A stretch of 52,384 nucleotides of DNA. Origin: a virus. The stretch spans positions 1-52,384 of the IMG/VR virus record IMGVR_UViG_3300044998_000632. One strand, written 5' to 3'. The first letter of the stretch is position 1, and each line of letters starts with the position of its first letter. Below the pieces are notes generated by a model. The model did not search any database and was not told the origin of the DNA. It saw only the letters and a list, made by a program, of their open reading frames with translations. The translations under genes were made by a program, and so were the position numbers. Shown here in pieces: positions 1-52,384 of this stretch.

Positions 1-2072
1 TCCGCCAGCCGACGGCGACCGACAACAACGTCTTCAGCCGGCAGCAAGGCGCCGGCGGCGGTTACACGCCGACCTTCAAGTTCCGAGTCGCTTTCGGCTT
101 GTATTACGCCGAGACTGCTGACGTCGCGCAGTGCGAGATCAGCCACGGCGGCACGCCAGCCGGCACGCCGGTCGTGCTTGCCCAGGTGGTGTTCGGCACG
201 GGCCACAGCCTCTATGTCAACGGCGCCCTTCGAGACACCAGGACGGGCACCGTCGGGACGATTGACAACGTCCACTCGTCCAACCGCGTCAACATCGGCG
301 CTGCAGACGGCACAGAGAACGGCACGCCCTATGCCGGCGCTGGCATCGCGTGGGCCTACTACTGGAACCGCCAGCTTACCCCGGCCGAAATTGCGCGCAT
401 CTCGCGCGACCCGGCCTGCATCTTCGTCGCCACGCGGCGCCGGCCGACGCAAGCGCCACCTCCACCGCCTGCCACCGGCCCGCGCTCTGTCGCACTTGCC
501 GGCGCCGGTCCAACCGGCGCCGGCCCGGTCGGCCTGTACGTGCGTGGGGCGGCGGTGGCAGGTCCGCCAACACTCGCAGCCAACACCGGCGCATTCTCGT
601 ACGCGGGGAACGCAGCCAATCTCCTGTTCGGCCGGCGTGTGGCTGCCGACCCCGGCGAGTTCACGTACGCGGGGAATGCAGCCAATCTCCTGTTCGGCCG
701 GCGCGTTGCCGCCGATACGGGCACGTTCACCTACTCCGGCAACGCTGTTGACCTCCTGTTCAACCGGCGGGTGGCCGCCGATACGGGCACGTTCACCTAC
801 TCCGGGAACGCGGCTGATTTGCTGTATGCCCCTGTGGGGTCGTACACGCTCACCGCCGAGACCGGCGCATTCACCTACTCCGGGAACGATGCGGATCTCC
901 TGTTCAACCGGCGCGTTGCCGCCGATACGGGTACGTTTACCTACTCCGGGAACGCGGCCAATCTCCTGTTCGGCCGGCGCGTCGGAGCCGATACAGGCAC
1001 GTTCACGTACGCGGGGAACGACTCGGGGCTCCTGTACGCGCGGCGCATCACGGCTGATCCAGGCGCATTCACCTACTCCGGGAACAACGCCAATACGCTG
1101 TTTGGCCGGCGCGTCGGAGCCGACGCCGGTGCGTTCTCGTACAGCGGGAACGCAGCCAACCTACTGTACGCGCGGCGCATCGTCGCCGACGCTGGCGCGT
1201 TCGCCTACACAGGGAACGATGCGGATCTCCTGTTCAACAGGCGCGTCGCGGCGGACCCTGGCACGTTTTCGTACAGCGGGAACGCGGCTGATCTCCTGTT
1301 TGGCCGGCGTGTGGCCGCCGATACGGGCACGTTCACCTACTCCGGGAATGCTGCCGACTTCCTGTACGCGCGTCGACTGGCGGCGGACGCCGGTGCGTTC
1401 ACCTACACGGGGAACGACGCGGCGCTGGTGTACGCGCCCGTGGGGGCGTACACGCTGGTTGCTGAAACCGGTGCGTTCGTCTACTCCGGGAACGCCGTTG
1501 ACCTCCTGTTCAACCGGCGCGTTGCCGCCGATACGGGTACGTTCACCTACTCCGGCAACGCGGCTGATTTGCTGTTCGGGCGCAGAGTCGAGGTGGACCC
1601 TGGCACGTTCACCTATACGGGGAACGACGCTGACCTCGCGTACGCGCCGACCAACCGAACGCTCCTGGCGGATGGCGGCACCTTCGCTTACGCAGGCAAC
1701 GACGTCGAGCTGCGGTACGCTGCGTTTGGCGCTGGGGGATCGCGTGTCGCGGCCGCCCAAGCACTCTTGGCCGCGACGCAGCGTGAAGCAGCGCGCAAGC
1801 GAGCTCGCGAGCGCGCTCGCGCACCGGCGCTACCCGTCGCGCGCAACGTGCCGCGTCCGCCGAGCGAGCCGCTTCCGACGCAAGTTCTGCGGCCAGCTCC
1901 GGCTCCAGCTCCGGCTCCAGCTCCGGCTCCAGCTCCAGCTCCAGCTCCAGCTCCAGCTCCGGCAACCACCACCCCTGCGGCGGTCGCAGCGTCATCCCAA
2001 CGAGCGTTGATCCGTCGCGCGGTGGAGGACGCTGCGCTGCTTGCCGCCGCCCAGCCCAGGCTGCCACGCTAA
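1..2072 (+). CDS. Lectin-like tail/appendage protein with 17 tandem repeats (5' truncated)
   Basis: The reading frame is open from base 3, so the true start lies left of the window; a TTG at 99 is only an internal codon. The first ~140 visible residues look like a LamG/concanavalin-type beta-sandwich (GHSLYVNG, a short strand-turn pattern, then YYWNRQLTPAEI), which is common in phage appendages that bind glycans. Then come 17 copies of a ~22-residue repeat with consensus ADTGTFTYSGNAADLLFxRR, and a low-complexity Ala-Pro tail. The C-terminus is basic and Arg/Ala-rich. Most likely a host-range or decoration fibre on the virion; the exact position in the virion cannot be told. The lectin call is fold-level inference; the repeats are directly visible. 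Confidence 0.75.
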   Translation, partial: RQPTATDNNVFSRQQGAGGGYTPTFKFRVAFGLYYAETADVAQCEISHGGTPAGTPVVLAQVVFGTGHSLYVNGALRDTRTGTVGTIDNVHSSNRVNIGAADGTENGTPYAGAGIAWAYYWNRQLTPAEIARISRDPACIFVATRRRPTQAPPPPPATGPRSVALAGAGPTGAGPVGLYVRGAAVAGPPTLAANTGAFSYAGNAANLLFGRRVAADPGEFTYAGNAANLLFGRRVAADTGTFTYSGNAVDLLFNRRVAADTGTFTYSGNAADLLYAPVGSYTLTAETGAFTYSGNDADLLFNRRVAADTGTFTYSGNAANLLFGRRVGADTGTFTYAGNDSGLLYARRITADPGAFTYSGNNANTLFGRRVGADAGAFSYSGNAANLLYARRIVADAGAFAYTGNDADLLFNRRVAADPGTFSYSGNAADLLFGRRVAADTGTFTYSGNAADFLYARRLAADAGAFTYTGNDAALVYAPVGAYTLVAETGAFVYSGNAVDLLFNRRVAADTGTFTYSGNAADLLFGRRVEVDPGTFTYTGNDADLAYAPTNRTLLADGGTFAYAGNDVELRYAAFGAGGSRVAAAQALLAATQREAARKRARERARAPALPVARNVPRPPSEPLPTQVLRPAPAPAPAPAPAPAPAPAPAPAPATTTPAAVAASSQRALIRRAVEDAALLAAAQPRLPR
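576..1731 (+). repeat. 17 tandem ~66-bp coding repeats
   Basis: In-frame units of mostly 22 codons. Each carries GxF(T/S)Y(S/A/T)GN followed by a short hydrophobic strand (LLF or LLY) and an RR turn. Three units carry a longer linker with YAPVGSYTL- or YAPTNRTL-type sequence. Neighbouring copies are very similar at DNA level, suggesting expansion by recombination or slippage. The pattern suits a beta-solenoid or beta-strand array. Confidence 0.85.
1893..1964 (+). repeat. Ala-Pro-encoding hexamer repeat
   Basis: About 12 tandem hexamers of the CCAGCT / CCGGCT type encode an alternating Ala-Pro tail near the C-terminus of the lectin-like protein. Such tails are typically extended, rigid linkers. 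A similar Ala-Pro tract occurs independently in the early gene at 32177-33019. Confidence 0.85.
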
Positions 2073-2115
2073 CGGCCACTGCCGATGCAATCGAGAGTTT
2101 GAGGAGGGAAACTGA

Positions 2116-2331
2116 ATGAACCGGCAGATTCGCCACCTCCGTCGAGAGATGGACGAGCGACTCGACAACATCGTCCAAGCCATCCTGGCGGGCGGCATGA
2201 CGTATGAGGACTACCTGCGTGCTGCGGGGAAGGTTTCTGCGTATCGGGAATGCCTGGAAGAGATTACTCGCGTTGAGGCCAGCCTCGATGATTCTGATGA
2301 AACCGACTTAAACCTTGACGATTCTTCTTGA
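2116..2331 (+). CDS. Small acidic helical protein, function unknown
   Basis: 71 residues, preceded by a strong GAGGAGGGAAAC ribosome binding site. It looks helical (RHLRREMDERLDNIVQAILAGG), with a region containing YEDYLRAAGKVSAYRECLEEI, and ends in an acidic Asp/Ser tail. It sits between the appendage gene and the co-chaperonin, so a role in head assembly or as a small structural factor is plausible. No family was recognised with confidence. Confidence 0.65.
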   Translation: MNRQIRHLRREMDERLDNIVQAILAGGMTYEDYLRAAGKVSAYRECLEEITRVEASLDDSDETDLNLDDSS

Positions 2332-2348
2332 ATCTATTACGCTGAATC

Positions 2349-2372
2349 TTGCAAGTGAAGCCCCACTTGCAA
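2349..2372 (+). promoter_or_regulatory. 9-bp perfect hairpin upstream of the co-chaperonin gene
   Basis: TTGCAAGTG and CACTTGCAA form a 9-bp perfect stem with a 6-nt loop in the short gap before 2407. There is no T-tract, so it is not a classical terminator. It may be an RNA processing site, an attenuator or an operator. Confidence 0.4.
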
Positions 2373-2406
2373 CGCGCAACTACCCGGGTTCGCACCCCGC
2401 ACACTC

Positions 2407-2784
2407 ATGAAGCATCCCGAGAATCTCCCCCGTCCCGTCGGCTACAAGATCCTGGTCGTCGTGCCCAAGTTCGAGGACACCGACCCTACCGCAGCCCGTG
2501 CCCGTGCTCTGGGCATCGAAATCGCCAACAATGCGGCCCGCGTCGAAGAAGCCGCTTCCGTCGTGTTGCGAGTCGTCGCCATCGGCCCCGAGGCGTACAA
2601 AGACCGCTCACGGTTCCCTGACGGTCCCTGGTGCAAGGTCGGCGACTATGTGCTGACCCGGGCGTACTCTGGTACGCGCTTCTTCGTCGAGAATGCCGAC
2701 AAGAGCAAGATCGAGTACCGCTTCCTGAATGACGACGCCATCGAAGGCGTCACGTTCGACATCACCGGTATCAGCCGCATCTGA
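2407..2784 (+). CDS. GroES-like co-chaperonin
   Basis: 125 residues resembling phage Cpn10/GroES-type proteins. It has an early RPVGYKILVVVP beta strand, a central VLRVVAIGPEAYKD strand-turn, then GPWCKVGDYVLTRAYSGTRF, which matches the 'safe for use / K-V-G-D-x-V' core of co-chaperonins, and a final DDAIEGV strand. Known phage co-chaperonins (T4 Gp31 and relatives) partner with host GroEL to fold the capsid protein. Its position just before scaffold and capsid genes fits. No GroEL is present in the window. The start codon ATG at 2407 is the only reasonable one. Confidence 0.72.
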   Translation: MKHPENLPRPVGYKILVVVPKFEDTDPTAARARALGIEIANNAARVEEAASVVLRVVAIGPEAYKDRSRFPDGPWCKVGDYVLTRAYSGTRFFVENADKSKIEYRFLNDDAIEGVTFDITGISRI

Positions 2785-2794
2785 GGAGCCCACC

Positions 2795-3874
2795 ATGCCG
2801 ATGGAAAAGACCGAGTACGACATCGACGTGAGCACGGACGACTCGCAGGACGCCAAGCCCCCGAGCGGTCCCTTTTCGGTGTTCGAGGACGAGGACGAGG
2901 ACGCAGGCATCGCGCCGGCGGGCAAGCCCGCGACCGCAGCGAGTGGCGAGGACGAAAACGAGAACGAGATCGAGGTCGTCGCTGATGACGAAGGCACGGC
3001 CAATGCTGCTCCGAGCGACGCGGACGGCGCGGATGACGCCGTTTCCGAGGAGGAGATGGCCGGCTACTCCGAGCGGGTCAAGAAGCGCATCAAGCAGATG
3101 ACGCTCAAGCAGCGCACGGCCGAGCGCAAGGCTGCGGAGTTTGCCCGCGAGAACGCGGTTGCTGTCGAGGTGCTGCGCCGCCAGCAAGAGAAGCTGAAGG
3201 AACTCAGCGCACTGATCAAGAACGGCGAGGCCCAGTACGTTTCCGCGGCGACCGCAGCACACGAGGGCAGTGTGGCTGCGGCGCGTACCGCGTTGCAATC
3301 GGCGATGGAGGAGGGCGACCCCGCCAAGATCGCTGATGCGCAAGTGGCGTTGACTGTGGCGGTTTCCCAACTCCAGCAGGCCAAGAGCTACCAGCCGGTG
3401 GCGCCGAAGGTCGAGCAGGACATCGAGGCGTTCACCCAGCCGGTTTCGCGTCCGGCGGAGGTCGATGCTGACGCGTTTGAACCCGACCCGGCGGCCAAGG
3501 CGTGGATGGGCAAGAACAAGTGGTTTGTCAAGCCGGCCGACACCACCGAGCGGCTCATGCGCAACATGGCCATCGAGTACGCCAATACCCTGGAGAGCCA
3601 GGGATACGACCCCATTGCGGACGCGGATGCGTACTACGCCGAGATCAACAAGCTCATGCGCCAGCGGTTTCCGGAGAAGTTTCCTGGAGCGCGTCCCGCG
3701 GCGACGCAGTCGCGTAGCGCGCCGTCAGCCGGTGCGGGGCAGTCCGCGCCGGCTGGGCAACCGGCCAAGCAGAAGATCAAGATCACCGAGTCGCAGGCCC
3801 GGATCGCGCGCAAGATGGGCATTCCGCTGGCGGAGTACGCCAAGGAGTACGCTCGTATGTACGGCACCTCTTGA
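2795..3874 (+). CDS. Capsid scaffolding protein
   Basis: 359 residues. The start at 2795 is chosen because GAGG lies just upstream, at the stop codon of the co-chaperonin gene; an in-frame ATG at 2729 would overlap that gene. The N-terminal ~100 residues are strongly acidic (EDEDEDAG, EDENENEIEVV). The middle is a charged coiled coil (KRIKQMTLKQRTAERKAAEF). The C-terminus has ITESQARIARKMGIPLAEYA, a tail typical of podovirus scaffolds. Its position directly before the head proteins supports this. It is expected to guide procapsid assembly and leave the mature head. Confidence 0.8.
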   Translation: MPMEKTEYDIDVSTDDSQDAKPPSGPFSVFEDEDEDAGIAPAGKPATAASGEDENENEIEVVADDEGTANAAPSDADGADDAVSEEEMAGYSERVKKRIKQMTLKQRTAERKAAEFARENAVAVEVLRRQQEKLKELSALIKNGEAQYVSAATAAHEGSVAAARTALQSAMEEGDPAKIADAQVALTVAVSQLQQAKSYQPVAPKVEQDIEAFTQPVSRPAEVDADAFEPDPAAKAWMGKNKWFVKPADTTERLMRNMAIEYANTLESQGYDPIADADAYYAEINKLMRQRFPEKFPGARPAATQSRSAPSAGAGQSAPAGQPAKQKIKITESQARIARKMGIPLAEYAKEYARMYGTS

Positions 3875-3918
3875 CATCCACAGGTTTGTAAGTGCAAACT
3901 TCTACGAAGGGAATGGGT

Positions 3919-4416
3919 ATGGCCCAGCAGAATTCGCCGCAACGAATCCCCCGGGACACGGCGACCCGCGAGACCGAAGTCAGAACCCCCCGGCAGTGGC
4001 TTCCACCGTCACTGTTGCCTGAACCGGCCCCCGAGCCCGGCTATGTCCTCCACTGGAAGCGACTGTCGGTGCATGGCGAGCCTGACGTGACCCACTTCAA
4101 CAAGATCCTGCGGGAAGGCTGGGAGCCGTGCAAGCTCTCCGACCACCCCGAACTGCGGATGAACGTCAACCCACGGGCTGACGGACAGTTTGCGGACATG
4201 ATCGAGATGGGCGGGCTGATCCTGTGCCGGATGCCGAAGGAACTGCGCGACCAGCGTAACGCCTACTACAGCAATCTGGCCAATGCTCAGCAGCAACGCG
4301 TCACAACTGACTATCTGTCCAAGAGCGACCCCCGAATGCCCATGCTCGATCCGACTGTGACCTCCAAGGTCGAGTTCGGTCGAGACCGTGCAAGCGGGGA
4401 CTCCGACGAATCATGA
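3919..4416 (+). CDS. Conserved phage head-cluster protein, function unknown
   Basis: 165 residues from the ATG at 3919, chosen because GAAGG lies 8 nt upstream; an ATG at 3913 is too close to it. The core reads YVLHWKRLSVHGEPDVTHFN and then GGLILCRMPKELRDQRNAYY, features I associate with small conserved proteins found between scaffold and capsid genes of podoviruses. No enzyme motif is seen. Likely a minor head or assembly factor. Confidence 0.7.
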   Translation: MAQQNSPQRIPRDTATRETEVRTPRQWLPPSLLPEPAPEPGYVLHWKRLSVHGEPDVTHFNKILREGWEPCKLSDHPELRMNVNPRADGQFADMIEMGGLILCRMPKELRDQRNAYYSNLANAQQQRVTTDYLSKSDPRMPMLDPTVTSKVEFGRDRASGDSDES

Positions 4417-4436
4417 GCCTTTGAAGAGGTTTCCTC

Positions 4437-5048
4437 ATGGCACTCACCGCTGCTCCCTACGGCCTTCGGCCGGTCAATCGCCAGGGCGCGACGCCGTCTG
4501 CTGGCGGCAATACCCGCATGATGCACATGACGGTCAACGTGGCCACGTCGATGGCCGCGGGCGCCGTGGTGGTCCTGGGCACAAACGGCGAAGTGACCGT
4601 GCCCGCGACGACGCCGGCCATTGCCACGACTACGCCGATCCTTGGGGTGATCTCGGGCTTCCGCTTCGTGGATCCGATCCTACGTTACGAGCTGTACGAC
4701 ACCTTCCTGCCGGCCAACGCCATTACGGCGGGTTACACGCAGGTGCGCGTGTACGTGCATGACGATCCGGACCAGCTCTTCTTGGTCCAGGCCGGTGCGT
4801 CGGTGACCCGGGCGCAGATCGGCCTGAACTTCGGGCTGTCGAACACCCAGGCCAACTCGGCGGTCACCAAGCGGTCGACCACGGCGCTGAACGCGGCTTC
4901 GGCTACGGCAACCACCACGGCGGTCACCGTGCGGCTGGTGGACTTCTTGGAGTCGGGTACCTCCACGGCGGGCGACTCTTTCACGGACTGCATCGTGCGC
5001 TGGGTCCCCGGCGCCCATGCGTACGAAAAGGGCGCGGGTCCGAGCTGA
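4437..5048 (+). CDS. Structural protein preceding the capsid gene
   Basis: 203 residues. It opens with MALTAAPYGLRPVNRQG, a start typical of phage structural proteins encoded just before the major capsid protein, and continues as a beta-rich chain (GVISGFRFVDP, RVYVHDDPDQLFLVQ). It may be a decoration or head-completion protein. It is followed after 44 nt by the capsid gene, which has its own ribosome binding site (GAAGGAG). Confidence 0.72.
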   Translation: MALTAAPYGLRPVNRQGATPSAGGNTRMMHMTVNVATSMAAGAVVVLGTNGEVTVPATTPAIATTTPILGVISGFRFVDPILRYELYDTFLPANAITAGYTQVRVYVHDDPDQLFLVQAGASVTRAQIGLNFGLSNTQANSAVTKRSTTALNAASATATTTAVTVRLVDFLESGTSTAGDSFTDCIVRWVPGAHAYEKGAGPS

Positions 5049-5092
5049 TCGGAACTCCTCCCCACCTGACATCCACCTGAAGGAGCCCCATC

Positions 5093-6022
5093 ATGGCCAT
5101 TTCTCGCGCACAGATGCTCAAGGAGCTGATCCCTGGGCTCAACAAGCTGTTCGGCATGACCTACAAGCGCTACGCGGAGCAGTGGCGCGCGATGTTCGAG
5201 GTCCAGCGCTCCGATCGTTCGTTCGAGGAGGAGGTCAAGCTCTCGGGCTTCGCCCTGCCATCGGCGAAGGAAGAGGGTGCCAGCATCGCCTACGACGAAG
5301 CCCAGGAAGCCTGGACGGCGCGTTATGTCCACCAGACGGTGGCCATGGGTTTCGCCATCACCGAGGAGGCGATTGAGGACAATCTGTACGACTCGCTGGC
5401 CACCCGCTACACCAAGGCGATGGCCCGGTCGATGGCGTATGCCAAGAACGTCCGCGGCGCGAACATCTTCAACAACGGCTTCAATTCGTCCTTTCCGGGC
5501 GGTGACGGCGTGTCGCTGTTCTCCACGGCCCACCCGTTGATTGGCGGCGGCGTCAACGCCAACCGCCCGGCCACCGGGGTGGACCTGAACGAGACCGCCA
5601 TCGAAGCCGGTGTGATCCAGATGGCCAAGTGGACCGATGAGCGCGGTCTGCTGGTGGCAGCCAAGCCGCAGAAGCTGATCGTGCCGCAGGATCTGGACTT
5701 CGTGGCCACCCGACTGCTGCGTTCCGAGCTGCGGACCACGCTCTCGGCGGTGAACACGTTCGCACCGAACGACGTCAACGCCATGGTCGTGAACTCGACC
5801 TTCCCGGGCGGGTACGTGGTCAACAACTTCCTGACCGACGTCAACGCGTGGTTCATGATGACGGACGTGGAAGACGGCCTGAAGTACTTCCAGCGGGTGA
5901 GCATGAAGACCTCTTCCGAGGGCGACTTCGACACGGGCAACATCCGGTACAAGGCCCGCGAGCGCTACAGCTTCGGCTGGAGCGATCCGCTGGCGGTGTG
6001 GGGCTCGCCCGGCTCGACCTGA
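5093..6022 (+). CDS. Major capsid protein
   Basis: 309 residues. Features of HK97-fold capsid proteins of the Mu-like/podovirus type are present: an N-terminal helix (LKELIPGLNKLFGMTYKRYA), an E-loop-like region, AMGFAITEEAIEDNLYDSLA, the TAHPLIGG segment after a Gly/Asp turn, and a late KYFQRVSMKT strand with a FGWSDPLAVWGSPG end. Good ribosome binding site (AAGGAGCCCCATC). It is the only gene in its block followed by a strong hairpin terminator, consistent with high expression. Confidence 0.88.
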   Translation: MAISRAQMLKELIPGLNKLFGMTYKRYAEQWRAMFEVQRSDRSFEEEVKLSGFALPSAKEEGASIAYDEAQEAWTARYVHQTVAMGFAITEEAIEDNLYDSLATRYTKAMARSMAYAKNVRGANIFNNGFNSSFPGGDGVSLFSTAHPLIGGGVNANRPATGVDLNETAIEAGVIQMAKWTDERGLLVAAKPQKLIVPQDLDFVATRLLRSELRTTLSAVNTFAPNDVNAMVVNSTFPGGYVVNNFLTDVNAWFMMTDVEDGLKYFQRVSMKTSSEGDFDTGNIRYKARERYSFGWSDPLAVWGSPGST

Positions 6023-6043
6023 TCGAGTACACAACGGATACGG

Positions 6044-6067
6044 CGGGGGCTTAGGCCCCCGTCTTTC
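6044..6067 (+). terminator. Rho-independent terminator after the capsid gene
   Basis: A CGGGGGC / GCCCCCG 7-bp stem with a TTAG loop is followed by TCTTTCC. It lies 22 nt after the capsid stop codon. The T-tract is imperfect, so partial readthrough into the downstream genes is likely. Confidence 0.7.
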
Positions 6068-6084
6068 CATCTACGGAGTCCTGT

Positions 6085-6387
6085 ATGTCCGTCAACCTCT
6101 ACAGCATCGCTCCGGGCAGCTCGTTCCAAGTTGCCACGTCAGTGACCAGCGCGGCCACTGCCCCCATCACTGCCCGCTCGGTGATGCTCACCTGCACCGT
6201 GGGTACGTTCGTGCGGGTTGGTTCGCCTGACGGCGCGACGCCGACGGCGCTGGCCGACGGCACGGATGCGTACATTGCGCCGAACGAGGCGTATTTCCTC
6301 CGCATCACCCCCGGCTGCAGGCTCGCATTCATACTCCCGACCGGCACGGGAGTGGCGTATGTCACTCCCGGGGCCATGAATGTCTAA
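6085..6387 (+). CDS. Small beta-rich structural protein
   Basis: 100 residues, Ala/Thr/Val-rich with alternating strands (SVMLTCTVGTFVRVGSP, CRLAFILPTGTGVAYVTPG). Its size and place directly after the capsid gene suggest a decoration or head-tail joining protein. No diagnostic motif. The stop codon overlaps the start of the next gene. Confidence 0.65.
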   Translation: MSVNLYSIAPGSSFQVATSVTSAATAPITARSVMLTCTVGTFVRVGSPDGATPTALADGTDAYIAPNEAYFLRITPGCRLAFILPTGTGVAYVTPGAMNV

Positions 6388-6559
6388 GTCCAAGGCCAAC
6401 GCCGCGGGCAACTACACGAAGCCCGGCATGCGCAAGGCGATCTTCGAGAAGATCAAGGCCGCGCCCGTGCAGGGGACCAAGGCAGGGCAGTGGTCCGCGA
6501 GGAAAGCGCAGCTTCTGGTCAAGGAATACAAGGCCAAGGGCGGCGGGTACAAGGACTGA
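6380..6559 (+). CDS. Small basic phage protein (59 aa)
   Basis: Starts at ATG 6380, overlapping the previous stop by 8 nt. Sequence features: NYTKPGMRKAIFEKIKA and WSARKAQLLVKEYKAKGG. It is very basic. I recognise this as a short protein often found among podovirus and related phage structural genes; the function is unknown. Translational coupling with the upstream gene is likely. Confidence 0.75.
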   Translation: MSKSKANAAGNYTKPGMRKAIFEKIKAAPVQGTKAGQWSARKAQLLVKEYKAKGGGYKD

Positions 6560-6561
6560 TC

Positions 6562-6807
6562 ATGAAGGCCCCGCAGAAGTCTCTGAAGGCTTGGACCGAC
6601 CAGAAGTGGACGACCAAGAGCGGGAAGCCATCCAGTCAGACTGGCGAGCGGTACTTGCCCAAGGCAGCGATCGAGGCGCTGTCGGCCGAGGAGTACGCGG
6701 CTACCACCGCGGCGAAGCGTCGGGGCACTGCGGCGGGCAAGCAGTTCGTTGCCCAGCCCAGCAGAATCGCGGACAAGGTTCGCCCTTACCGCCAGAAAGG
6801 CAAGTGA
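6562..6807 (+). CDS. Small basic phage protein (DUF5872-like)
   Basis: 81 residues from ATG 6562, chosen over a longer upstream GTG frame because it follows the previous stop by 2 nt. Core KSLKAWTDQKWTTKSGKPS, then YLPKAAIEALS and KVRPYRQKG. It resembles a family I recall as DUF5872, and the family name should be checked. Lys/Arg-rich; the role is unknown, possibly nucleic-acid contact in the virion. Confidence 0.7.
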   Translation: MKAPQKSLKAWTDQKWTTKSGKPSSQTGERYLPKAAIEALSAEEYAATTAAKRRGTAAGKQFVAQPSRIADKVRPYRQKGK

Positions 6808-7076
6808 TGGCCAAGACCCCTGCGTGGACCAGGAAAGAGGGGAAAGATCCGGACGGTGGCCTTAACGCCAAGGGCCGCGCCTCCTACAATCGGGCGAACC
6901 CCGGCAAGCCGGGGTTGAAAGCACCGGCACCGAACCCGAAAAACGAGAAGGATGCAGCGCGGCGGGATTCATTCTGTGCCCGGATGAAGGGAATGAAGGC
7001 CAAGCTCACGAGCAAGAAGACGGCCAATGACCCGAATTCGCGCATCAACAAGAGCCTGCGGGCTTGGAACTGCTGA
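6807..7076 (+). CDS. Small basic phage protein (DUF6321-like)
   Basis: 89 residues. ATG at 6807 overlaps the previous TGA by one base. Opens with TPAWTRKEGKDPDGGLNAKG, then SYNRANPG and SRINKSLRAW, which recalls the DUF6321 type of short phage proteins. It is one of five consecutive tiny, basic genes in the late operon; its role is unknown. Confidence 0.72.
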   Translation: MAKTPAWTRKEGKDPDGGLNAKGRASYNRANPGKPGLKAPAPNPKNEKDAARRDSFCARMKGMKAKLTSKKTANDPNSRINKSLRAWNC

Positions 7077-7087
7077 AGGAGCACGCC

Positions 7088-7225
7088 ATGAAGTCGATGA
7101 AGAAGCCGATGGGCAAGAGCAAGATGCCGATGCCGTTCGCACCCCGCATGGGCGCCCAGCCTGCCATGAAGCAGGGCAAGGGCAAGCCGTTCGCCATGGG
7201 CGGCAAAGTCAAGAAGGGTTGCTGA
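7088..7225 (+). CDS. 45-aa Met/Lys-rich peptide with an FAMGGKV motif
   Basis: Starts at ATG 7088 after GAAGGAG. 45 residues, with KSMKKPMGKSKMP near the start and KPFAMGGKVKKGC at the end. The FAxGGxV tail recurs in several larger virion proteins of this phage. Too short for a fold prediction; tight spacing and a good ribosome binding site support it being translated. Confidence 0.6.
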   Translation: MKSMKKPMGKSKMPMPFAPRMGAQPAMKQGKGKPFAMGGKVKKGC

Positions 7226-7226
7226 C

Positions 7227-7493
7227 ATGTCGCGGTACATGTCCCAGGCCGAGTTCCTCTACGGCCCCAAGAAAGGCGAGGAGCGTACGTCGGAGCCCCC
7301 GCCCCGCACGCAGGGGCGTGAGGATTCGCGCCCGCCGCGGCGCCAGCCCCAGGCGTCCGAGATCCGCAATCCGCGCGAAACCATCGAGCGGCGCATGCGA
7401 GACGCCGAAGATGAGCAAAGGTTTGCCAAGGGCGGCGCGGTGCGCCTGCAGTACAAGCGAGCGTGCGGGCACCGCAAGGCCGGCATGAAGTAA
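7227..7493 (+). CDS. Small Arg-rich protein with an FAKGGAV motif
   Basis: 88 residues, ATG at 7227, two nt after the previous stop. Highly charged and Pro/Arg-rich (TSEPPPRTQGREDSRPPRRQ), ending with RFAKGGAVRLQYKRACG. It is the second short gene in a row with the FAxGGxV motif. Probably disordered; a structural accessory role is inferred from its position. Confidence 0.6.
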   Translation: MSRYMSQAEFLYGPKKGEERTSEPPPRTQGREDSRPPRRQPQASEIRNPRETIERRMRDAEDEQRFAKGGAVRLQYKRACGHRKAGMK

Positions 7494-7494
7494 C

Positions 7495-8145
7495 GTGATT
7501 TTCGACCTGCACGAGTGTTTCGAGGACGCCGCCGAACGGGCGGGTATCGAACTGCGCACCGGCTTCGACTTCAAGTCGATGCGTCGCTCGCTGCACTTCC
7601 TGCTGCGCGAGTGGGCCAACGACGGCTACAACCTCTACGCCATTCAGCCGCTCACGTTGCCGTTGGTGGCAGGCACGACCACGTACGCGCTGCCGGCCGA
7701 CTGCATTGACGTCAGCGATGTCGTGATTCGCTCCAACGTAGGCACCGCGCAGCAGGCGGACATCACGGTCAACCGGATTTCATTGGCGGACTACCACGCG
7801 TACACCAACAAGCTCGCGCGCGGACGCCCGACGCAGTTCACTGTCGAGCGGCGCACGACGTCGTCGATCACTTTCTACCTGTGCCCGGAGCAGGCGTACA
7901 CGGCGGTCCTGTGGTATATGCAGTACGTCGTCGAGCCCGACGCGGGTGAGGCGGTGCCGTCGGTCCCCGACCGGTTCGTTCCTGCGTTGATCAGCGGCTT
8001 GGCCTACCACCTCGCGCTCAAGCGCCCTGCCTTGGCCGACCGCATCGCAACACTCGGGTCAGAGTACCAGCGCCAGTGGGGGCTCGCCAAGGACGAAGAC
8101 CGCGACCGCGCCGACTTCTACGTGCTGCCGTTCAACACGAGGTAA
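7495..8145 (+). CDS. Adaptor / head-tail connector-like protein
   Basis: 216 residues from a GTG start 1 nt after the previous gene. An N-terminal helical part (HECFEDAAERAGIELRTGFD) is followed by strand-rich sequence (LPLVAGTTTYALPADCIDVS), then a helical C-terminus with VPDRFVPALISGLAYHLALK. This arrangement is typical of podovirus adaptor proteins (P22 gp4 / T7 gp11-like), which join the portal to the tail. Function is inferred from this pattern and location. Confidence 0.65.
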   Translation: MIFDLHECFEDAAERAGIELRTGFDFKSMRRSLHFLLREWANDGYNLYAIQPLTLPLVAGTTTYALPADCIDVSDVVIRSNVGTAQQADITVNRISLADYHAYTNKLARGRPTQFTVERRTTSSITFYLCPEQAYTAVLWYMQYVVEPDAGEAVPSVPDRFVPALISGLAYHLALKRPALADRIATLGSEYQRQWGLAKDEDRDRADFYVLPFNTR

Positions 8146-8147
8146 CC

Positions 8148-9080
8148 ATGCCCCGCTTCGCCTCGGGCAAATATGCGCTTGGTGAATGCGACCGGTGCGG
8201 GTTCGCCGTGCCATATCGGTCGCTGGTACCGGACACGACCATGGGTCGCCCCAACGGGTTGCGTGTGTGTCCATCCTGCGTTGACGCTGAGCAGCCCCAG
8301 GAGACCCTCCTACCCCGGCTGCGGGTTGACGACCCGCAGGCCCTGCAGTTCGCGCGCCCTCAGCAGAACCTGGAGCAGCAGCGGCGATTGCGCCGCCCGG
8401 TGTACGTCACGACGCCCTACATCGGCCGACTGCGGACCACTTGTACCTCGCTGTCCGTCTTGTCGGTGCCGTTCGTTTTCGGCAGTGCCGTTGACGTCGT
8501 GGGCGCAGCAACGCCTACCCTGACGGGTTCTCCCGCCATCACGTTCAGCGCTGGATATGCCGCCCTCCCGGGGAGTTCAACATCCCAACTTGCCTACACG
8601 GGAGGCTTGTTGACGCAGGATTCAAGCAGGGCGCTGACGTTGCAGTTCTGGACGCGTTGGAATGCTCTGTGGACGGATCAGGCGAGCAACCTCATCAGCA
8701 TCACATCGGGCGTTGGCCAGTCCAGGCTGCAGTTCACCTGGCTTCACAACAATCCAAGCATCCGGCGCTTGCAGATTGGTCAGGTCGGGCGCTTTTCCGA
8801 TACCGATGTGTCTACCGACATCGCATCGGGGACGTGGGTGCATGTGGCTCTGGTGATTCCCGCCGGTATCGACCCGATGGCTCGCGTGTACTTGAACGGC
8901 GTACAAACGTGGTCGGCCGCCATCGGCCGCAGTGCAGGCGGCACTCTTGACCCGATCATTGGGCCGCTTGGCGTCGGATCGGGCGGGCCGGCGCAGGTCG
9001 ACATCGATGACGTGTGGCTGTCGCGTAATGAGCTTTACGTCGGCGCCTTCACGCCGCCAGCGCGAAGCCTGCAACCGTGA
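8148..9080 (+). CDS. Zinc-ribbon plus LamG-like appendage protein
   Basis: 310 residues from ATG 8148. The first ~45 residues have CDRCGF ... CPSCVD, a classical four-cysteine zinc ribbon. From about residue 120 there is a concanavalin/LamG-type sandwich (LTLQFWTRWNALW, WVHVALVIPAG, RVYLNGVQTW, VDIDDVWLSRNELY). I infer a virion appendage that binds a glycan, with the zinc ribbon as a docking or fold-stabilising domain. It relates in fold to the truncated protein at the left edge of the window. Confidence 0.72.
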   Translation: MPRFASGKYALGECDRCGFAVPYRSLVPDTTMGRPNGLRVCPSCVDAEQPQETLLPRLRVDDPQALQFARPQQNLEQQRRLRRPVYVTTPYIGRLRTTCTSLSVLSVPFVFGSAVDVVGAATPTLTGSPAITFSAGYAALPGSSTSQLAYTGGLLTQDSSRALTLQFWTRWNALWTDQASNLISITSGVGQSRLQFTWLHNNPSIRRLQIGQVGRFSDTDVSTDIASGTWVHVALVIPAGIDPMARVYLNGVQTWSAAIGRSAGGTLDPIIGPLGVGSGGPAQVDIDDVWLSRNELYVGAFTPPARSLQP

Positions 9081-9820
9081 CCACTGGACCTAATCCCGAC
9101 CTCGATGGACTCAAGGAGTTCGACATCGAGATCGTCTTCGCCACGTCGTTTGGCACGTATCTGCACACCGCCAAAGGTGTCGCGCGAGAGGGGTGTACCT
9201 TGAGCATTCAATTCCAGGACGAGTCCATCAACCTCGGATTGCCGGATGCCGATACGGTTGATTTTGTGGGCGCCGGAGTAACCGCCACCCGGGTTGGCAA
9301 CAAGATCACGGTCACCATCCCCGGCAGTATCGGTGGCGCTGCGCCAGTGCTGGTGCTGTCGCTCGTCGGCGCCGCCAATGGCACTTTTGATGGGTCCGGC
9401 GGTACAGTGTACTTCTCCAACTGGAATGGCACGGTGCGGCAAACCAGCGCCGACGCGACGTGGAACGAAGCCAACGACCAGATCGAATTCACGCAGACCG
9501 GGCTCTACGAGATCACAATCGTCGGGCGCATTGAACCCGTCGGAGCATGGCCGACGGAGCAAGTTTTCTACGGCAGCGACGTTATCGGCCCCGTCTACGA
9601 CCCGCAGGGGGCGCGCCACGCGGCAAGCCTTACCGGCTGGCAGGCGAGTGTGATTGGGCACGTGGCTTTCACGGACTCGTATGTCGTCAACATTGACGAC
9701 ATCGCCATCGATACCGTCACGCCACGCTTGTACGCCAATGCTTACGCCGACAGCACTGCAGCCGCATTCAGCGCCTTGATGCTCGTGCGCCGCATTGGCG
9801 ATGCGATCAGCGGATACTGA
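9077..9820 (+). CDS. Beta-sandwich tail appendage protein
   Basis: 247 residues from a GTG whose last bases form the stop of the upstream gene (GTGA), so translational coupling is likely. The C-terminal half (LYEITIVGRIEP, SYVVNIDDIAI, RLYANAYADSTAAAFSALML) reads like a C1q/TNF-like jelly roll used in some receptor-binding tips. The N-terminus is beta-rich and without a known motif. The role is inferred from position. Confidence 0.62.
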   Translation: MTTGPNPDLDGLKEFDIEIVFATSFGTYLHTAKGVAREGCTLSIQFQDESINLGLPDADTVDFVGAGVTATRVGNKITVTIPGSIGGAAPVLVLSLVGAANGTFDGSGGTVYFSNWNGTVRQTSADATWNEANDQIEFTQTGLYEITIVGRIEPVGAWPTEQVFYGSDVIGPVYDPQGARHAASLTGWQASVIGHVAFTDSYVVNIDDIAIDTVTPRLYANAYADSTAAAFSALMLVRRIGDAISGY

Positions 9821-9822
9821 CC

Positions 9823-10482
9823 ATGCGTCTGCGCGTCATCACCACCACGCAGCCACACCGACCGGCCGAGTGGCTGAGGGAGTGCATGCAGTCGGTGGCG
9901 GCTTCGTTGCCCGACGGCGCCGAGCACTTCGTGGTCCTGTCGCCCAGCGATCCGCAGGGCTGGATGGCCGCCTCGTGGGACGCCGCGCACAAGACCGACC
10001 TGGTGGCATTCGTGGACGACGACGACATCGTGGCGCCCGGTGCGATGCAGGCGTGCGTGGATGCGCTGCAGGCCACCGGTGCGGCGATGGCGTTCACCGA
10101 CGAGGACGAGGTCGACGAGTCGGGGCAGTTCCTGCGCGCTGGCATGATGGGCCGCCGCACGCTGCGCGACATCGGCATGCACCCGCGCAGCGCCCACCAT
10201 CTGGCCGTCTTCCGCCGCGACGTGGTGCCGGACGAGGTGTTCGGCGTTGCCAAGCGCGAGGGCATCGGCCTTGACTGGCTCATGCGCGCCTCAGCGGCCA
10301 TGCTGGGCGGCGCGGTGCATGTTCCGATGGTCGGCTACCACTGGCGCCGCCACGGCACGCAGTTCAGCAAGGTGACGCACGCCGAGCCATACGCTCGGGC
10401 GATACCCGCGCTGCGGCGATACTTGCGGGGGCTGATGCAATTCGACCGAGTGATCAAGCAATATCGCAAGGAGCTGGAATGA
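9823..10482 (+). CDS. GT-A family glycosyltransferase
   Basis: 219 residues. It has a Rossmann-like start (MRLRVITTTQPHRPAEWLRE), an acidic VDDDD cluster at residues 64-68 that matches the DxD metal/nucleotide-sugar site of GT-A (family 2) enzymes, and a later HWRRHGTQF segment. It would transfer a sugar from a nucleotide donor. It sits inside the tail-gene operon with a 4-nt overlap to the next gene, so it may glycosylate a virion protein or host receptor. The acceptor cannot be deduced. Confidence 0.75.
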   Translation: MRLRVITTTQPHRPAEWLRECMQSVAASLPDGAEHFVVLSPSDPQGWMAASWDAAHKTDLVAFVDDDDIVAPGAMQACVDALQATGAAMAFTDEDEVDESGQFLRAGMMGRRTLRDIGMHPRSAHHLAVFRRDVVPDEVFGVAKREGIGLDWLMRASAAMLGGAVHVPMVGYHWRRHGTQFSKVTHAEPYARAIPALRRYLRGLMQFDRVIKQYRKELE

Positions 10483-11105
10483 ACCTCGCAGAGCTGACAA
10501 CGTCAATCGAGGATTACACCGAGAACCGCAACGCGACGTTCGTGGCGAACATCCCCACGTTCATTCGCAACGCCGAGCGGCGCATTCACATCGACTGTCC
10601 CGATCTGCCCCGGTCGCGACTGATGTCTTTTGCTGCGATGACGCCGACGGTGCGGGTCTATCCCACTCCCGTCCGGCTCCTGACGCCCCTGTCGCTGTCG
10701 GTATCGTCTCCGGCCGGAGTGTTCATCGACTATCTGGACAATAAGGAGCCGGAGTACGTCTACTCCGCTTTCGGCAACTCTGCCCAAGCGCGACCGCGCG
10801 TGTACGCCTTGCTGGACAACAATGAATTCGTGGTGTCCCCGGCGCCTGATTTGGCGTACCGGATGGACTTCGCCTACACCGGGTACCCGGAATCCATCGT
10901 CGAATCCGGGACGTCCTGGATCGGCGACAACTTCGAATTCGTGCTGCTGTACGGCGCACTGGTCGAAGCGTACACTTTCATGAAAGGGGAGGCGGATGTC
11001 CTCCAAGGCTACGCTTTGCAGTACAAAGACTCCCTGCGCCTACTGAAAGACTTCAGTCAGGCTCGCTCGCACCAAGACGCATTCCGCGTCGCTCAAGGAA
11101 GGTGA
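10479..11105 (+). CDS. Tail adaptor-like structural protein (T7 gp11 type)
   Basis: 208 residues, overlapping the glycosyltransferase stop (ATGA). Opens with NLAELTTSIEDYTENRNATF, followed by IPTFIRNAERRIHIDC, the pattern of phage adaptor / tail tubular A proteins. The C-terminus is helical (YGALVEAYTFMKGEADVLQ). It may form the ring beneath the portal. It is a second adaptor-like gene besides 7495-8145; which one contacts the portal is unclear. Confidence 0.68.
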   Translation: MNLAELTTSIEDYTENRNATFVANIPTFIRNAERRIHIDCPDLPRSRLMSFAAMTPTVRVYPTPVRLLTPLSLSVSSPAGVFIDYLDNKEPEYVYSAFGNSAQARPRVYALLDNNEFVVSPAPDLAYRMDFAYTGYPESIVESGTSWIGDNFEFVLLYGALVEAYTFMKGEADVLQGYALQYKDSLRLLKDFSQARSHQDAFRVAQGR

Positions 11106-11111
11106 TCTGCC

Positions 11112-11516
11112 ATGCCGATTCAGTTTTCCATCGCCGTGCGGAACGCGCGCCTCGACTCGATCGAGACCACGATCGGCACCTCTGCGCGTCTGCGCATCCT
11201 GACTGGAACCCCGCCAGCCAACTGCGCCGCGGCGGAGACGGGCACCATTCTTGCCACCCTCGTACTGCCGTCTGACTGGTTGGCGAATGCAGCGTCGGGC
11301 GCCAAGGCACTCGCCGGCACCTGGACTGGTACCGCCGTCGCCAGTGGTACGGCGGGGTACTACCGGATCTACGACTCTTCCGTGACGACGTGCCATGAAC
11401 AGGGCACGATCACAGCGACGGGTGGTGGTGGGGATCTGACGTTCGACAACGTGTCGATCGCGAACGGACAGACCATCAACATCACCACCTTCACCAAGAC
11501 CGACGGCAACGCGTAA
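11112..11516 (+). CDS. Small conserved beta-rich structural protein
   Basis: 134 residues. The opening IQFSIAVRNARLDSIETTIG and the interior YYRIYDSSVTTCHEQGTITA belong to a widespread phage structural family, usually encoded in tail or appendage clusters. Gly-rich turn at TATGGGGDL. It is probably a virion protein; the specific role is not known to me. Confidence 0.75.
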   Translation: MPIQFSIAVRNARLDSIETTIGTSARLRILTGTPPANCAAAETGTILATLVLPSDWLANAASGAKALAGTWTGTAVASGTAGYYRIYDSSVTTCHEQGTITATGGGGDLTFDNVSIANGQTINITTFTKTDGNA

Positions 11517-11524
11517 GGTAGCCA

Positions 11525-12160
11525 ATGTCGACCGGCTCCCAGTCTCTTACACTGGCGAGCCCGACACAGGTCGCCACGGGCGGGGTGCCTGGGCAGCAGG
11601 CGACGCTCGCCAGCCCGGAGCCCGACACCGCGGGTACGGTCATCGTGTCGGGCTCGCAAGCTGCCACGCTTGCCGAAGCGCAAAACGACGCCGATTTCGG
11701 CGTGTCTGCGCAAGTGCTCGCGAGCGTGGTGGCGAGCACAGACGCCCGGCTATACCTTGCCGGCGTGCAGGCCGCCACACTGGTAAGTCCGGTGGCTGCC
11801 ACTGCTGGCGGGCCCGTCAACATCAACGTGCAGGTCGTCACGCTACCCGACGTCGAACAGACGCAGGAGGGGGTGACGCTGATCGGTGGGGCGCAGTTCC
11901 GAGCGCTGGCTGGGGTCAGTCGAGCGCAGGCCGGGGAGGTGGGCGTAGTCGGGGCGCAGGCGAGGACGCTGGCTCCCCCTAGCGCGGCAACTGCGGGGCA
12001 GATCGTTGTCGAGGGAAGCCAAGCAATCACCCTGGACGCTGCGTTGACCAATCTGGTTTCTTTCGGCCGCCAGAACCAGGCCCTGGGCCCAGTGACCAAC
12101 GGCCAGCCCACGTGGTTGCCGTCGCTGCCGCCCACACCTACCATATGGATTGATCGTTAG
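11525..12160 (+). CDS. Repeat-containing beta-rich tail protein
   Basis: 211 residues built mainly of ~22-residue units of the form G(S/A/V)QAxTLxxPxxATAG, eight or so in number. Ala/Thr/Val-rich and likely all-beta. It ends in a Pro/Trp segment (LPPTPTIWIDR). The unit length matches that of the repeats in the left-edge protein although the sequence differs. It is likely a fibre shaft or an adhesion modulator next to the collar fibre. Confidence 0.6.
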   Translation: MSTGSQSLTLASPTQVATGGVPGQQATLASPEPDTAGTVIVSGSQAATLAEAQNDADFGVSAQVLASVVASTDARLYLAGVQAATLVSPVAATAGGPVNINVQVVTLPDVEQTQEGVTLIGGAQFRALAGVSRAQAGEVGVVGAQARTLAPPSAATAGQIVVEGSQAITLDAALTNLVSFGRQNQALGPVTNGQPTWLPSLPPTPTIWIDR

Positions 12161-12168
12161 GAGCCACC

Positions 12169-13137
12169 GTGCCGAGCACTTTCACTCCCGTCATCCAACT
12201 CGAAAAACCCGGCGATGGTGAGCAGGCGGGCTTTTGGGGTTCCACGGTCAACGCCAACATGGACCGGCTGGAGGCGGCGGTGCTGTCTTCACTGGCCATG
12301 AATGGCGGAGCCCCCATCACGGCCACCCCGCCAGCAGGTACCCGGCGCATCACGGAGCCGGCATCCGGGGAGATTATCGTTCAGGAATTCAATGGGACCA
12401 CGTGGGTGGTCCTTTTCGATTCCCGGACCAAGCAGGCTGGGGGTACGTCATTCCTTCCGCTGGCTGGGGGCACCATGACAGGCGCCGTGGTGCTGGCGGG
12501 CAACGCGACGGCGTCACTCAATCCCACTACGTTGCAGCAGATGCAGGCTGCAGACGCGGCCACGCTGGCGTCGGCGAATGCCTACGCAGATTCGGTGATC
12601 GGCAGTGGGGGCATCCCCCCGGGGACGATTACGATGTTCGGTGGTTCCGTGGCACCTGCCGGTTGGCTCTTGTGTCGCGGACAGGCGGTCAGCCGTACCA
12701 CGTACGCGGCGCTGTTCGCCGCCATTGGCATCAACTACGGCGGCGGCGATGGCGTTACGACGTTTAATGTCCCCGACATGCGCGGGGAGTTTCCTCGCGG
12801 CCACGACGCGGGTCGGGGCGTGGACCCCGGTCGCACGCTTGGGACCGCGCAGGCAGACGCATTGCAGGACATGAACGGCTACTTTGGGGTGGATGACCGG
12901 GCGTACAACTCGGTCCTCAACGCGGTGCCGGCGTCCGCCTCGGGGGTATTCAAGGCGGTCCAGCCGATCTCGCCCCCCAACGAAGCGTTCACAGCAGGCA
13001 TGCCGGTGATGGACACCACCAGCTCGGGCGGTGACGGGCTGGCCCTGTATCTCAAGTTCGAGGCATCTCGTGTCGCACGTACGGCGGCTGAGACCCGTCC
13101 GCGCAACGTGGCTTTCAACTTCATCATCCGCATATGA
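12169..13137 (+). CDS. Collar-domain tail fibre protein
   Basis: 322 residues from a GTG start with a TAGGAG site upstream. The N-terminus looks like a virion anchor (FTPVIQLEKPGDGEQAGFWG). The middle has IPPGTITMFGGSVAPAGWLL then CRGQAVSRTTYAALFAAIG and FNVPDMRGEFPRGHDAGRG, the classic phage tail-collar (gp12/MTD-like) signature. The C-terminus ends RPRNVAFNFIIRI, typical of this domain. Likely receptor-binding fibre. Confidence 0.85.
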   Translation: MPSTFTPVIQLEKPGDGEQAGFWGSTVNANMDRLEAAVLSSLAMNGGAPITATPPAGTRRITEPASGEIIVQEFNGTTWVVLFDSRTKQAGGTSFLPLAGGTMTGAVVLAGNATASLNPTTLQQMQAADAATLASANAYADSVIGSGGIPPGTITMFGGSVAPAGWLLCRGQAVSRTTYAALFAAIGINYGGGDGVTTFNVPDMRGEFPRGHDAGRGVDPGRTLGTAQADALQDMNGYFGVDDRAYNSVLNAVPASASGVFKAVQPISPPNEAFTAGMPVMDTTSSGGDGLALYLKFEASRVARTAAETRPRNVAFNFIIRI

Positions 13138-13451
13138 GCCAGTCAGTTCGCTCCGAGGAGCCGGATCGCCCCGAGATCAAGATCGTCCGGGAGGTCTCCT
13201 TTCGGCTGCTCGCCGCCTTGATGACGCCGATCTTTTTCGCGGTGGCCGGCACGGGGCTGACGGTGTGGCGGGAGTTCCATCTACAGACTGAGTTGCTGCG
13301 GCAGATGCGGGAGGATATGCGAGTCTACATGGAGCGGGTCAACGCGGAGAAGGCTCGCAACGACGTGCAAGACGCACAGCTTCAGCAGCTCATTAAACAG
13401 GGCGACATCAGCAACGCGCGACTGCAGAGTCTCGAAAGGACTGGACGATGA
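13134..13451 (+). CDS. Membrane protein with coiled-coil tail, lysis block
   Basis: 105 residues, ATGA overlap with the fibre gene. One hydrophobic segment around residues 26-46 (LLAALMTPIFFAVAGTGLTV) follows a charged N-terminus; then a long helical, charged C-terminus (MREDMRVYMERVNAEKARND). It sits immediately before the holin and endolysin, so it may be an antiholin or holin partner. No family recognised. Confidence 0.65.
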   Translation: MSQSVRSEEPDRPEIKIVREVSFRLLAALMTPIFFAVAGTGLTVWREFHLQTELLRQMREDMRVYMERVNAEKARNDVQDAQLQQLIKQGDISNARLQSLERTGR

Positions 13452-13687
13452 ATTTCCAACTACTCCCTGACTGGAAGGACGTGGCCAAGTCGTCCTGGTC
13501 GTTCAAGCTGTGGAGCGCGGCTGCGTCGCTGCTGTTGCTGTGGCAGATTTCCGATCTCGTATTTGATTACCCTCAAGTGGTCGAGAGGAGTTTCGCAATG
13601 GCGGTGCTCATCATTGGGGTCCTTGGGGTCCTAGCTCGACTGCTGGACCAGTCGACGGAGCAGCCGCCGAAGGGCGGCGGTGAGTGA
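13448..13687 (+). CDS. Holin
   Basis: 79 residues with two hydrophobic helices (about residues 20-40, LWSAAASLLLLWQISDLVF, and 49-66, AMAVLIIGVLGVLARLL) and a charged C-terminus. Size and topology fit a class II holin of the 'WKxVxxxSWSFKLW' type found in podoviruses and prophages of proteobacteria. It makes the membrane lesion that times lysis. Overlaps the neighbouring genes by 4 and 8 nt. Confidence 0.75.
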   Translation: MNFQLLPDWKDVAKSSWSFKLWSAAASLLLLWQISDLVFDYPQVVERSFAMAVLIIGVLGVLARLLDQSTEQPPKGGGE

Positions 13688-13880
13688 AGTGATCTCGCTC
13701 ACGCTGTGGCAGGCAGGACTGCTCGCCATCCTGCTGCTCGCCTTGGGCGCGGTGTGGGGCCGAGGTTTCGAGGTCTACCGCGCGGCGTCGATGGAGATGG
13801 CCGCGTTCCAGCGCGGGCTCGGAGCGGGCATTGCGCTGTGTGCAGGGGTACCCGATGAAGATCGAGACCTATCGCGATAA
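13680..13880 (+). CDS. Small membrane protein of the lysis block
   Basis: 66 residues from a GTG at 13680 (a second GTG at 13689 is possible). One transmembrane helix, LTLWQAGLLAILLLALGAVW, then a short charged tail. It overlaps the holin by 8 nt and the next gene by 26 nt. A holin/antiholin accessory is plausible; no recognisable family. Confidence 0.55.
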   Translation: MSEVISLTLWQAGLLAILLLALGAVWGRGFEVYRAASMEMAAFQRGLGAGIALCAGVPDEDRDLSR

Positions 13881-14019
13881 GGCTGGGCAGTGGCGCTGGC
13901 GCATGCGGGGCCGCAACGGACGCATCGTTGCCTGCTCCGGTGAGGGATACACGCGGCGTTGGAGTGTGCGTCGCGCGCTGCGTCGCGTGCTCGACGCCAT
14001 GAAAGGAACGCTGCCATGA
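13855..14019 (+). CDS. DUF1508/YegP-like small protein
   Basis: 54 residues from ATG 13855. Core QWRWRMRGRNGRIVACSGEG resembles the single-repeat DUF1508 (YegP) fold, a short beta hairpin plus helix unit. The role in phages is unknown. It overlaps the membrane gene in another frame by 26 nt and the endolysin start by 4 nt (ATGA). Confidence 0.68.
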   Translation: MKIETYRDKAGQWRWRMRGRNGRIVACSGEGYTRRWSVRRALRRVLDAMKGTLP

Positions 14020-14645
14020 GGATGGATGTGGTCACGCTGATCCGGGCGGGCATGACGCCGACGACCGCGAAAGCGTGGGCGCCGTTCTTCGAGCCAGCAG
14101 GCGAGCGGTTTCAGATCAACACGCCCGAGCGCATCGCGGCGTTCGTCTCGCAGATGCGGGTGGAGACGGCCGAGTTCTCGACGCTCGAAGAGAACCTGCG
14201 CTACCGCCCTGAGCGCGCCATCCAGATTCCGGGGTGGTCGAAGCGGCTTGGCGGGCTTGAAGGCGCTCGGCGCATCATCGCGCAAGGCCCACAGGCGCTG
14301 GCCAACGTCGTTTACGCCAACCGGATGGGTAACGGTCCGCCCGAGTCGGGTGATGGATGGCGATACCGAGGATCAGGCTGCAAGCAACTCACCTTCCGCG
14401 ACAACTACCGCGCGGTTGACATGGATCTGCTAACGGATTACGAAGCGCACCCCGAGAAAGTGCGCGAGCCCGAGGGTGCGGCGCTGACGGCGGCGCATTA
14501 CTGGGCGCGCAACAAGTGCAACATCTTCGCTGACCGTCGAGACTGGAACGGCATCACGCTGCTCGTAAATGGCCCCGGCATGATGGCAGCCGCCACTCGA
14601 CGTAACCTCACTGTTGCTGCGCTTGCGGAACTTCAAGGAGCTTGA
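14016..14645 (+). CDS. Endolysin, GH19 chitinase/lysozyme-like
   Basis: 209 residues from ATG 14016, overlapping the preceding stop. GH19-type features: the QMRVETAEFSTLEENLRYRP block with the likely catalytic Glu50 and second Glu around 58-59, then GDGWRYRGSGCKQLTFRDNY equivalent to the 'GRGPxQLT' substrate loop, and an ALTAAHYWARNKCN segment. It would cleave peptidoglycan glycan strands. No signal peptide is seen, so release through the holin is expected. Confidence 0.85.
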   Translation: MRMDVVTLIRAGMTPTTAKAWAPFFEPAGERFQINTPERIAAFVSQMRVETAEFSTLEENLRYRPERAIQIPGWSKRLGGLEGARRIIAQGPQALANVVYANRMGNGPPESGDGWRYRGSGCKQLTFRDNYRAVDMDLLTDYEAHPEKVREPEGAALTAAHYWARNKCNIFADRRDWNGITLLVNGPGMMAAATRRNLTVAALAELQGA

Positions 14646-14646
14646 G

Positions 14647-14879
14647 ATGGACATCGTGCTTGCCTTCCTCATCAGCCAACTCCCCGGCTTCATCATCGCT
14701 GCCGTGGCGGGTTCGCCGTGGGCTGCTGGTGGTACCGCTACACGCTCAAGCGGGACCCCGCCAAACTGGAGCGACTTGCGGCCGAGGCTGACAAGCTCAA
14801 GGCCAAGCTCCCTCCGGAGCTGGTCGAGCTGATCAATCAGATGCAGGTCAAGATTCGCGACCTCGAAGCCAAGAAGTGA
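14647..14879 (+). pseudogene. Membrane-anchored coiled-coil gene with a -1 frame change
   Basis: From ATG 14647 the frame encodes a hydrophobic start (MDIVLAFLISQLPGFIIAAVAG). Just after 14708 the coding signal moves to the -1 frame, which continues as FAVGCWWYRYTLKRDPAKLE and a coiled coil ending at the TGA at 14877-14879. One extra G in the run at 14709-14711 would restore a single ~77-residue protein. In the original frame the chain runs on without meaning to 14832. Causes could be an assembly error, a true mutation, or translational frameshifting; no classical slippery heptamer is visible. A GTG at 14718 could also start the second part. Confidence 0.6.
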
Positions 14880-15385
14880 TCCCGCTGGCGCCACTTCTTG
14901 CCGCTGCAGCCATCGCGGGCGCGGGCTGGTACGGCTTTGTTCGTGGGGAGTCCCACGGCGTCGCCGTGACTGTTGCGCATTGGCAGGGAGTGGTCCAGAA
15001 GATGCTTGAGCGTGCCGCTGAGGCGGCGGAAACCGCCCGGGCTGACCGCGAGGTCCTTGAAGCCAACTGGAGGAACCGCTATGACGCCGCGATTCGGACC
15101 CAGGCTGCCGAGCAAGCTCGCGCGCAACGCATGGCTCGTGATCTTCAGCTTGCTCGTACTGAGCGTGACGGGCTGCGCACACAACTCGACGCCTTCGCTC
15201 GCGGTCCCGCCGACGCCGGTGACGATTCCCTTGCCGCCGCCCGTGACCGCGCCGCCGCCCTCGGGAGCGTACTGGATCGAGTATTGCAAGACCTTGAACG
15301 ACGTACGCTCGCGGCTGAAACTCACGCCGCCGATGTCCGATCCTTGCTCGCAGCTTGGCCTACCAGCTTCATGAAGGACGAGTAA
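14876..15385 (+). CDS. Inner-membrane spanin (Rz-like)
   Basis: 169 residues from a GTG that overlaps the preceding TGA (GTGA). N-terminal hydrophobic anchor (PLAPLLAAAAIAGAGWYGFV), then a long Ala/Arg/Glu-rich coiled coil through to the C-terminus, as in Rz i-spanins. It spans the periplasm with the Rz1 lipoprotein and fuses the membranes at lysis. The Rz1 gene is fully nested in its +1 frame. Confidence 0.78.
   Translation: MIPLAPLLAAAAIAGAGWYGFVRGESHGVAVTVAHWQGVVQKMLERAAEAAETARADREVLEANWRNRYDAAIRTQAAEQARAQRMARDLQLARTERDGLRTQLDAFARGPADAGDDSLAAARDRAAALGSVLDRVLQDLERRTLAAETHAADVRSLLAAWPTSFMKDE
15081..15374 (+). CDS. Outer-membrane spanin lipoprotein (Rz1-like), nested in Rz
   Basis: 97 residues in the +1 frame relative to Rz, with its own site GGAGG about 8 nt before ATG 15081. 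Signal peptide with hydrophobic core (WLVIFSLLVLSVTGC) and a lipobox ending in VTGC at about residue 32. The mature part is Pro-rich (PPTPVTIPLPPPVTAPPP), as in Rz1 proteins. The embedded arrangement is the lambda-like one, typical for Gram-negative hosts. Confidence 0.82.
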   Translation: MTPRFGPRLPSKLARNAWLVIFSLLVLSVTGCAHNSTPSLAVPPTPVTIPLPPPVTAPPPSGAYWIEYCKTLNDVRSRLKLTPPMSDPCSQLGLPAS

Positions 15386-15386
15386 C

Positions 15387-17309
15387 GTGCCCCTGCAGCG
15401 CATCCAGCTTCGTCCGGGGGTCGTGCGGGACACGACGAACTTCGCGGCGGAAGGGACTTGGTGGGACTGCAACAACGTGCGGTTTCGCGCCGGACTGCCG
15501 GAAAAGATCGGCGGATGGGTGCGCGCGTTCCCTACGCCGCTGGAAGGTGTCGGGTACTCGATCCGTGCGTGGGCCACCATCACCCCGCCGCGCATCCTGA
15601 CGGGCATCGGCACCTCGCGGCGGTTCTATATCGAGTCGAACGGGCAGGCATTCGACATCACCCCTGCGGTTCGCAGCGCCACGCCGGTGAACCCCTTCGC
15701 CACCGTGGCAGGGTCGTCGATTGTCGTGGTGACCTACCCCTCGCACGGCGTCGAGGTCGGAATGTCAGTGGTGATCAGCGGTGTGCTGGTGGCGGTTGGC
15801 GGCATCCCCGCCAGCGCGTTCAATCAGTCGTTCATCGCAGACCCCATCGACATCAATACCTTCCGCATTGACGTGGGGGTCAACGCCACATCGACCGTGG
15901 TTGCGGGGGGCGGTGCGCCGCTCGTGAGCATCCTGGCGCCGTCCGCCGCGGACGTCGTGGGCCTCGCTACCGGCTGGGGCGCGAGTCCATGGAGTTTTGG
16001 TGGATGGGGCGATGCCTTCGTGGGGTCCGCGTCGCCCAGCCGACAGCCGCAGTTGTGGAGTCAGGACAACCTGGGCTCGAACCTGTTCATCTGCCCTCGC
16101 GGGGGGCGCATCTACTACTGGGCCTTCGACAATGGCGGCGGGCTCGGTCGGCGGGCCGTCTCTTTGCAGACGTTCGTTGCATCACTTCCCCCACAAGATC
16201 CTGAGCCCGATCCCGAGTGGCTGCCCAAAGCGTGCAACATCGCGCTGTTCCACGCCGAGAGCGAGATTCTCGTGGCGGTCGGAGTGAACCCTACCCCGAC
16301 TGATGAAACCATTGATCCGATGTTCGTGCGCTGGTCCGACGAGTCTGACCCGTTTGACTGGGAGCCGCGGGTGACCAACCGCGCAGGGGGGCAGCGCCTC
16401 ACGTCGGGGTCGCAGCTCATCGCCGCGTTGCGCGTGCGCGAGAACATCCTGATCTGGAGCGACACGACGGTGTACTCGATGCAGTTCATCGGCGGCGGGG
16501 AGCAGTTCAGCATTGAAGCGCAGTTCGAGGGGGTGACAATTCAGGGACCCAACGCCGCTGTGGTCATCGGCGGTGCCGCGTACTGGATGGGCGACCGAGC
16601 GTTCTACAAGTACGACGGTACCCTGCGACCGCTTGCGTGTCCCATCACGGATCGGGTGTTCAGCGACATCAGCCGGATTCGCGGCTTTCAGGTCGCCTGT
16701 GGGTACAACGAGCGGTTCAACGAGATCTGGTGGTACTACTGCGACGCCAACGATCTGCTCCCCTCGAAGTACATCATCTACAACTTCGCGGAGGATGTCT
16801 GGACCTTCGGCGAAATGAGCCGCACTGCGTGGTCCCGGCATCAGTTTGCCAACCGTCCATACGCCACCTTGCCAGCCCTTGACGTGGACGTATGGGGCAA
16901 TGTGCGCTACACCTCCACGGTGCTTATTCATGAGACCGGCCCGGACGATGTGGCGTCGGGGACTCCAGCCGCGATTCCTGCGTTCATCGAGTCCACTGAC
17001 TTCGACATCTCCGAGGGGCATGTGTTCTCGTTTGTCTCGAAGATGATCCCCGATCTGCGATTTGACAACTCGACTGCGATCCTCCCGACGGTCACGATCA
17101 CGATGAAGTGGCGCAACGAGCCGGGGCGGCTGCCGTCAGCGGACCCTGCGCTGAACGTGGAGCAGATTGCTGCGAATCAGTACACCCCGCAGCTCGACTT
17201 TCGGCTTCGTGCCCGGCAGAGCGCCATTCGCATCGAGAGTAACCAGATCGGTTGCCAGTGGCGATGGGGTGTTCCGCGGCTTGACGTGCGCCCGGACGGC
17301 CGGCAATGA
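15387..17309 (+). CDS. Large tail/nozzle-like structural protein
   Basis: 640 residues from a GTG one nt after the Rz stop. Start: LQRIQLRPGVVRDTTNFAAE then GTWWDCNNVRFRAGLPEKIGGW, a signature I associate with the podovirus tail tube/nozzle and stabilisation proteins (P22 gp10, T7 gp12-like), which form beta-propeller-like tail rings. Later repeats of WSD/YW motifs (FVRWSDESDPFDWEP, YNERFNEIWWYYCD) fit a propeller. Likely distal tail tube. Confidence 0.68.
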   Translation: MPLQRIQLRPGVVRDTTNFAAEGTWWDCNNVRFRAGLPEKIGGWVRAFPTPLEGVGYSIRAWATITPPRILTGIGTSRRFYIESNGQAFDITPAVRSATPVNPFATVAGSSIVVVTYPSHGVEVGMSVVISGVLVAVGGIPASAFNQSFIADPIDINTFRIDVGVNATSTVVAGGGAPLVSILAPSAADVVGLATGWGASPWSFGGWGDAFVGSASPSRQPQLWSQDNLGSNLFICPRGGRIYYWAFDNGGGLGRRAVSLQTFVASLPPQDPEPDPEWLPKACNIALFHAESEILVAVGVNPTPTDETIDPMFVRWSDESDPFDWEPRVTNRAGGQRLTSGSQLIAALRVRENILIWSDTTVYSMQFIGGGEQFSIEAQFEGVTIQGPNAAVVIGGAAYWMGDRAFYKYDGTLRPLACPITDRVFSDISRIRGFQVACGYNERFNEIWWYYCDANDLLPSKYIIYNFAEDVWTFGEMSRTAWSRHQFANRPYATLPALDVDVWGNVRYTSTVLIHETGPDDVASGTPAAIPAFIESTDFDISEGHVFSFVSKMIPDLRFDNSTAILPTVTITMKWRNEPGRLPSADPALNVEQIAANQYTPQLDFRLRARQSAIRIESNQIGCQWRWGVPRLDVRPDGRQ

Positions 17310-17554
17310 CCCGCCGCAGCGTCCCCATCCTCCCAGACCCGCCAGGAAACCTGCCGCCCGAGGTGGCGGAGTATCTGCGGGATGTGATCGGCCGGTTGCG
17401 AACACACTTCCGAGACGCGGCGCAACCTGCCACAATCGGCGCGGAGCGCATTTCCGTACCCGCGAATCGATTCCCGACCGCGGCACAATTTGCCGACCTG
17501 CGCAGTGGCGATTTCTACGTGGACGCTTCCAACTTCGTCAGGATGAAGCCATGA
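17306..17554 (+). CDS. Small tail-cluster protein
   Basis: 82 residues, ATGA overlaps on both ends. Features: VPILPDPPGNLPPEVAEYLR, an amphipathic helix and then FADLRSGDFYVDASNFVRMK. Found between the nozzle-like gene and the internal-protein genes. Function unknown; a small virion component is plausible. Confidence 0.65.
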   Translation: MTRRSVPILPDPPGNLPPEVAEYLRDVIGRLRTHFRDAAQPATIGAERISVPANRFPTAAQFADLRSGDFYVDASNFVRMKP

Positions 17555-18540
17555 GCATCGACTTCAAAGACTTGTTGAAGTTTGGCGGCCTTGCCGCGGC
17601 AACGTATGCGACGGGTGGCCTGCTTGCTCCGGTGCTCGGCAGCATGGGGCTTGGCGCCACTGCGGCGGGTATTGGCGGCAACGCCATTGCCGGCGGGCTC
17701 GTGGGCAAGATAGCCAATCCCAATATGACGCGGGATCAGATGATCGGCAACATGATCGGCGGCGCCGTCATGGGCGCCGGGCTTCAAGGGCTCGGCTCGA
17801 CCATGGGACAGTTCGGCGCGACCCCGGGTACGGGTCTGACGGTTCCCAACCCGATGGTTTCCACCCCGGCAGTTTCCTCCGCACTCGAATCCGGCGCTGC
17901 AGCGGTGCCGACTTCCAACTTCTCACTTGCGCCCGCACCCGGGCCTGGGGTGGGCGTTGGTGAGGGGATCAGGCTTGGTGCGACGCAGGCTGGGACGATA
18001 ACCCCCGTGCTGCCGGGCAGCGTTGCGCAGCCCCTTCCGGCAACCAACCCGATGGCGGGCCTTCAACGAGGCATGGACGCCCCGGGGGCGTTCGCTCACC
18101 ACATGGCTACCGCCGGGCGTAACAGCCTCGTCAAGACTGGCCTGGGCGCGGCGATGATGGACTACGGCATAGCGCCTAACGCCCCCGCGTCATCGGCCAG
18201 CGTCGGCGGGGAGTACACCATTCATGACGTCTACGGCTCTCCGCTCAGCGGCGGTGACGGATCGTCCGAAGCGACATACGTCAAGGCGCGCAAGGTCCGC
18301 TTCGCCGATGGCGGCAACGTGGCCACCTACGCCAGCGGCGGGCGACTGGTGGACCCGAAGAAGACCGCTCCCAAGGGCGTGGATACCGTGCCGGCCACCA
18401 TCGACGGCGTGCAGCCCGCTCGGCTGAACTCCGGCGAGTACGTCATGACCAAGAAAGCGGTCAAAAACGTGGGCGGGCCGGCGCAAATGGACAAGCTGCA
18501 TGCCAGGCTCAAGCGGGGCGGGATCGGAAAGTACGCATGA
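17551..18540 (+). CDS. Gly/Ala-rich internal virion (ejection) protein
   Basis: 329 residues from ATG 17551 (a much longer upstream frame is a shadow of the previous genes). The N-terminal half is very Gly/Ala-rich and hydrophobic (GGLAAATYATGGLLAPVLGS, GIGGNAIAGGLVGKI), the kind seen in membrane-inserting ejection proteins. The C-terminus carries FADGGNVATYASGGRLV and then ARLNSGEYVMTKKAVKNVGG, a tail that I recognise in phage minor structural proteins. Likely ejected with the DNA. Confidence 0.7.
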   Translation: MSIDFKDLLKFGGLAAATYATGGLLAPVLGSMGLGATAAGIGGNAIAGGLVGKIANPNMTRDQMIGNMIGGAVMGAGLQGLGSTMGQFGATPGTGLTVPNPMVSTPAVSSALESGAAAVPTSNFSLAPAPGPGVGVGEGIRLGATQAGTITPVLPGSVAQPLPATNPMAGLQRGMDAPGAFAHHMATAGRNSLVKTGLGAAMMDYGIAPNAPASSASVGGEYTIHDVYGSPLSGGDGSSEATYVKARKVRFADGGNVATYASGGRLVDPKKTAPKGVDTVPATIDGVQPARLNSGEYVMTKKAVKNVGGPAQMDKLHARLKRGGIGKYA

Positions 18541-19010
18541 CGGCGTCGGTGTACACCACCATTGCAGGGTTGCTGGAAGGTCATCCGGCTGCGGCATCGT
18601 TCTGTCGTGACCTGCTCGACGTGCTCGACGTGTGGGACGATCTCGTGGATCGCGACAAGCCTGTCTGCGACGAACAGATCAACCACGCGTTTCAGACGGC
18701 GATCTTCCGCTTTGCGGCCAACCCCTTTTACCAGCAGCATCAGTTGTCGCTACTGCCAATCATGAACGCGGCCGCGATCAACTGGGAAGTGGCCACCACG
18801 TTGGAGCGTGGCGGGCAGGTCAGCGACCTGAACATCGCCTTCATCCTGCGATCCAGCTACGTGGACGTGCTCGTGGCGTGCGTAGGGCTGACTTGCGGCC
18901 CGCAAGCTGCGCTAGCGGCCGCGCTGCTGCTGCGCAGCGCAGCGCACTCGGAAGGGCTGGCACAGTACGTGGAGAATTTGCAGGCCGAGCGCCGCGAACG
19001 AGGAGACTGA
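18537..19010 (+). CDS. Helical virion-cluster protein
   Basis: 157 residues, ATGA overlap. Mostly helical, with FCRDLLDVLDVWDDLVDRDK at the start, a run of Ala/Leu helices and VENLQAERRERGD at the end. Conserved in phage internal-protein clusters as far as I can recall, but unnamed. No catalytic motif. Possibly an internal head protein or assembly factor. Confidence 0.62.
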   Translation: MTASVYTTIAGLLEGHPAAASFCRDLLDVLDVWDDLVDRDKPVCDEQINHAFQTAIFRFAANPFYQQHQLSLLPIMNAAAINWEVATTLERGGQVSDLNIAFILRSSYVDVLVACVGLTCGPQAALAAALLLRSAAHSEGLAQYVENLQAERRERGD

Positions 19011-19011
19011 C

Positions 19012-19914
19012 ATGTGCATGCGCGGCGGTGGCGGTGGCGGCGGTGCCCAGACGGTGATGAACACCAACGTCCCGGCGGAAGTGATGCCTATCTATCGCTC
19101 TGCGATAGAGCGCGCGAATGCCGTGTCGAATCGGGAGTACACCCCGTACGCGGGCCAGCGGATCGCGGAGTTCAGCCCACTGCAGCAACAAGCGCAGGCG
19201 CGGGCGAGCGGGCTGGACGTCCCCCGTCAAATCGGCACGGCTTCCAATATGGTGACGCAGGCGGGGCAGGCCGGTGTAGGGACGCAGCGGTTCATCGACC
19301 CCGGGGTCGCCGGCGCGTACATGAACCCCTACACTGAGCAGGTTGTCAGCCGCAACCTGCGTGAGGCAGAACGCGGGTTCAACATCGGCGAGATGAACCG
19401 GACTGCCGACACCATCAAGCGGGGCGGGCTCGGCGGCTATCGCGATCAGCTCCTGCGTTCCGAGGCGCGCCGCAACCAAGACATGCGGCTGGACGACATC
19501 GCCAATACCGGCTACGCGGCGGCGTTCGACAACGCGGGCCGGATGTTCACCAGCGATGCGGGGCGGCAATTGCAGGCCGACATGGGCACCATGCAAGGCC
19601 GCATCCAGGCAGGGCAGACGCTGGGCGGGCTGGGGCGCATGGAACTCGACGCGCAGCGCGGCGTCATCGACATGCAAAATCAGATCGGCAGCCAGCAGCA
19701 ACAGCAGGTGCAGCGCGGGCTGACGCAGAGTTACCAGGACTTTTTGGACCAGCGCAACTGGGACTGGGGACAGTTGGCCAACCTGCGTAACATCATCAGC
19801 GGGGTCAACACCGGGAGCACGTCGACCACGACGTCACAGGCCGGCAACCCGATGGCGCAGGCAATTGGCACCGGCCTATCCGCGCTTGCAGCGTACAACT
19901 TGGGTCAGGGGTAA
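19012..19914 (+). CDS. Internal virion protein with Gly-rich N-terminus
   Basis: 300 residues; starts MCMRGGGGGGG. Gln/Arg-rich, coiled-coil-like middle (QQQAQARASGLDVPRQIG, QNQIGSQQQQQVQRGLTQ), and a small hydrophobic Ala/Gly tail (NPMAQAIGTGLSALAAYNLG). The composition matches phage ejection proteins. It is one of four genes forming the presumed DNA-ejection set before the giant protein. Confidence 0.65.
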   Translation: MCMRGGGGGGGAQTVMNTNVPAEVMPIYRSAIERANAVSNREYTPYAGQRIAEFSPLQQQAQARASGLDVPRQIGTASNMVTQAGQAGVGTQRFIDPGVAGAYMNPYTEQVVSRNLREAERGFNIGEMNRTADTIKRGGLGGYRDQLLRSEARRNQDMRLDDIANTGYAAAFDNAGRMFTSDAGRQLQADMGTMQGRIQAGQTLGGLGRMELDAQRGVIDMQNQIGSQQQQQVQRGLTQSYQDFLDQRNWDWGQLANLRNIISGVNTGSTSTTTSQAGNPMAQAIGTGLSALAAYNLGQG

Positions 19915-19917
19915 GAC

Positions 19918-21309
19918 ATGCTCGACCCATCGATCCCCCGACTGCAATCCCAGCTTCAAAAGCTGCCCGACGCGCAGCTCGCCCGCCTGTTGTCGGGTGG
20001 GGATACGCCCGTGCCGCCGTTCCTTGTCTTGGCCGAGATGGAGCGGCGCAAGTCGATGCGCAACCGAGCGCAGGCACAGACCCCGCCAGGGACGATGGTG
20101 AGTGAACTCACCGATGGCGGCGGGATCGCCAAGTTCGCCGAGGGCGGGACGGTGGAATCTCCTGGGCTCAACCGAGTCGGGCGGTATCTCGTCTCCCCCC
20201 TGTGGGGATTCATGCAAGACCTGCAGGACACCGCCTCGCGCAACCTGGAAGACTACACGCTTCGACGTAGGAAGGAGTTGGGGCATTTCGATCCGCCGCG
20301 TCCGGCTCACATGACGCCGCAGCAGATCGAGCGTGCGGTCAAGCCCGCGCCTGCGCCCGCCATTCTCGTGGATGCCGCACCAAGCGGCAGCATGGGAGGC
20401 GGTATCGGGGGCGAAATGCCGAGCTACACCCCGCAGTACATCGAGGTTCCGGAAGTCCGTGACATTGAGTATTACCGTGGGCAACTCGGACCGACGCCAC
20501 AGATGCAAGCGGTGACCCCGGAACAGCGCGACGCCATCCGCAAGAAGCTGCAGAGCGAATACGGTTACGACTGGTCGAAGGAGCGTCAGGCGCAGGACGA
20601 ACGCCGCCAAGGGCTCGCCAAGATGAAGCGCGACGGCGCCAACCAAGCGCTACTGCGGCTAGGTCTGGGGATGATGGCCACACGCGAGCGCAACGGGCTG
20701 GCTGCCATCGGGCAGGCCGGGCTGCCGGCGCTCGATGCGTACGCTCAGGCGCAGCAGGCGGCACGTGCCGAGGCTGCGGCCATTCAGCGCGGCGACTTGG
20801 AAATCGCTCGCGCCGCCAATGCCGAGAAGCTGAACTTCCTGGCCATGGCAGATCGGCAAGCTGCGAGCGAGAACGATGTCGCGTTCCGTAACGCAGCGGC
20901 GCAGGGCCAGCACACGCGCAGCGCGATCGACCTGCGGCGCGGGGACATCGAGCGCAATGAGGCGGCGCTGCGGTACAACCTGGGCGAATCCAACGCTGCC
21001 CGCCGGTTCAATTTTGCGGCGACTCGGGCCGGGCGTGCGCCGGCCATCGAGATGGCACCGTCGCCGTGGGCATCCGAGGCGTTCAAGCAGGCTTCCGCGG
21101 CGCTTGAAGCACGCTACGCGGAGCTTGCGGCTCGGGCGAAGAAGGGTCCGCAACTGACGCGGGAAGAGTTCGCCGAGATGAACCGGTTGGCGGACCCCAT
21201 GGTGCGCGTGCGCTTGGCGGGGGAAGCGGCGCAGCGCGTGGCGCCGATGTACATGAAGCGTGGTGGAATCAGCGCCATCCCGGCGGAAACCCCCGTCGCC
21301 GAAGAGTGA
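19918..21309 (+). CDS. Coiled-coil internal virion protein
   Basis: 463 residues. The N-terminus has RLQSQLQKLPDAQLARLLSG then GGGIAKFAEGGTVESPG, another copy of the FAxGGxV motif. The C-terminal half is a long Ala/Arg/Glu-rich coiled coil (AAAIQRGDLEIARAANAEKL). Consistent with an ejectosome protein. It ends one nt before the giant gene's start. Confidence 0.65.
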   Translation: MLDPSIPRLQSQLQKLPDAQLARLLSGGDTPVPPFLVLAEMERRKSMRNRAQAQTPPGTMVSELTDGGGIAKFAEGGTVESPGLNRVGRYLVSPLWGFMQDLQDTASRNLEDYTLRRRKELGHFDPPRPAHMTPQQIERAVKPAPAPAILVDAAPSGSMGGGIGGEMPSYTPQYIEVPEVRDIEYYRGQLGPTPQMQAVTPEQRDAIRKKLQSEYGYDWSKERQAQDERRQGLAKMKRDGANQALLRLGLGMMATRERNGLAAIGQAGLPALDAYAQAQQAARAEAAAIQRGDLEIARAANAEKLNFLAMADRQAASENDVAFRNAAAQGQHTRSAIDLRRGDIERNEAALRYNLGESNAARRFNFAATRAGRAPAIEMAPSPWASEAFKQASAALEARYAELAARAKKGPQLTREEFAEMNRLADPMVRVRLAGEAAQRVAPMYMKRGGISAIPAETPVAEE

Positions 21310-21310
21310 C

Positions 21311-24300
21311 ATGGCCGGCATCACCGATTACAACGCCAACTTTGTCCGGCCGTACGACCCGGGGCTCGTTCGACGCCGCGCGCAGGCATTGCAGCAGCCG
21401 ACTCCGTACGACGACCTGTTCATCAAGTATGGTCGGATGTATGGGATCGACCCGATCGAGCTGAAGCTGCGCGCTCTGGTCGAGTCGGGGTTCAATCCGA
21501 CCGCCCGCAGCCCCGCGGGCGCAGTGGGGCTGATGCAGTTCATGCCGTCAACGGCTCGTGAGCTTGGCATCAACCCCATGAACCCGGAGGAAGCAGTCAA
21601 GGGCGCGGCGCAGTTGATGGCCGAGGCACTGAAGTCGACTGGCTCGATGCGCGGCGTCGACATGACGTACTACGGCGGGCCGAATCCGAAGCAATGGGGG
21701 CCCAACACCCGGCAGTACGCAGCCAACCTTGATGCAGTCCGCCGTGCGGCGGGCGTAGGAGGCGGCGAAGTTCTGGATGACGACGACCCGCGGCTGATGC
21801 AGCCAACGGGCGGCGCCCGCCCACTGCGGTTCATGCACCCGGAAACGGGAGAGACGTTTGCGTTCCCTGCGGGCACGACCGGGGAGCAGGCACGCGCGCT
21901 GATGGACGCGAAGTACGCCCAGCGCGAGCAACAGGCGCAAGCGCGAGCAGCGGAAGAAGCCAAGGCGTACCGGCAGTACCTGCGGGACAACAACAACGCC
22001 ATCGCGTCCGGTGTACGCCGCGGCATCGGGCAACTCCCTATTCTGGGCGCACAGGCGCTCGCGGCGGGGGCCGGGACACTGGGTGCGACCGGAGTACGCG
22101 ACTCACTGCTGGATGCGGCCGCGCAACGCCAAGACCAGCTTAACCAGGACGCGCCGCAGTTGTACGACTCCTTCATGGAGTCTCCCCTGGGCTACCTCGG
22201 CGAGCGCCTTGGCGAGCAGGTTCCCAACATGGCCGCGGTCGTGGCTGGCGGCGGCATCGGCGGACTCACTGGGCGGGCGCTCGTCGCCCGTTCAGCAGCG
22301 GGTGCAGCGAGGCAAGCCGCAGCACGCGCCGCAACGACTCGACGGGGCGCCATTGCCGGCGCAACCGTGCCGTCCTACGGGCTACAGGCGGGAGAGAACT
22401 ACGGCTCGTACGTCGATGAGTACGGCGTCGACAAGGCCAGCCCCGGAGCCGCCCTGCTGGGTGCAATCCCGCAGACGGCGCTCGATGTGTGGGCGCTCGG
22501 TCGGCTGGGACGCATGCTGACCCCGCAAGAAATCAGCTCGCTGAATCCCATGCAACTTCGCCGGCTTTCACGCGAAGGTATGGCCATGCAAGCGGCGCGC
22601 GGCGCTGCGCGCGGCCTTGGGCGTGGGGTGGTCATCGAAGCCCCCACGGAAGCTGGGCAGGAATCGCTCAAGTACGCCTTCGGCGACATGTCCCAAGGGC
22701 AGGCGCCAACTGCGTTCCTGTCTGATCCGGAGAAGCGCGCGCAGGTCGGTGAGGCGGGTTTCGTGGGCGGGCTCACTGGCGGCACCATTGGCGGCATCGG
22801 GGGCGGCATTGGCGGTGCGCGTCGCCCCGCCCTTGCCGCGGAGCGGTTCCAGGCGATGCGCGAGGGCCGCAGGAACGAAGTGGAAGCCCGGGTGCGCGAT
22901 GCCAAGGAGATGGGTCCGCCAGCGCCGTGGGGCGCCAGCACGCCGCTGCCAGGCCCCCCGGAGCGAGTCGGTCCTCCGGCCCCATGGGAGGCTGCGTTCC
23001 CGCCTGCGGGCATGCCAGCGCCGCAGCCGCTGCAGCTCGGCTATGACCCGATGGCCGACTTCCGTCAGCGCGCTGCGGATATGACTGCGGCCGCCAACGA
23101 GCCGCGCAACATCGTTGAGAGCGTCCGCACTCCGGGGCAGGGCATGGCAGGTCCGCGGTTCCCGCAGCTTGGCATGGACCCCGAGGCGATCGATCGCGAG
23201 CGTAGCGCTCGTGAGCGCGCGGTGCAAAACCAGATCGCCCTGGAGACGGCGAAGCAGAACGTTTTAGCGCGTCAGCGTCAGAGCCAGGAACAACTCGCAG
23301 CGCTGCAGCGGCTCGAAGGGGAGCGGCAGGATGCTCGTCGCCAGATCGACGACCTGACACCACGCCAACTGGACCTGGTGGCTGATATGGGTCGAGGCGG
23401 GGCGCGGCCGTTGGCGCGGCCGTTCGAAGACCCGTACGTCCCGCTGAACGAGCGCGATCCGATCCTGATGCGGTCGACGGACGAGGAGACAGCATCGCTG
23501 CCTGGAATGGAGCCCGCGCTGCTGGACGATGGTGTCCCCGGTACGCGCGACGAGACCATGGCGCTGCTGCGGCAGGCGGGCATCGTGGCTGACGGTGACG
23601 TCCGCCCGGCAACGGTGCGCAACCGTTCCTTCGGTCTGCCTGGACCGACCACCATGCCGGGGCCGACCGGCATGAGCCCGTATGACCGTGCGGCTCGTGC
23701 GCTCGGCGAGCGGATGGCCAGCAACGCTGGTCCGGAGGGCTACAGCCTCGCGAGCCCTGAGGGGCTCGCCGGCGTCTACAACGAGCTGGTGAATCTGCGC
23801 GCCATACTTGCCCGCCAGCAGCGCACCATGGGTCGTACCCCGCGCCGGGAGCGGCAAGCCCAAGCCCTCGATGCGCTGATCAATTCGGTGCGCCCAACAG
23901 AAGCCCCGTCCGGTCCGCGCACCGCCCGGCCAGATGCGGACACTCCGATCCGCCGCCCCACGCGCGAAGAGCGGGAGACGTCTCGCGCGCAGGCCCGCGA
24001 GACACCGCGGGTCGCAGGGATTCCCGCCGCTGCGCAGGATGTCGCGCAGGTCGCGGACAAGGTGCGGAGGGACGTTGCCGAGGGCCGCGTGCTGGGCGAC
24101 CCGGTCAAGGACGAGAAGACGGGCGAGATGCGCCCGCGTACGCTGCGCGACCTGTTGACTGGGCGCAAGTACACAGAAGCCAAGACTCTGGCCAAGGAGC
24201 AGGAGCGCCTGCGAGCCACGCCGGAAGAACTCGCTGCTGGGCAGAAGCTCTGGGACAGCGTCGTTCCGGCGGGCAATCTGAAGTGGAGTGATCTTCCCGA

Positions 24301-27300
24301 GCCCCCGGTGATCGAGATGGACACCGGCAAGGAACTCACGGGCGGCAAAGGCAAAGCGAAAACGGAAGTCGACCAAGCGATCGTCGACGACGTGCGCAAC
24401 ATGTTTGCGCTGTGGAATGCGACTAACCCCCGTGCGACGCCGGAGCAGGTTCGGCAGTGGGTGACGGATGCAATCAACGACGTGCGCCAGCCCACGCTAG
24501 CCAAGCGCGACATCGGACCCAAGGCTCAACGAAAGCGCAAGGACTCGGAAGAGGACATGTTCGAGTCCCTCGCCGACTCCGAAGAGTCGCTGATCAAGGA
24601 CATCGAGCAGCAACTCAAGAAGCCTGGGCTGCGTCCCAAGCAGCGAGCTGAGCTGGAAGTGGCGCTGGAAGACGCCCGGGAAGCGTTGCGCAAGCTCCGC
24701 GAAGACGAGAAGGCATCGAATGCGCGCGAGGCGACGCGGGAGCCCGCAACACTTGCTGCGCCCCTGAACTGGAACTCGGCGGTCGACCTGCTGACGCAGA
24801 ACGGCGCCGCTCTGTTCGATGACCGGCCGTCGTCCACACCGCCGCTGAGATCGCGCCGCAAGGCGACCAAGGCAAAGAATTCGCTCGAAGAGCGGCGTCG
24901 CGCGGCGCAGGAAAAGATCCTCGCGATGTTCCGGGAAGCCGCGGAATCAGTTGATGCCGAGCCCACGGATACGGTCGACGACATCGAAGCCAAGACCCGT
25001 CGCGCAGCACTCTTACTGCCGAAGGGCGCTGGCACGCCGATGCGGCGGTCGGACCATGCGGACACTGCGACGCGGCTACGTCGGCTGGCTCAGGCGCGCT
25101 TGCCGGATGCCAACATCGTGGTGGTCGCAGACCGCGCGGAGCTGACCGATCCAGAAGCGCTGGCGGCGTTCGATGCCGGCGAGCTTGGACTCGCTGCATC
25201 GAATGGTTCGGCGTACGTGTTCGTCCCCAACCACCGCACCATCGAGGATGCGGAGGTAACGCTATTCCATGAACCGGGCCACCTGTTCATGCGGGCGGTG
25301 CCGGTATCAGCGCTGGCGCGCATGATGGAGCCGTTCCGAGCAAACCAACAGGTACAGAAGCTCAAGGACGCATGGCTGGCCAACACGGCCAACCGCGAGC
25401 GCATGGCGCAGCGGCCTGGCTACGACTGGGATACGCACGCCACGGAAGAAGCCATCGTCGAGTTCGGGCAGACCGCGTTCGGCAAGCCCACCATCACGGC
25501 ACTTGCTGCGCGGGTGATCAACTGGGTGCGCCGGCTTGGCGGCAACCGCTTGGCTGACTTCCTGGCGGGCCGCAACGACAAATTGCAGGTGGTCGAGTTC
25601 TTGATCGAGATGCGTCGGCGCTACGCCGAGGCTGGTGCGCCGAAAGGACCGCCGGGGCCGTCGCGGTTCCGTACGCCTACCGAGGGCAATCTCACCTCGA
25701 CCAGCGCGTCAGACCTGGAGGCAGACCGCCGGCTGAACGCCGCAGTCGACAGGGCTATCGGAAGTCGCGGAGAGCTGTTCCGCGCTGCATGGGGAAACGC
25801 GACCGGCCGAGCCGGTCGCGCCGCTTTGATGTCGCTACTTGACCTGCGCTCCCTCGGCCGGCTATTGGATGACGTGGCGTCGCAGGCAGGGATCGACCGC
25901 TTCCAGGGCGTTGGCATGCGCATCTACAACCTGCTCAACCAGCAGGATGCCGTGGACCAGGGCGTGCGCGCCACGTTCATGCGCGACGCCATCAACCCGC
26001 TCGTGGAGCTTCGCAACGCCAACCAGCCGATGTTCGAGCGCGTGCAGTCGATGCTGTACAAAGCGTCGTTCATGCGGTTCGATCCGCGCACCAAGGTCCA
26101 GGAAGAGGGCAAGGGCAGCCCCGAAATCCGGGCGCAGCGCCTTGAGCTGCAGCGGCAGTACAACGCACTGAATCCACAGGCTCGACGCGCGTTCGACCAA
26201 GTATTCGATTCCACCCGCCGGTCCTTCGAGGAAATGACCAGCCAGATGCGGGCACATGCCGAGCGGATGCTGGCGGCTGCGAAACAGACAGCCGCCAACG
26301 CAACGCCGGACGAGCGCGCTGCAGCGCAGGCCGATGTGCTGCGGCGTGTCAATGGACTGGAGAAGCTGAATCGGGCCATCGAGGAGCTGGGCAACGTCAT
26401 GCCCTACGTCCCGTTCCGTCGTGCGGGCGACTTCCTGATCTCATACATCCACCCGAGTACCAAGGTTCCCGGCGTGCGGGCGTTTGAGACCGCGGCGCAA
26501 CGGGATCGGGCATTCGATGCCATGCGCCGCCTCGGCGTCAAGCAGGCGGAGAAGTTCAACCGCTACGAGGAGCCGAGCAAGTTCTTCGATTCCTTGGACG
26601 CTACCACGAAGTCAGTGATCCGCGCACTGCGTGAAGCCCGCGGCGTGGATCCCGATGCGCCGGCCACTCCGTCTGACCCGTCGGAAACTGGTCGCGCGCA
26701 GCGCGGCGACCCCACGCCCGAGGAGGTTCGTGAGGCTGTCTTCGCGCAGATCGAGGACAACATCATTGACGTCCTGCGTTCGATGTCGCCGGCGGGGCGC
26801 ATGTTCGATGCGGCGATGAAACGCGAGAACTACCCTGGCTTCGACGAGAACATCCTCGAAGCCCTCAGTGCATACGCCACCTCGGCGGGCCGCAACATGT
26901 CCAATCTGCTGACGGGTGCGGAGATCGGCGAAGCGTTTGCTGACGCAAACCGGATGCGCGCCGCGTCTGTCACCCGGCCGGGCATGGAGGTCAACGACCC
27001 TAGCACAAAGACGTATCTCACCGACGATCAGCTCGACAGCGTTCACGCCGTTGTCGGCGAGTTGAACAAGCGGCGAGAATTTCTGATGGCGCCGTTCTAC
27101 TCGCCGGTGGCCAATACGCTGACCAAGGGCGGCTTCTACTTCTTCATGGGGCTGAACCCGTCATCTGCGCTACTGCAGGCGTTCCAGATGGTCATGGTGC
27201 AGGCCCCGGTTCTGGCAGGACGCTACGGGGTTCCACGGGCGTTTCGGTCCATGTGGAGCGCGGCCACCCGGGTCTACGGCACTGAGGCACCGCTGCGGTC

Positions 27301-28747
27301 GTTCCTGGATAGCGGCGAGGGTTATCGGTTGGCCCGGTACGACGCCACGATGCTCAACCCGGACGGATCGGCTAAGGAGGGCGCGGACACGTACACCCGC
27401 GACTATGCGCGCTTGCGCACGAGCAGCCGCCGAACGGATCAGTACCGGGCGATGATGGTCGACATGCTGCGCCGAGGCATCATGAACGACCAAGCGACGC
27501 AGGAGCTGAACGACATGCGAGAGGGTAAGGACCCGACTCGCGTGGCTGCCAAAGTTGAGCACTACATGTCGCTGATGATGAAGCACATGGAGCAGACCAA
27601 CCGCATGGCGTCGACTATCGCCGCGTTCGATCTGGCTGCGCGCCGGGGTCGTTCGTGGGAAGACGTGATGAACGAGGTAGAGCAGGCGGTGTACGAGGGA
27701 CACGGCAACTACAGCGCCCTCAACTCCCCGCGGCCGTGGCACAGCAACACCGGCAAGGTGCTGTTGCTCTTCCGCAAGTTCGCGTTCCACATGTTCACTA
27801 CGATGGGCATGATGGTGCGCGACTACATCCGCGCGCAGCGGGGATCCCAGGAACGCCGCGAAGCGGCGACCAAGCTGGGCATGATGCTGCTCACGACCGG
27901 TGCGCTGACGGGCGCTGCGGGGCTGCCGCTATACGGCGTAGCACAGACGCTCTTCCAGATGTTCCAGTCTGCATTCGGAGACGAGGAAGAGACTCGCAAC
28001 CTGACGATCGCGCTGCATAAGTGGGCCGAGGAGAAGGGCGCGAATCGGGAGCTGGTGAACGTGGCCATGGGCGGCATCCCGAGCTTGCTGGGCTTGAATC
28101 TGACCAGCCGGCTGGGCTATGCGGACGTGTTCTTTCGCGACCCGGACGAGAACCTGGATCAGAAGAAGGCTCTGGAGTGGGCCGTGCAGACCATCGGCGG
28201 TCCAATGTACGGCGCAGGCGCACAGATTGCTCGCGGCATCAGCAACGTGGCCAACGGCAACATCATGCTCGGCGCCAGCGAGATGGTCGGCGCAATGCCG
28301 CGCAACCTGGCCAAAGGGCTTGACATGTACATGAGCGGCGAGGTGACGACGCGCCGCGGCGACGTGATCGCAGAGGTGGGCGCGGGGGATGCACTGCTCC
28401 AGGCATTCGGCTTCGTCCCCGGCGACGTACAGCGACAGCAGCAGATCATCTTTGCCGCCAAGGCGGCGGACGTGCGGCTGAACTCGATCCGTGCCGAGGC
28501 ACTGAATCTGTACCGCAACGCCTACGCCATCGGCGATGCGGACATGATGGAGCGGGCGAAGACGGAAATCGAGCGGGTCAACGCGATCGCCGCGCGAAAT
28601 AATCTGCCCAAGTACCGCATTACGCAGGATACTCTGACTCGGTCGGTGCGGGCTCGATTCGAGAACGACGAGAACTTCGTCAGCGGCGTTCGGTTCGCCC
28701 CTGCCACAGCCCCGGCAACCGCCAGCATTCGGGCACTGATCCAGTGA
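21311..28747 (+). CDS. Giant internal virion protein: lytic transglycosylase + HEPGH motif + LPD-type domains
   Basis: 2478 residues. Start ATG 21311 (one nt after the upstream stop). Residues ~30-150 form an SLT-type lytic transglycosylase: Glu58 in LRALVESGFNP, GLMQFMPSTA at 73-82, YYGGP later, expected to open peptidoglycan during DNA entry. Residues ~230-1300 are Arg/Glu/Pro-rich. An HExxH motif, HEPGH at residues 1320-1324, precedes a Glu pair at 1379-1380, a gluzincin-like layout. Residues ~1600-2200 resemble large polyvalent protein domains (YVPFRRAGDFLISYI; NTGKVLLLFRKFAFHMFTTM) with hydrophobic segments that could insert in membrane. The function is inferred by analogy to podovirus ejection proteins; whether the metallopeptidase site is active is unknown. 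Confidence 0.78.
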   Translation: MAGITDYNANFVRPYDPGLVRRRAQALQQPTPYDDLFIKYGRMYGIDPIELKLRALVESGFNPTARSPAGAVGLMQFMPSTARELGINPMNPEEAVKGAAQLMAEALKSTGSMRGVDMTYYGGPNPKQWGPNTRQYAANLDAVRRAAGVGGGEVLDDDDPRLMQPTGGARPLRFMHPETGETFAFPAGTTGEQARALMDAKYAQREQQAQARAAEEAKAYRQYLRDNNNAIASGVRRGIGQLPILGAQALAAGAGTLGATGVRDSLLDAAAQRQDQLNQDAPQLYDSFMESPLGYLGERLGEQVPNMAAVVAGGGIGGLTGRALVARSAAGAARQAAARAATTRRGAIAGATVPSYGLQAGENYGSYVDEYGVDKASPGAALLGAIPQTALDVWALGRLGRMLTPQEISSLNPMQLRRLSREGMAMQAARGAARGLGRGVVIEAPTEAGQESLKYAFGDMSQGQAPTAFLSDPEKRAQVGEAGFVGGLTGGTIGGIGGGIGGARRPALAAERFQAMREGRRNEVEARVRDAKEMGPPAPWGASTPLPGPPERVGPPAPWEAAFPPAGMPAPQPLQLGYDPMADFRQRAADMTAAANEPRNIVESVRTPGQGMAGPRFPQLGMDPEAIDRERSARERAVQNQIALETAKQNVLARQRQSQEQLAALQRLEGERQDARRQIDDLTPRQLDLVADMGRGGARPLARPFEDPYVPLNERDPILMRSTDEETASLPGMEPALLDDGVPGTRDETMALLRQAGIVADGDVRPATVRNRSFGLPGPTTMPGPTGMSPYDRAARALGERMASNAGPEGYSLASPEGLAGVYNELVNLRAILARQQRTMGRTPRRERQAQALDALINSVRPTEAPSGPRTARPDADTPIRRPTREERETSRAQARETPRVAGIPAAAQDVAQVADKVRRDVAEGRVLGDPVKDEKTGEMRPRTLRDLLTGRKYTEAKTLAKEQERLRATPEELAAGQKLWDSVVPAGNLKWSDLPEPPVIEMDTGKELTGGKGKAKTEVDQAIVDDVRNMFALWNATNPRATPEQVRQWVTDAINDVRQPTLAKRDIGPKAQRKRKDSEEDMFESLADSEESLIKDIEQQLKKPGLRPKQRAELEVALEDAREALRKLREDEKASNAREATREPATLAAPLNWNSAVDLLTQNGAALFDDRPSSTPPLRSRRKATKAKNSLEERRRAAQEKILAMFREAAESVDAEPTDTVDDIEAKTRRAALLLPKGAGTPMRRSDHADTATRLRRLAQARLPDANIVVVADRAELTDPEALAAFDAGELGLAASNGSAYVFVPNHRTIEDAEVTLFHEPGHLFMRAVPVSALARMMEPFRANQQVQKLKDAWLANTANRERMAQRPGYDWDTHATEEAIVEFGQTAFGKPTITALAARVINWVRRLGGNRLADFLAGRNDKLQVVEFLIEMRRRYAEAGAPKGPPGPSRFRTPTEGNLTSTSASDLEADRRLNAAVDRAIGSRGELFRAAWGNATGRAGRAALMSLLDLRSLGRLLDDVASQAGIDRFQGVGMRIYNLLNQQDAVDQGVRATFMRDAINPLVELRNANQPMFERVQSMLYKASFMRFDPRTKVQEEGKGSPEIRAQRLELQRQYNALNPQARRAFDQVFDSTRRSFEEMTSQMRAHAERMLAAAKQTAANATPDERAAAQADVLRRVNGLEKLNRAIEELGNVMPYVPFRRAGDFLISYIHPSTKVPGVRAFETAAQRDRAFDAMRRLGVKQAEKFNRYEEPSKFFDSLDATTKSVIRALREARGVDPDAPATPSDPSETGRAQRGDPTPEEVREAVFAQIEDNIIDVLRSMSPAGRMFDAAMKRENYPGFDENILEALSAYATSAGRNMSNLLTGAEIGEAFADANRMRAASVTRPGMEVNDPSTKTYLTDDQLDSVHAVVGELNKRREFLMAPFYSPVANTLTKGGFYFFMGLNPSSALLQAFQMVMVQAPVLAGRYGVPRAFRSMWSAATRVYGTEAPLRSFLDSGEGYRLARYDATMLNPDGSAKEGADTYTRDYARLRTSSRRTDQYRAMMVDMLRRGIMNDQATQELNDMREGKDPTRVAAKVEHYMSLMMKHMEQTNRMASTIAAFDLAARRGRSWEDVMNEVEQAVYEGHGNYSALNSPRPWHSNTGKVLLLFRKFAFHMFTTMGMMVRDYIRAQRGSQERREAATKLGMMLLTTGALTGAAGLPLYGVAQTLFQMFQSAFGDEEETRNLTIALHKWAEEKGANRELVNVAMGGIPSLLGLNLTSRLGYADVFFRDPDENLDQKKALEWAVQTIGGPMYGAGAQIARGISNVANGNIMLGASEMVGAMPRNLAKGLDMYMSGEVTTRRGDVIAEVGAGDALLQAFGFVPGDVQRQQQIIFAAKAADVRLNSIRAEALNLYRNAYAIGDADMMERAKTEIERVNAIAARNNLPKYRITQDTLTRSVRARFENDENFVSGVRFAPATAPATASIRALIQ

Positions 28748-28749
28748 CG

Positions 28750-28938
28750 CTACTGCGGGTTGGATTCTTCATCCCACAGGAAAAACGCTGGCGGGTGATG
28801 GACATTGTCGTGTAGCACGATACCCTTGAATCGGAGGCACGCATGACCACAGACAACGCAGTAGTACGGCGGAGATTCCTCGGGCTCGTCTTCAAGGGGG
28901 AACGAGTCCGGGAGGAGCCCTGTAAGGTCCCAGATCAC
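28750..28938 (-). CDS. Small zinc-finger-like protein coupled to the primase gene
   Basis: 62 residues from a GTG that overlaps the primase-helicase TGA by 4 nt (GTGA), so it is the last gene of the early operon. Contains YYCVVCGHACLRFKGI then HDNVHHPP, a possible CxxC...H...H zinc site. It ends 2 nt past the convergent giant gene. No wide gap or hairpin lies between the two arms here. Role unknown; possibly a replication accessory. Confidence 0.6.
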   Translation of the reverse strand: MIWDLTGLLPDSFPLEDEPEESPPYYCVVCGHACLRFKGIVLHDNVHHPPAFFLWDEESNPQ

Positions 28939-31931
28939 GCTTCACGCTCGTTGGCAGGCGCTGCGCGTGCAACGCTAGTTCCGGTGTCCGCCGCGACGGC
29001 GTCCACCGCATCAGCGGGCATCACGACACGAACGAACTCAGTGCGGACTCCCAGGACCATCTCCGTGACGACGTCCAGCGAGTAGCCGCTGCCCTGCAGC
29101 CGCATCGGAACGGTCTTGAGCGGATCGGTCCGCACCGACGGAAAGAGCCGACGCCGTCCACTCACCAACTGCGCGCGACTGACGTACAGCGCAGGGCGCG
29201 TACCAACGCCGATGGTCGGTACCCCGTGATTCGGCCAGTCGTTGATGACGATGAACGCGTCAGTGCGCGTAGCCGCCGGCGCGTTGCCGATCCGACTCAG
29301 CGAGCGGGACAGCACCCCATCCATTCGATTCGCCAGGCTCAGACTGCCGCGCTCATCGCGCAGCAGGCGGGGGAGGAAGCTGTTGTTGGTGGCGATGAAG
29401 GTGGAAACGTCCTCGATGATCTGGGAGGTCGGGTCTGCCACCATGCTCTTCGCAGCGCGAAGCAGACGCATCGCAACATCGACCAACGCAGATTCCTTGA
29501 AGTTGGTTAGGCCGCATTCAGTCGCCACGCGATTGGCCACGATGATGCAGGCGAAGGTGGCGAACTTGAACCGCAGTGCGCTGCGCGCTGCTTCGGTCGG
29601 CGATACCCGGCGCACCAGGTCTCGTTCGACGGCGGCAATGGCGTCGCGAATCGCAGGCGCGCCGTGCGCCATGACGGCCAGAATGAACGCACGTCCGGCG
29701 TGCCCGTAATTGGTCTGGATCTGCTGAAAGACGTCGTGCTTGGCGTAGTCCAGCCGGCCTGCTGGAATCTCGATGGACGTGATCCGCGCCATCTCCCCCT
29801 CTGCGTTGCCGGTGCGTCGGATTTCGTACTCGATGTCAACGTTGGCGGACGACACCCCAATGAGTTCCCAGGACTTGCCATGCACTACACGCTGCCCGGA
29901 CTGCAGCAGGCGGGCGCGGGGCTCCCCTGCAGCAACGTCAAGCGCAAGTCGGCGCAGAGTATCGGAGTCGAGCAGCGTGATCTCGTCGATGATGCCGGGC
30001 AGGCAGCCGTACACGCTGAACCGGTCCATCATGGCGTTGTACGTGGACCGCCCCTTGTCGATGACGGGCTCGCCCCATATCGACCAGATGGCCTGCTGCA
30101 GAGAAGTCTTCCCCGAGCCCGAGGCGTCGCTGAAGACGTGGATGAGGTGCGACCAGCGCTGCGCGGTGAACGGAATCAATGCGGAAGCGAACCCCGCAGC
30201 AAGCCCAAACTGATAGCACTCGCGCCCCTCGCCTTCGTAGGTCGCCACGGCTTCGCGCCATCTTTCGAGCGTGCCGGCCACGCTCATCCGCAGGCCGTAG
30301 CTCGTGATCTTGGGGGAAACAAGGCACGGATGTAGCACGGGGGTGCCTTCCTCCGTGGAAGCGTACGCGTGCCCGAAATTGAAGTGCCGGCGGGACTCAT
30401 CCCACCCAAGGCACTCGGACATCAGCGAGTCCCGAGTCAACTCGTTGATCAAGTCCAGACAACGCGCGAAGTACGTGGTCGCCAACTTGCGGAAGTTGGC
30501 TGCGAGCGGAAAGCCGTACCGCACCAGCAGGTTGATGATTGGCTGATCAGCGCCGTACAGGCTAGGGTCGATGATGACGCGGACCGGGTGCTCATCGCGG
30601 CGAGCCCAAAAGACGAACTCGTACACCATGACCCCGCGCGAGTCCCGCATCTTGTGCTGCGGCCAGAAGACGCCGGCCCACAAGGGTTTCGTGACTCGGC
30701 GTTGGATGCGGTTGCCTTCCTCGTCCTGGTCCTCGACCATCTCGAAATACAGGGTTCGGAAGGTCGTAGGGTCGAAGCCAAACCCGTACGGCCAACGCAC
30801 CATGGGGCGGTATCGGTCGAGGAACTCCTGATCCTCTTCCGGGTAGAACACCCGAAGCTGCGTCTGCAGCAGTGCGGCGATCAGCTTGGATGGGTCCGTG
30901 CTCCCCGGGGCCACCTCTGCGGGGGGCAGGTAGCCATGGCGGATCGGTGTCGAGTTGGACACCGCGTGCGGGCACCCGCCGCACTTGCCGTGACCCGCCA
31001 TATGGGCGCATGTACGAGGGTGTTGGTTGCCCTTCCAGGCGGCCAGCTTCGCGTCAACCGCGGCGCCGTCGGCGTACCGCTCCGAATCATGTCTGGAGAA
31101 CTCGTGGGCGTAGAACACGCCGTCCTCGGCCTTGCTGCACATCGCCAGCAGGTCCGCCCACAGCGCTTCATTCATCGAGCTGCGTGTCTGGTTCTCAGGC
31201 TTGAGCGCCCAATGCACCAGTCGGCACTCATTGGACTCCACAATGCTCTTGATCCAGAACGGGCGGTACCTGGACTCTGCGCTTCCCTGCGGCAATTCGA
31301 GTCCGGCGAACGCCGTGTTGGTGCTTGGCGGAGCCCCCGAGGTCAGCAGCGTGTCAAACGCGGCCAGCGCGTGGGCTTTGCCCGTGAGCCGGCCCTCGGT
31401 CAGATATGGAGGATCGTACTTGCGGTTGTGCGAGCCCAGTGGCCGCAGCACACGAGCCAAATCCCCGGTGATCGCGTGATCTGCCGGAATGCCTGCGGCC
31501 TTGGTCGCTACTTTCAGCGCGTCGGCGTACAGCTTCCAGGTGGTCGGATCGGTGTCTGCGTCCAGCGCCCAATAGACGTGGATGCCGCCACCGGTTGACA
31601 TGATATAGGTGGGGGCGGGAAGCTGGTACGCCTTGGTGAATGCCTTGAGTTGGCGGATGACCGCCACGAGCGGGTCTTCTTCGGGAACGTTCTTGAAGTC
31701 GATGTCAAGGTAGAGCGCCCGCTTGGCCGCGACTTCAGCAGTCAATCGATCGGCGCCAGAGAACGTCGCTGTGGCGTAGTAGGCTTCGCCGCCCCGCGCG
31801 TCGATCGCCTGGAGGGCAGCGACGAGCCCCTCCAACGTGGCATGCGCTGAGTGTGCTTTGGACCTACCGTCCCACGCGATGTAGTTCCCTGACCCCTCTG
31901 ACGGCAGCACGAGGGACAGGAAGTCTTTCAT
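28935..31931 (-). CDS. PrimPol-type primase fused to DUF927-like helicase
   Basis: 998 residues. The N-terminus is an archaeo-eukaryotic primase-polymerase domain: ALYLDIDFK with Asp76/Asp78, GGGIHVYWAL at 114-123, and DLARVLRPLGSHNRK at 157-171. A Cys/His cluster (CAHMAGHGKCGGCPHA) near 305-320 may bind zinc. The C-terminal half has a Walker A-like SDASGSGKTSL (Lys608) and a later GIIDEI Walker B, in a DUF927-type AAA+ module. It would prime and unwind phage DNA. Overlaps the zinc-finger-like gene by 4 nt. Confidence 0.83.
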   Translation of the reverse strand: MKDFLSLVLPSEGSGNYIAWDGRSKAHSAHATLEGLVAALQAIDARGGEAYYATATFSGADRLTAEVAAKRALYLDIDFKNVPEEDPLVAVIRQLKAFTKAYQLPAPTYIMSTGGGIHVYWALDADTDPTTWKLYADALKVATKAAGIPADHAITGDLARVLRPLGSHNRKYDPPYLTEGRLTGKAHALAAFDTLLTSGAPPSTNTAFAGLELPQGSAESRYRPFWIKSIVESNECRLVHWALKPENQTRSSMNEALWADLLAMCSKAEDGVFYAHEFSRHDSERYADGAAVDAKLAAWKGNQHPRTCAHMAGHGKCGGCPHAVSNSTPIRHGYLPPAEVAPGSTDPSKLIAALLQTQLRVFYPEEDQEFLDRYRPMVRWPYGFGFDPTTFRTLYFEMVEDQDEEGNRIQRRVTKPLWAGVFWPQHKMRDSRGVMVYEFVFWARRDEHPVRVIIDPSLYGADQPIINLLVRYGFPLAANFRKLATTYFARCLDLINELTRDSLMSECLGWDESRRHFNFGHAYASTEEGTPVLHPCLVSPKITSYGLRMSVAGTLERWREAVATYEGEGRECYQFGLAAGFASALIPFTAQRWSHLIHVFSDASGSGKTSLQQAIWSIWGEPVIDKGRSTYNAMMDRFSVYGCLPGIIDEITLLDSDTLRRLALDVAAGEPRARLLQSGQRVVHGKSWELIGVSSANVDIEYEIRRTGNAEGEMARITSIEIPAGRLDYAKHDVFQQIQTNYGHAGRAFILAVMAHGAPAIRDAIAAVERDLVRRVSPTEAARSALRFKFATFACIIVANRVATECGLTNFKESALVDVAMRLLRAAKSMVADPTSQIIEDVSTFIATNNSFLPRLLRDERGSLSLANRMDGVLSRSLSRIGNAPAATRTDAFIVINDWPNHGVPTIGVGTRPALYVSRAQLVSGRRRLFPSVRTDPLKTVPMRLQGSGYSLDVVTEMVLGVRTEFVRVVMPADAVDAVAADTGTSVARAAPANEREA

Positions 31932-31937
31932 GCGAGG

Positions 31938-32180
31938 CTAGGCTGGAGGAGTGGAGGTGGAAACGGCGACGCGGAGGCGGCGGACAGTGTCACCGCGGGC
32001 GTCGCCGTAGGGCTTCTGGATGATGGCGTACAGGGTGGAAGCGGTCAACCCTGCAGCGGTCGCGAGTGCCGGCAGCGTCCACCCCACATCAAGCGCATCC
32101 AGAAGAACCTGCTTGATGGGGGCGTCATCCGGTAGGTTATTGACTTTCCGGATGACTTTGCTGGAAACCCGTCGCCTCAT
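31938..32180 (-). CDS. Small HTH-like protein
   Basis: 80 residues, ATGA-type overlap with the upstream secreted-protein gene. VLLDALDVGWTLPALATAAG then LTASTLYAIIQKPYGD is a clear helix-turn-helix pattern. Likely a DNA-binding regulator or a replication-origin binding factor given its place directly before the primase. Target unknown. Confidence 0.6.
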   Translation of the reverse strand: MRRRVSSKVIRKVNNLPDDAPIKQVLLDALDVGWTLPALATAAGLTASTLYAIIQKPYGDARGDTVRRLRVAVSTSTPPA

Positions 32181-33019
32181 GTTCCAGTGCGCGGCTTACA
32201 CACCTGGACCACTTTCTGGCCCTCGGGGCAATCCACCTTGGGGTTGCGCTTCGGCTGGCCCTGCGGGGCGCGCACCGGGGCGGCCTGCTCGACCTGGACG
32301 ATGACGGTGGTCTGATCCGCCGGGGCAGCCTGGACGGTCGGGGCCGGGGCCGGGGCCGGGGCCGGGGCCGGGGCCGGGGCCGGGGCCGGGGCCGGGGCCG
32401 GCCGCGCGACACACTGCATCGGGTCGACGTCCACAAGCGAGTCGGGCAGCGGCGGCGGCTCGACGCCGAGCGCTTTGGCGGCCTCGGCCCGGTAGTGCGC
32501 AGCCGTGCGCCACTGGCACTGCGAGGCAGCTTCGCGGCTCAGGGCGCGCAGGTTGCACACCTTGGCCTCGACGATGGTCGGCGTGGTCTTGGTGGCAAAG
32601 CCCCAGCCAACGCTGGTGCCGTCCGGCCCGGCCGCGAGGCAGTCGCCTGCGCTGGCCGAGCCGAACGAGATCGAAGGAAACGCCAGACCGAGTGCTCGGC
32701 TAGTGCTGGTCGACGTGTCGCCGCCGACTTGGATCGGGCCGGTCGATCCACCCGCGCCGCCAGAGGACGTCACGGGGCCGGTGGATCCGCCCGCGCCGCC
32801 CGCGCCGCCAGAGGACGTCACGGGGCCGGTGGCCGCACTGGCTCCTGCTGCGGCCTTGGCGGCCGCGTTGGCCGTCGCATTGGCATCCGCTGAAACGGGC
32901 GCGGGGGGCGAGGGCAGATCGTAGTTGGTCGCCGCTGCGGCCGAAGCAAAGAGCAGCAGGCCGAGAGCAAGGGGGTACTCGATGACGTCGAGTCCGGGGA
33001 TGGCATTGCGGGTAATCAT
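32177..33019 (-). CDS. Secreted/membrane protein with Ala-Pro tract, early operon
   Basis: 280 residues. A hydrophobic N-terminal segment (PLALGLLLFASAAAA) looks like a signal or anchor. It is followed by Ala/Asn-rich sequence, two GPVTSSGGAGG-type repeats, a Cys-containing core (GDCLAAGP, EAKVCNLRALSREAASQCQW), an Ala-Pro tract encoded by ten 6-bp DNA units, and a C-terminal CPEGQKVVQVC pair. Likely periplasmic. Coupled by 4-nt overlap to the lipoprotein upstream and the HTH gene downstream. Role unknown; envelope modification or superinfection exclusion are possible. Confidence 0.65.
   Translation of the reverse strand: MITRNAIPGLDVIEYPLALGLLLFASAAAATNYDLPSPPAPVSADANATANAAAKAAAGASAATGPVTSSGGAGGAGGSTGPVTSSGGAGGSTGPIQVGGDTSTSTSRALGLAFPSISFGSASAGDCLAAGPDGTSVGWGFATKTTPTIVEAKVCNLRALSREAASQCQWRTAAHYRAEAAKALGVEPPPLPDSLVDVDPMQCVARPAPAPAPAPAPAPAPAPAPAPTVQAAPADQTTVIVQVEQAAPVRAPQGQPKRNPKVDCPEGQKVVQVCKPRTGT
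32340..32399 (-). repeat. Ten tandem GGGGCC hexamers
   Basis: On the + strand, GGGGCC repeats ten times without interruption; on the coding strand it encodes Ala-Pro alternation. Slippage-prone and likely to vary in length between isolates. Confidence 0.9.
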
Positions 33020-33309
33020 GGCTTTTCCTTGTTGATACGGGCTTCGGCAGCTTCCTTGGCCTCGCGCAGAAGTTCTTCGATGCGCCGCAGCTCATCGAAG
33101 AAGTATTCGAGATCAGCGCGCAGTCGGACACGGACCTCCTCCGCCTGCTCAGCATCGATGCGCAGCGCGGTGTCGCGCAGCGATTCAATCGTTCGCACGC
33201 GCCACTCTTCGAGGGCCGTGATGTCGATGGGCACACCACCGCAGCCGCCGAGTTGCACGGCGGCTGCGATGATCCCTGCCCCGACGAGTCGATGCAAGGG
33301 AGAGGTCAT
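33016..33309 (-). CDS. Lipoprotein with coiled-coil tail
   Basis: 97 residues. Signal peptide (RLVGAGIIAAAVQLGGC) with a lipobox ending LGGC at about residue 23, then a charged helical part (EQAEEVRVRLRADLEYFFDE, RIEELLREAKEAAEARINK). Probably outer- or inner-membrane lipoprotein facing the periplasm. It overlaps its neighbours by 4 nt on both sides, so it is co-translated with replication genes, which is unusual for a lysis-type lipoprotein. Confidence 0.68.
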   Translation of the reverse strand: MTSPLHRLVGAGIIAAAVQLGGCGGVPIDITALEEWRVRTIESLRDTALRIDAEQAEEVRVRLRADLEYFFDELRRIEELLREAKEAAEARINKEKP

Positions 33310-34163
33310 GCGGTCTCCTCTCCACTGTCTGCGCCCCAGGACTCGACCGCTTCGCTGAGCTTGGCTGCGCCGGTGGCGCGCGGCTTGGACGTCTTGGCCG
33401 AAGCCGCCGGGGTCGAAACTGCCGGCGCGGCCACCGGGGCCGGCAGTTCGGCATCCGCCGTCTTGGCGATCACCCGTAATTCGATGGCGCGCTTGACGTC
33501 GTCGTGCTGCATCTGGCGCTTGATGATGTCGACGTCGGCCTCAGAGATTTGGCGGAGCGGCTTGAACAGCAGTTTGGGCACCGCCGCATCCTTGTCGAAG
33601 CGCATCTCCGTGACCACAGACGGCATCGGCGCCTTGTTGGCGCGCAGGAACGTGGCGTACGCCTGGAAGGGGTAGTACCCGTTGCTGCCCTCGCCGAAGA
33701 TCGACATGGACGGCAGCTTCATCGCGTAGATGTCACCCCCGATGTCGTTCGCCAGCACAACCGCGATGCGGCGTGCAAAGCGGCACGCGCGCCCCCCGTT
33801 CACGGGGTTGCTGCCCTTCTGGTTCTGCGGACACGACGCGCAGTCGCTCGCCTGCTTCTTGATGGCGTCCTTGTCCGGCGTGCGGCCGTCGTTGGAGTAG
33901 CACACCGGGACCGCCTCGACGCCCTCGACGTACTGCCCCTCGTAATACTCGCGCTGCACGTGCGGCGATGCGCCGACCACGACCACCGGCAGGAACCGGT
34001 CGTCGATGGAGTCGATTTCCTGCTTGCCGTCGTGCCGCCGGAATACGCCGCCGCGGATCGAGATCCGCTTCATGCTGTTGGACGCGACATCCTTGGTGAA
34101 GTCGTTGTCCGCAAACGCCGCTGCGACCGCGCCGGGCTTGAAGATGCTCAGTTCGTTGCTCAT
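33306..34163 (-). CDS. Putative ssDNA-binding replication protein
   Basis: 285 residues. It contains CYSNDG ... SDCASCPQN ... GRACRF, a four-Cys zinc-type cluster, followed by VVLANDIGGDIYAMKLP and PFQAYATFL. I recognise this arrangement from phage replication modules, often annotated as ssDNA-binding protein; the assignment is by recall. A Pro/Ala-rich acidic C-terminus (AKLSEAVESWGADSGEETA) fits an SSB tail. It lies in the replication operon beside a helicase. Confidence 0.55.
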   Translation of the reverse strand: MSNELSIFKPGAVAAAFADNDFTKDVASNSMKRISIRGGVFRRHDGKQEIDSIDDRFLPVVVVGASPHVQREYYEGQYVEGVEAVPVCYSNDGRTPDKDAIKKQASDCASCPQNQKGSNPVNGGRACRFARRIAVVLANDIGGDIYAMKLPSMSIFGEGSNGYYPFQAYATFLRANKAPMPSVVTEMRFDKDAAVPKLLFKPLRQISEADVDIIKRQMQHDDVKRAIELRVIAKTADAELPAPVAAPAVSTPAASAKTSKPRATGAAKLSEAVESWGADSGEETA

Positions 34164-34194
34164 GAAAACTCCTGAAATGAGACCGATTAGACGG

Positions 34195-34629
34195 TCAGTT
34201 GGTTGTCGGCTTGCGCACGACGGCTTTCCGCTCGACCTCGATGTTGAGGCCGACCGGCACGTCCCCCGGGTGGTCCCGGAGGAATTGGGTCATGTTGGTG
34301 TTGTGGATCCGACGCTCCAGCAAGTGGAACGCCGCGTGCTCGCTGATGAAGTCGTACATGGACTGCCAGTCGGACGGCCAGTACCGGATCGTCTCCTGCA
34401 GCAGCACGGTGCCTGCAGGGGTGCGGATGGACGTGGCCCCCGCCGCCTGCAATGCCTGTCGCAGGACCAGCTCGATGCTGGCCATCTCGTCGGTGAGCAC
34501 CTTGTCAGCGGCCTCGTACTCGCGCTTGAGCGCTTCACGCCGCGCGCGTAGATGCAGTACACGCGCGGCAGCGGTCGGCAAATCGGGCAGATCGGGCAGA
34601 TCGGGAGGGGGTAGATGGGATTCATTCAT
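34195..34629 (-). CDS. Conserved early phage protein, function unknown
   Basis: 144 residues: Pro/Asp-rich start (PPPDLPDLPDLP), helical middle (RARREALKREYEAADKVLTD), then RTPAGTVLLQETIRYWPSDW and HLLERRIHNTNMTQFLRDHP. I recall this arrangement in replication clusters of podoviruses without a known activity. Placed between helicase and putative SSB, so a replication accessory role is likely. Confidence 0.65.
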   Translation of the reverse strand: MNESHLPPPDLPDLPDLPTAAARVLHLRARREALKREYEAADKVLTDEMASIELVLRQALQAAGATSIRTPAGTVLLQETIRYWPSDWQSMYDFISEHAAFHLLERRIHNTNMTQFLRDHPGDVPVGLNIEVERKAVVRKPTTN

Positions 34630-34632
34630 TGG

Positions 34633-36183
34633 CTAGCTCCTTGCGATGTCGGTGAACAGGCTCACCGCGGCCTCATGCACGTTGATGTTTCTACGTAGCG
34701 TGGAATATACCTTAGTTTCCGCCGCAGATCCAGTGAGGTGAATCACGGTGCATCGCTGGGTCTGTCCGATGCGATGGAAGCGGTCATTGGCCTGCTTGTA
34801 CATCTCGACTGACATCGTCGGGGACCACCAGACAGTGGTGTCCGCCCGAGTCAGCGTCAGGCCGTGTGCGGCCGCTTGCGGCTGCAGCACCAGGACTCGC
34901 AGATGGTCGGTCTGTTGAAACTGAAAGATCAGATTGCGTCGTTCGTGTGCGCTGACGTCCCCGTGGATGGCCATTGCAGGGACCCCCGCTGCGTTCAGCC
35001 GCGTAGTGAGGTCCTCGATGATGCCGCGAAAGAGCGCGAAGACCAGCACCTTCTCTGTCGTCTGCTCGATGATGTTGATCAACTCCGTGAACCGCGAGGT
35101 GTAATCCAGCGCGATGGGCTCCCGGTCGTTGGCGTAGACCACCCCGGAGCTGATCTGCAGCAGCTTGCCCAGCAACACGGCGGCGTTGGCCGCGGTGATC
35201 TCGCCACGCTCCGTGTCGAGCAGCATCTCTTTCTTGAGTCGTGTGTAGTGGTCGAGCTGTTCCTTGGACAGCGCCACGTGCCGGTCCAGGTAGACCCGCT
35301 CTGGTAGGTCGAGGCACTGCTCCTTGGTGAACCGGATCGACGGCTTGAGGATCTCGTTGACGCGCTGCGCAGCGTCGGCCTTGGGGGACCAGACAAACCG
35401 CGACTGCTGAACCATGACCGCGTCCCGCCACGTCGAAAAGTACTTCGGACACTGCGAGTTGCCCAGCAACCGCGACAGCCCGTACGCGTCCACGGGGGAC
35501 TGACTCGCCGGGGTGCCGGTGAGCAGCACCACGCGGGTCTCCGGCTTGATGAGCCGTACCAGCGCCTTGTATCGACGGATTGTGTGGTTCTTAAACGCGT
35601 TGGCCTCGTCGATCACGATCATGTCGAAGTCCGACGCGAGCAGTTTGTCGGTCTCGACATGCAACAGACCGTCGAAGTTCATCACGACGATCTCCGCGGG
35701 TGATTTCAGGACATCAAGCCGCCGAGGCAGAGTGCCGTGGGCGACGCCGACCTGCCGGTGTGGCGCCGCTACCGCAAAGTCGTTGACCCATGCGGAGTAC
35801 ATGACGCTGACGGGGCACAGCACCAGCACGCGTCGTACGCGCTTGCGCAGCAGAAGGTAGTCACATGCCGCGACCGCAGCGATGGTCTTCCCGGTACCCT
35901 GCTCGTTCCATACCCCGCAGCGCATGTGCGCGGTAATGAACTCCGCCGTGCGGACTTGATGTTGATAGGGCTGGATGTGCCACTTGTAGAAATGGCGAAA
36001 CGGCGTGGGCGGATCAAACCCGGCAAGTCCGAGGCGAACAGCGTTGTCCAGCGTCCAGTGGACGAGCAGCCCGTCGTCGGTGGGCTGGGTGTTGCTCAGC
36101 AATGGCGCAAGCTGGTCGTTCGTGCCTCCGCGGACCTTGATCGCCGCGTCGCCCACAATCTCGATGCGCGGATCGTGGTTCAT
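34633..36183 (-). CDS. SF2 DNA helicase (SNF2-like)
   Basis: 516 residues. Walker A NEQGTGKT at 93-100, motif II DEAN at 192-195, motif III LLTGTPASQ, and a C-terminal helicase half with VLVFALFRG and ADTTVWWSPTMSVEMYKQAN...RFHRIGQTQ, the SNF2/DEAD-like motif V-VI pattern. It uses ATP to move on or remodel DNA, probably at the fork or during recombination. Complete length, ATGA overlap with the small gene upstream. Confidence 0.85.
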   Translation of the reverse strand: MNHDPRIEIVGDAAIKVRGGTNDQLAPLLSNTQPTDDGLLVHWTLDNAVRLGLAGFDPPTPFRHFYKWHIQPYQHQVRTAEFITAHMRCGVWNEQGTGKTIAAVAACDYLLLRKRVRRVLVLCPVSVMYSAWVNDFAVAAPHRQVGVAHGTLPRRLDVLKSPAEIVVMNFDGLLHVETDKLLASDFDMIVIDEANAFKNHTIRRYKALVRLIKPETRVVLLTGTPASQSPVDAYGLSRLLGNSQCPKYFSTWRDAVMVQQSRFVWSPKADAAQRVNEILKPSIRFTKEQCLDLPERVYLDRHVALSKEQLDHYTRLKKEMLLDTERGEITAANAAVLLGKLLQISSGVVYANDREPIALDYTSRFTELINIIEQTTEKVLVFALFRGIIEDLTTRLNAAGVPAMAIHGDVSAHERRNLIFQFQQTDHLRVLVLQPQAAAHGLTLTRADTTVWWSPTMSVEMYKQANDRFHRIGQTQRCTVIHLTGSAAETKVYSTLRRNINVHEAAVSLFTDIARS

Positions 36184-36350
36184 CGCTGGATGACGCTGCG
36201 AAGTTCTCCGTGGCGCTCGCCAAGTTCGTAGAACGCCTCACACAGCCGCGCCTCGTAGTTCTCAGCGGTCTCGTTCTCCCCCTTCGGGTTGTGGCGCTTC
36301 CACTGTTGGATGGCGTACAGCAGTTCAGTCAGTGAAAAGGATGTGCTCAT
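36180..36350 (-). CDS. 56-aa helical protein before the helicase
   Basis: Starts ATG 36350 after a GAGGAACCC site; its TGA overlaps the helicase ATG (ATGA). Sequence features: SFSLTELLYAIQQWKRHNPK, a long amphipathic helix with NYEARLCEAFYELGERHGEL. Likely coupled to the helicase. No family known. Confidence 0.6.
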   Translation of the reverse strand: MSTSFSLTELLYAIQQWKRHNPKGENETAENYEARLCEAFYELGERHGELRSVIQR

Positions 36351-36366
36351 GGGTTCCTCAGTTGAT

Positions 36367-36391
36367 TGATGGGGTCACCGTGACCCCGTGA
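36367..36391. promoter_or_regulatory. 25-bp palindrome copy A (2 mismatches)
   Basis: Inner arms GGGGTCAC and GTGACCCC around a central C are perfect; the outer left bases TGAT differ from the TCAC seen in the five full copies. It lies just after the HNH stop and 16 nt before the 56-aa gene start. Confidence 0.8.
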
Positions 36392-36394
36392 AAG

Positions 36395-36676
36395 CTACTT
36401 CTTCGGTGCGTTGAGCTTCACGCTCCTGTCAGAGTTGCGATGGAAAGACCTGTTCTTCGACGGAGACGTCAGGGACAGGTTGGACCGGGCGTTCGTCCCG
36501 CCCTTGGACAGCGGTACCTTGTGGTCGATGTCCTTGCCGGTGCGGTCCACACCCGCCCGGTCAAACATGTCTCGGGCGCGTTCACGCTCCCGGCGAGCCG
36601 GAGCCTCGTTGCGCTTGAGTTGAAGCTGGTACTCCCGCTTGTACGGGCGATCCCGTTTCGGATTCTTGTACGCCAT
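36395..36676 (-). CDS. HNH nuclease-like protein
   Basis: 93 residues from ATG 36676. It contains KDIDHKVPLSKGGTNARSNL then SLTSPSKNRSF, an HNH metal-finger pattern (DH...N...N) with a compact basic N-terminus (KREYQLQLKRNEAPARRERE). A nicking or homing-type activity is possible. It overlaps the end of the next upstream ORF by 95 nt in another frame, so start choice is uncertain. Confidence 0.68.
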   Translation of the reverse strand: MAYKNPKRDRPYKREYQLQLKRNEAPARRERERARDMFDRAGVDRTGKDIDHKVPLSKGGTNARSNLSLTSPSKNRSFHRNSDRSVKLNAPKK

Positions 36677-36794
36677 AAACGTGCTCCAGGAGGGAGAGCA
36701 ATTTTTGAGCGTCTTCCACCGGGAGCGCAAGCACGGCGTAATCCCTGTACGCCCCGGAGATGGCTTCCTGAAGGCGGCTGATCAGAAGGTCCAT
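36582..36794 (-). CDS. Small helical ORF overlapping the HNH gene
   Basis: 70 residues from ATG 36794: DLLISRLQEAISGAYRDYAV then LALPVEDAQKLLSLLEHVYG, which looks like a genuine small phage protein, but the Ser/Gly/Ala-rich remainder overlaps the HNH gene by 95 nt in another frame. It may be a real overlapping gene or a protein truncated by the HNH start. Moderately uncertain. Confidence 0.42.
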   Translation of the reverse strand: MDLLISRLQEAISGAYRDYAVLALPVEDAQKLLSLLEHVYGVQESETGSPVQAGVPASTQAQRGSGSPGA

Positions 36795-37468
36795 GATGGA
36801 TGCGACATGCAGTGGGTGACGGGACAGAACTTGCACAGCCCGCTTGGGTTGGCGGGCCACTCAGACCGTTCACGGGCTCGACGGAGTTGATCCAGCTCTG
36901 CATGCCAGCGCAACCACAGGTGTTTGGCATCCTTGCGATGGAACTCCTGGGTGAAGCTGGCTTCGCTGCCGGGCTTGGTGAACAGCAGCATGGCCGTGAC
37001 GATGTCGACGTCGGGCTCGTGAGAGAACGTCGCCAGCGCGTACACCTCAAGCTGATCCATGTCTGCGTACTTCGGGTTGCCGGTCTTGAAGTCGCCAACC
37101 AGCGCGCGGCGCTTGTCCGCCTGCACGACCATGACGTCTGCGAACGCCTTGAACCAGACATGCGGGTGTCCTGCGTTGCACGCGGTGTAGTCGGACAGCA
37201 GGGACAGATCTCGCTCGGCGTACAGCGTGCCGGGGATGGACCGCAATCCGTCGAGCAAAGGAGTGATGTACTCGAACTCCGGGGGCAGGGGCGCGGTACC
37301 GAGGAGGTACCGCTCGGCTGCTTCGTGCAGCAGCGTGCCGTACGTGGTGTGCTCGCTGGGGCCGTCAACCACGGAGCGGACCTCACGGGTCTCGTAGAAC
37401 CGTTTGGGACAGTTCTTGAATGTCTTCAGGGATGAGAACGACCAGTGAATGGGCGCGCTAGATGACAT
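36782..37468 (-). CDS. Cas4-like PD-(D/E)XK nuclease with four cysteines
   Basis: 228 residues; start chosen at ATG 37468, overlapping the polymerase TGA. Features: KNCPKRFYE with Cys20, HEAAERYLLG (His48), FADVMVVQADKRRALVGDFKTG with the D-(E/D)xK-type core near 111 and 126-128, QLEVYAL, and CKFCPVTHC (Cys212, Cys215, Cys220). The one plus three Cys layout is typical of 4Fe-4S Cas4/AddB-type nucleases. Likely 5'->3' exonuclease in phage recombination or replication. Confidence 0.75.
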   Translation of the reverse strand: MSSSAPIHWSFSSLKTFKNCPKRFYETREVRSVVDGPSEHTTYGTLLHEAAERYLLGTAPLPPEFEYITPLLDGLRSIPGTLYAERDLSLLSDYTACNAGHPHVWFKAFADVMVVQADKRRALVGDFKTGNPKYADMDQLEVYALATFSHEPDVDIVTAMLLFTKPGSEASFTQEFHRKDAKHLWLRWHAELDQLRRARERSEWPANPSGLCKFCPVTHCMSHPSWTF

Positions 37469-39339
37469 CAGGCTTCTCCGTAACTTGCCCCCGCGCCGAT
37501 GTCGCACTTCAGCGGCATCGCTCCGAGCCACTCGGGCGCGGTGAGCATTGCTTTGCGCCCGAAGTCTACTGCTTCCTCGCGGTCACGTTCCGGCGCGATG
37601 AAAGCGATTTCGTCGTAGGTTGACGTCACGACCTCGTAGCGCTGAGCGATCTTGACCTTCTGCCACATCACGACATCACGCGCGATTGCCTGAATGAGGT
37701 TCTCCGTGAAGAGCCCCGGATGCACAAACACGCGGCGCGTGGCGCGGCGCTGCTTGCGCTCGTAGACGAACGCTGCCTGCGACTCGTCCGACCCCGGGCG
37801 TTTCACCATCTCCACGTGCAGTCCTGGGTAGCGCAAGAACCGACCCGAAGGAAGGCGCACGGTTTTCTCGTCCGCGTCCGACTGCAGCCAATCGCCGCGA
37901 CCGAAATGGAAGGACTGCCCCGTCACCATGCCTTGCAATACCAGTTTCGCGACCTTCCAGAAGTTGGCGATGAACGGGTAGCGAGCGCGGTACGCAGTGA
38001 TCACCTGCTGCGCCTCTTCCGTGGTCAGCATGAGCCCCGCTTCGATCCGCACGTACTCGCGAAAGCGCGCTGCGCCCATCATGAAACCACAGCCGAGCAC
38101 GGCGCTCTTGGCCACCTGTCGCTGCCGGGCGTCAACGGCATCGAGATCCACATGGTAGATGCTCTCGGCGGCGAACTCACGGTACACGTCACGCCCCGCA
38201 GCGAACGCAGCGATGAGGTCGTCCTGCCCTGCGTTCCATGCATTCAAGCGTGCTTCGATCTGCCCGGAGTCTCCCGCGACCACGACGTAACCGGGCGGGG
38301 CACGCAAGGCTTTCTTCAGCACGGGTTCACGCTTGCGCGCCGACAGGTTGAGCACGTTCATGGACATCGTGCCGGTCCCGCGACCGGTGTGCGCTCCGTG
38401 GTAGCGCTGGGGCATCGGCATCAAGCCGCCCATGCGCTTGGCGGTGTCGAGGAACCGATGCGTGCGCGTCAGTTCGATGGTCGACTTGACCCCAAGGCGC
38501 GCGGCCGCGAGCGCGGCAACATCCTCATCGTCGTGTTCCAGCAACTCCTTCATGCCTTGGTCTGACTTCGCGAAGGCGTAGATGAGCTTCTCTGGATGCG
38601 TCGGGCTTGGCTTGGTCGGCGGATCGACGCCGAGTCCACGCAGTAGCTCGGCAAACCGATCCGACGAAGACAGGTCTTCCGATTTGACCCCGAGCGCCGC
38701 CAGCCGCGTCTCGCCCTCGGACTCCAACCGTGCTGCGTACTGCGTCAGCAGGTCTTCATCGAGCACGAGGCGTGGACGGGCCAAGCACTTCGTCAGCAGG
38801 TCCATGATCCTCCACTCAATTGGCGGCACGCCCTCGGCCATCCGCATGAGCAGGTCATAGCATCGGTCAACGTCATTGAGGCAGTACGCTCCGTAGCGCG
38901 CCAGCCCAGCCGCATCGAAATCGATGCGACGCTTGCCCTTGGCGTAAATGACTTCGTCCCCTTTCGGAGGCAGGCCGAAGTGGGTACACAGCGCGGCCAA
39001 GGAACCCCCAGCAAGGTCGGACAGACCGCGCAGGCGCGCAAGCTGCAAGGTACAGATGTACTGCTTGGGCACCAGCCCCAGCCGCCAGATGATGAGCGCG
39101 TCGAACTCGCTCATGTTGTGGCCGGCAGCCGCAAGTTGACTGATCCCCGCATCAGTCAAGCATGCAGCGTACTCCTGCTCCGACGCGAACGAGTACCACT
39201 GCGCAAGGTAGTCGTCGCGCTTGATGCCGACCCCGATGATCTCGAAGCGAGGATCGAAGACGTACTCGATCGCGGACATCCGCGACAGGCTGTACTCATC
39301 GTCGTAGTAGGTCTCGAAGTCAATCGTCAGGATTCCCAT
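37468..39339 (-). CDS. Family A DNA polymerase
   Basis: 623 residues from ATG 39339 (GAAGGAA upstream), not the 8-residue longer frame. 3'-5' exonuclease: DFET at 7-10 and HNMSEFDALI around 74-83. Polymerase motif A has Asp357 in VVAGDSGQIEARLNAW; motif B RQRQVAKSAVLGCGFMMGA; motif C STYDEIAF with Asp576/Glu577. It lacks a 5' nuclease domain. Replicates phage DNA. Next to it is the Cas4-like nuclease, sharing bases at the stop/start junction. Confidence 0.88.
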   Translation of the reverse strand: MGILTIDFETYYDDEYSLSRMSAIEYVFDPRFEIIGVGIKRDDYLAQWYSFASEQEYAACLTDAGISQLAAAGHNMSEFDALIIWRLGLVPKQYICTLQLARLRGLSDLAGGSLAALCTHFGLPPKGDEVIYAKGKRRIDFDAAGLARYGAYCLNDVDRCYDLLMRMAEGVPPIEWRIMDLLTKCLARPRLVLDEDLLTQYAARLESEGETRLAALGVKSEDLSSSDRFAELLRGLGVDPPTKPSPTHPEKLIYAFAKSDQGMKELLEHDDEDVAALAAARLGVKSTIELTRTHRFLDTAKRMGGLMPMPQRYHGAHTGRGTGTMSMNVLNLSARKREPVLKKALRAPPGYVVVAGDSGQIEARLNAWNAGQDDLIAAFAAGRDVYREFAAESIYHVDLDAVDARQRQVAKSAVLGCGFMMGAARFREYVRIEAGLMLTTEEAQQVITAYRARYPFIANFWKVAKLVLQGMVTGQSFHFGRGDWLQSDADEKTVRLPSGRFLRYPGLHVEMVKRPGSDESQAAFVYERKQRRATRRVFVHPGLFTENLIQAIARDVVMWQKVKIAQRYEVVTSTYDEIAFIAPERDREEAVDFGRKAMLTAPEWLGAMPLKCDIGAGASYGEA

Positions 39340-39366
39340 TGGTTCCTTCTTTCCTGCGAACAAGCT

Positions 39367-39381
39367 GGACCGTCACGGTCC
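39367..39381. promoter_or_regulatory. Palindrome variant before the polymerase gene
   Basis: GGACCGT - C - ACGGTCC is a 15-bp perfect palindrome in the gap 27 nt upstream of the polymerase start. It is related in centre and style to the 25-bp palindromes but with different arms, so it may be a diverged site. Confidence 0.5.
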
Positions 39382-39449
39382 GTTCACGAAAACTCGCCGA
39401 GGATGTAGTCCCACGGTCCCTCGCCGTGCCGGCGCCGCTTAAGCTGGCG

Positions 39450-39998
39450 TTAGGCCGCTTCAAAATTTTGCCTTGCGGTCGCCAGCGTGATGTCGCCTTT
39501 GCCATTGTGGTACACGCAGCAGTCGTCGGGCCACCCGAGGTCTTCGCTGCCGCTGCCAACTGCAACCGTCGGCTCCTCCCAGCGCTCAATCTCGCGCACA
39601 AGTTTTTCGGCAGCATCTTGGCTTTCGGCCAGCACGTAGCCCGCGCGCACCACCGGCTCGCCCAGGAACGTCGGCGAATCGCTGGCCGATCGGCAGGTGA
39701 TGGAGATGGGCGGTAGGGCGCGCGTGCCATAGATTGCGTTAGGCTCACGAAAACGCAGCGTCCGCTCGCCCGTTCGATCCATCTCCACCAAGCCATTGCG
39801 CAACAGCCACGCAATCACCTTGCTCGGGTCGAAGTAGTAGGTTCGTTCCACGATCCCCGCGCGCTCTATCTCGTTCAGCAGCTCACCGCGAGGAAAGCCG
39901 CGCGGCAATCCGCCCTTTGGCACTGTCAGCACCACGCCGACAGTCCCTGGCTCGGCCAGTGCGCGGACCGCTGTGGCGGCAAGTTCAAGCGGTTTCAT
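39450..39998 (-). CDS. Winged-helix-like unknown protein
   Basis: 182 residues. Segment RGELLNEIERAGIVERTYYF then DPSKVIAWLLRNGLVEMDRT could be a winged-helix domain around residues 35-80. The C-terminal half is an alpha/beta stretch with EKLVREIERWEEPTVAVGSG and CCVYHNGKGDITLATARQNF. No family known. Located just upstream of the polymerase in the same operon. Confidence 0.6.
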   Translation of the reverse strand: MKPLELAATAVRALAEPGTVGVVLTVPKGGLPRGFPRGELLNEIERAGIVERTYYFDPSKVIAWLLRNGLVEMDRTGERTLRFREPNAIYGTRALPPISITCRSASDSPTFLGEPVVRAGYVLAESQDAAEKLVREIERWEEPTVAVGSGSEDLGWPDDCCVYHNGKGDITLATARQNFEAA

Positions 39999-40016
39999 CG
40001 CATCTCCATCGTGAGC

Positions 40017-40322
40017 CTAACTGTCGCTTGCAGCGGACGGCCTTCGGTCGCCGCTGAAGCTGGCGTTGTGCCGCTTCATTGCTTCGTCAACTGCGTCGCG
40101 CAACGTGCGGCCCGTGATCGGCCGGCCGGTCAGCGTGTCATGCCACACCTGCACAAGGTTGTCCGGGTCAGCAACCATGTCCACGAACAAGGCTTTCTCC
40201 GCGAGCCACCGGAACCGCCGTGCGTCGTCGATGCAGTCGCGCAGGATTTGCGCGTGCTCGCCGTGTCCGTCCTGCGCAAGTCTGCGCGCCAACTTCATCA
40301 GCTCGTGGGCGTTGGCGTTCAT
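40017..40322 (-). CDS. Small helical early protein
   Basis: 101 residues from ATG 40322, with GGAGG 6 nt upstream; a longer frame to 40568 would run through the membrane gene. Contains ELMKLARRLAQDGHGEHAQI, CIDDARRFRWLAEKALFVDM and TGRTLRDAVDEAMKRHNASF. Soluble, charged. Function unknown. Confidence 0.6.
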   Translation of the reverse strand: MNANAHELMKLARRLAQDGHGEHAQILRDCIDDARRFRWLAEKALFVDMVADPDNLVQVWHDTLTGRPITGRTLRDAVDEAMKRHNASFSGDRRPSAASDS

Positions 40323-40444
40323 CTCCATCCTCCGTTCCCCTTCATCGCGTGCCACATCAACCACGTCAGCACTCCCAGCGCCATCAACGCCGGAATCGCC
40401 GCTATCGCCAGCAGCACGTACAACAGGTTCAATAAGCAGTCCAT
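40319..40444 (-). CDS. 41-aa membrane peptide
   Basis: Starts ATG 40444 (GAGGTGACGT upstream). Sequence is mostly one or two hydrophobic helices (LLNLLYVLLAIAAIPALMAL, GVLTWLMWHAM), and its TGA overlaps the next start (ATGA). A small inner-membrane protein of unknown role. Confidence 0.62.
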   Translation of the reverse strand: MDCLLNLLYVLLAIAAIPALMALGVLTWLMWHAMKGNGGWR

Positions 40445-40537
40445 ACGTCACCTCGTCGCTCTGCACGCGAGAGGCGTGCGCCCATGTGGCCAAAACGGAT
40501 CGCGCTGTAAAGCGCATCTTTCCGCCTACCATCTCCG

Positions 40538-40879
40538 TTACTCTCGTTGCAGTGATGCTTCTCGGCACGCGCGGCGGTACTCATCGAGCAGCGCGTGGCC
40601 ATCTTCCCACGTCCCGGGCCGGTCAAGCAGGGCGCACTCCAGCATGATCGCCAGGCGGTGCGCGTAGGCGCTGCCGACCTCGTGAAGGGCGAGGGCTTCG
40701 CGCAGCTCGGCGATCTCTTGCTCGGCTTCCGCAAGGCGATCGTCGTCGCCACGGCATGATGCAAAGCCGCGCGCCACTGCAAGCTCGCGCTCCACGAATC
40801 CGCCGCCGCTGGTCGGACTGCTGCTGCGCACTTCGGCGCATGGGGCCATTACCGGGGGCTGGCGCGAGGTGGCGCTCAT
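40538..40879 (-). CDS. Small coiled-coil protein
   Basis: 113 residues, ATGA overlap with the gene upstream. N-terminus Ser/Pro-rich; the rest is helical (DRLAEAEQEIAELREALALH, LLDEYRRACREASLQRE). Function unknown. Confidence 0.58.
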   Translation of the reverse strand: MSATSRQPPVMAPCAEVRSSSPTSGGGFVERELAVARGFASCRGDDDRLAEAEQEIAELREALALHEVGSAYAHRLAIMLECALLDRPGTWEDGHALLDEYRRACREASLQRE

Positions 40880-41283
40880 GGCTTCGCCTCGCGCAGCGCC
40901 TGCCGCAGGCGTTCAGCCGCCTTCTGGTGCCGCTCTAGCGCGGCCGCCATCGCCGCCTGCGTGTCCAGGCGGTGCTGGCCCCACTGCGCTTTTCGCTCAG
41001 CCAACAGCTCGGCGCTGTCCTCCAGGCAGTACTCCAAGGCTTCCAAGACGGCTTTGAGTTCACCGTCGTCGGCCATGGCAGCGGCAATCGCCGCTTCCAG
41101 GTCGGAGATGGTGTCATGCGAAAGGGTGCGTAACGCCTCGCCGCACTGGCAGCAGTACCTTGCATTGCGCTGCACGTCTGCGCCGCACCGAGGGCAGTTC
41201 ATGCCGCCGTTATCCGTCACGCTCCACCCGCGCTCGGCCAGCACGGCTGCAGCGCGACGGGCACGATCCGTAGGTTCAGTCAT
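40876..41283 (-). CDS. Zinc-ribbon plus helical protein
   Basis: 135 residues from ATG 41283 (ATGA overlap with the gene upstream). N-terminal zinc ribbon CPRCGADVQRNARYCCQCG (two CxxC pairs), then a helical region (LEAAIAAAMADDGELKAVLE, ALERHQKAAERLRQALREAK). A possible nucleic-acid-binding or regulatory factor. Confidence 0.65.
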   Translation of the reverse strand: MTEPTDRARRAAAVLAERGWSVTDNGGMNCPRCGADVQRNARYCCQCGEALRTLSHDTISDLEAAIAAAMADDGELKAVLEALEYCLEDSAELLAERKAQWGQHRLDTQAAMAAALERHQKAAERLRQALREAKP

Positions 41284-41522
41284 GTTCTGCTCCGCTTCGG
41301 CCACCAATCAGCCCGTTCGCGCCACTGAATCGTGTCCTGCCGCGCATTGGCGGCACGCAACGACGCCCACTGTGCGGCTTCATCGGCCGGGTTGTGAGCG
41401 AAAGCACATACGCTCCATCCACGTTCGCGGCTGTACCACCGCAAGGAGTACGTCCCTACAGGCCACCATCCCTCCGATGGCGGCGGCCCGCTCCGCAGCG
41501 GTCCTTTTCCGATGTCTTTCAT
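41280..41522 (-). CDS. Small Trp-rich unknown protein
   Basis: 80 residues from ATG 41522. Trp/Ser-rich (GWWPVGTYSLRWYSRERGWS, NPADEAAQWASLRAANARQD, WRERADWWPKRSRT). Start chosen because it directly follows the wHTH gene; overlaps the zinc-ribbon gene by 4 nt. Function unknown. Confidence 0.55.
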   Translation of the reverse strand: MKDIGKGPLRSGPPPSEGWWPVGTYSLRWYSRERGWSVCAFAHNPADEAAQWASLRAANARQDTIQWRERADWWPKRSRT

Positions 41523-41527
41523 ATGCC

Positions 41528-41806
41528 CTACTCCTTGCAGTCTTGTGGCGCCATGCGCACGATATTCGGGCCAGCACCGTAGACGTTGACGAGCCGTCCT
41601 TGTCTTTCGATCCGCTTGCTCAGCAGGCCGGCCAGCACCGCCAGTTCCAGAATCGCGGTCACGCTCTGGCGAGCGATGTCGAATTTGATGGTGATGTCCG
41701 CAGACGTCAGTTCTTCGTCCGGGTTCTCGGCAAAGAACCGGCAGACGTGCAGTGGGATACCGCGTGGCACGTACTCCTCGATTGGCTTGATGCGTGGTCT
41801 TGGCAT
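41528..41806 (-). CDS. Winged helix-turn-helix regulator-like protein
   Basis: 92 residues. LTSADITIKFDIARQSVTAI then LELAVLAGLLSKRIERQGRL fits a wHTH DNA-binding domain with a wing at RLVNVYGAG. A likely transcriptional regulator in the early operon. No binding site identified. Confidence 0.66.
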   Translation of the reverse strand: MPRPRIKPIEEYVPRGIPLHVCRFFAENPDEELTSADITIKFDIARQSVTAILELAVLAGLLSKRIERQGRLVNVYGAGPNIVRMAPQDCKE

Positions 41807-41821
41807 TTTTGGTCAGGTCCC

Positions 41822-42079
41822 CTATAAAACTACGAACGTCATCAGTAGCGCCAGGAACGACGCCACGGCGGCCAAGAAGGCCACTGCCGCCGCGGCCATC
41901 GCCATGTCGACGATGGTCCAAGTGCGTTCGAGCCGCGCTCGCTCGGCCGCAGTCAGTTGCGGCCGAGCCGGACAGACACGGCCCTGCAGGCAGTTGCCAT
42001 TGCACGGTGGGCACTGCAGGGTGTCCAGGTCGCCCGGTGCCGTCTCCATGGCATCAGGGCGGGTGTTGCGCCACGTCAT
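41822..42079 (-). CDS. Cys-rich protein with C-terminal membrane helix
   Basis: 85 residues from ATG 42079. It has CPPCNGNCLQGRVCP, a Cys cluster possibly binding zinc, and a hydrophobic helix at the end (AMAAAAVAFLAAVASFLALL). Tail-anchored membrane protein. Overlap ATGA with the gene upstream. Function unknown. Confidence 0.58.
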   Translation of the reverse strand: MTWRNTRPDAMETAPGDLDTLQCPPCNGNCLQGRVCPARPQLTAAERARLERTWTIVDMAMAAAAVAFLAAVASFLALLMTFVVL

Positions 42080-42264
42080 AGCAACGCCTCCGCCCAAGCC
42101 CGACGCGCCTCGTCGGCGGCGCGCTTCAAGCGCTCGCGCTCAAGGCGCTCCAGCGCGCGGCGCTGCTCCTCAAGGCGCCGCATCTGCAGGTCGGTCAAGG
42201 TGCCGAACGGCCATCCGTCCGGGGTTGTGTCGTCGCGAATGCCGTTGGGGCTGTAGCCGGTCAT
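42076..42264 (-). CDS. Small charged helical protein
   Basis: 62 residues from ATG 42264 (GGAAGGAGGCCGT upstream). Mostly a long charged helix (MRRLEEQRRALERLERERLK, RAADEARRAWAEALL). Function unknown. Confidence 0.58.
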   Translation of the reverse strand: MTGYSPNGIRDDTTPDGWPFGTLTDLQMRRLEEQRRALERLERERLKRAADEARRAWAEALL

Positions 42265-42476
42265 ACGGCCTCCTTCCCCGCACGCTGCGACGCCACGGCG
42301 GCAGTCAGGCTGGCGATCAATCGCTCGGCCTGCTCGATCGACAGCATGGCCCGCAGGCCGCCGCCCTCGACGTCCAACGCGATCCACACCTGTCGGTGGC
42401 CTTCGTCCCGGTCGAGGGTGTAGACCAACACCGTCGGGCCGAACTGGGACTCGATTTTCGGGAAGTTGTTGAGCAA
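42261..42476 (-). CDS. Small unknown protein, TTG start
   Basis: 71 residues from a TTG at 42476 with AAGGAGAGTCATC upstream, chosen because of this strong site; a longer frame to 42632 lies inside the gene upstream. Contains LNNFPKIESQFGPTVLVYTL and RQVWIALDVEGGGLRAMLSI then EQAERLIASLTAAV. Role unknown. Confidence 0.55.
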   Translation of the reverse strand: MLNNFPKIESQFGPTVLVYTLDRDEGHRQVWIALDVEGGGLRAMLSIEQAERLIASLTAAVASQRAGKEAV

Positions 42477-42492
42477 GATGACTCTCCTTTGA

Positions 42493-42864
42493 TCAAACCG
42501 CCGGCACAAATCCGGCGTGACGGAATACGGCAATCTTCCGAACTGATCCGTCCGGCTGCGTCTGTTCCTCCGTCTCGCGGACGGAGAACGCAAACAGCGG
42601 TTCGACGCCTCGCTGCCGCAACGCAGCGGCAAGCGGTGCCATCAACCAAGGCGCTCCGCCGATCATCGCGCGCTTGATTCTTACGGCCGCCGCCACCTCC
42701 GCGATCTGCTCGGCGCGGTCGCGGATCGTCTCCGGGCTGGGGAGATCGAAGAACGTCAACAGCGTTTGCAGCTCGGCTTGAGCTTCATCGGACGGGTCAA
42801 TGACCCCCGCAGCCAGTTGTTCTGCGGTTGCGGCGTGTTGGGTGAGGTTGAGGATCCGAATCAT
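42493..42864 (-). CDS. Conserved phage/bacterial protein, function unknown
   Basis: 123 residues. Starts IRILNLTQHAATAEQLAAGV, then AMIGGAPWLMAPLAAALRQR and FSVRETEEQTQPDGSVRKIA, ending FRHAGFVPAV. I recognise this arrangement from a widely distributed uncharacterised family. Preceded 35 nt upstream by a palindrome copy. Confidence 0.72.
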   Translation of the reverse strand: MIRILNLTQHAATAEQLAAGVIDPSDEAQAELQTLLTFFDLPSPETIRDRAEQIAEVAAAVRIKRAMIGGAPWLMAPLAAALRQRGVEPLFAFSVRETEEQTQPDGSVRKIAVFRHAGFVPAV

Positions 42865-42899
42865 TCGTCGTTACTTTCTTCTCTCTTAGATTGAGGAAA

Positions 42900-42924
42900 T
42901 CACGGGGTCACCGTGACCCCGTGA
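42900..42924. promoter_or_regulatory. 25-bp palindrome copy B
   Basis: Perfect TCACGGGGTCAC - C - GTGACCCCGTGA. Lies 4 nt from the stop of 42929-43213 and 35 nt before the ATG at 42864. Confidence 0.92.
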
Positions 42925-42928
42925 TAGA

Positions 42929-43213
42929 TTACTTGGCCATGCGACGCTTGATGCTGTCCATCGTTCGGACAGCGTTGGCGATCCGCTCGTCGGGGATGCG
43001 CTTGCTCAAGCGAGTGAGCATGCGGTGGATGCTGAACGCGATGTCCTCCCAGCCCGAGAGCTGGGCTTCGTAGCGGAACTCCGCTTCGAGCTGCTCGCGT
43101 ATCAGCGCCTGCCGGTCCACGAGGAGCTGTGCAATGGCCGCCGCGGCTTCATGGGCCAGCGGGTCGTCTATGCGCAACAAGGTTGCGAGGACCCGGTCAG
43201 GATCGACCGACAT
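42929..43213 (-). CDS. Small helical protein (early)
   Basis: 94 residues from ATG 43213, with the gene upstream ending at 43218. Helical, with AAAAIAQLLVDRQALIREQL, FRYEAQLSGWEDIAFSIHRM, and NAVRTMDSIKRRMAK at the end. No known family. Confidence 0.6.
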   Translation of the reverse strand: MSVDPDRVLATLLRIDDPLAHEAAAAIAQLLVDRQALIREQLEAEFRYEAQLSGWEDIAFSIHRMLTRLSKRIPDERIANAVRTMDSIKRRMAK

Positions 43214-43217
43214 CGCA

Positions 43218-43472
43218 CTACTCGGATGGGTCAAGGGCAACCGATTGACGCCCGACAGCGCGGGCGGGAGCGGGTGCCTTGGGGGTTTCGGCGACTTGCT
43301 TGGCTTCTTGCGCGACATTGGCTCCTTCCTGATGATCTTCGTAGGGGTTGATGCCGAGCAGCCGGCAAACGTGCTCGCACGCGCCGCCGATCTCCCCGGT
43401 CGGGGGTACGTCGTCGCGGTCGAGCCCCAACGCGTTGCGAATGCCGTTGTACACGGCTTGCATCTTCTGCAT
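43218..43472 (-). CDS. Small unknown protein
   Basis: 84 residues from ATG 43472, with AGGAGAACGTA upstream; stop TAA of the gene upstream overlaps (TAATG). Contains QKMQAVYNGIRNALGLDRDD then CEHVCRLLGINPYEDHQEGA and a Pro/Ala tail. Role unknown. Confidence 0.6.
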   Translation of the reverse strand: MQKMQAVYNGIRNALGLDRDDVPPTGEIGGACEHVCRLLGINPYEDHQEGANVAQEAKQVAETPKAPAPARAVGRQSVALDPSE

Positions 43473-43702
43473 TACGTTCTCCTGAACAGTCCAGCCAGCC
43501 AGTTGATGAACCGCGGCACCGCAGGCTGGCGATTGCGGCGCGGCAGGAGCAGCGCACGCTGCACCGCGTGTTCGTCTGCATCCATGGGGGCGCACCGCGC
43601 GGCGAACGTCCGATCGTCGTTGCGACGCTCGTACCACGCGGGTTCGAACCTACACCCGATGCGCACCGGCACCAAGGGCTTCACTTCTCCGTGAGCAGGC
43701 AT
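43472..43702 (-). CDS. Small basic unknown protein
   Basis: 76 residues from ATG 43702, overlapping the VRR-NUC end by 22 nt. Arg-rich (GCRFEPAWYERRNDDRTFAA, ALLLPRRNRQPAVPRFINWL). Function unknown. Confidence 0.52.
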   Translation of the reverse strand: MPAHGEVKPLVPVRIGCRFEPAWYERRNDDRTFAARCAPMDADEHAVQRALLLPRRNRQPAVPRFINWLAGLFRRT

Positions 43703-44016
43703 GGGGATTCCTTCAGCTCGTTGTCAATCTGATCGAGCAGTCGCCCGACCTCCGTGACCTTGGCCAGCCCGCACACGACCAAGGCGTCTCCCTTGGCTGC
43801 GCGGATGGCCGCGATCTCACGGTCCTGCAGCGCCGTCGTGGTGTTGCCTTCAGCCTTGCATTCGATGCCGATGAAGCGGCCGCGATAGCAGACGAGGAAA
43901 TCCGGCACCCCGCTACGACCGTATCCAGCGGTGGCCGGGTAGCAGTACCACGCATTGCGGGCTGTCAGCACGGCGGCTACAGCGTTCTTCACACGCCGTT
44001 CGGGAGTGATGCTCAT
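43681..44016 (-). CDS. VRR-NUC-type nuclease
   Basis: 111 residues with a VRR-NUC/PD-(D/E)XK core: GRSGVPDFLVCYRGRFIGIE, in which Pro38-Asp39 and Glu52-Cys-Lys54 form the PD-ExK site, followed by TALQDREIAAIRAAKGDALV. VRR-NUC proteins act as structure-specific nucleases or Holliday junction resolvases in phages. ATGA overlap with the gene upstream. Confidence 0.85.
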   Translation of the reverse strand: MSITPERRVKNAVAAVLTARNAWYCYPATAGYGRSGVPDFLVCYRGRFIGIECKAEGNTTTALQDREIAAIRAAKGDALVVCGLAKVTEVGRLLDQIDNELKESPCLLTEK

Positions 44017-44603
44017 GCGGCCCTCCAGATGTAGAAGCCCGTACCCTGCGGCCCACGTTCGACATGTCGCTGGACGATCCGTGCGTCCGGACCGGCAACC
44101 TCCCGCAATGTCGCTTGCAACCCAGCGAGCCCGGTACCACTGACGCGAGGCTTTCCAACGAACACTGCGTCACCTACCTGCATGCATGCTGCAATCTCCC
44201 TCAACTGTTTGGAAAAGACGTTGCTGCGCGTGGCGGGCGGGATCGGGAAGTTCTTGATAAGCGTGAGGCTTGTCGGGCGGCCCTGCTTCGGCGGGGGTGT
44301 GGCCGGCACGTTGCTGGACTGCCGGCTCAACGCGGCTTCCTGCAACGTCTCGTTCGCGGCGTAGAAGTAGCCGTACCGGGTCGTAGTCCCCGGGATCCTG
44401 AGGTGTACTCGTCCGATCACTCCGCGCTGAAGCGCGGATTGCAGCACGACGTGCGGGTTGTAATTCGGCGGCAGGCTCAGCGCCTTCCACTCCGGCGAGG
44501 CCGCGATCTCCGACCACGGGATGGGCATTGAACGGTCCCGCCGCGACAGCACGGTCAGGATGGCGTTCTCGACGAGGGCGGCGGTGCGAATAGGTTGGTT
44601 CAT
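44013..44603 (-). CDS. Unknown early protein, possible wHTH N-terminus
   Basis: 196 residues from ATG 44603. N-terminus RTAALVENAILTVLSRRDRS then WSEIAASPEWKALSLPPNYN and HVVLQSALQRGVIGRVHLRI suggest a winged-helix-like domain; the second half (VFSKQLREIAACMQVGDAVF, TLREVAGPDARIVQRHVERG) is alpha/beta. Overlaps the VRR-NUC start by 4 nt. Function unknown. Confidence 0.6.
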   Translation of the reverse strand: MNQPIRTAALVENAILTVLSRRDRSMPIPWSEIAASPEWKALSLPPNYNPHVVLQSALQRGVIGRVHLRIPGTTTRYGYFYAANETLQEAALSRQSSNVPATPPPKQGRPTSLTLIKNFPIPPATRSNVFSKQLREIAACMQVGDAVFVGKPRVSGTGLAGLQATLREVAGPDARIVQRHVERGPQGTGFYIWRAA

Positions 44604-44622
44604 ATTGGCTGACTCCAGTAGG

Positions 44623-44964
44623 TCAGGGATTGGCGATATAGAACACGCGAGTTGCAACGATCCGGTCCGACGCGTCGCGTTCCGCGCTGGCTCCGTGCGA
44701 GACGATGACGTCGTCGCGGTGGATGTCGTGGGCCTGCATCGCCTCGGCAACGACAGGGTCTACGAGGTACAGCGTGTTCGCCTCCGGTGGAGGGAGTTCC
44801 GGACGGGCGTAATCCCGCTTGGCAATGGTGGCGTCTCCGATGAACTTGCCCGTGGGAGCAAGTTGTCGGTCACCGATAAGCCGCCACCCAGAAGGGCGGA
44901 TCGTCTCCAACTTCTCGCCATTGCGAAAGGCAATGGTGATGCCGGTTAGATTGATGATGTTCAT
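44623..44964 (-). CDS. Conserved phage protein next to the amidotransferase
   Basis: 113 residues. INLTGITIAFRNGEKLETIR, then WRLIGDRQLAPTGKFIGDAT and NTLYLVDPVVAEAMQAHDIH, ending RDDVIVSHGASAERDASDRI and so on. I recall similar single-domain proteins in phage genomes. Coupled closely to the GAT-II gene (1 nt gap). Confidence 0.62.
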   Translation of the reverse strand: MNIINLTGITIAFRNGEKLETIRPSGWRLIGDRQLAPTGKFIGDATIAKRDYARPELPPPEANTLYLVDPVVAEAMQAHDIHRDDVIVSHGASAERDASDRIVATRVFYIANP

Positions 44965-44965
44965 G

Positions 44966-45985
44966 TCAGTGTGCTTTCATGATGTTGCGAAGTTCCTGGA
45001 CCTCGGCGCTACCAGTTTCCTCGTCCGCGCCGTCGAGCGGGTCCTGCGCATTGTCGGCGCTGAGCGTATACCATTCGAGCAGGTCATCGAAGTCGCACAT
45101 GCCGGCTTCCAGGTACTCAATCGTCGCCGTCAACTCCACGAGTGCCTCGTCCGCAGACAGGTGTAACACCGGCAAGATGTCGAGCAATTCTTCCTCGGTG
45201 GCGTAGACCTGCAAGAAGCGACGCGCGGACGCATCCCCGTGCCGGCTGTAGTCCTCCACGAGGTCGAACAACTCCACGAGCTTCGCTGCCAGCTCCGTGT
45301 GGGCGCGGAACGAGTCACCCACGGCGTCGACGTCGGTCACGACGTTTTTCTTAGGCGGCGTCCATGACGGGAAGCCGGGTTCGTCGCTCCAATCGTGGAA
45401 GCTCATCCGACCCGAGCCGTACACACCCCACAGATGCGGAGTCCATGCGTAGGTGTTGCTGAACCAGCAACCGGGGAACATATCCGTCGTGACGCCAGCG
45501 CTCTCGTTGACCAACAGCAAGCCGTGCTCGGCGTGGATGAAGATGAAACGGTTCTGGCGGCCGATGTGTTCGCCGATCATCTGCCGGACCAACGGCTCAT
45601 GCACCACCGGTGCGACCGCCACTCCGTAGGTGCGGGCGTAGATCTGTGTGTCGGACTCCTTGGTGGTGTCGCCGCCAATCGACAGCACGCCGTTGTGCAT
45701 GAGGTAGAGCTTGCCGTCGTGAATGGCGTAGGGATGCACGCGCTCCAGGTCGACCGCGCCGTGCGTGCGCATGCGCCAGTGCAGTGCGTACTCGACCCCC
45801 CGCGGAGCGTGCTCCAGCCACCACAGACGGGCGGCGGCCGCATCGGCCGGCAGCGTCTTCTCGACGATGATCGTGCCGTCCTTCACGTAAGCGATGCCGA
45901 GACCGTCGGGGTTTTTGCGGAAGCAGTCCTCGAACCAGTCGGCAGGAAAGACGGTATCGGGGGCGACTTTGACGAGCAAACACAT
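44966..45985 (-). CDS. Class II glutamine amidotransferase-like protein (copy 2)
   Basis: 339 residues starting MCLLVKVAP: Cys2 becomes the N-terminal nucleophile after Met removal, the hallmark of class II (Ntn) glutamine amidotransferases. Other matching positions: NPDGLG at 25-30, YALHWRMRTHG near 66-76, LYLMHNGVL around 93-101, SDT at 111-113. A C-terminal acidic helical region (EALVELTATIEYLEAGMCDF) is specific. It would release ammonia from glutamine for the amidoligase next to it. Second copy of a pair; the first is at 47536-48723. Confidence 0.85.
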   Translation of the reverse strand: MCLLVKVAPDTVFPADWFEDCFRKNPDGLGIAYVKDGTIIVEKTLPADAAAARLWWLEHAPRGVEYALHWRMRTHGAVDLERVHPYAIHDGKLYLMHNGVLSIGGDTTKESDTQIYARTYGVAVAPVVHEPLVRQMIGEHIGRQNRFIFIHAEHGLLLVNESAGVTTDMFPGCWFSNTYAWTPHLWGVYGSGRMSFHDWSDEPGFPSWTPPKKNVVTDVDAVGDSFRAHTELAAKLVELFDLVEDYSRHGDASARRFLQVYATEEELLDILPVLHLSADEALVELTATIEYLEAGMCDFDDLLEWYTLSADNAQDPLDGADEETGSAEVQELRNIMKAH

Positions 45986-46009
45986 GATCGATTCTCCTTC
46001 TTGGTTGAG

Positions 46010-47509
46010 TCAGTTGCAGAATTGGAACTCGCGCCGAGCGTTGTAGGCGAGTTTGGCGAGGTCGGGAACTACTGGTACGAGTCGCGACTGCACGGGGCGC
46101 GCAGTCAACAGCCGCCGCAGTGCGGCCGTGCAAGTGCGGTCCATGTCCATGACGTGCGAGACGAACTGCGACATCGTGGGCTCGGACAGCAGTACGTCGG
46201 TGGAGCGGACGCGGAAGAAATCCACCAGCGCATGAATGAACTGGAACTGAGCCAGTGCCCCGATGAACCGCGGCTGCGCGATGGGGCGGCGCCACTCATA
46301 AGTGGCGGCGCCTCGCTCCAGCCGCGAAAGGTTGACTTCATAGTACCGGGTCAGGTTCGACGTGAGGCTGCCGAGACCCGCGCGCCTGACCAGCTCCCCC
46401 CACGGAAGCGAGAACTGTGGCGGCATCTTGTGGCAGTAGCGGGTGTTGGGACGCCCTGCCACAACGGCGTGTACCTCGGTATTACGAGCAAGGAACGCGG
46501 CCAGCAACGCGGCATACATCAGGTCCGGGATGCGACCGTACTCGCCGATGTGAACGTGCATGCCGGCACGGCGCGACCTTCGCCATGCGATTCGCGGCGC
46601 GTACACCCGACGCATGGCGTCCACCACGTCCTCGTATGCACCGAAGCCGGTGACGACCTCGAATCCTTCATTGATGGACCCATCGCGCTCGATATTGATC
46701 TTCTCCTTCGCGTTCATCTTCACCCAGGTGAGCGCCACGTCCCGGGACAGTGCTCGCGATGGCAGAAGCTCCAACTCGACGCCGAACGTAGGCCCCTTGT
46801 AGTTGGGGTCGCGCAGCCCCACGAGATCGCAATAGCCGGACCGTTGGGTTGAATGGTACTCGTTGCACCGCAGGGTGTTGAGCATCCAAGTCACCCTATC
46901 AGGCGCTCGCGGGAAGTGGGAGATCGCGAGCGGGTCCAGGTCACGCACCGTGACGCACTCGCCATCGGATGACACCATAACTGCAGTCGCGCCGCCTGCC
47001 TGCCTGCGAATCCACTGGCGCTTTTGGCCCGGCATTTCTATGGGCACGAACTCCTTCAACATGCATCGCACACACTTGGCGTGCCTCACGCCGCTCGTGT
47101 CGCAGTGCAAATGTCCGTCGGCGTACTCCAGATGTCCGCACGCGGCACGGGAGTAGGAGCGGCTGAACACGTGGTACGCGGCGCCGGAAAACGCCATGAT
47201 GTCGTCCTCGGACGCCGCGGAGGAGTCCAGCCGCGGCCGCGTCAAAAGCGCTGCCACGGATTCAATATCCGGCATTCCGGGCCGTGAGAGCCGAACCAGA
47301 TGTGCCCGCATCGCCGCGGTGTACGCCCGTACGTTGCGCAGCTTACGGAGCTCGCTGAACGACCGGTAGGTGCCGTCGCGGCTCGTGCGCTCATTGGCGC
47401 GCATCTGCTGTCGAATGCACTCCCGGGCCAACCCCACGCCACCGACGGCGAACGTGTGCATCAGAGGCGTCCGGGGATGCCGGCTCGGAGAACTGTAGTT
47501 GAATGGCAT
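46010..47509 (-). CDS. Amidoligase-like protein (copy 2)
   Basis: 499 residues with an AAGGAG site. The C-terminal half has Amidoligase_2-type (COOH-NH2 ligase, glutamine-synthetase-fold) motifs: FGVELELLP at 242-250 with the E-x-E pair, ERDGSINEGFEVVTG at 274-288, GMHVHIGEYG at 316-325, and RYYEVNLSRL ... YEWRRPIA. The N-terminal ~230 residues carry a Cys/His cluster (CGHLEYADGHLHC, KCVRCM) of possible zinc type. Predicted to join a carboxylate to an amine or ammonia using ATP. The substrate is unknown. Confidence 0.8.
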   Translation of the reverse strand: MPFNYSSPSRHPRTPLMHTFAVGGVGLARECIRQQMRANERTSRDGTYRSFSELRKLRNVRAYTAAMRAHLVRLSRPGMPDIESVAALLTRPRLDSSAASEDDIMAFSGAAYHVFSRSYSRAACGHLEYADGHLHCDTSGVRHAKCVRCMLKEFVPIEMPGQKRQWIRRQAGGATAVMVSSDGECVTVRDLDPLAISHFPRAPDRVTWMLNTLRCNEYHSTQRSGYCDLVGLRDPNYKGPTFGVELELLPSRALSRDVALTWVKMNAKEKINIERDGSINEGFEVVTGFGAYEDVVDAMRRVYAPRIAWRRSRRAGMHVHIGEYGRIPDLMYAALLAAFLARNTEVHAVVAGRPNTRYCHKMPPQFSLPWGELVRRAGLGSLTSNLTRYYEVNLSRLERGAATYEWRRPIAQPRFIGALAQFQFIHALVDFFRVRSTDVLLSEPTMSQFVSHVMDMDRTCTAALRRLLTARPVQSRLVPVVPDLAKLAYNARREFQFCN

Positions 47510-47535
47510 AGGTTGCTCCTTGTAGGTTCAATTGA

Positions 47536-48723
47536 TCAAACACCGGCCGGGGTGTCGGCCACGAGGCACAGATCATGCACCCGCTTCTCTGCGGCCTCCA
47601 GTTCACTTGCGAGCGCGACTGCGCTCGTGAACATGTTCCACTTGCGCTGAACACCGCACAGGGCTTCGTGGAAATCCAGGATCGCTTTCTTGCGCTTGTC
47701 CGTCGTCATGCTCTGAAGGCTGTCGGTGAAGGCGATCACATCCTGCGGTAACGCGCCACTCCACCCCACTGTGGCCAGCAGCAACGTGGACACCGTCCAC
47801 AGATGAGATGGTGCGGTCGTCATCGGCAGCAACTCGACATGGCGCATCAGTGTCTTGACCGCAGAGGCCAGGTCGGCAGGCAGGTGACTCGCCCAGGTGT
47901 AGTTGCGCGGGATGTAGATCATCTCCTTTCCGGTAAGCCCGCGAAACTCCAAGATGCGCAGATCACCGAACTGCGAAGAGTGCGAAAGCTCCCCGAAGGG
48001 CGCAGTCGAAGGCGCAGTCGAAGGCGCAGTCGAAGGCGCAGTCGAAGGCGCAGTCGAAGGCGCAGTCGAAGGCGCAGTCGAAGGCGCAGTCGAAGGCGCA
48101 GTCGGACGCGGGAATGACGTGTATCCCCACGTCGGCCGCGCAAACTCGGGCAGCGAAGGCCACAACGTGTGGTCGGTCACCGCGTAGTTGTTGGACAGCA
48201 GCATGCCGTCGCACTCGAACCAATCCTTGCGGTTGAGCACGTGGAAATGCTTGCGCCCGGCATCGAGGAGCAGGATGCGGTTCTCGCCGATCGCCCGCTC
48301 GATGAACTTGATGACCCCGCTGCACTCCAGCGCATCGGGGCGCATCTGGTCGAGCAAGTCGGCCAGCAGGCGCGTATCACTGGAACCGCGCCTGAGGTCG
48401 GCATCCACCAGCCGGGACGGCAAGGTTCCGTTGTGCATCATGGCGAATCGCGTGCCGAACGCGAAGGGATGCACATTGGCGAGGCTGCGCGACCCCCTCG
48501 TCACGCGGCGGAAGTGCAGCGCATAGGGCGTGTCGCTGGGCCGCCACCGCTCGATGAACTTCACCACGTTGGAGGGCTTCGTCGCCAGCGTGCGAGCCGT
48601 CACCGGCGTGCCGTCGTCGCTGGCAAACATGATCCCCGTGCCGTCGGGGTTGTACTTCATGGCGTCGGTGATCTGCTCTGGAGTGAGCCTCCTGCCGGCG
48701 GGGATGTGGATGATCAAGCACAT
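47536..48723 (-). CDS. Class II glutamine amidotransferase-like protein (copy 1)
   Basis: 395 residues. The start is set at ATG 48723, not the GTG 6 nt upstream, because this leaves Cys2 as the N-terminal nucleophile (MCLIIHIPAG). Signature positions align exactly with copy 2: NPDGTG at 25-30, ALHFRRVTRG around 68-77, MMHNGTL at 95-101, SDT at 115-117. The middle carries a nine-copy TAPS repeat. It should supply ammonia from glutamine to a partner ligase. Confidence 0.86.
   Translation of the reverse strand: MCLIIHIPAGRRLTPEQITDAMKYNPDGTGIMFASDDGTPVTARTLATKPSNVVKFIERWRPSDTPYALHFRRVTRGSRSLANVHPFAFGTRFAMMHNGTLPSRLVDADLRRGSSDTRLLADLLDQMRPDALECSGVIKFIERAIGENRILLLDAGRKHFHVLNRKDWFECDGMLLSNNYAVTDHTLWPSLPEFARPTWGYTSFPRPTAPSTAPSTAPSTAPSTAPSTAPSTAPSTAPSTAPFGELSHSSQFGDLRILEFRGLTGKEMIYIPRNYTWASHLPADLASAVKTLMRHVELLPMTTAPSHLWTVSTLLLATVGWSGALPQDVIAFTDSLQSMTTDKRKKAILDFHEALCGVQRKWNMFTSAVALASELEAAEKRVHDLCLVADTPAGV
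47999..48106 (-). repeat. Nine 12-bp repeats encoding TAPS
   Basis: GGCGCAGTCGAA on the + strand occurs eight times exactly and once with one change, giving nine tandem four-residue TAPS units in the amidotransferase (copy 1). Absent from copy 2. A linker expansion in the middle of the protein. Confidence 0.92.
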
Positions 48724-48765
48724 GTTCACTTTCCTTTCGTTGGTGAGTTGGTTGATGGAACGGTT

Positions 48766-48790
48766 TCACGGGGTCACGGTGACCCCGTGA
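48766..48790. promoter_or_regulatory. 25-bp palindrome copy C
   Basis: Perfect TCACGGGGTCAC - G - GTGACCCCGTGA. Between amidoligase copy 1 (stop 3 nt away) and amidotransferase copy 1 (start 42 nt away). Confidence 0.92.
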
Positions 48791-48793
48791 CTG

Positions 48794-50452
48794 CTACGCC
48801 CTGGCATACGCCTGCTGGGCTTGCGCCTTGCGCATCTCGGCATTGCGCAACTCACGCAGGCGGGGGGCGAACGCCAGCGACTCGGGATGGTCGACGATGT
48901 AGTGTCGCAGCGTCTTCGTGTTGCGCCGCAGGTACGGATCATCAACCAGCGCGTTAGCGAACCCGCTCGCCGTGAGCGGGTTGCACGCGACGGGGTCGCA
49001 ATACTTGGTCAGCGCCCACACCAGTTCAAGTCGCGCCTTGATGCGCCGCGACCGTCCCGTGCCGGCGAAGATGCGCCACTCGATCGACCCATCACGGCGG
49101 ACATTGATCGCGTTGTAGCGATCGACCGGGCTGCCGAACTGCCGCTTCCAGGCGTCCTTGAGCACCTTGCGCGCCGCGTGCCCGCACAGCGGGTTGCGTG
49201 CATACGAGTTGAACCCGCGGCCGAACAGCGGGCGCAGGAAGGGATAGTTCTCCCCGGCGCAGACGGCTCCGAAGAGCCGCTCAATGTGCGCCTCAGGCAG
49301 GCTGCTCGTGCTGATGTGCAACCCGCAATGGTCGGTGTTGTATCTGTAGTCCCGGACGATGCCGCCGAGCCTGTCCGCCCAGTTACGCACCGTGCCAAGC
49401 GTGGACCACCCGGTGATGATCTCTACTCCGTTGTGCTCGTCCAGCGAGGCGTCCTGTTCGAGTACGACGACCGAAGACAAGTCGTCCGAGTCCATGACAT
49501 CGTCCACGAACGAACTGCGCCCCTCGACGTTGAGTTCGCACTCGAAACCGAGGGTGAGCGTATCCACTTGCAGCGGGTCGTCGTAGTGCGACGCGTGACG
49601 CCGGACGGCCAGTTGCCGCTGACGGCTCCCGCTGTGGTACTCGTACAACTGCGGGTGCCCCGTGCCGTCCTCGTCCTCGTCTCCGTCCTCGTCTCCGTCC
49701 TCGTCTCCGTCGGGGTAGATGTCTTCGAGGGAGTCGAGGGCGGGGTCGAAGTAGCTGTCCGAGCGGACGTCGTACCGCAGCGCGTTCATCGCGAACTCTC
49801 GCGACGCGATCGTGGTGCCGTAGAACTCGATCGTGCGCTCCCCGATCAACGAACTCACCTGCCACACGGACTGGCTCTGCCACCGCGTGACGGGAAGCCC
49901 GCCGATGCAGCCCACTGCGACGAGACACGCGCCGTACTTCGGGATCACCCGGAGTTCGACCTCGCACGTCACGTACTTGTCCCCGAACGCAGCGAGCAGG
50001 CGAGAGCCCAGGCAGGACTGGGGAGTGATGAACCGCGTCTTCAGGAGGTGGTTCACTGCCGGCTGGCATTCCGACAGGTCGAGATCGAATCGGTTGCTCC
50101 CCGCCCAACGACCGATGTCCCGGAACTCCCGCCGGTAGCCGATCGGCCGCGTCCGGGCAGGGGTGTTGACCGTGTCGGTCGCGATGTCGCGGCCGACTGC
50201 GAGCATGTTGCTCGCGAAGTTCACGACGCGGCCGACTGCGAGCATGTTGCTCGCGAAGTTCACGACGCGGCACATGCGGTCGAAACTTTTCCAGTCGCCA
50301 TCCAGCGTGACGACGTACGGTGCGGCGGTCTCGACCACCCGGACGGTGGGGTCGCGGCGCACGAGCACCGCCGCGGCCTGATGGAAGTAGTTGAGCACGC
50401 GAGCGTGCAGCCACGAGCACACGCCCGAGTTGAAGTTGAAAGTGATACGCAT
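48794..50452 (-). CDS. Amidoligase-like protein (copy 1)
   Basis: 552 residues from ATG 50452, preceded by GGAAAGGAAAGGAAAG; the longer frame to 50497 would start inside a palindrome. C-terminal amidoligase signature: GFECELN at 302-308 (E-x-E), EQDASLDEHNGVEIITG at 332-348, CGLHISTS at 376-383, and RYNAINVRRDGSIEWRIFAG later. The N-terminal 300 residues are unassigned, include a perfect 13-residue tandem duplication, and an acidic linker (DGDEDGDEDGDEDEDG). Partner of the class II amidotransferase just downstream. Confidence 0.8.
   Translation of the reverse strand: MRITFNFNSGVCSWLHARVLNYFHQAAAVLVRRDPTVRVVETAAPYVVTLDGDWKSFDRMCRVVNFASNMLAVGRVVNFASNMLAVGRDIATDTVNTPARTRPIGYRREFRDIGRWAGSNRFDLDLSECQPAVNHLLKTRFITPQSCLGSRLLAAFGDKYVTCEVELRVIPKYGACLVAVGCIGGLPVTRWQSQSVWQVSSLIGERTIEFYGTTIASREFAMNALRYDVRSDSYFDPALDSLEDIYPDGDEDGDEDGDEDEDGTGHPQLYEYHSGSRQRQLAVRRHASHYDDPLQVDTLTLGFECELNVEGRSSFVDDVMDSDDLSSVVVLEQDASLDEHNGVEIITGWSTLGTVRNWADRLGGIVRDYRYNTDHCGLHISTSSLPEAHIERLFGAVCAGENYPFLRPLFGRGFNSYARNPLCGHAARKVLKDAWKRQFGSPVDRYNAINVRRDGSIEWRIFAGTGRSRRIKARLELVWALTKYCDPVACNPLTASGFANALVDDPYLRRNTKTLRHYIVDHPESLAFAPRLRELRNAEMRKAQAQQAYARA
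50191..50268 (-). repeat. 39-bp perfect tandem duplication
   Basis: Two identical 39-bp units (50191-50229 and 50230-50268) in the amidoligase copy 1 gene repeat 13 residues in frame (RVVNFASNMLAVG). No change of frame. Appears recent. Confidence 0.93.
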
Positions 50453-50493
50453 GATTCTTCCTTTCCTTTCCTTTCCTTGGTTGGAACCGCGTG

Positions 50494-50518
50494 TCACGGG
50501 GTCACGGTGACCCCGTGA
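50494..50518. promoter_or_regulatory. 25-bp palindrome copy D
   Basis: Perfect TCACGGGGTCAC - G - GTGACCCCGTGA, 41 nt before the amidoligase copy 1 start. The TGA of the membrane-protein gene at 50502-50714 lies inside the repeat. Confidence 0.92.
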
Positions 50519-50714
50519 TCATGGCGAGGAACGCCGGGAACGCACGCTCGGCGACGAGCGCGAGCGTGAAGACGACGGCGACGGCGATTGCGAGCGCCAG
50601 CATGACCCACTCCGCCGGGTGCTCGTTGCCACCAGTTTCCGCGCCCTCCAGGTGCGAGTACACCTCGCACGCGCCGGGATCGCCGGCGAAGTTGGGGTCA
50701 GCGTGCTCGTCCAT
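50502..50714 (-). CDS. Small membrane protein
   Basis: 70 residues from ATG 50714. An acidic N-terminus (DEHADPNFAGDPGACEVYSH) and a hydrophobic helix (AEWVMLALAIAVAVVFTLAL). The last codons, ITGSP and stop, are encoded by the palindrome. Overlaps the gene upstream by 17 nt. Function unknown. Confidence 0.62.
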   Translation of the reverse strand: MDEHADPNFAGDPGACEVYSHLEGAETGGNEHPAEWVMLALAIAVAVVFTLALVAERAFPAFLAMITGSP

Positions 50715-50913
50715 TCCTGGCCACCTCCTTGGTGGGTTGCTTGGTGGCGAAGACGCGGGCGATGCGCTCGCGCTCGGTGTCGACGGCACGGGGCACGAGA
50801 GAGAAGCGGTCGCCCTCCCGCGTCGTGCGCTCGACCTCTTGACGCACCATCTCGGCGATGGCGCGCATCCTGCGCTCGTGGTCGGGAATCAGGTGGCTCC
50901 AGATCAACGTCAT
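50698..50913 (-). CDS. First gene of the early operon, small charged protein
   Basis: 71 residues from ATG 50913 with AAAGGAAGATC upstream. Sequence features: TLIWSHLIPDHERRMRAIAE then MVRQEVERTTREGDRFSLVP and ERERIARVFATKQPTKEVAR. Predicted helical and basic. It starts ~700 nt downstream of the early promoter, behind two palindromes. Role unknown. Confidence 0.62.
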   Translation of the reverse strand: MTLIWSHLIPDHERRMRAIAEMVRQEVERTTREGDRFSLVPRAVDTERERIARVFATKQPTKEVARNGRAR

Positions 50914-50948
50914 GATCTTCCTTTCGTTGGTTGGTGAGTTGAGGGATT

Positions 50949-50973
50949 TCACGGGGTCACGGTGACCCCGTGA
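50949..50973. promoter_or_regulatory. 25-bp palindrome copy E
   Basis: Perfect TCACGGGGTCAC - G - GTGACCCCGTGA, 35 nt before the first early gene. Confidence 0.92.
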
Positions 50974-51489
50974 ATCGACGCAGAAAATGCAGCGGTGCGT
51001 CGGGTATAGCGTGCGTGATACACGACATACCCGGCGCACCGTAGCTACCGGGATGCTTGCCACTTACCCTGTTAGGGCCACACGTAGGTTGCCGCGTCGG
51101 TTTGAGTATGCGCCTGAGCGCGAAAATACCGTCTTGGTTTCCATAGTAGGTATGCAAGTCTTATGGGGTTGAAATAAATCGCCATGGACAGCCCAGTTCA
51201 ATCCATGCGTCACCCTTGTCTCGTCGGTGAGCCTACGCCGCCATTGCTATCGTGAGTCGTCGCCAGTCCATCCCCTCGTGTCTTGGGTACGACTGGGCAG
51301 GTCACGTAAGCGGTCATGGGGGCTCTTACCCCGCACCCTGAGCGTGTCACTCACATGGGAAGCGACCTTCCACCAGCCTTCACTGCGCATGTGTTGGTAC
51401 GTGGTGCGTCGCTGCATGCTTGCCATTACGGCAGGTGCGCTTGCTCGCATATGCACGAAGCGTAGGTTAGGTACTCGGTTTCGTCCGAT
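50974..51489. other. Early-operon leader, no convincing gene
   Basis: About 500 nt between two palindromes. Short open frames exist on both strands (for example 51247-51456 on -) but none has a clear ribosome binding site or recognisable protein. Composition is less GC-rich than the coding DNA. May be untranslated leader, a small RNA, or a short unrecognised gene. Confidence 0.5.
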
Positions 51490-51514
51490 TCACGGGGTCA
51501 CGGTGACCCCGTGA
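51490..51514. promoter_or_regulatory. 25-bp palindrome copy F (leader)
   Basis: Perfect TCACGGGGTCAC - G - GTGACCCCGTGA in the early leader. A further 6-bp hairpin (CCTGCC/GGCAGG, 51518-51537) lies directly next to it. Confidence 0.92.
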
Positions 51515-51570
51515 AATCCTGCCACGAGGGGGGCAGGTACTACGCAATCTGCTTGCGATATCGACTGGAT

Positions 51571-51582
51571 TGTTAAAGAGCG
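51571..51582 (-). promoter_or_regulatory. boxA-like antitermination element
   Basis: On the - strand, CGCTCTTTAACA, matching 11 of 12 bases of the rrn boxA TGCTCTTTAACA. It lies 36 nt downstream of the -10 box of the early promoter and right after a hairpin, as in the boxB-boxA order of rRNA leaders. Such elements are bound by NusB/S10 and favour antitermination. Confidence 0.62.
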
Positions 51583-51586
51583 GCGA

Positions 51587-51609
51587 TTGAAGGCGATATT
51601 CACCTTCAA
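51587..51609 (-). promoter_or_regulatory. boxB-like hairpin in the early leader
   Basis: TTGAAGG and CCTTCAA form a 7-bp perfect stem with a 9-nt loop, just upstream of boxA in the sense of transcription. It lies close to the expected transcript start, so it could also be an operator. Confidence 0.5.
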
Positions 51610-51617
51610 TACTACGT

Positions 51618-51646
51618 ATTATATCGTATATACCCCCCCTTGTCAA
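51618..51646 (-). promoter_or_regulatory. Consensus sigma-70 early promoter (leftward)
   Basis: On the - strand, TTGACA at 51646-51641, a 17-nt spacer containing a G-tract, and TATAAT at 51623-51618: both hexamers and spacing are consensus. The surrounding sequence is AT-rich in an otherwise GC-rich genome. It points into the entire early operon and should be recognised by unmodified host RNA polymerase. Confidence 0.88.
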
Positions 51647-51694
51647 ATGGAAGTAATACTTTGAAACTGGGCCAAGACGGAGTCTACGGGGTAT

Positions 51695-52384
51695 TCACCC
51701 GCTCAGCCTGGGGGTAAACGGCTCGTACCACGGATTGATGACGACGCCGGGGCGCAGCGAGGGGATCAACTCATCCGGGTCAGGCTTGCGCCAGTGGGTG
51801 GCGAGTGCATTGGGGGGCTCGTGATGCGTGGGCAGGCAGCGCACATCGATTGCCTCGTGGATGGCCGCGAGGTTGTCGCGGGTGATCCGCCGCAGGTGGT
51901 CGACGGGCAGGGCGACGGTCACGGCATCGGCCGTGCGACGCACGGGCACGTCGTCAGTGAGCAGGATGTCGAGCAGGACGGACAGCGGGCTGACGAACGA
52001 CAACGCGGTGCGCGGCACGCCCAGGCACGAGGCGTCGGGCATCAGGGGCATGAAGGTCTGGTGGTTGTGGGTGGGGTTGAGCAGGTTGAGCGGGGTGAGT
52101 GGATTGGGTGAGTCGGGGAGGTTGAGCGCCCCGGTGCGGGCGAGCAGCGCGATGGCGTTGTCCTCCAGGAACGGTCCGTAGGCGAGTTGAAGCTGGGTGA
52201 GGATCTGCTCGGGGGTGCGACGGTTGAGCGACCCCGGCGGCCGGCCGCGGCGGGAACTGGTGGGGGCTTCCTGCGGGGCGTGGGCCGAGTGGGCCGAGTG
52301 GGCCGCGCCGGGCAGGCGTGCATCGAGCCTCAGCAGCAGCCGGTATGCCGGCAGGGGCAGGGTGCGGGGGCGGATCGGCGTGGG
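51695..52384 (-). CDS. Unknown protein with AT-hook-like motif (5' truncated)
   Basis: The frame is open to the right edge of the window (about 229 codons visible), so the start lies outside. It includes SSRRGRPPGSLNRRTPEQIL, an AT-hook-like basic motif, then Leu/Pro/Thr-rich sequence (NPLTPLNLLNPTHNHQTFMP, VPRTALSFVSPLSVLLDILL). It stops ~50 nt upstream of the early promoter. It could be a DNA-binding protein, for example a terminase small subunit or regulator, but neither is shown. Confidence 0.6.
   Translation of the reverse strand, partial: PTPIRPRTLPLPAYRLLLRLDARLPGAAHSAHSAHAPQEAPTSSRRGRPPGSLNRRTPEQILTQLQLAYGPFLEDNAIALLARTGALNLPDSPNPLTPLNLLNPTHNHQTFMPLMPDASCLGVPRTALSFVSPLSVLLDILLTDDVPVRRTADAVTVALPVDHLRRITRDNLAAIHEAIDVRCLPTHHEPPNALATHWRKPDPDELIPSLRPGVVINPWYEPFTPRLSG

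Follow-up and report, generated by a model that had tools for sequence, protein, structure and literature searches.

A single phage protein of 2478 amino acids combines a cell wall-cutting domain with a predicted zinc-peptidase domain, and sequence families, conservation and gene order, together with a structural model, lend good support to this pairing within one ejection-type protein. The protein is encoded in the window, the whole 52,384-base viral record IMGVR_UViG_3300044998_000632 (64% G+C), and we regard it as probable that it is a virion-carried polyvalent ejection protein composed of an SLT lytic transglycosylase, a zincin and a PLxRFG domain, with self-processing as the best guess for the zincin. 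Since the order SLT, HExxH and PLxRFG recurs in five other phage proteins and agrees with the polyvalent proteins of Iyer et al. (2017; PMC5512222), the protein joins a known class first described in 2017; the class itself is not new. In the literature on polyvalent, DarB, PLxRFG, zincin and transglycosylase proteins no report of this particular protein was found. A preliminary description had proposed that one protein could both open peptidoglycan and cut a protein: the two domains required for this hold up well, while cleavage and its target are predictions.

The gene (21311..28747, +; ORF, PHROGs, NCBIfam) starts with an ATG at 21311, one base past the stop of the upstream gene, and runs through 2478 uninterrupted codons to a stop at 28747. 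The reading frame had thus been placed exactly in the preliminary description, and the residues named there (Glu58, GLMQ 73-76, HEPGH 1320-1324 and EE 1379-1380) are all found at these positions. Neither a large terminase nor a portal protein was recognised among the scanned ORFs, a subset of those in the window, and therefore the record may be incomplete as a genome; this concerns positions 1-2072 and the record's ends. No tRNA was found in the 52,384 bases.

The N-terminal SLT domain comprises residues 36-135 (21416..21715, +), where Pfam PF01464 reaches 66.5 bits (E=2e-18) over a gathering cut-off of 21.3, and it contains the catalytic Glu58 within LVESGFN as well as the GLMQ motif at residues 73-76. 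It is a genuine member of its family, as had been claimed, and the single PF01464 match in the whole record. The SLT domain together with the segment that follows it (residues 27-215; 21389..21955, +) also matches phrog_342, 'internal virion protein with endolysin domain' (PHROGs, E=3.1e-22). A function as lysis endolysin was set aside, as the domain forms part of a giant virion-type protein. At the other end of the protein, residues 1812-2464 (26744..28702, +) match NCBIfam NF032893, 'PLxRFG domain-containing protein' (tail-700), with 293 bits over a curated cut-off of 100, and phrog_10089, 'DarB-like antirestriction', covers residues 1629-2460 (PHROGs, E=5e-47). Both matches bear out the early impression of a resemblance to large polyvalent proteins. 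In alignment with relatives, the stretch PYVPFRRAG that starts at residue 1698 (26402..26428, +) emerges as a diverged form of the PLxRFG motif. Pfam LPD39 matches 9 of the 11 members of alignment A1, described below, and gave no match to the window's protein at E≤0.1; a Foldseek search of the C-terminal model against the PDB returned no match at E≤0.001.

Between these two blocks lies HEPGH (residues 1320-1324; 25268..25282, +), the sole HExxH of the protein, for which 0.006 occurrences are expected from the protein's own composition. An EE pair follows 59 residues downstream (residues 1379-1380; 25445..25450, +); located on a later helix, it may supply the third zinc ligand. In alignment A1, which combines the corresponding part of the window's protein with that of ten phage relatives of 18-23% identity, the H, E and H of the motif are invariant in 11/11 sequences and the window's EE is in register with the EE of most; in most HExxH relatives this pair stands 55-68 residues past the motif. 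A second alignment, A3, consists of the window's protein and 26 IMG/VR relatives that were selected for HExxH from 29 listed stretches (L018, L022 and L017 were excluded). With this selection, H-E-H is present in 27/27, and a near-invariant Glu is located on the later helix, with the window's EE one column off the conserved Glu in A3 but in register in A1. A fairer sample than the preselected A3 is given by the phmmer relatives, of which 63 were reduced to 55 distinct ones after removal of two without a PLxRFG-type motif and six duplicates; many of their loci were seen with a 10 kb flank only, so that the N-termini lie outside. HExxH is found 250-650 residues before the PLxRFG motif in 32 of the 55 (33 if the slot is widened to 240-670 residues) and is absent from this slot in 23. 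The distance is 378 residues in the window's protein and 361-665 in the relatives. The commonest spellings in the relatives are HEAFH (12), HEMFH (6) and HEIIH (4), and none of the 55 has HEPGH or any other proline inside the motif. The HExxH letters are kept in homologues, but the precise spelling with its proline is not shared, and this residue may reduce a peptidase activity. A DNA pattern for LFHEPGHL hit six viral contigs, all of them judged to be chance occurrences, since they lie in open frames of 50-260 codons in which phmmer detected no similarity to the query.

In the window's protein the zincin goes unnamed in all three family libraries (Pfam, PHROGs, NCBIfam); the core that we delimit at residues 1248-1389 (25052..25477, +) is based on the H-E-H conservation and on the elements of an AlphaFold model (m4b5cd501c107, residues 59-200) built on a 27-sequence alignment. 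The mean pLDDT of this model is only 66.5 but rises to roughly 80-90 in the core, which spans model residues 61-140. A helix (59-74) is followed by a strand (81-84), a second helix (92-99) and two further strands (104-106 and 112-115), after which helix 122-140 carries HEPGH and helix 184-200 carries EE. The predicted model therefore shows the layout of zincin-like metallopeptidases (MPTases), i.e. HExxH on one helix, Glu on a later one, and a three-stranded sheet with an N-terminal helix, in the same element order as described for polyvalent MPTases (Iyer et al. 2017; PMC5512222). Structure prediction accordingly puts the motif into a predicted zincin active-site helix, and we consider a zincin domain around HEPGH likely. 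Foldseek found no PDB match to the model at E≤0.001. Among its low-ranked candidates, VIA-align compared the zincins lethal factor N-terminal domain, selecase, PPEP-1 and MATCAP at Z 3.4-5.5, which is weak (all <8), and the alignment profile reached IrrE, another zincin, at an E value of only 0.033.

The closest parallels are the DarB-like/PLxRFG proteins of Parlo, LASTA, Skulduggery and PEp14, which carry SLT, an HExxH domain and PLxRFG in the same order. They differ from the window's protein in size (3695-4914 aa versus 2478 aa) and in their motifs (HEAFH, HELFH or HEILH versus HEPGH), and share 20-23% identity with it over the aligned part. The N-terminal transglycosylase of the Parlo DarB homologue was already reported (PMC6606913). 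Among ten N-termini examined, five (L003, L004, L006, L007 and L056) contain an SLT domain over the Pfam cut-off and also HExxH upstream of PLxRFG, and therefore have all three parts together; four have neither an SLT nor a Hydrolase_2 domain. The remaining one, from Ochrobactrum phage POI1126 (L005:1293-2192), has Hydrolase_2, another cell-wall hydrolase, in place of SLT, and the wall-cutting module thus seems to be exchanged among relatives as well. With the whole protein as query, tblastn matched 566 phage records, none with at least 80% coverage and all below 60% identity, and 15 of the 60 matches listed concern the SLT part alone. Whether queried with the complete sequence, with its zincin part or with its C-terminal part, the viral contigs yielded no related locus.

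Lysozyme as well as zincin domains occur in the injected polyvalent proteins that were described for phages by Iyer et al. (2017; PMC5512222). The window's protein resembles these in its very large size, in the pairing of a peptidoglycan-cutting domain with an HExxH zincin, in its late (virion) gene context and in the functions proposed, but differs from them in that SNF2 helicase, methylase and ART domains are all absent from the Pfam matches within its 2478 residues. It combines SLT, zincin and PLxRFG and so unites at least two disparate biochemical activities in one polypeptide of a mobile element, the second activity being predicted. We regard it as a compact, diverged addition to this group. 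As its recognised parts are limited to SLT, zincin and PLxRFG, it ranks among the simpler members and is convenient for testing the self-cleavage prediction made in 2017.

The gene order agrees with a role in the virion. The large gene is the last of a run on the + strand, after which genes on the - strand follow; upstream of it lie a virion stabilization protein (15387..17309, +; phrog_3287, 9e-61), which served as anchor of the gene-order comparison, and a gene of the 'DNA ejection protein' family (19012..19914, +; phrog_4287, E=1.5e-14). The 463-aa product of the gene directly upstream (19918..21309, +), separated from the large gene by a 1-base gap, has no PHROG or Pfam match and is possibly a partner ejection protein. 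Mass spectrometry of purified virions identified JC1 gp69, a DarB-like relative, with 51 unique peptides (PMC9144972). P1 DarB is assumed to pass into the cell, and its N-terminal 30 residues target a reporter to the capsid (PMC9024508). The window also contains a weak match to Rz-like spanins just 5' of the stabilization gene (14876-15385; phrog_312, 5.7e-06) and, at 34633-36183 on the - strand, a free-standing SNF2-type helicase (PF00176, 7e-22); in phage Parlo, helicase domains were described inside the giant DarB homologue (PMC6606913).

We propose that the 2478-aa protein is carried in the virion as an ejection protein of the phage polyvalent class, with an N-terminus that would work like T7 gp16. 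In T7, gp16 is an ejection protein whose N-terminal transglycosylase acts during genome entry, and under certain conditions internalisation of the genome depends on this enzyme; the part of PMC8954989 that deals with it does not give gp16 a metallopeptidase. By this description, the N-terminus of gp16 is what the SLT domain and the segment after it resemble. Judged from its family and position, the SLT domain would cut peptidoglycan as the protein exits the particle, and the large helical PLxRFG domain at the C-terminus may be a conserved part of the virion or of a conduit. In the zincin that precedes it, His1320 and His1324, probably together with Glu1380 or Glu1379, are predicted to bind zinc, and Glu1321 to activate water. 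The zincin might then process its own long chain, before packaging or on entry, and thereby separate the N-terminal portion with its wall-cutting domain from the C-terminal one. Domains, conserved letters and gene position are observed, virion presence, ejection, catalysis and target are what we infer for this protein, and self-processing is favoured with modest confidence. In favour of this reading we count the SLT domain, phrog_342, NF032893, the H-E-H conservation, the AlphaFold element order, the zincins among the low-ranked structural candidates, the gene order and the presence of JC1 gp69 in virions; against it count the whole-packaged virion RNA polymerase (vRNAP) of N4, the proline in HExxH, the weak structural matches, the low mean pLDDT of the zincin model, the 23 of 55 relatives without HExxH and the EE off register in A3.

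The main alternative to self-processing is the cleavage of another virion or host protein. For polyvalent MPTases self-processing was proposed with P1 DdrB as example, and cleavage of host proteins was named as an option (Iyer et al. 2017; PMC5512222). The zincin could in this way act as an effector that is injected and, after entry, cleaves a protein of the host, e.g. a defence component, and the designation of the relatives as DarB-like antirestriction proteins would fit; since this name goes back to the C-terminal block and to annotation and not to a tested zincin activity, and since the target is putative, we consider such an effector possible but doubtful. That the fold was kept for a structural or packaging role, with HEPGH as the decayed motif of an inactive peptidase, appears unlikely. 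It is favoured by the proline, which has no counterpart in the relatives, and by the N4 virion RNA polymerase, which needs its MPTase region for encapsidation and is packaged and stays whole (PMC5512222); against it, H, E, H and the downstream EE were retained here at only about 20% identity to the relatives. A chance HEPGH in a linker is highly improbable, as alignments A1 and A3 already disfavour it along with the low expected number of HExxH motifs, the distance to PLxRFG within the range of the relatives and the zincin element order predicted by AlphaFold, even though a tblastn search of 50,697 phage records with the zincin domain alone matched nothing even at E≤10.

Self-processing, our favoured role for the zincin, may also be approached from the slot in front of PLxRFG, the occupation of which by a zincin or a JAMM-like motif in relatives offers a second line on the question of self-cleavage. 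In 16 of the 55 relatives, among them L024, L036, L039 and L031, HExxH is replaced by H-x-H-P...S-x-x-D at 428-444 residues before PLxRFG; three of the remaining slots contain HExxxH and three neither. The motif reads HNHPxxxxLSxxDI with an invariant Glu upstream, and when 12 members are aligned, all of them share E142, H186, H188, S195 and D198, numbered after the L036 stretch. We take the pattern E...HxH...SxxD to be that of JAMM metallopeptidases. None of these 12 members matched the Pfam JAB or RadC models at E≤1 and a profile of the slot matched no JAB structure in the PDB, so the assignment is made at the level of the motif. Of the 16 JAMM-like loci, 12 have a flanking segment, '...W...EL...RH...LKPK', ahead of the motif, and 11 of 33 loci have it ahead of their HExxH domain; its distance from the motif is 99-115 residues in the 12 JAMM-like cases and 87-139 residues in 5 of the 11 HExxH cases. 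As the flank is common to both groups, the pattern looks like an exchange of modules, zincin versus JAMM-like, in one slot. Only tentatively do we suggest that this position is a dedicated processing-protease slot of giant phage ejection proteins, occupied by a zincin or an unrelated JAMM-like zinc peptidase, whose self-cut upon entry would release wall-opening or anti-defence domains from the part that belongs to the virion or conduit. If so, the JAMM-like module would be a peptidase, in contrast to the action on nucleic acids that has been guessed for the RadC-type JAB domains of polyvalent proteins.

The remainder of the virion genes seems to have a different ancestry. The closest named phages by stabilization protein include DSL-LC04, MinM2, Roseobacter CRP-901 and Pelagibacter HTVC027P. 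In seven named phages with this protein, large proteins are likewise encoded near the end of the virion gene run, but phmmer found no match to our query in any of them, and hence the ejection protein of the window's phage seems to come from another lineage than the backbone with which it is combined. No PLxRFG protein was seen in these seven, with NF032893 at 0/7 in a search that was without any positive-control match. One of them, MW202675, has an SLT protein annotated as 'internal virion protein D', and in another, Synechococcus phage MinM2, a 2804-aa protein annotated as RelA/SpoT (L093:15886-24297), with two HExxH motifs, is located at the end of the virion genes.

Follow-up and report, generated by a model that had tools for sequence, protein, structure and literature searches.

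Why would a phage carry two amidoligase genes, each followed by a gene for a class II glutamine amidotransferase (GAT), and on what might two such pairs act? The question arises from IMG/VR virus record IMGVR_UViG_3300044998_000632, which was analysed over its whole length (positions 1 to 52,384; 52,384 nt, hereafter the window). The original prediction, made from the sequence alone, read the order ligase, GAT-II, ligase, GAT-II on the minus strand in an early operon, and suggested a dedicated pathway modifying a peptide, a protein, an envelope component or a DNA base, through two different substrates or through successive steps.

Results

The order is as predicted: four consecutive minus-strand ORFs run from 50452 to 44966, encoding an amidoligase, LigA (48794..50452, 552 aa), a class II GAT, GAT-A (47536..48723, 395 aa), a second amidoligase, LigB (46010..47509, 499 aa), and a second class II GAT, GAT-B (44966..45985, 339 aa). 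Gaps of 26 nt and 24 nt separate GAT-A from LigB and LigB from GAT-B, and one of about 70 nt, with a palindrome inside it, separates LigA from GAT-A. LigA begins with an ATG at 50452, just after a GGAAAG-rich ribosome-binding stretch. All four ORFs have coding-type composition (GC of 0.79-0.87 at codon position 3 and of 0.41-0.52 at position 2). HMMs made solely from other phages' proteins, tested on the 373 window ORFs of at least 80 aa, matched GAT-B at 3.7e-33, GAT-A at 2e-31, LigB at 1.2e-17 and LigA at 3.5e-15, with no other ORF of this set better than 0.27; because these window-free profiles pick exactly these four ORFs, the observation goes beyond chance. The plus strand carries structural genes and the minus strand replication genes (primase/helicase, SNF2-type helicase, DNA polymerase), and no integrase was found in the 52-kb record; the description of the phage as podovirus-like is plausible, on gene content only. 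Elsewhere in the record, a short plus-strand gene (2407-2784) matches the co-chaperonin GroES phage family phrog_3188 (E 1.2e-5) and has counterparts, at about 40%, in several single-pair phages, and a predicted virion protein of 2495 aa (21260-28747) has an SLT transglycosylase domain at its N-terminus.

Assignment of both GATs to the class II glutamine amidotransferases holds, on HMM evidence, on a Cys2 conserved in 81/81 aligned GATs and on the other invariant residues. The predicted motifs are there in both proteins (Met-Cys start, NPDGxG at 25-30, LH(F/W), HNG at 97-99), as is SDT, at 111-113 in GAT-B and 115-117 in GAT-A. GAT-A lies above the Pfam GATase_4 cut-off (25 vs 23 bits); GAT-B alone falls below the curated cut-off (E 0.011), its family matches, and all 8 members of the alignment designated A1 match GATase_4 at E 0.1 or better. 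The GAT profile also matches the glutaminase domains of GlmS and PurF among solved structures. None of the 81 GATs departs from the Met-Cys start, from the Asn that opens NPDG, or from HxRxxTxG, NG and D, and GAT-A and GAT-B share the full set (Cys2; N; H, R, T and G; NG; D), in which R-x-x-T, NG and D serve glutamine binding and the oxyanion. The closest relatives of GAT-B are 38-41% identical to it. In GAT-A, a (TAPS)n linker leads to a C-terminal region with no assigned domain; the linker (47999-48110) is built from a 12-nt unit, present in about nine copies that are all in frame, and is probably variable in length.

For the ligases, the predicted motifs (E-x-E, D(G/A)S, (F/V)E(V/I)(V/I)TG and (M/L)H(V/I)) likewise occur in both proteins. 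Pfam's own Amidoligase_2 model, PF12224, matches neither LigA nor LigB, although it matches 31 of the 33 ligases in alignment A7, that is, all but these two. The Amidoligase_2 assignment nevertheless holds, despite the lack of a direct PF12224 match, through the window-free HMM, through hhalign to a PF12224-type set (97.5% for LigA; 94.6%, E 7e-8, for LigB) and through the fold. Both proteins carry the residues that are identical in all 78 ligases compared (DxS, E, H, R and E-x-R), and both keep the E-x-E pair, whose conservation had been put forward as a check; the second His of HxH, kept in 76/78 ligases, is intact in LigB and replaced by Ser in LigA. AlphaFold models, of good quality in the catalytic domains only, have a mean pLDDT of 68 for LigB and 61 for LigA, rising to about 80-95 over most of the LigA catalytic domain (about residues 300-540), with the N-terminal ~290 aa of LigA, to which no domain was assigned, modelled at low confidence; the LigB catalytic domain covers about residues 240-470. 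In Foldseek searches against the PDB, the LigB model matches glutamine synthetase, YbdK and Dop, and the LigA model YbdK, glutamine synthetase, Dop and PafA (E about 1e-5 for both), so that both catalytic domains are predicted to fall in the glutamine-synthetase/gamma-glutamylcysteine-ligase (GS/GCS) fold, as the prediction had it. Inclusion of the poorly modelled N-termini keeps the TM-scores low (about 0.3), and matches of this kind between models and structures indicate a shared fold rather than a close enzyme: identity to YbdK, glutamine synthetase and PafA/Dop is roughly 8-15% in the fold matches, and the window ligases have no sequence-level match in the PDB. Outside the catalytic domains, LigB has a cysteine cluster at about 124-149 (possibly a zinc ribbon), and the N-terminal part of LigA contains an exact 39-nt in-frame tandem duplication (50188-50265; VVNFASNMLAVGR twice) and an acidic DGDE repeat (49665-49718).

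The proposal of an early operon is supported by gene order and by an upstream sigma-70-type promoter, TTGACA-17-TATAAT (51618..51646, minus strand), which matches the consensus at 12/12 positions and reads into the leftward early genes; the phage is GC-rich, and one such perfect site was found, with 1.2 expected for looser matches. Both pairs are thus probably expressed early in infection, as judged from these signals. The early region also carries five copies of a near-perfect 25-nt palindrome, TCACGGGGTCAC(S)GTGACCCCGTGA, at 42900-42924, 48766-48790 (in the LigA/GAT-A gap, 43 nt 5' of the GAT-A ATG), 50494-50518 (42 nt 5' of the LigA ATG), 50949-50973 and 51490-51514, with an imperfect sixth copy at 36367-36391. 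Because it is predicted to form a strong RNA hairpin but lacks a U tract, the palindrome may act as an operator or belong to a 5' leader. The identical 25 bases occur in one unrelated IMG/VR contig (L105, 855-879).

With three related ligases as queries, we found 230 relatives in IMG/VR, of which 80 were taken in, and 10 in genomes, and compared 102 loci, some of which overlap in contig. A same-strand GAT directly follows the ligase in all of them except two truncated ones, and the gap, with the ligase upstream, does not exceed 79 nt in 96 of the 100 loci measured; this near-constant adjacency supports a functional partnership. A single ligase-GAT pair is therefore a widespread known module, found for example in MEP401/402 of Methylophilales, in Podoviridae ctgrD200, in mycobacteriophage Marvin and in IMG/VR loci L010-L093, where, as in the window, a ligase (a PF12224 member in these phages) lies just 5' of a Met-Cys GAT-II, with the same catalytic residues and near replication genes. 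What is new here is the tandem of divergent pairs. These single-pair phages have one pair per locus, as do the 102 loci generally (Stenotrophomonas phage StenR_269 has an extra GAT); the arrangement ligase-GAT-ligase-GAT occurs in the window and in 0/102 other loci, and 17 IMG/VR records of 45-65 kb, searched entire, each hold one ligase and one GAT. Single-protein scans of viral contigs returned no close relative of LigA, GAT-A, LigB or GAT-B, and known phages gave no near DNA match to the window.

Doubling of the module does have a precedent in the cultured Acinetobacter phage vB_AciJM_313 (PX050566.1; L008, L106, L107). About 13 kb lie between its two distinct pairs, and the terminal repeat places a copy of one of them at each end of the genome. 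Its pairs are unlinked and clear paralogues (GATs 46% and ligases 37.5% identical), whereas those of the window are tandem and divergent. In StenR_269 a PF12224 ligase shares one cluster with two GAT-II genes, another gene there being annotated as glutamine synthetase, but the order differs (GAT, putative ligase, ATP-grasp, small genes, amidoligase, GAT) and a GGCT gene lies nearby. The original prediction's implication that the arrangement stands without context was too strong, given that pairs are common in podoviruses, that a hypothesis has been published and that vB_AciJM_313 sets a precedent.

A recent tandem duplication is ruled out by the 29% identity of GAT-A to GAT-B and by the ligases, which align to each other only at E about 0.02. 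In the full tree GAT-A and GAT-B do not group, although an AU test does not reject their grouping (p 0.35); LigA and LigB do group, but on very long branches, and support is weak once other long branches are removed. With branches of this length, both an ancient duplication and a separate gain would be compatible with the trees. The outer genes, LigA and GAT-B, lie nearer the mainstream family by HMM and BLAST than the inner GAT-A and LigB. One IMG/VR contig (L051) shares with the window the order ligase, GAT, VRR-type nuclease, DNA polymerase (polymerase 41% and nuclease 47.5% to their window counterparts) with a single pair at the matching site, so that this site probably held one pair ancestrally, to which the second was added.

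Discussion

In both enzyme families the chemistry is familiar: the GAT frees ammonia from glutamine, and the ligase amidates a carboxylate using ATP. We consider it probable overall that the ligase and the GAT of each pair form a two-subunit, glutamine-dependent amide synthetase made early in infection, with the envelope as the likeliest target; the place of one vB_AciJM_313 pair in the terminal repeat counts in favour of this reading. Under this scheme the N-terminal Cys of the GAT-II, exposed once Met is removed, would set ammonia free from glutamine; its ligase partner, which has the glutamine-synthetase/gamma-glutamylcysteine-ligase fold, would activate a carboxylate with ATP to an acyl phosphate; and the ammonia would convert the acyl phosphate into an amide. 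Having produced both synthetases early, the phage might amidate the envelope, for instance free carboxylates of the peptidoglycan stem peptide, and thereby block competing phages or their lysins. The parts of this scheme differ in strength. Ammonia transfer within each pair is very likely. That the two pairs serve distinct substrates is an evenly balanced proposition; two different carboxylates, rather than redundancy, are suggested because the pairs have retained their catalytic residues despite wide divergence. The host envelope is the leading target, if a tentative one, and that both enzymes amidate two carboxylates of a single target, such as the peptidoglycan stem peptide, is decidedly improbable. 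Three points count against this scheme: the chemistry of LigA may differ, as its sequence lacks the second His of HxH; the palindrome parts LigA from the other three genes, which leaves the assignment of each GAT to its ligase tentative; and accessory genes of LUZ24/RIO-1-type "wall" cassettes are missing or unseen.

The wall has been proposed before: host wall modification or superinfection exclusion was predicted for the module (PMC10580990, PMC5498523), both papers drawing on predictions by Iyer and Aravind, and the literature searched yielded no experiment on isolated ligase or GAT genes and no demonstrated substrate. The "peptidoglycan modification" cassette of LUZ24, RIO-1 and phiEco32 resembles the window in having early podovirus amidoligases and GAT-II (PMC3890496, PMC5498523), but it also includes ATP-grasp and GGCT genes, usually with one GAT, whereas GGCT (PF06094) is absent from the window record in a search whose controls gave matches. 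An ATP-grasp (R2K_2) search matched nothing in the record and nothing among its own controls. The endolysins of 23 pair carriers (a set of carriers only, without controls) were of GH19 type in 8/23 and contained Amidase_2 in 1/23, from which we draw no conclusion about a peptidoglycan-peptide target.

Alternatively, one could envision the pairs amidating a small-molecule immune signal, or proteins of the host or of the phage itself, in counter-defence or host takeover. The ligase fold is common to PafA and Dop, whose substrate is a protein, and the early position of the pairs would suit such a role, as would the vB_AciJM_313 pair that lies within a terminal repeat; T5-like phages place early genes in the terminal repeat. 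Counter-defence, however, has no direct link to any defence system, and we regard this explanation as possible but rather unlikely. PADLOC returned no match for LigA, GAT-A, LigB or GAT-B, which also counts against this explanation; on the same result we rejected the idea that the genes themselves constitute a defence system.

It is also conceivable, though unlikely, that only one set is enzymatic and the other is a diverged remnant or has a structural or regulatory role, with variants in which LigA pairs with GAT-B or all four proteins form one complex. The position of LigA and GAT-B nearer the mainstream family would fit this, as would the motif His lost from LigA, but all four ORFs are intact, with coding-type GC3 and their catalytic residues kept, and LigB, the most divergent overall, retains the HxH missing in LigA.

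We give very little credence to a third alternative, in which the pairs modify phage DNA, amidating a hypermodified base or attaching an amino acid to it, as protection against restriction. Class II GAT domains are present in phage base-modification enzymes (Gat-QueC) and the pairs adjoin replication genes; however, a whole-record family search with working controls found neither QueC nor a thymidylate-synthase-type enzyme, and the scanned genes showed no transglycosylase or nucleotide-modifying partner, so that for a DNA base, among the substrates originally suggested, we found no evidence. Just as improbable is a role as auxiliary metabolic genes aiding host nitrogen assimilation, the label given to the same gene types in Phage-ZRK32, which promoted host growth on nitrate or ammonium (PMC10945688), because that work tested the entire phage rather than individual genes, a GAT uses up glutamine with no obvious net gain of nitrogen, and the glutathione-type partners it names were not found in the window (no GGCT).

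Amidoligase-GAT pairs are widespread in phages and were predicted in 2009, and the main value of the tandem pairs is as a handle on what this phage module does. That a phage keeps two such dissimilar pairs next to each other points to specialisation for different substrates; were both to act on two sites of one target, this would be the first such system doubled in tandem. One ligase subfamily alone has 230 relatives in IMG/VR, so that an answer to the question of substrate would apply broadly.
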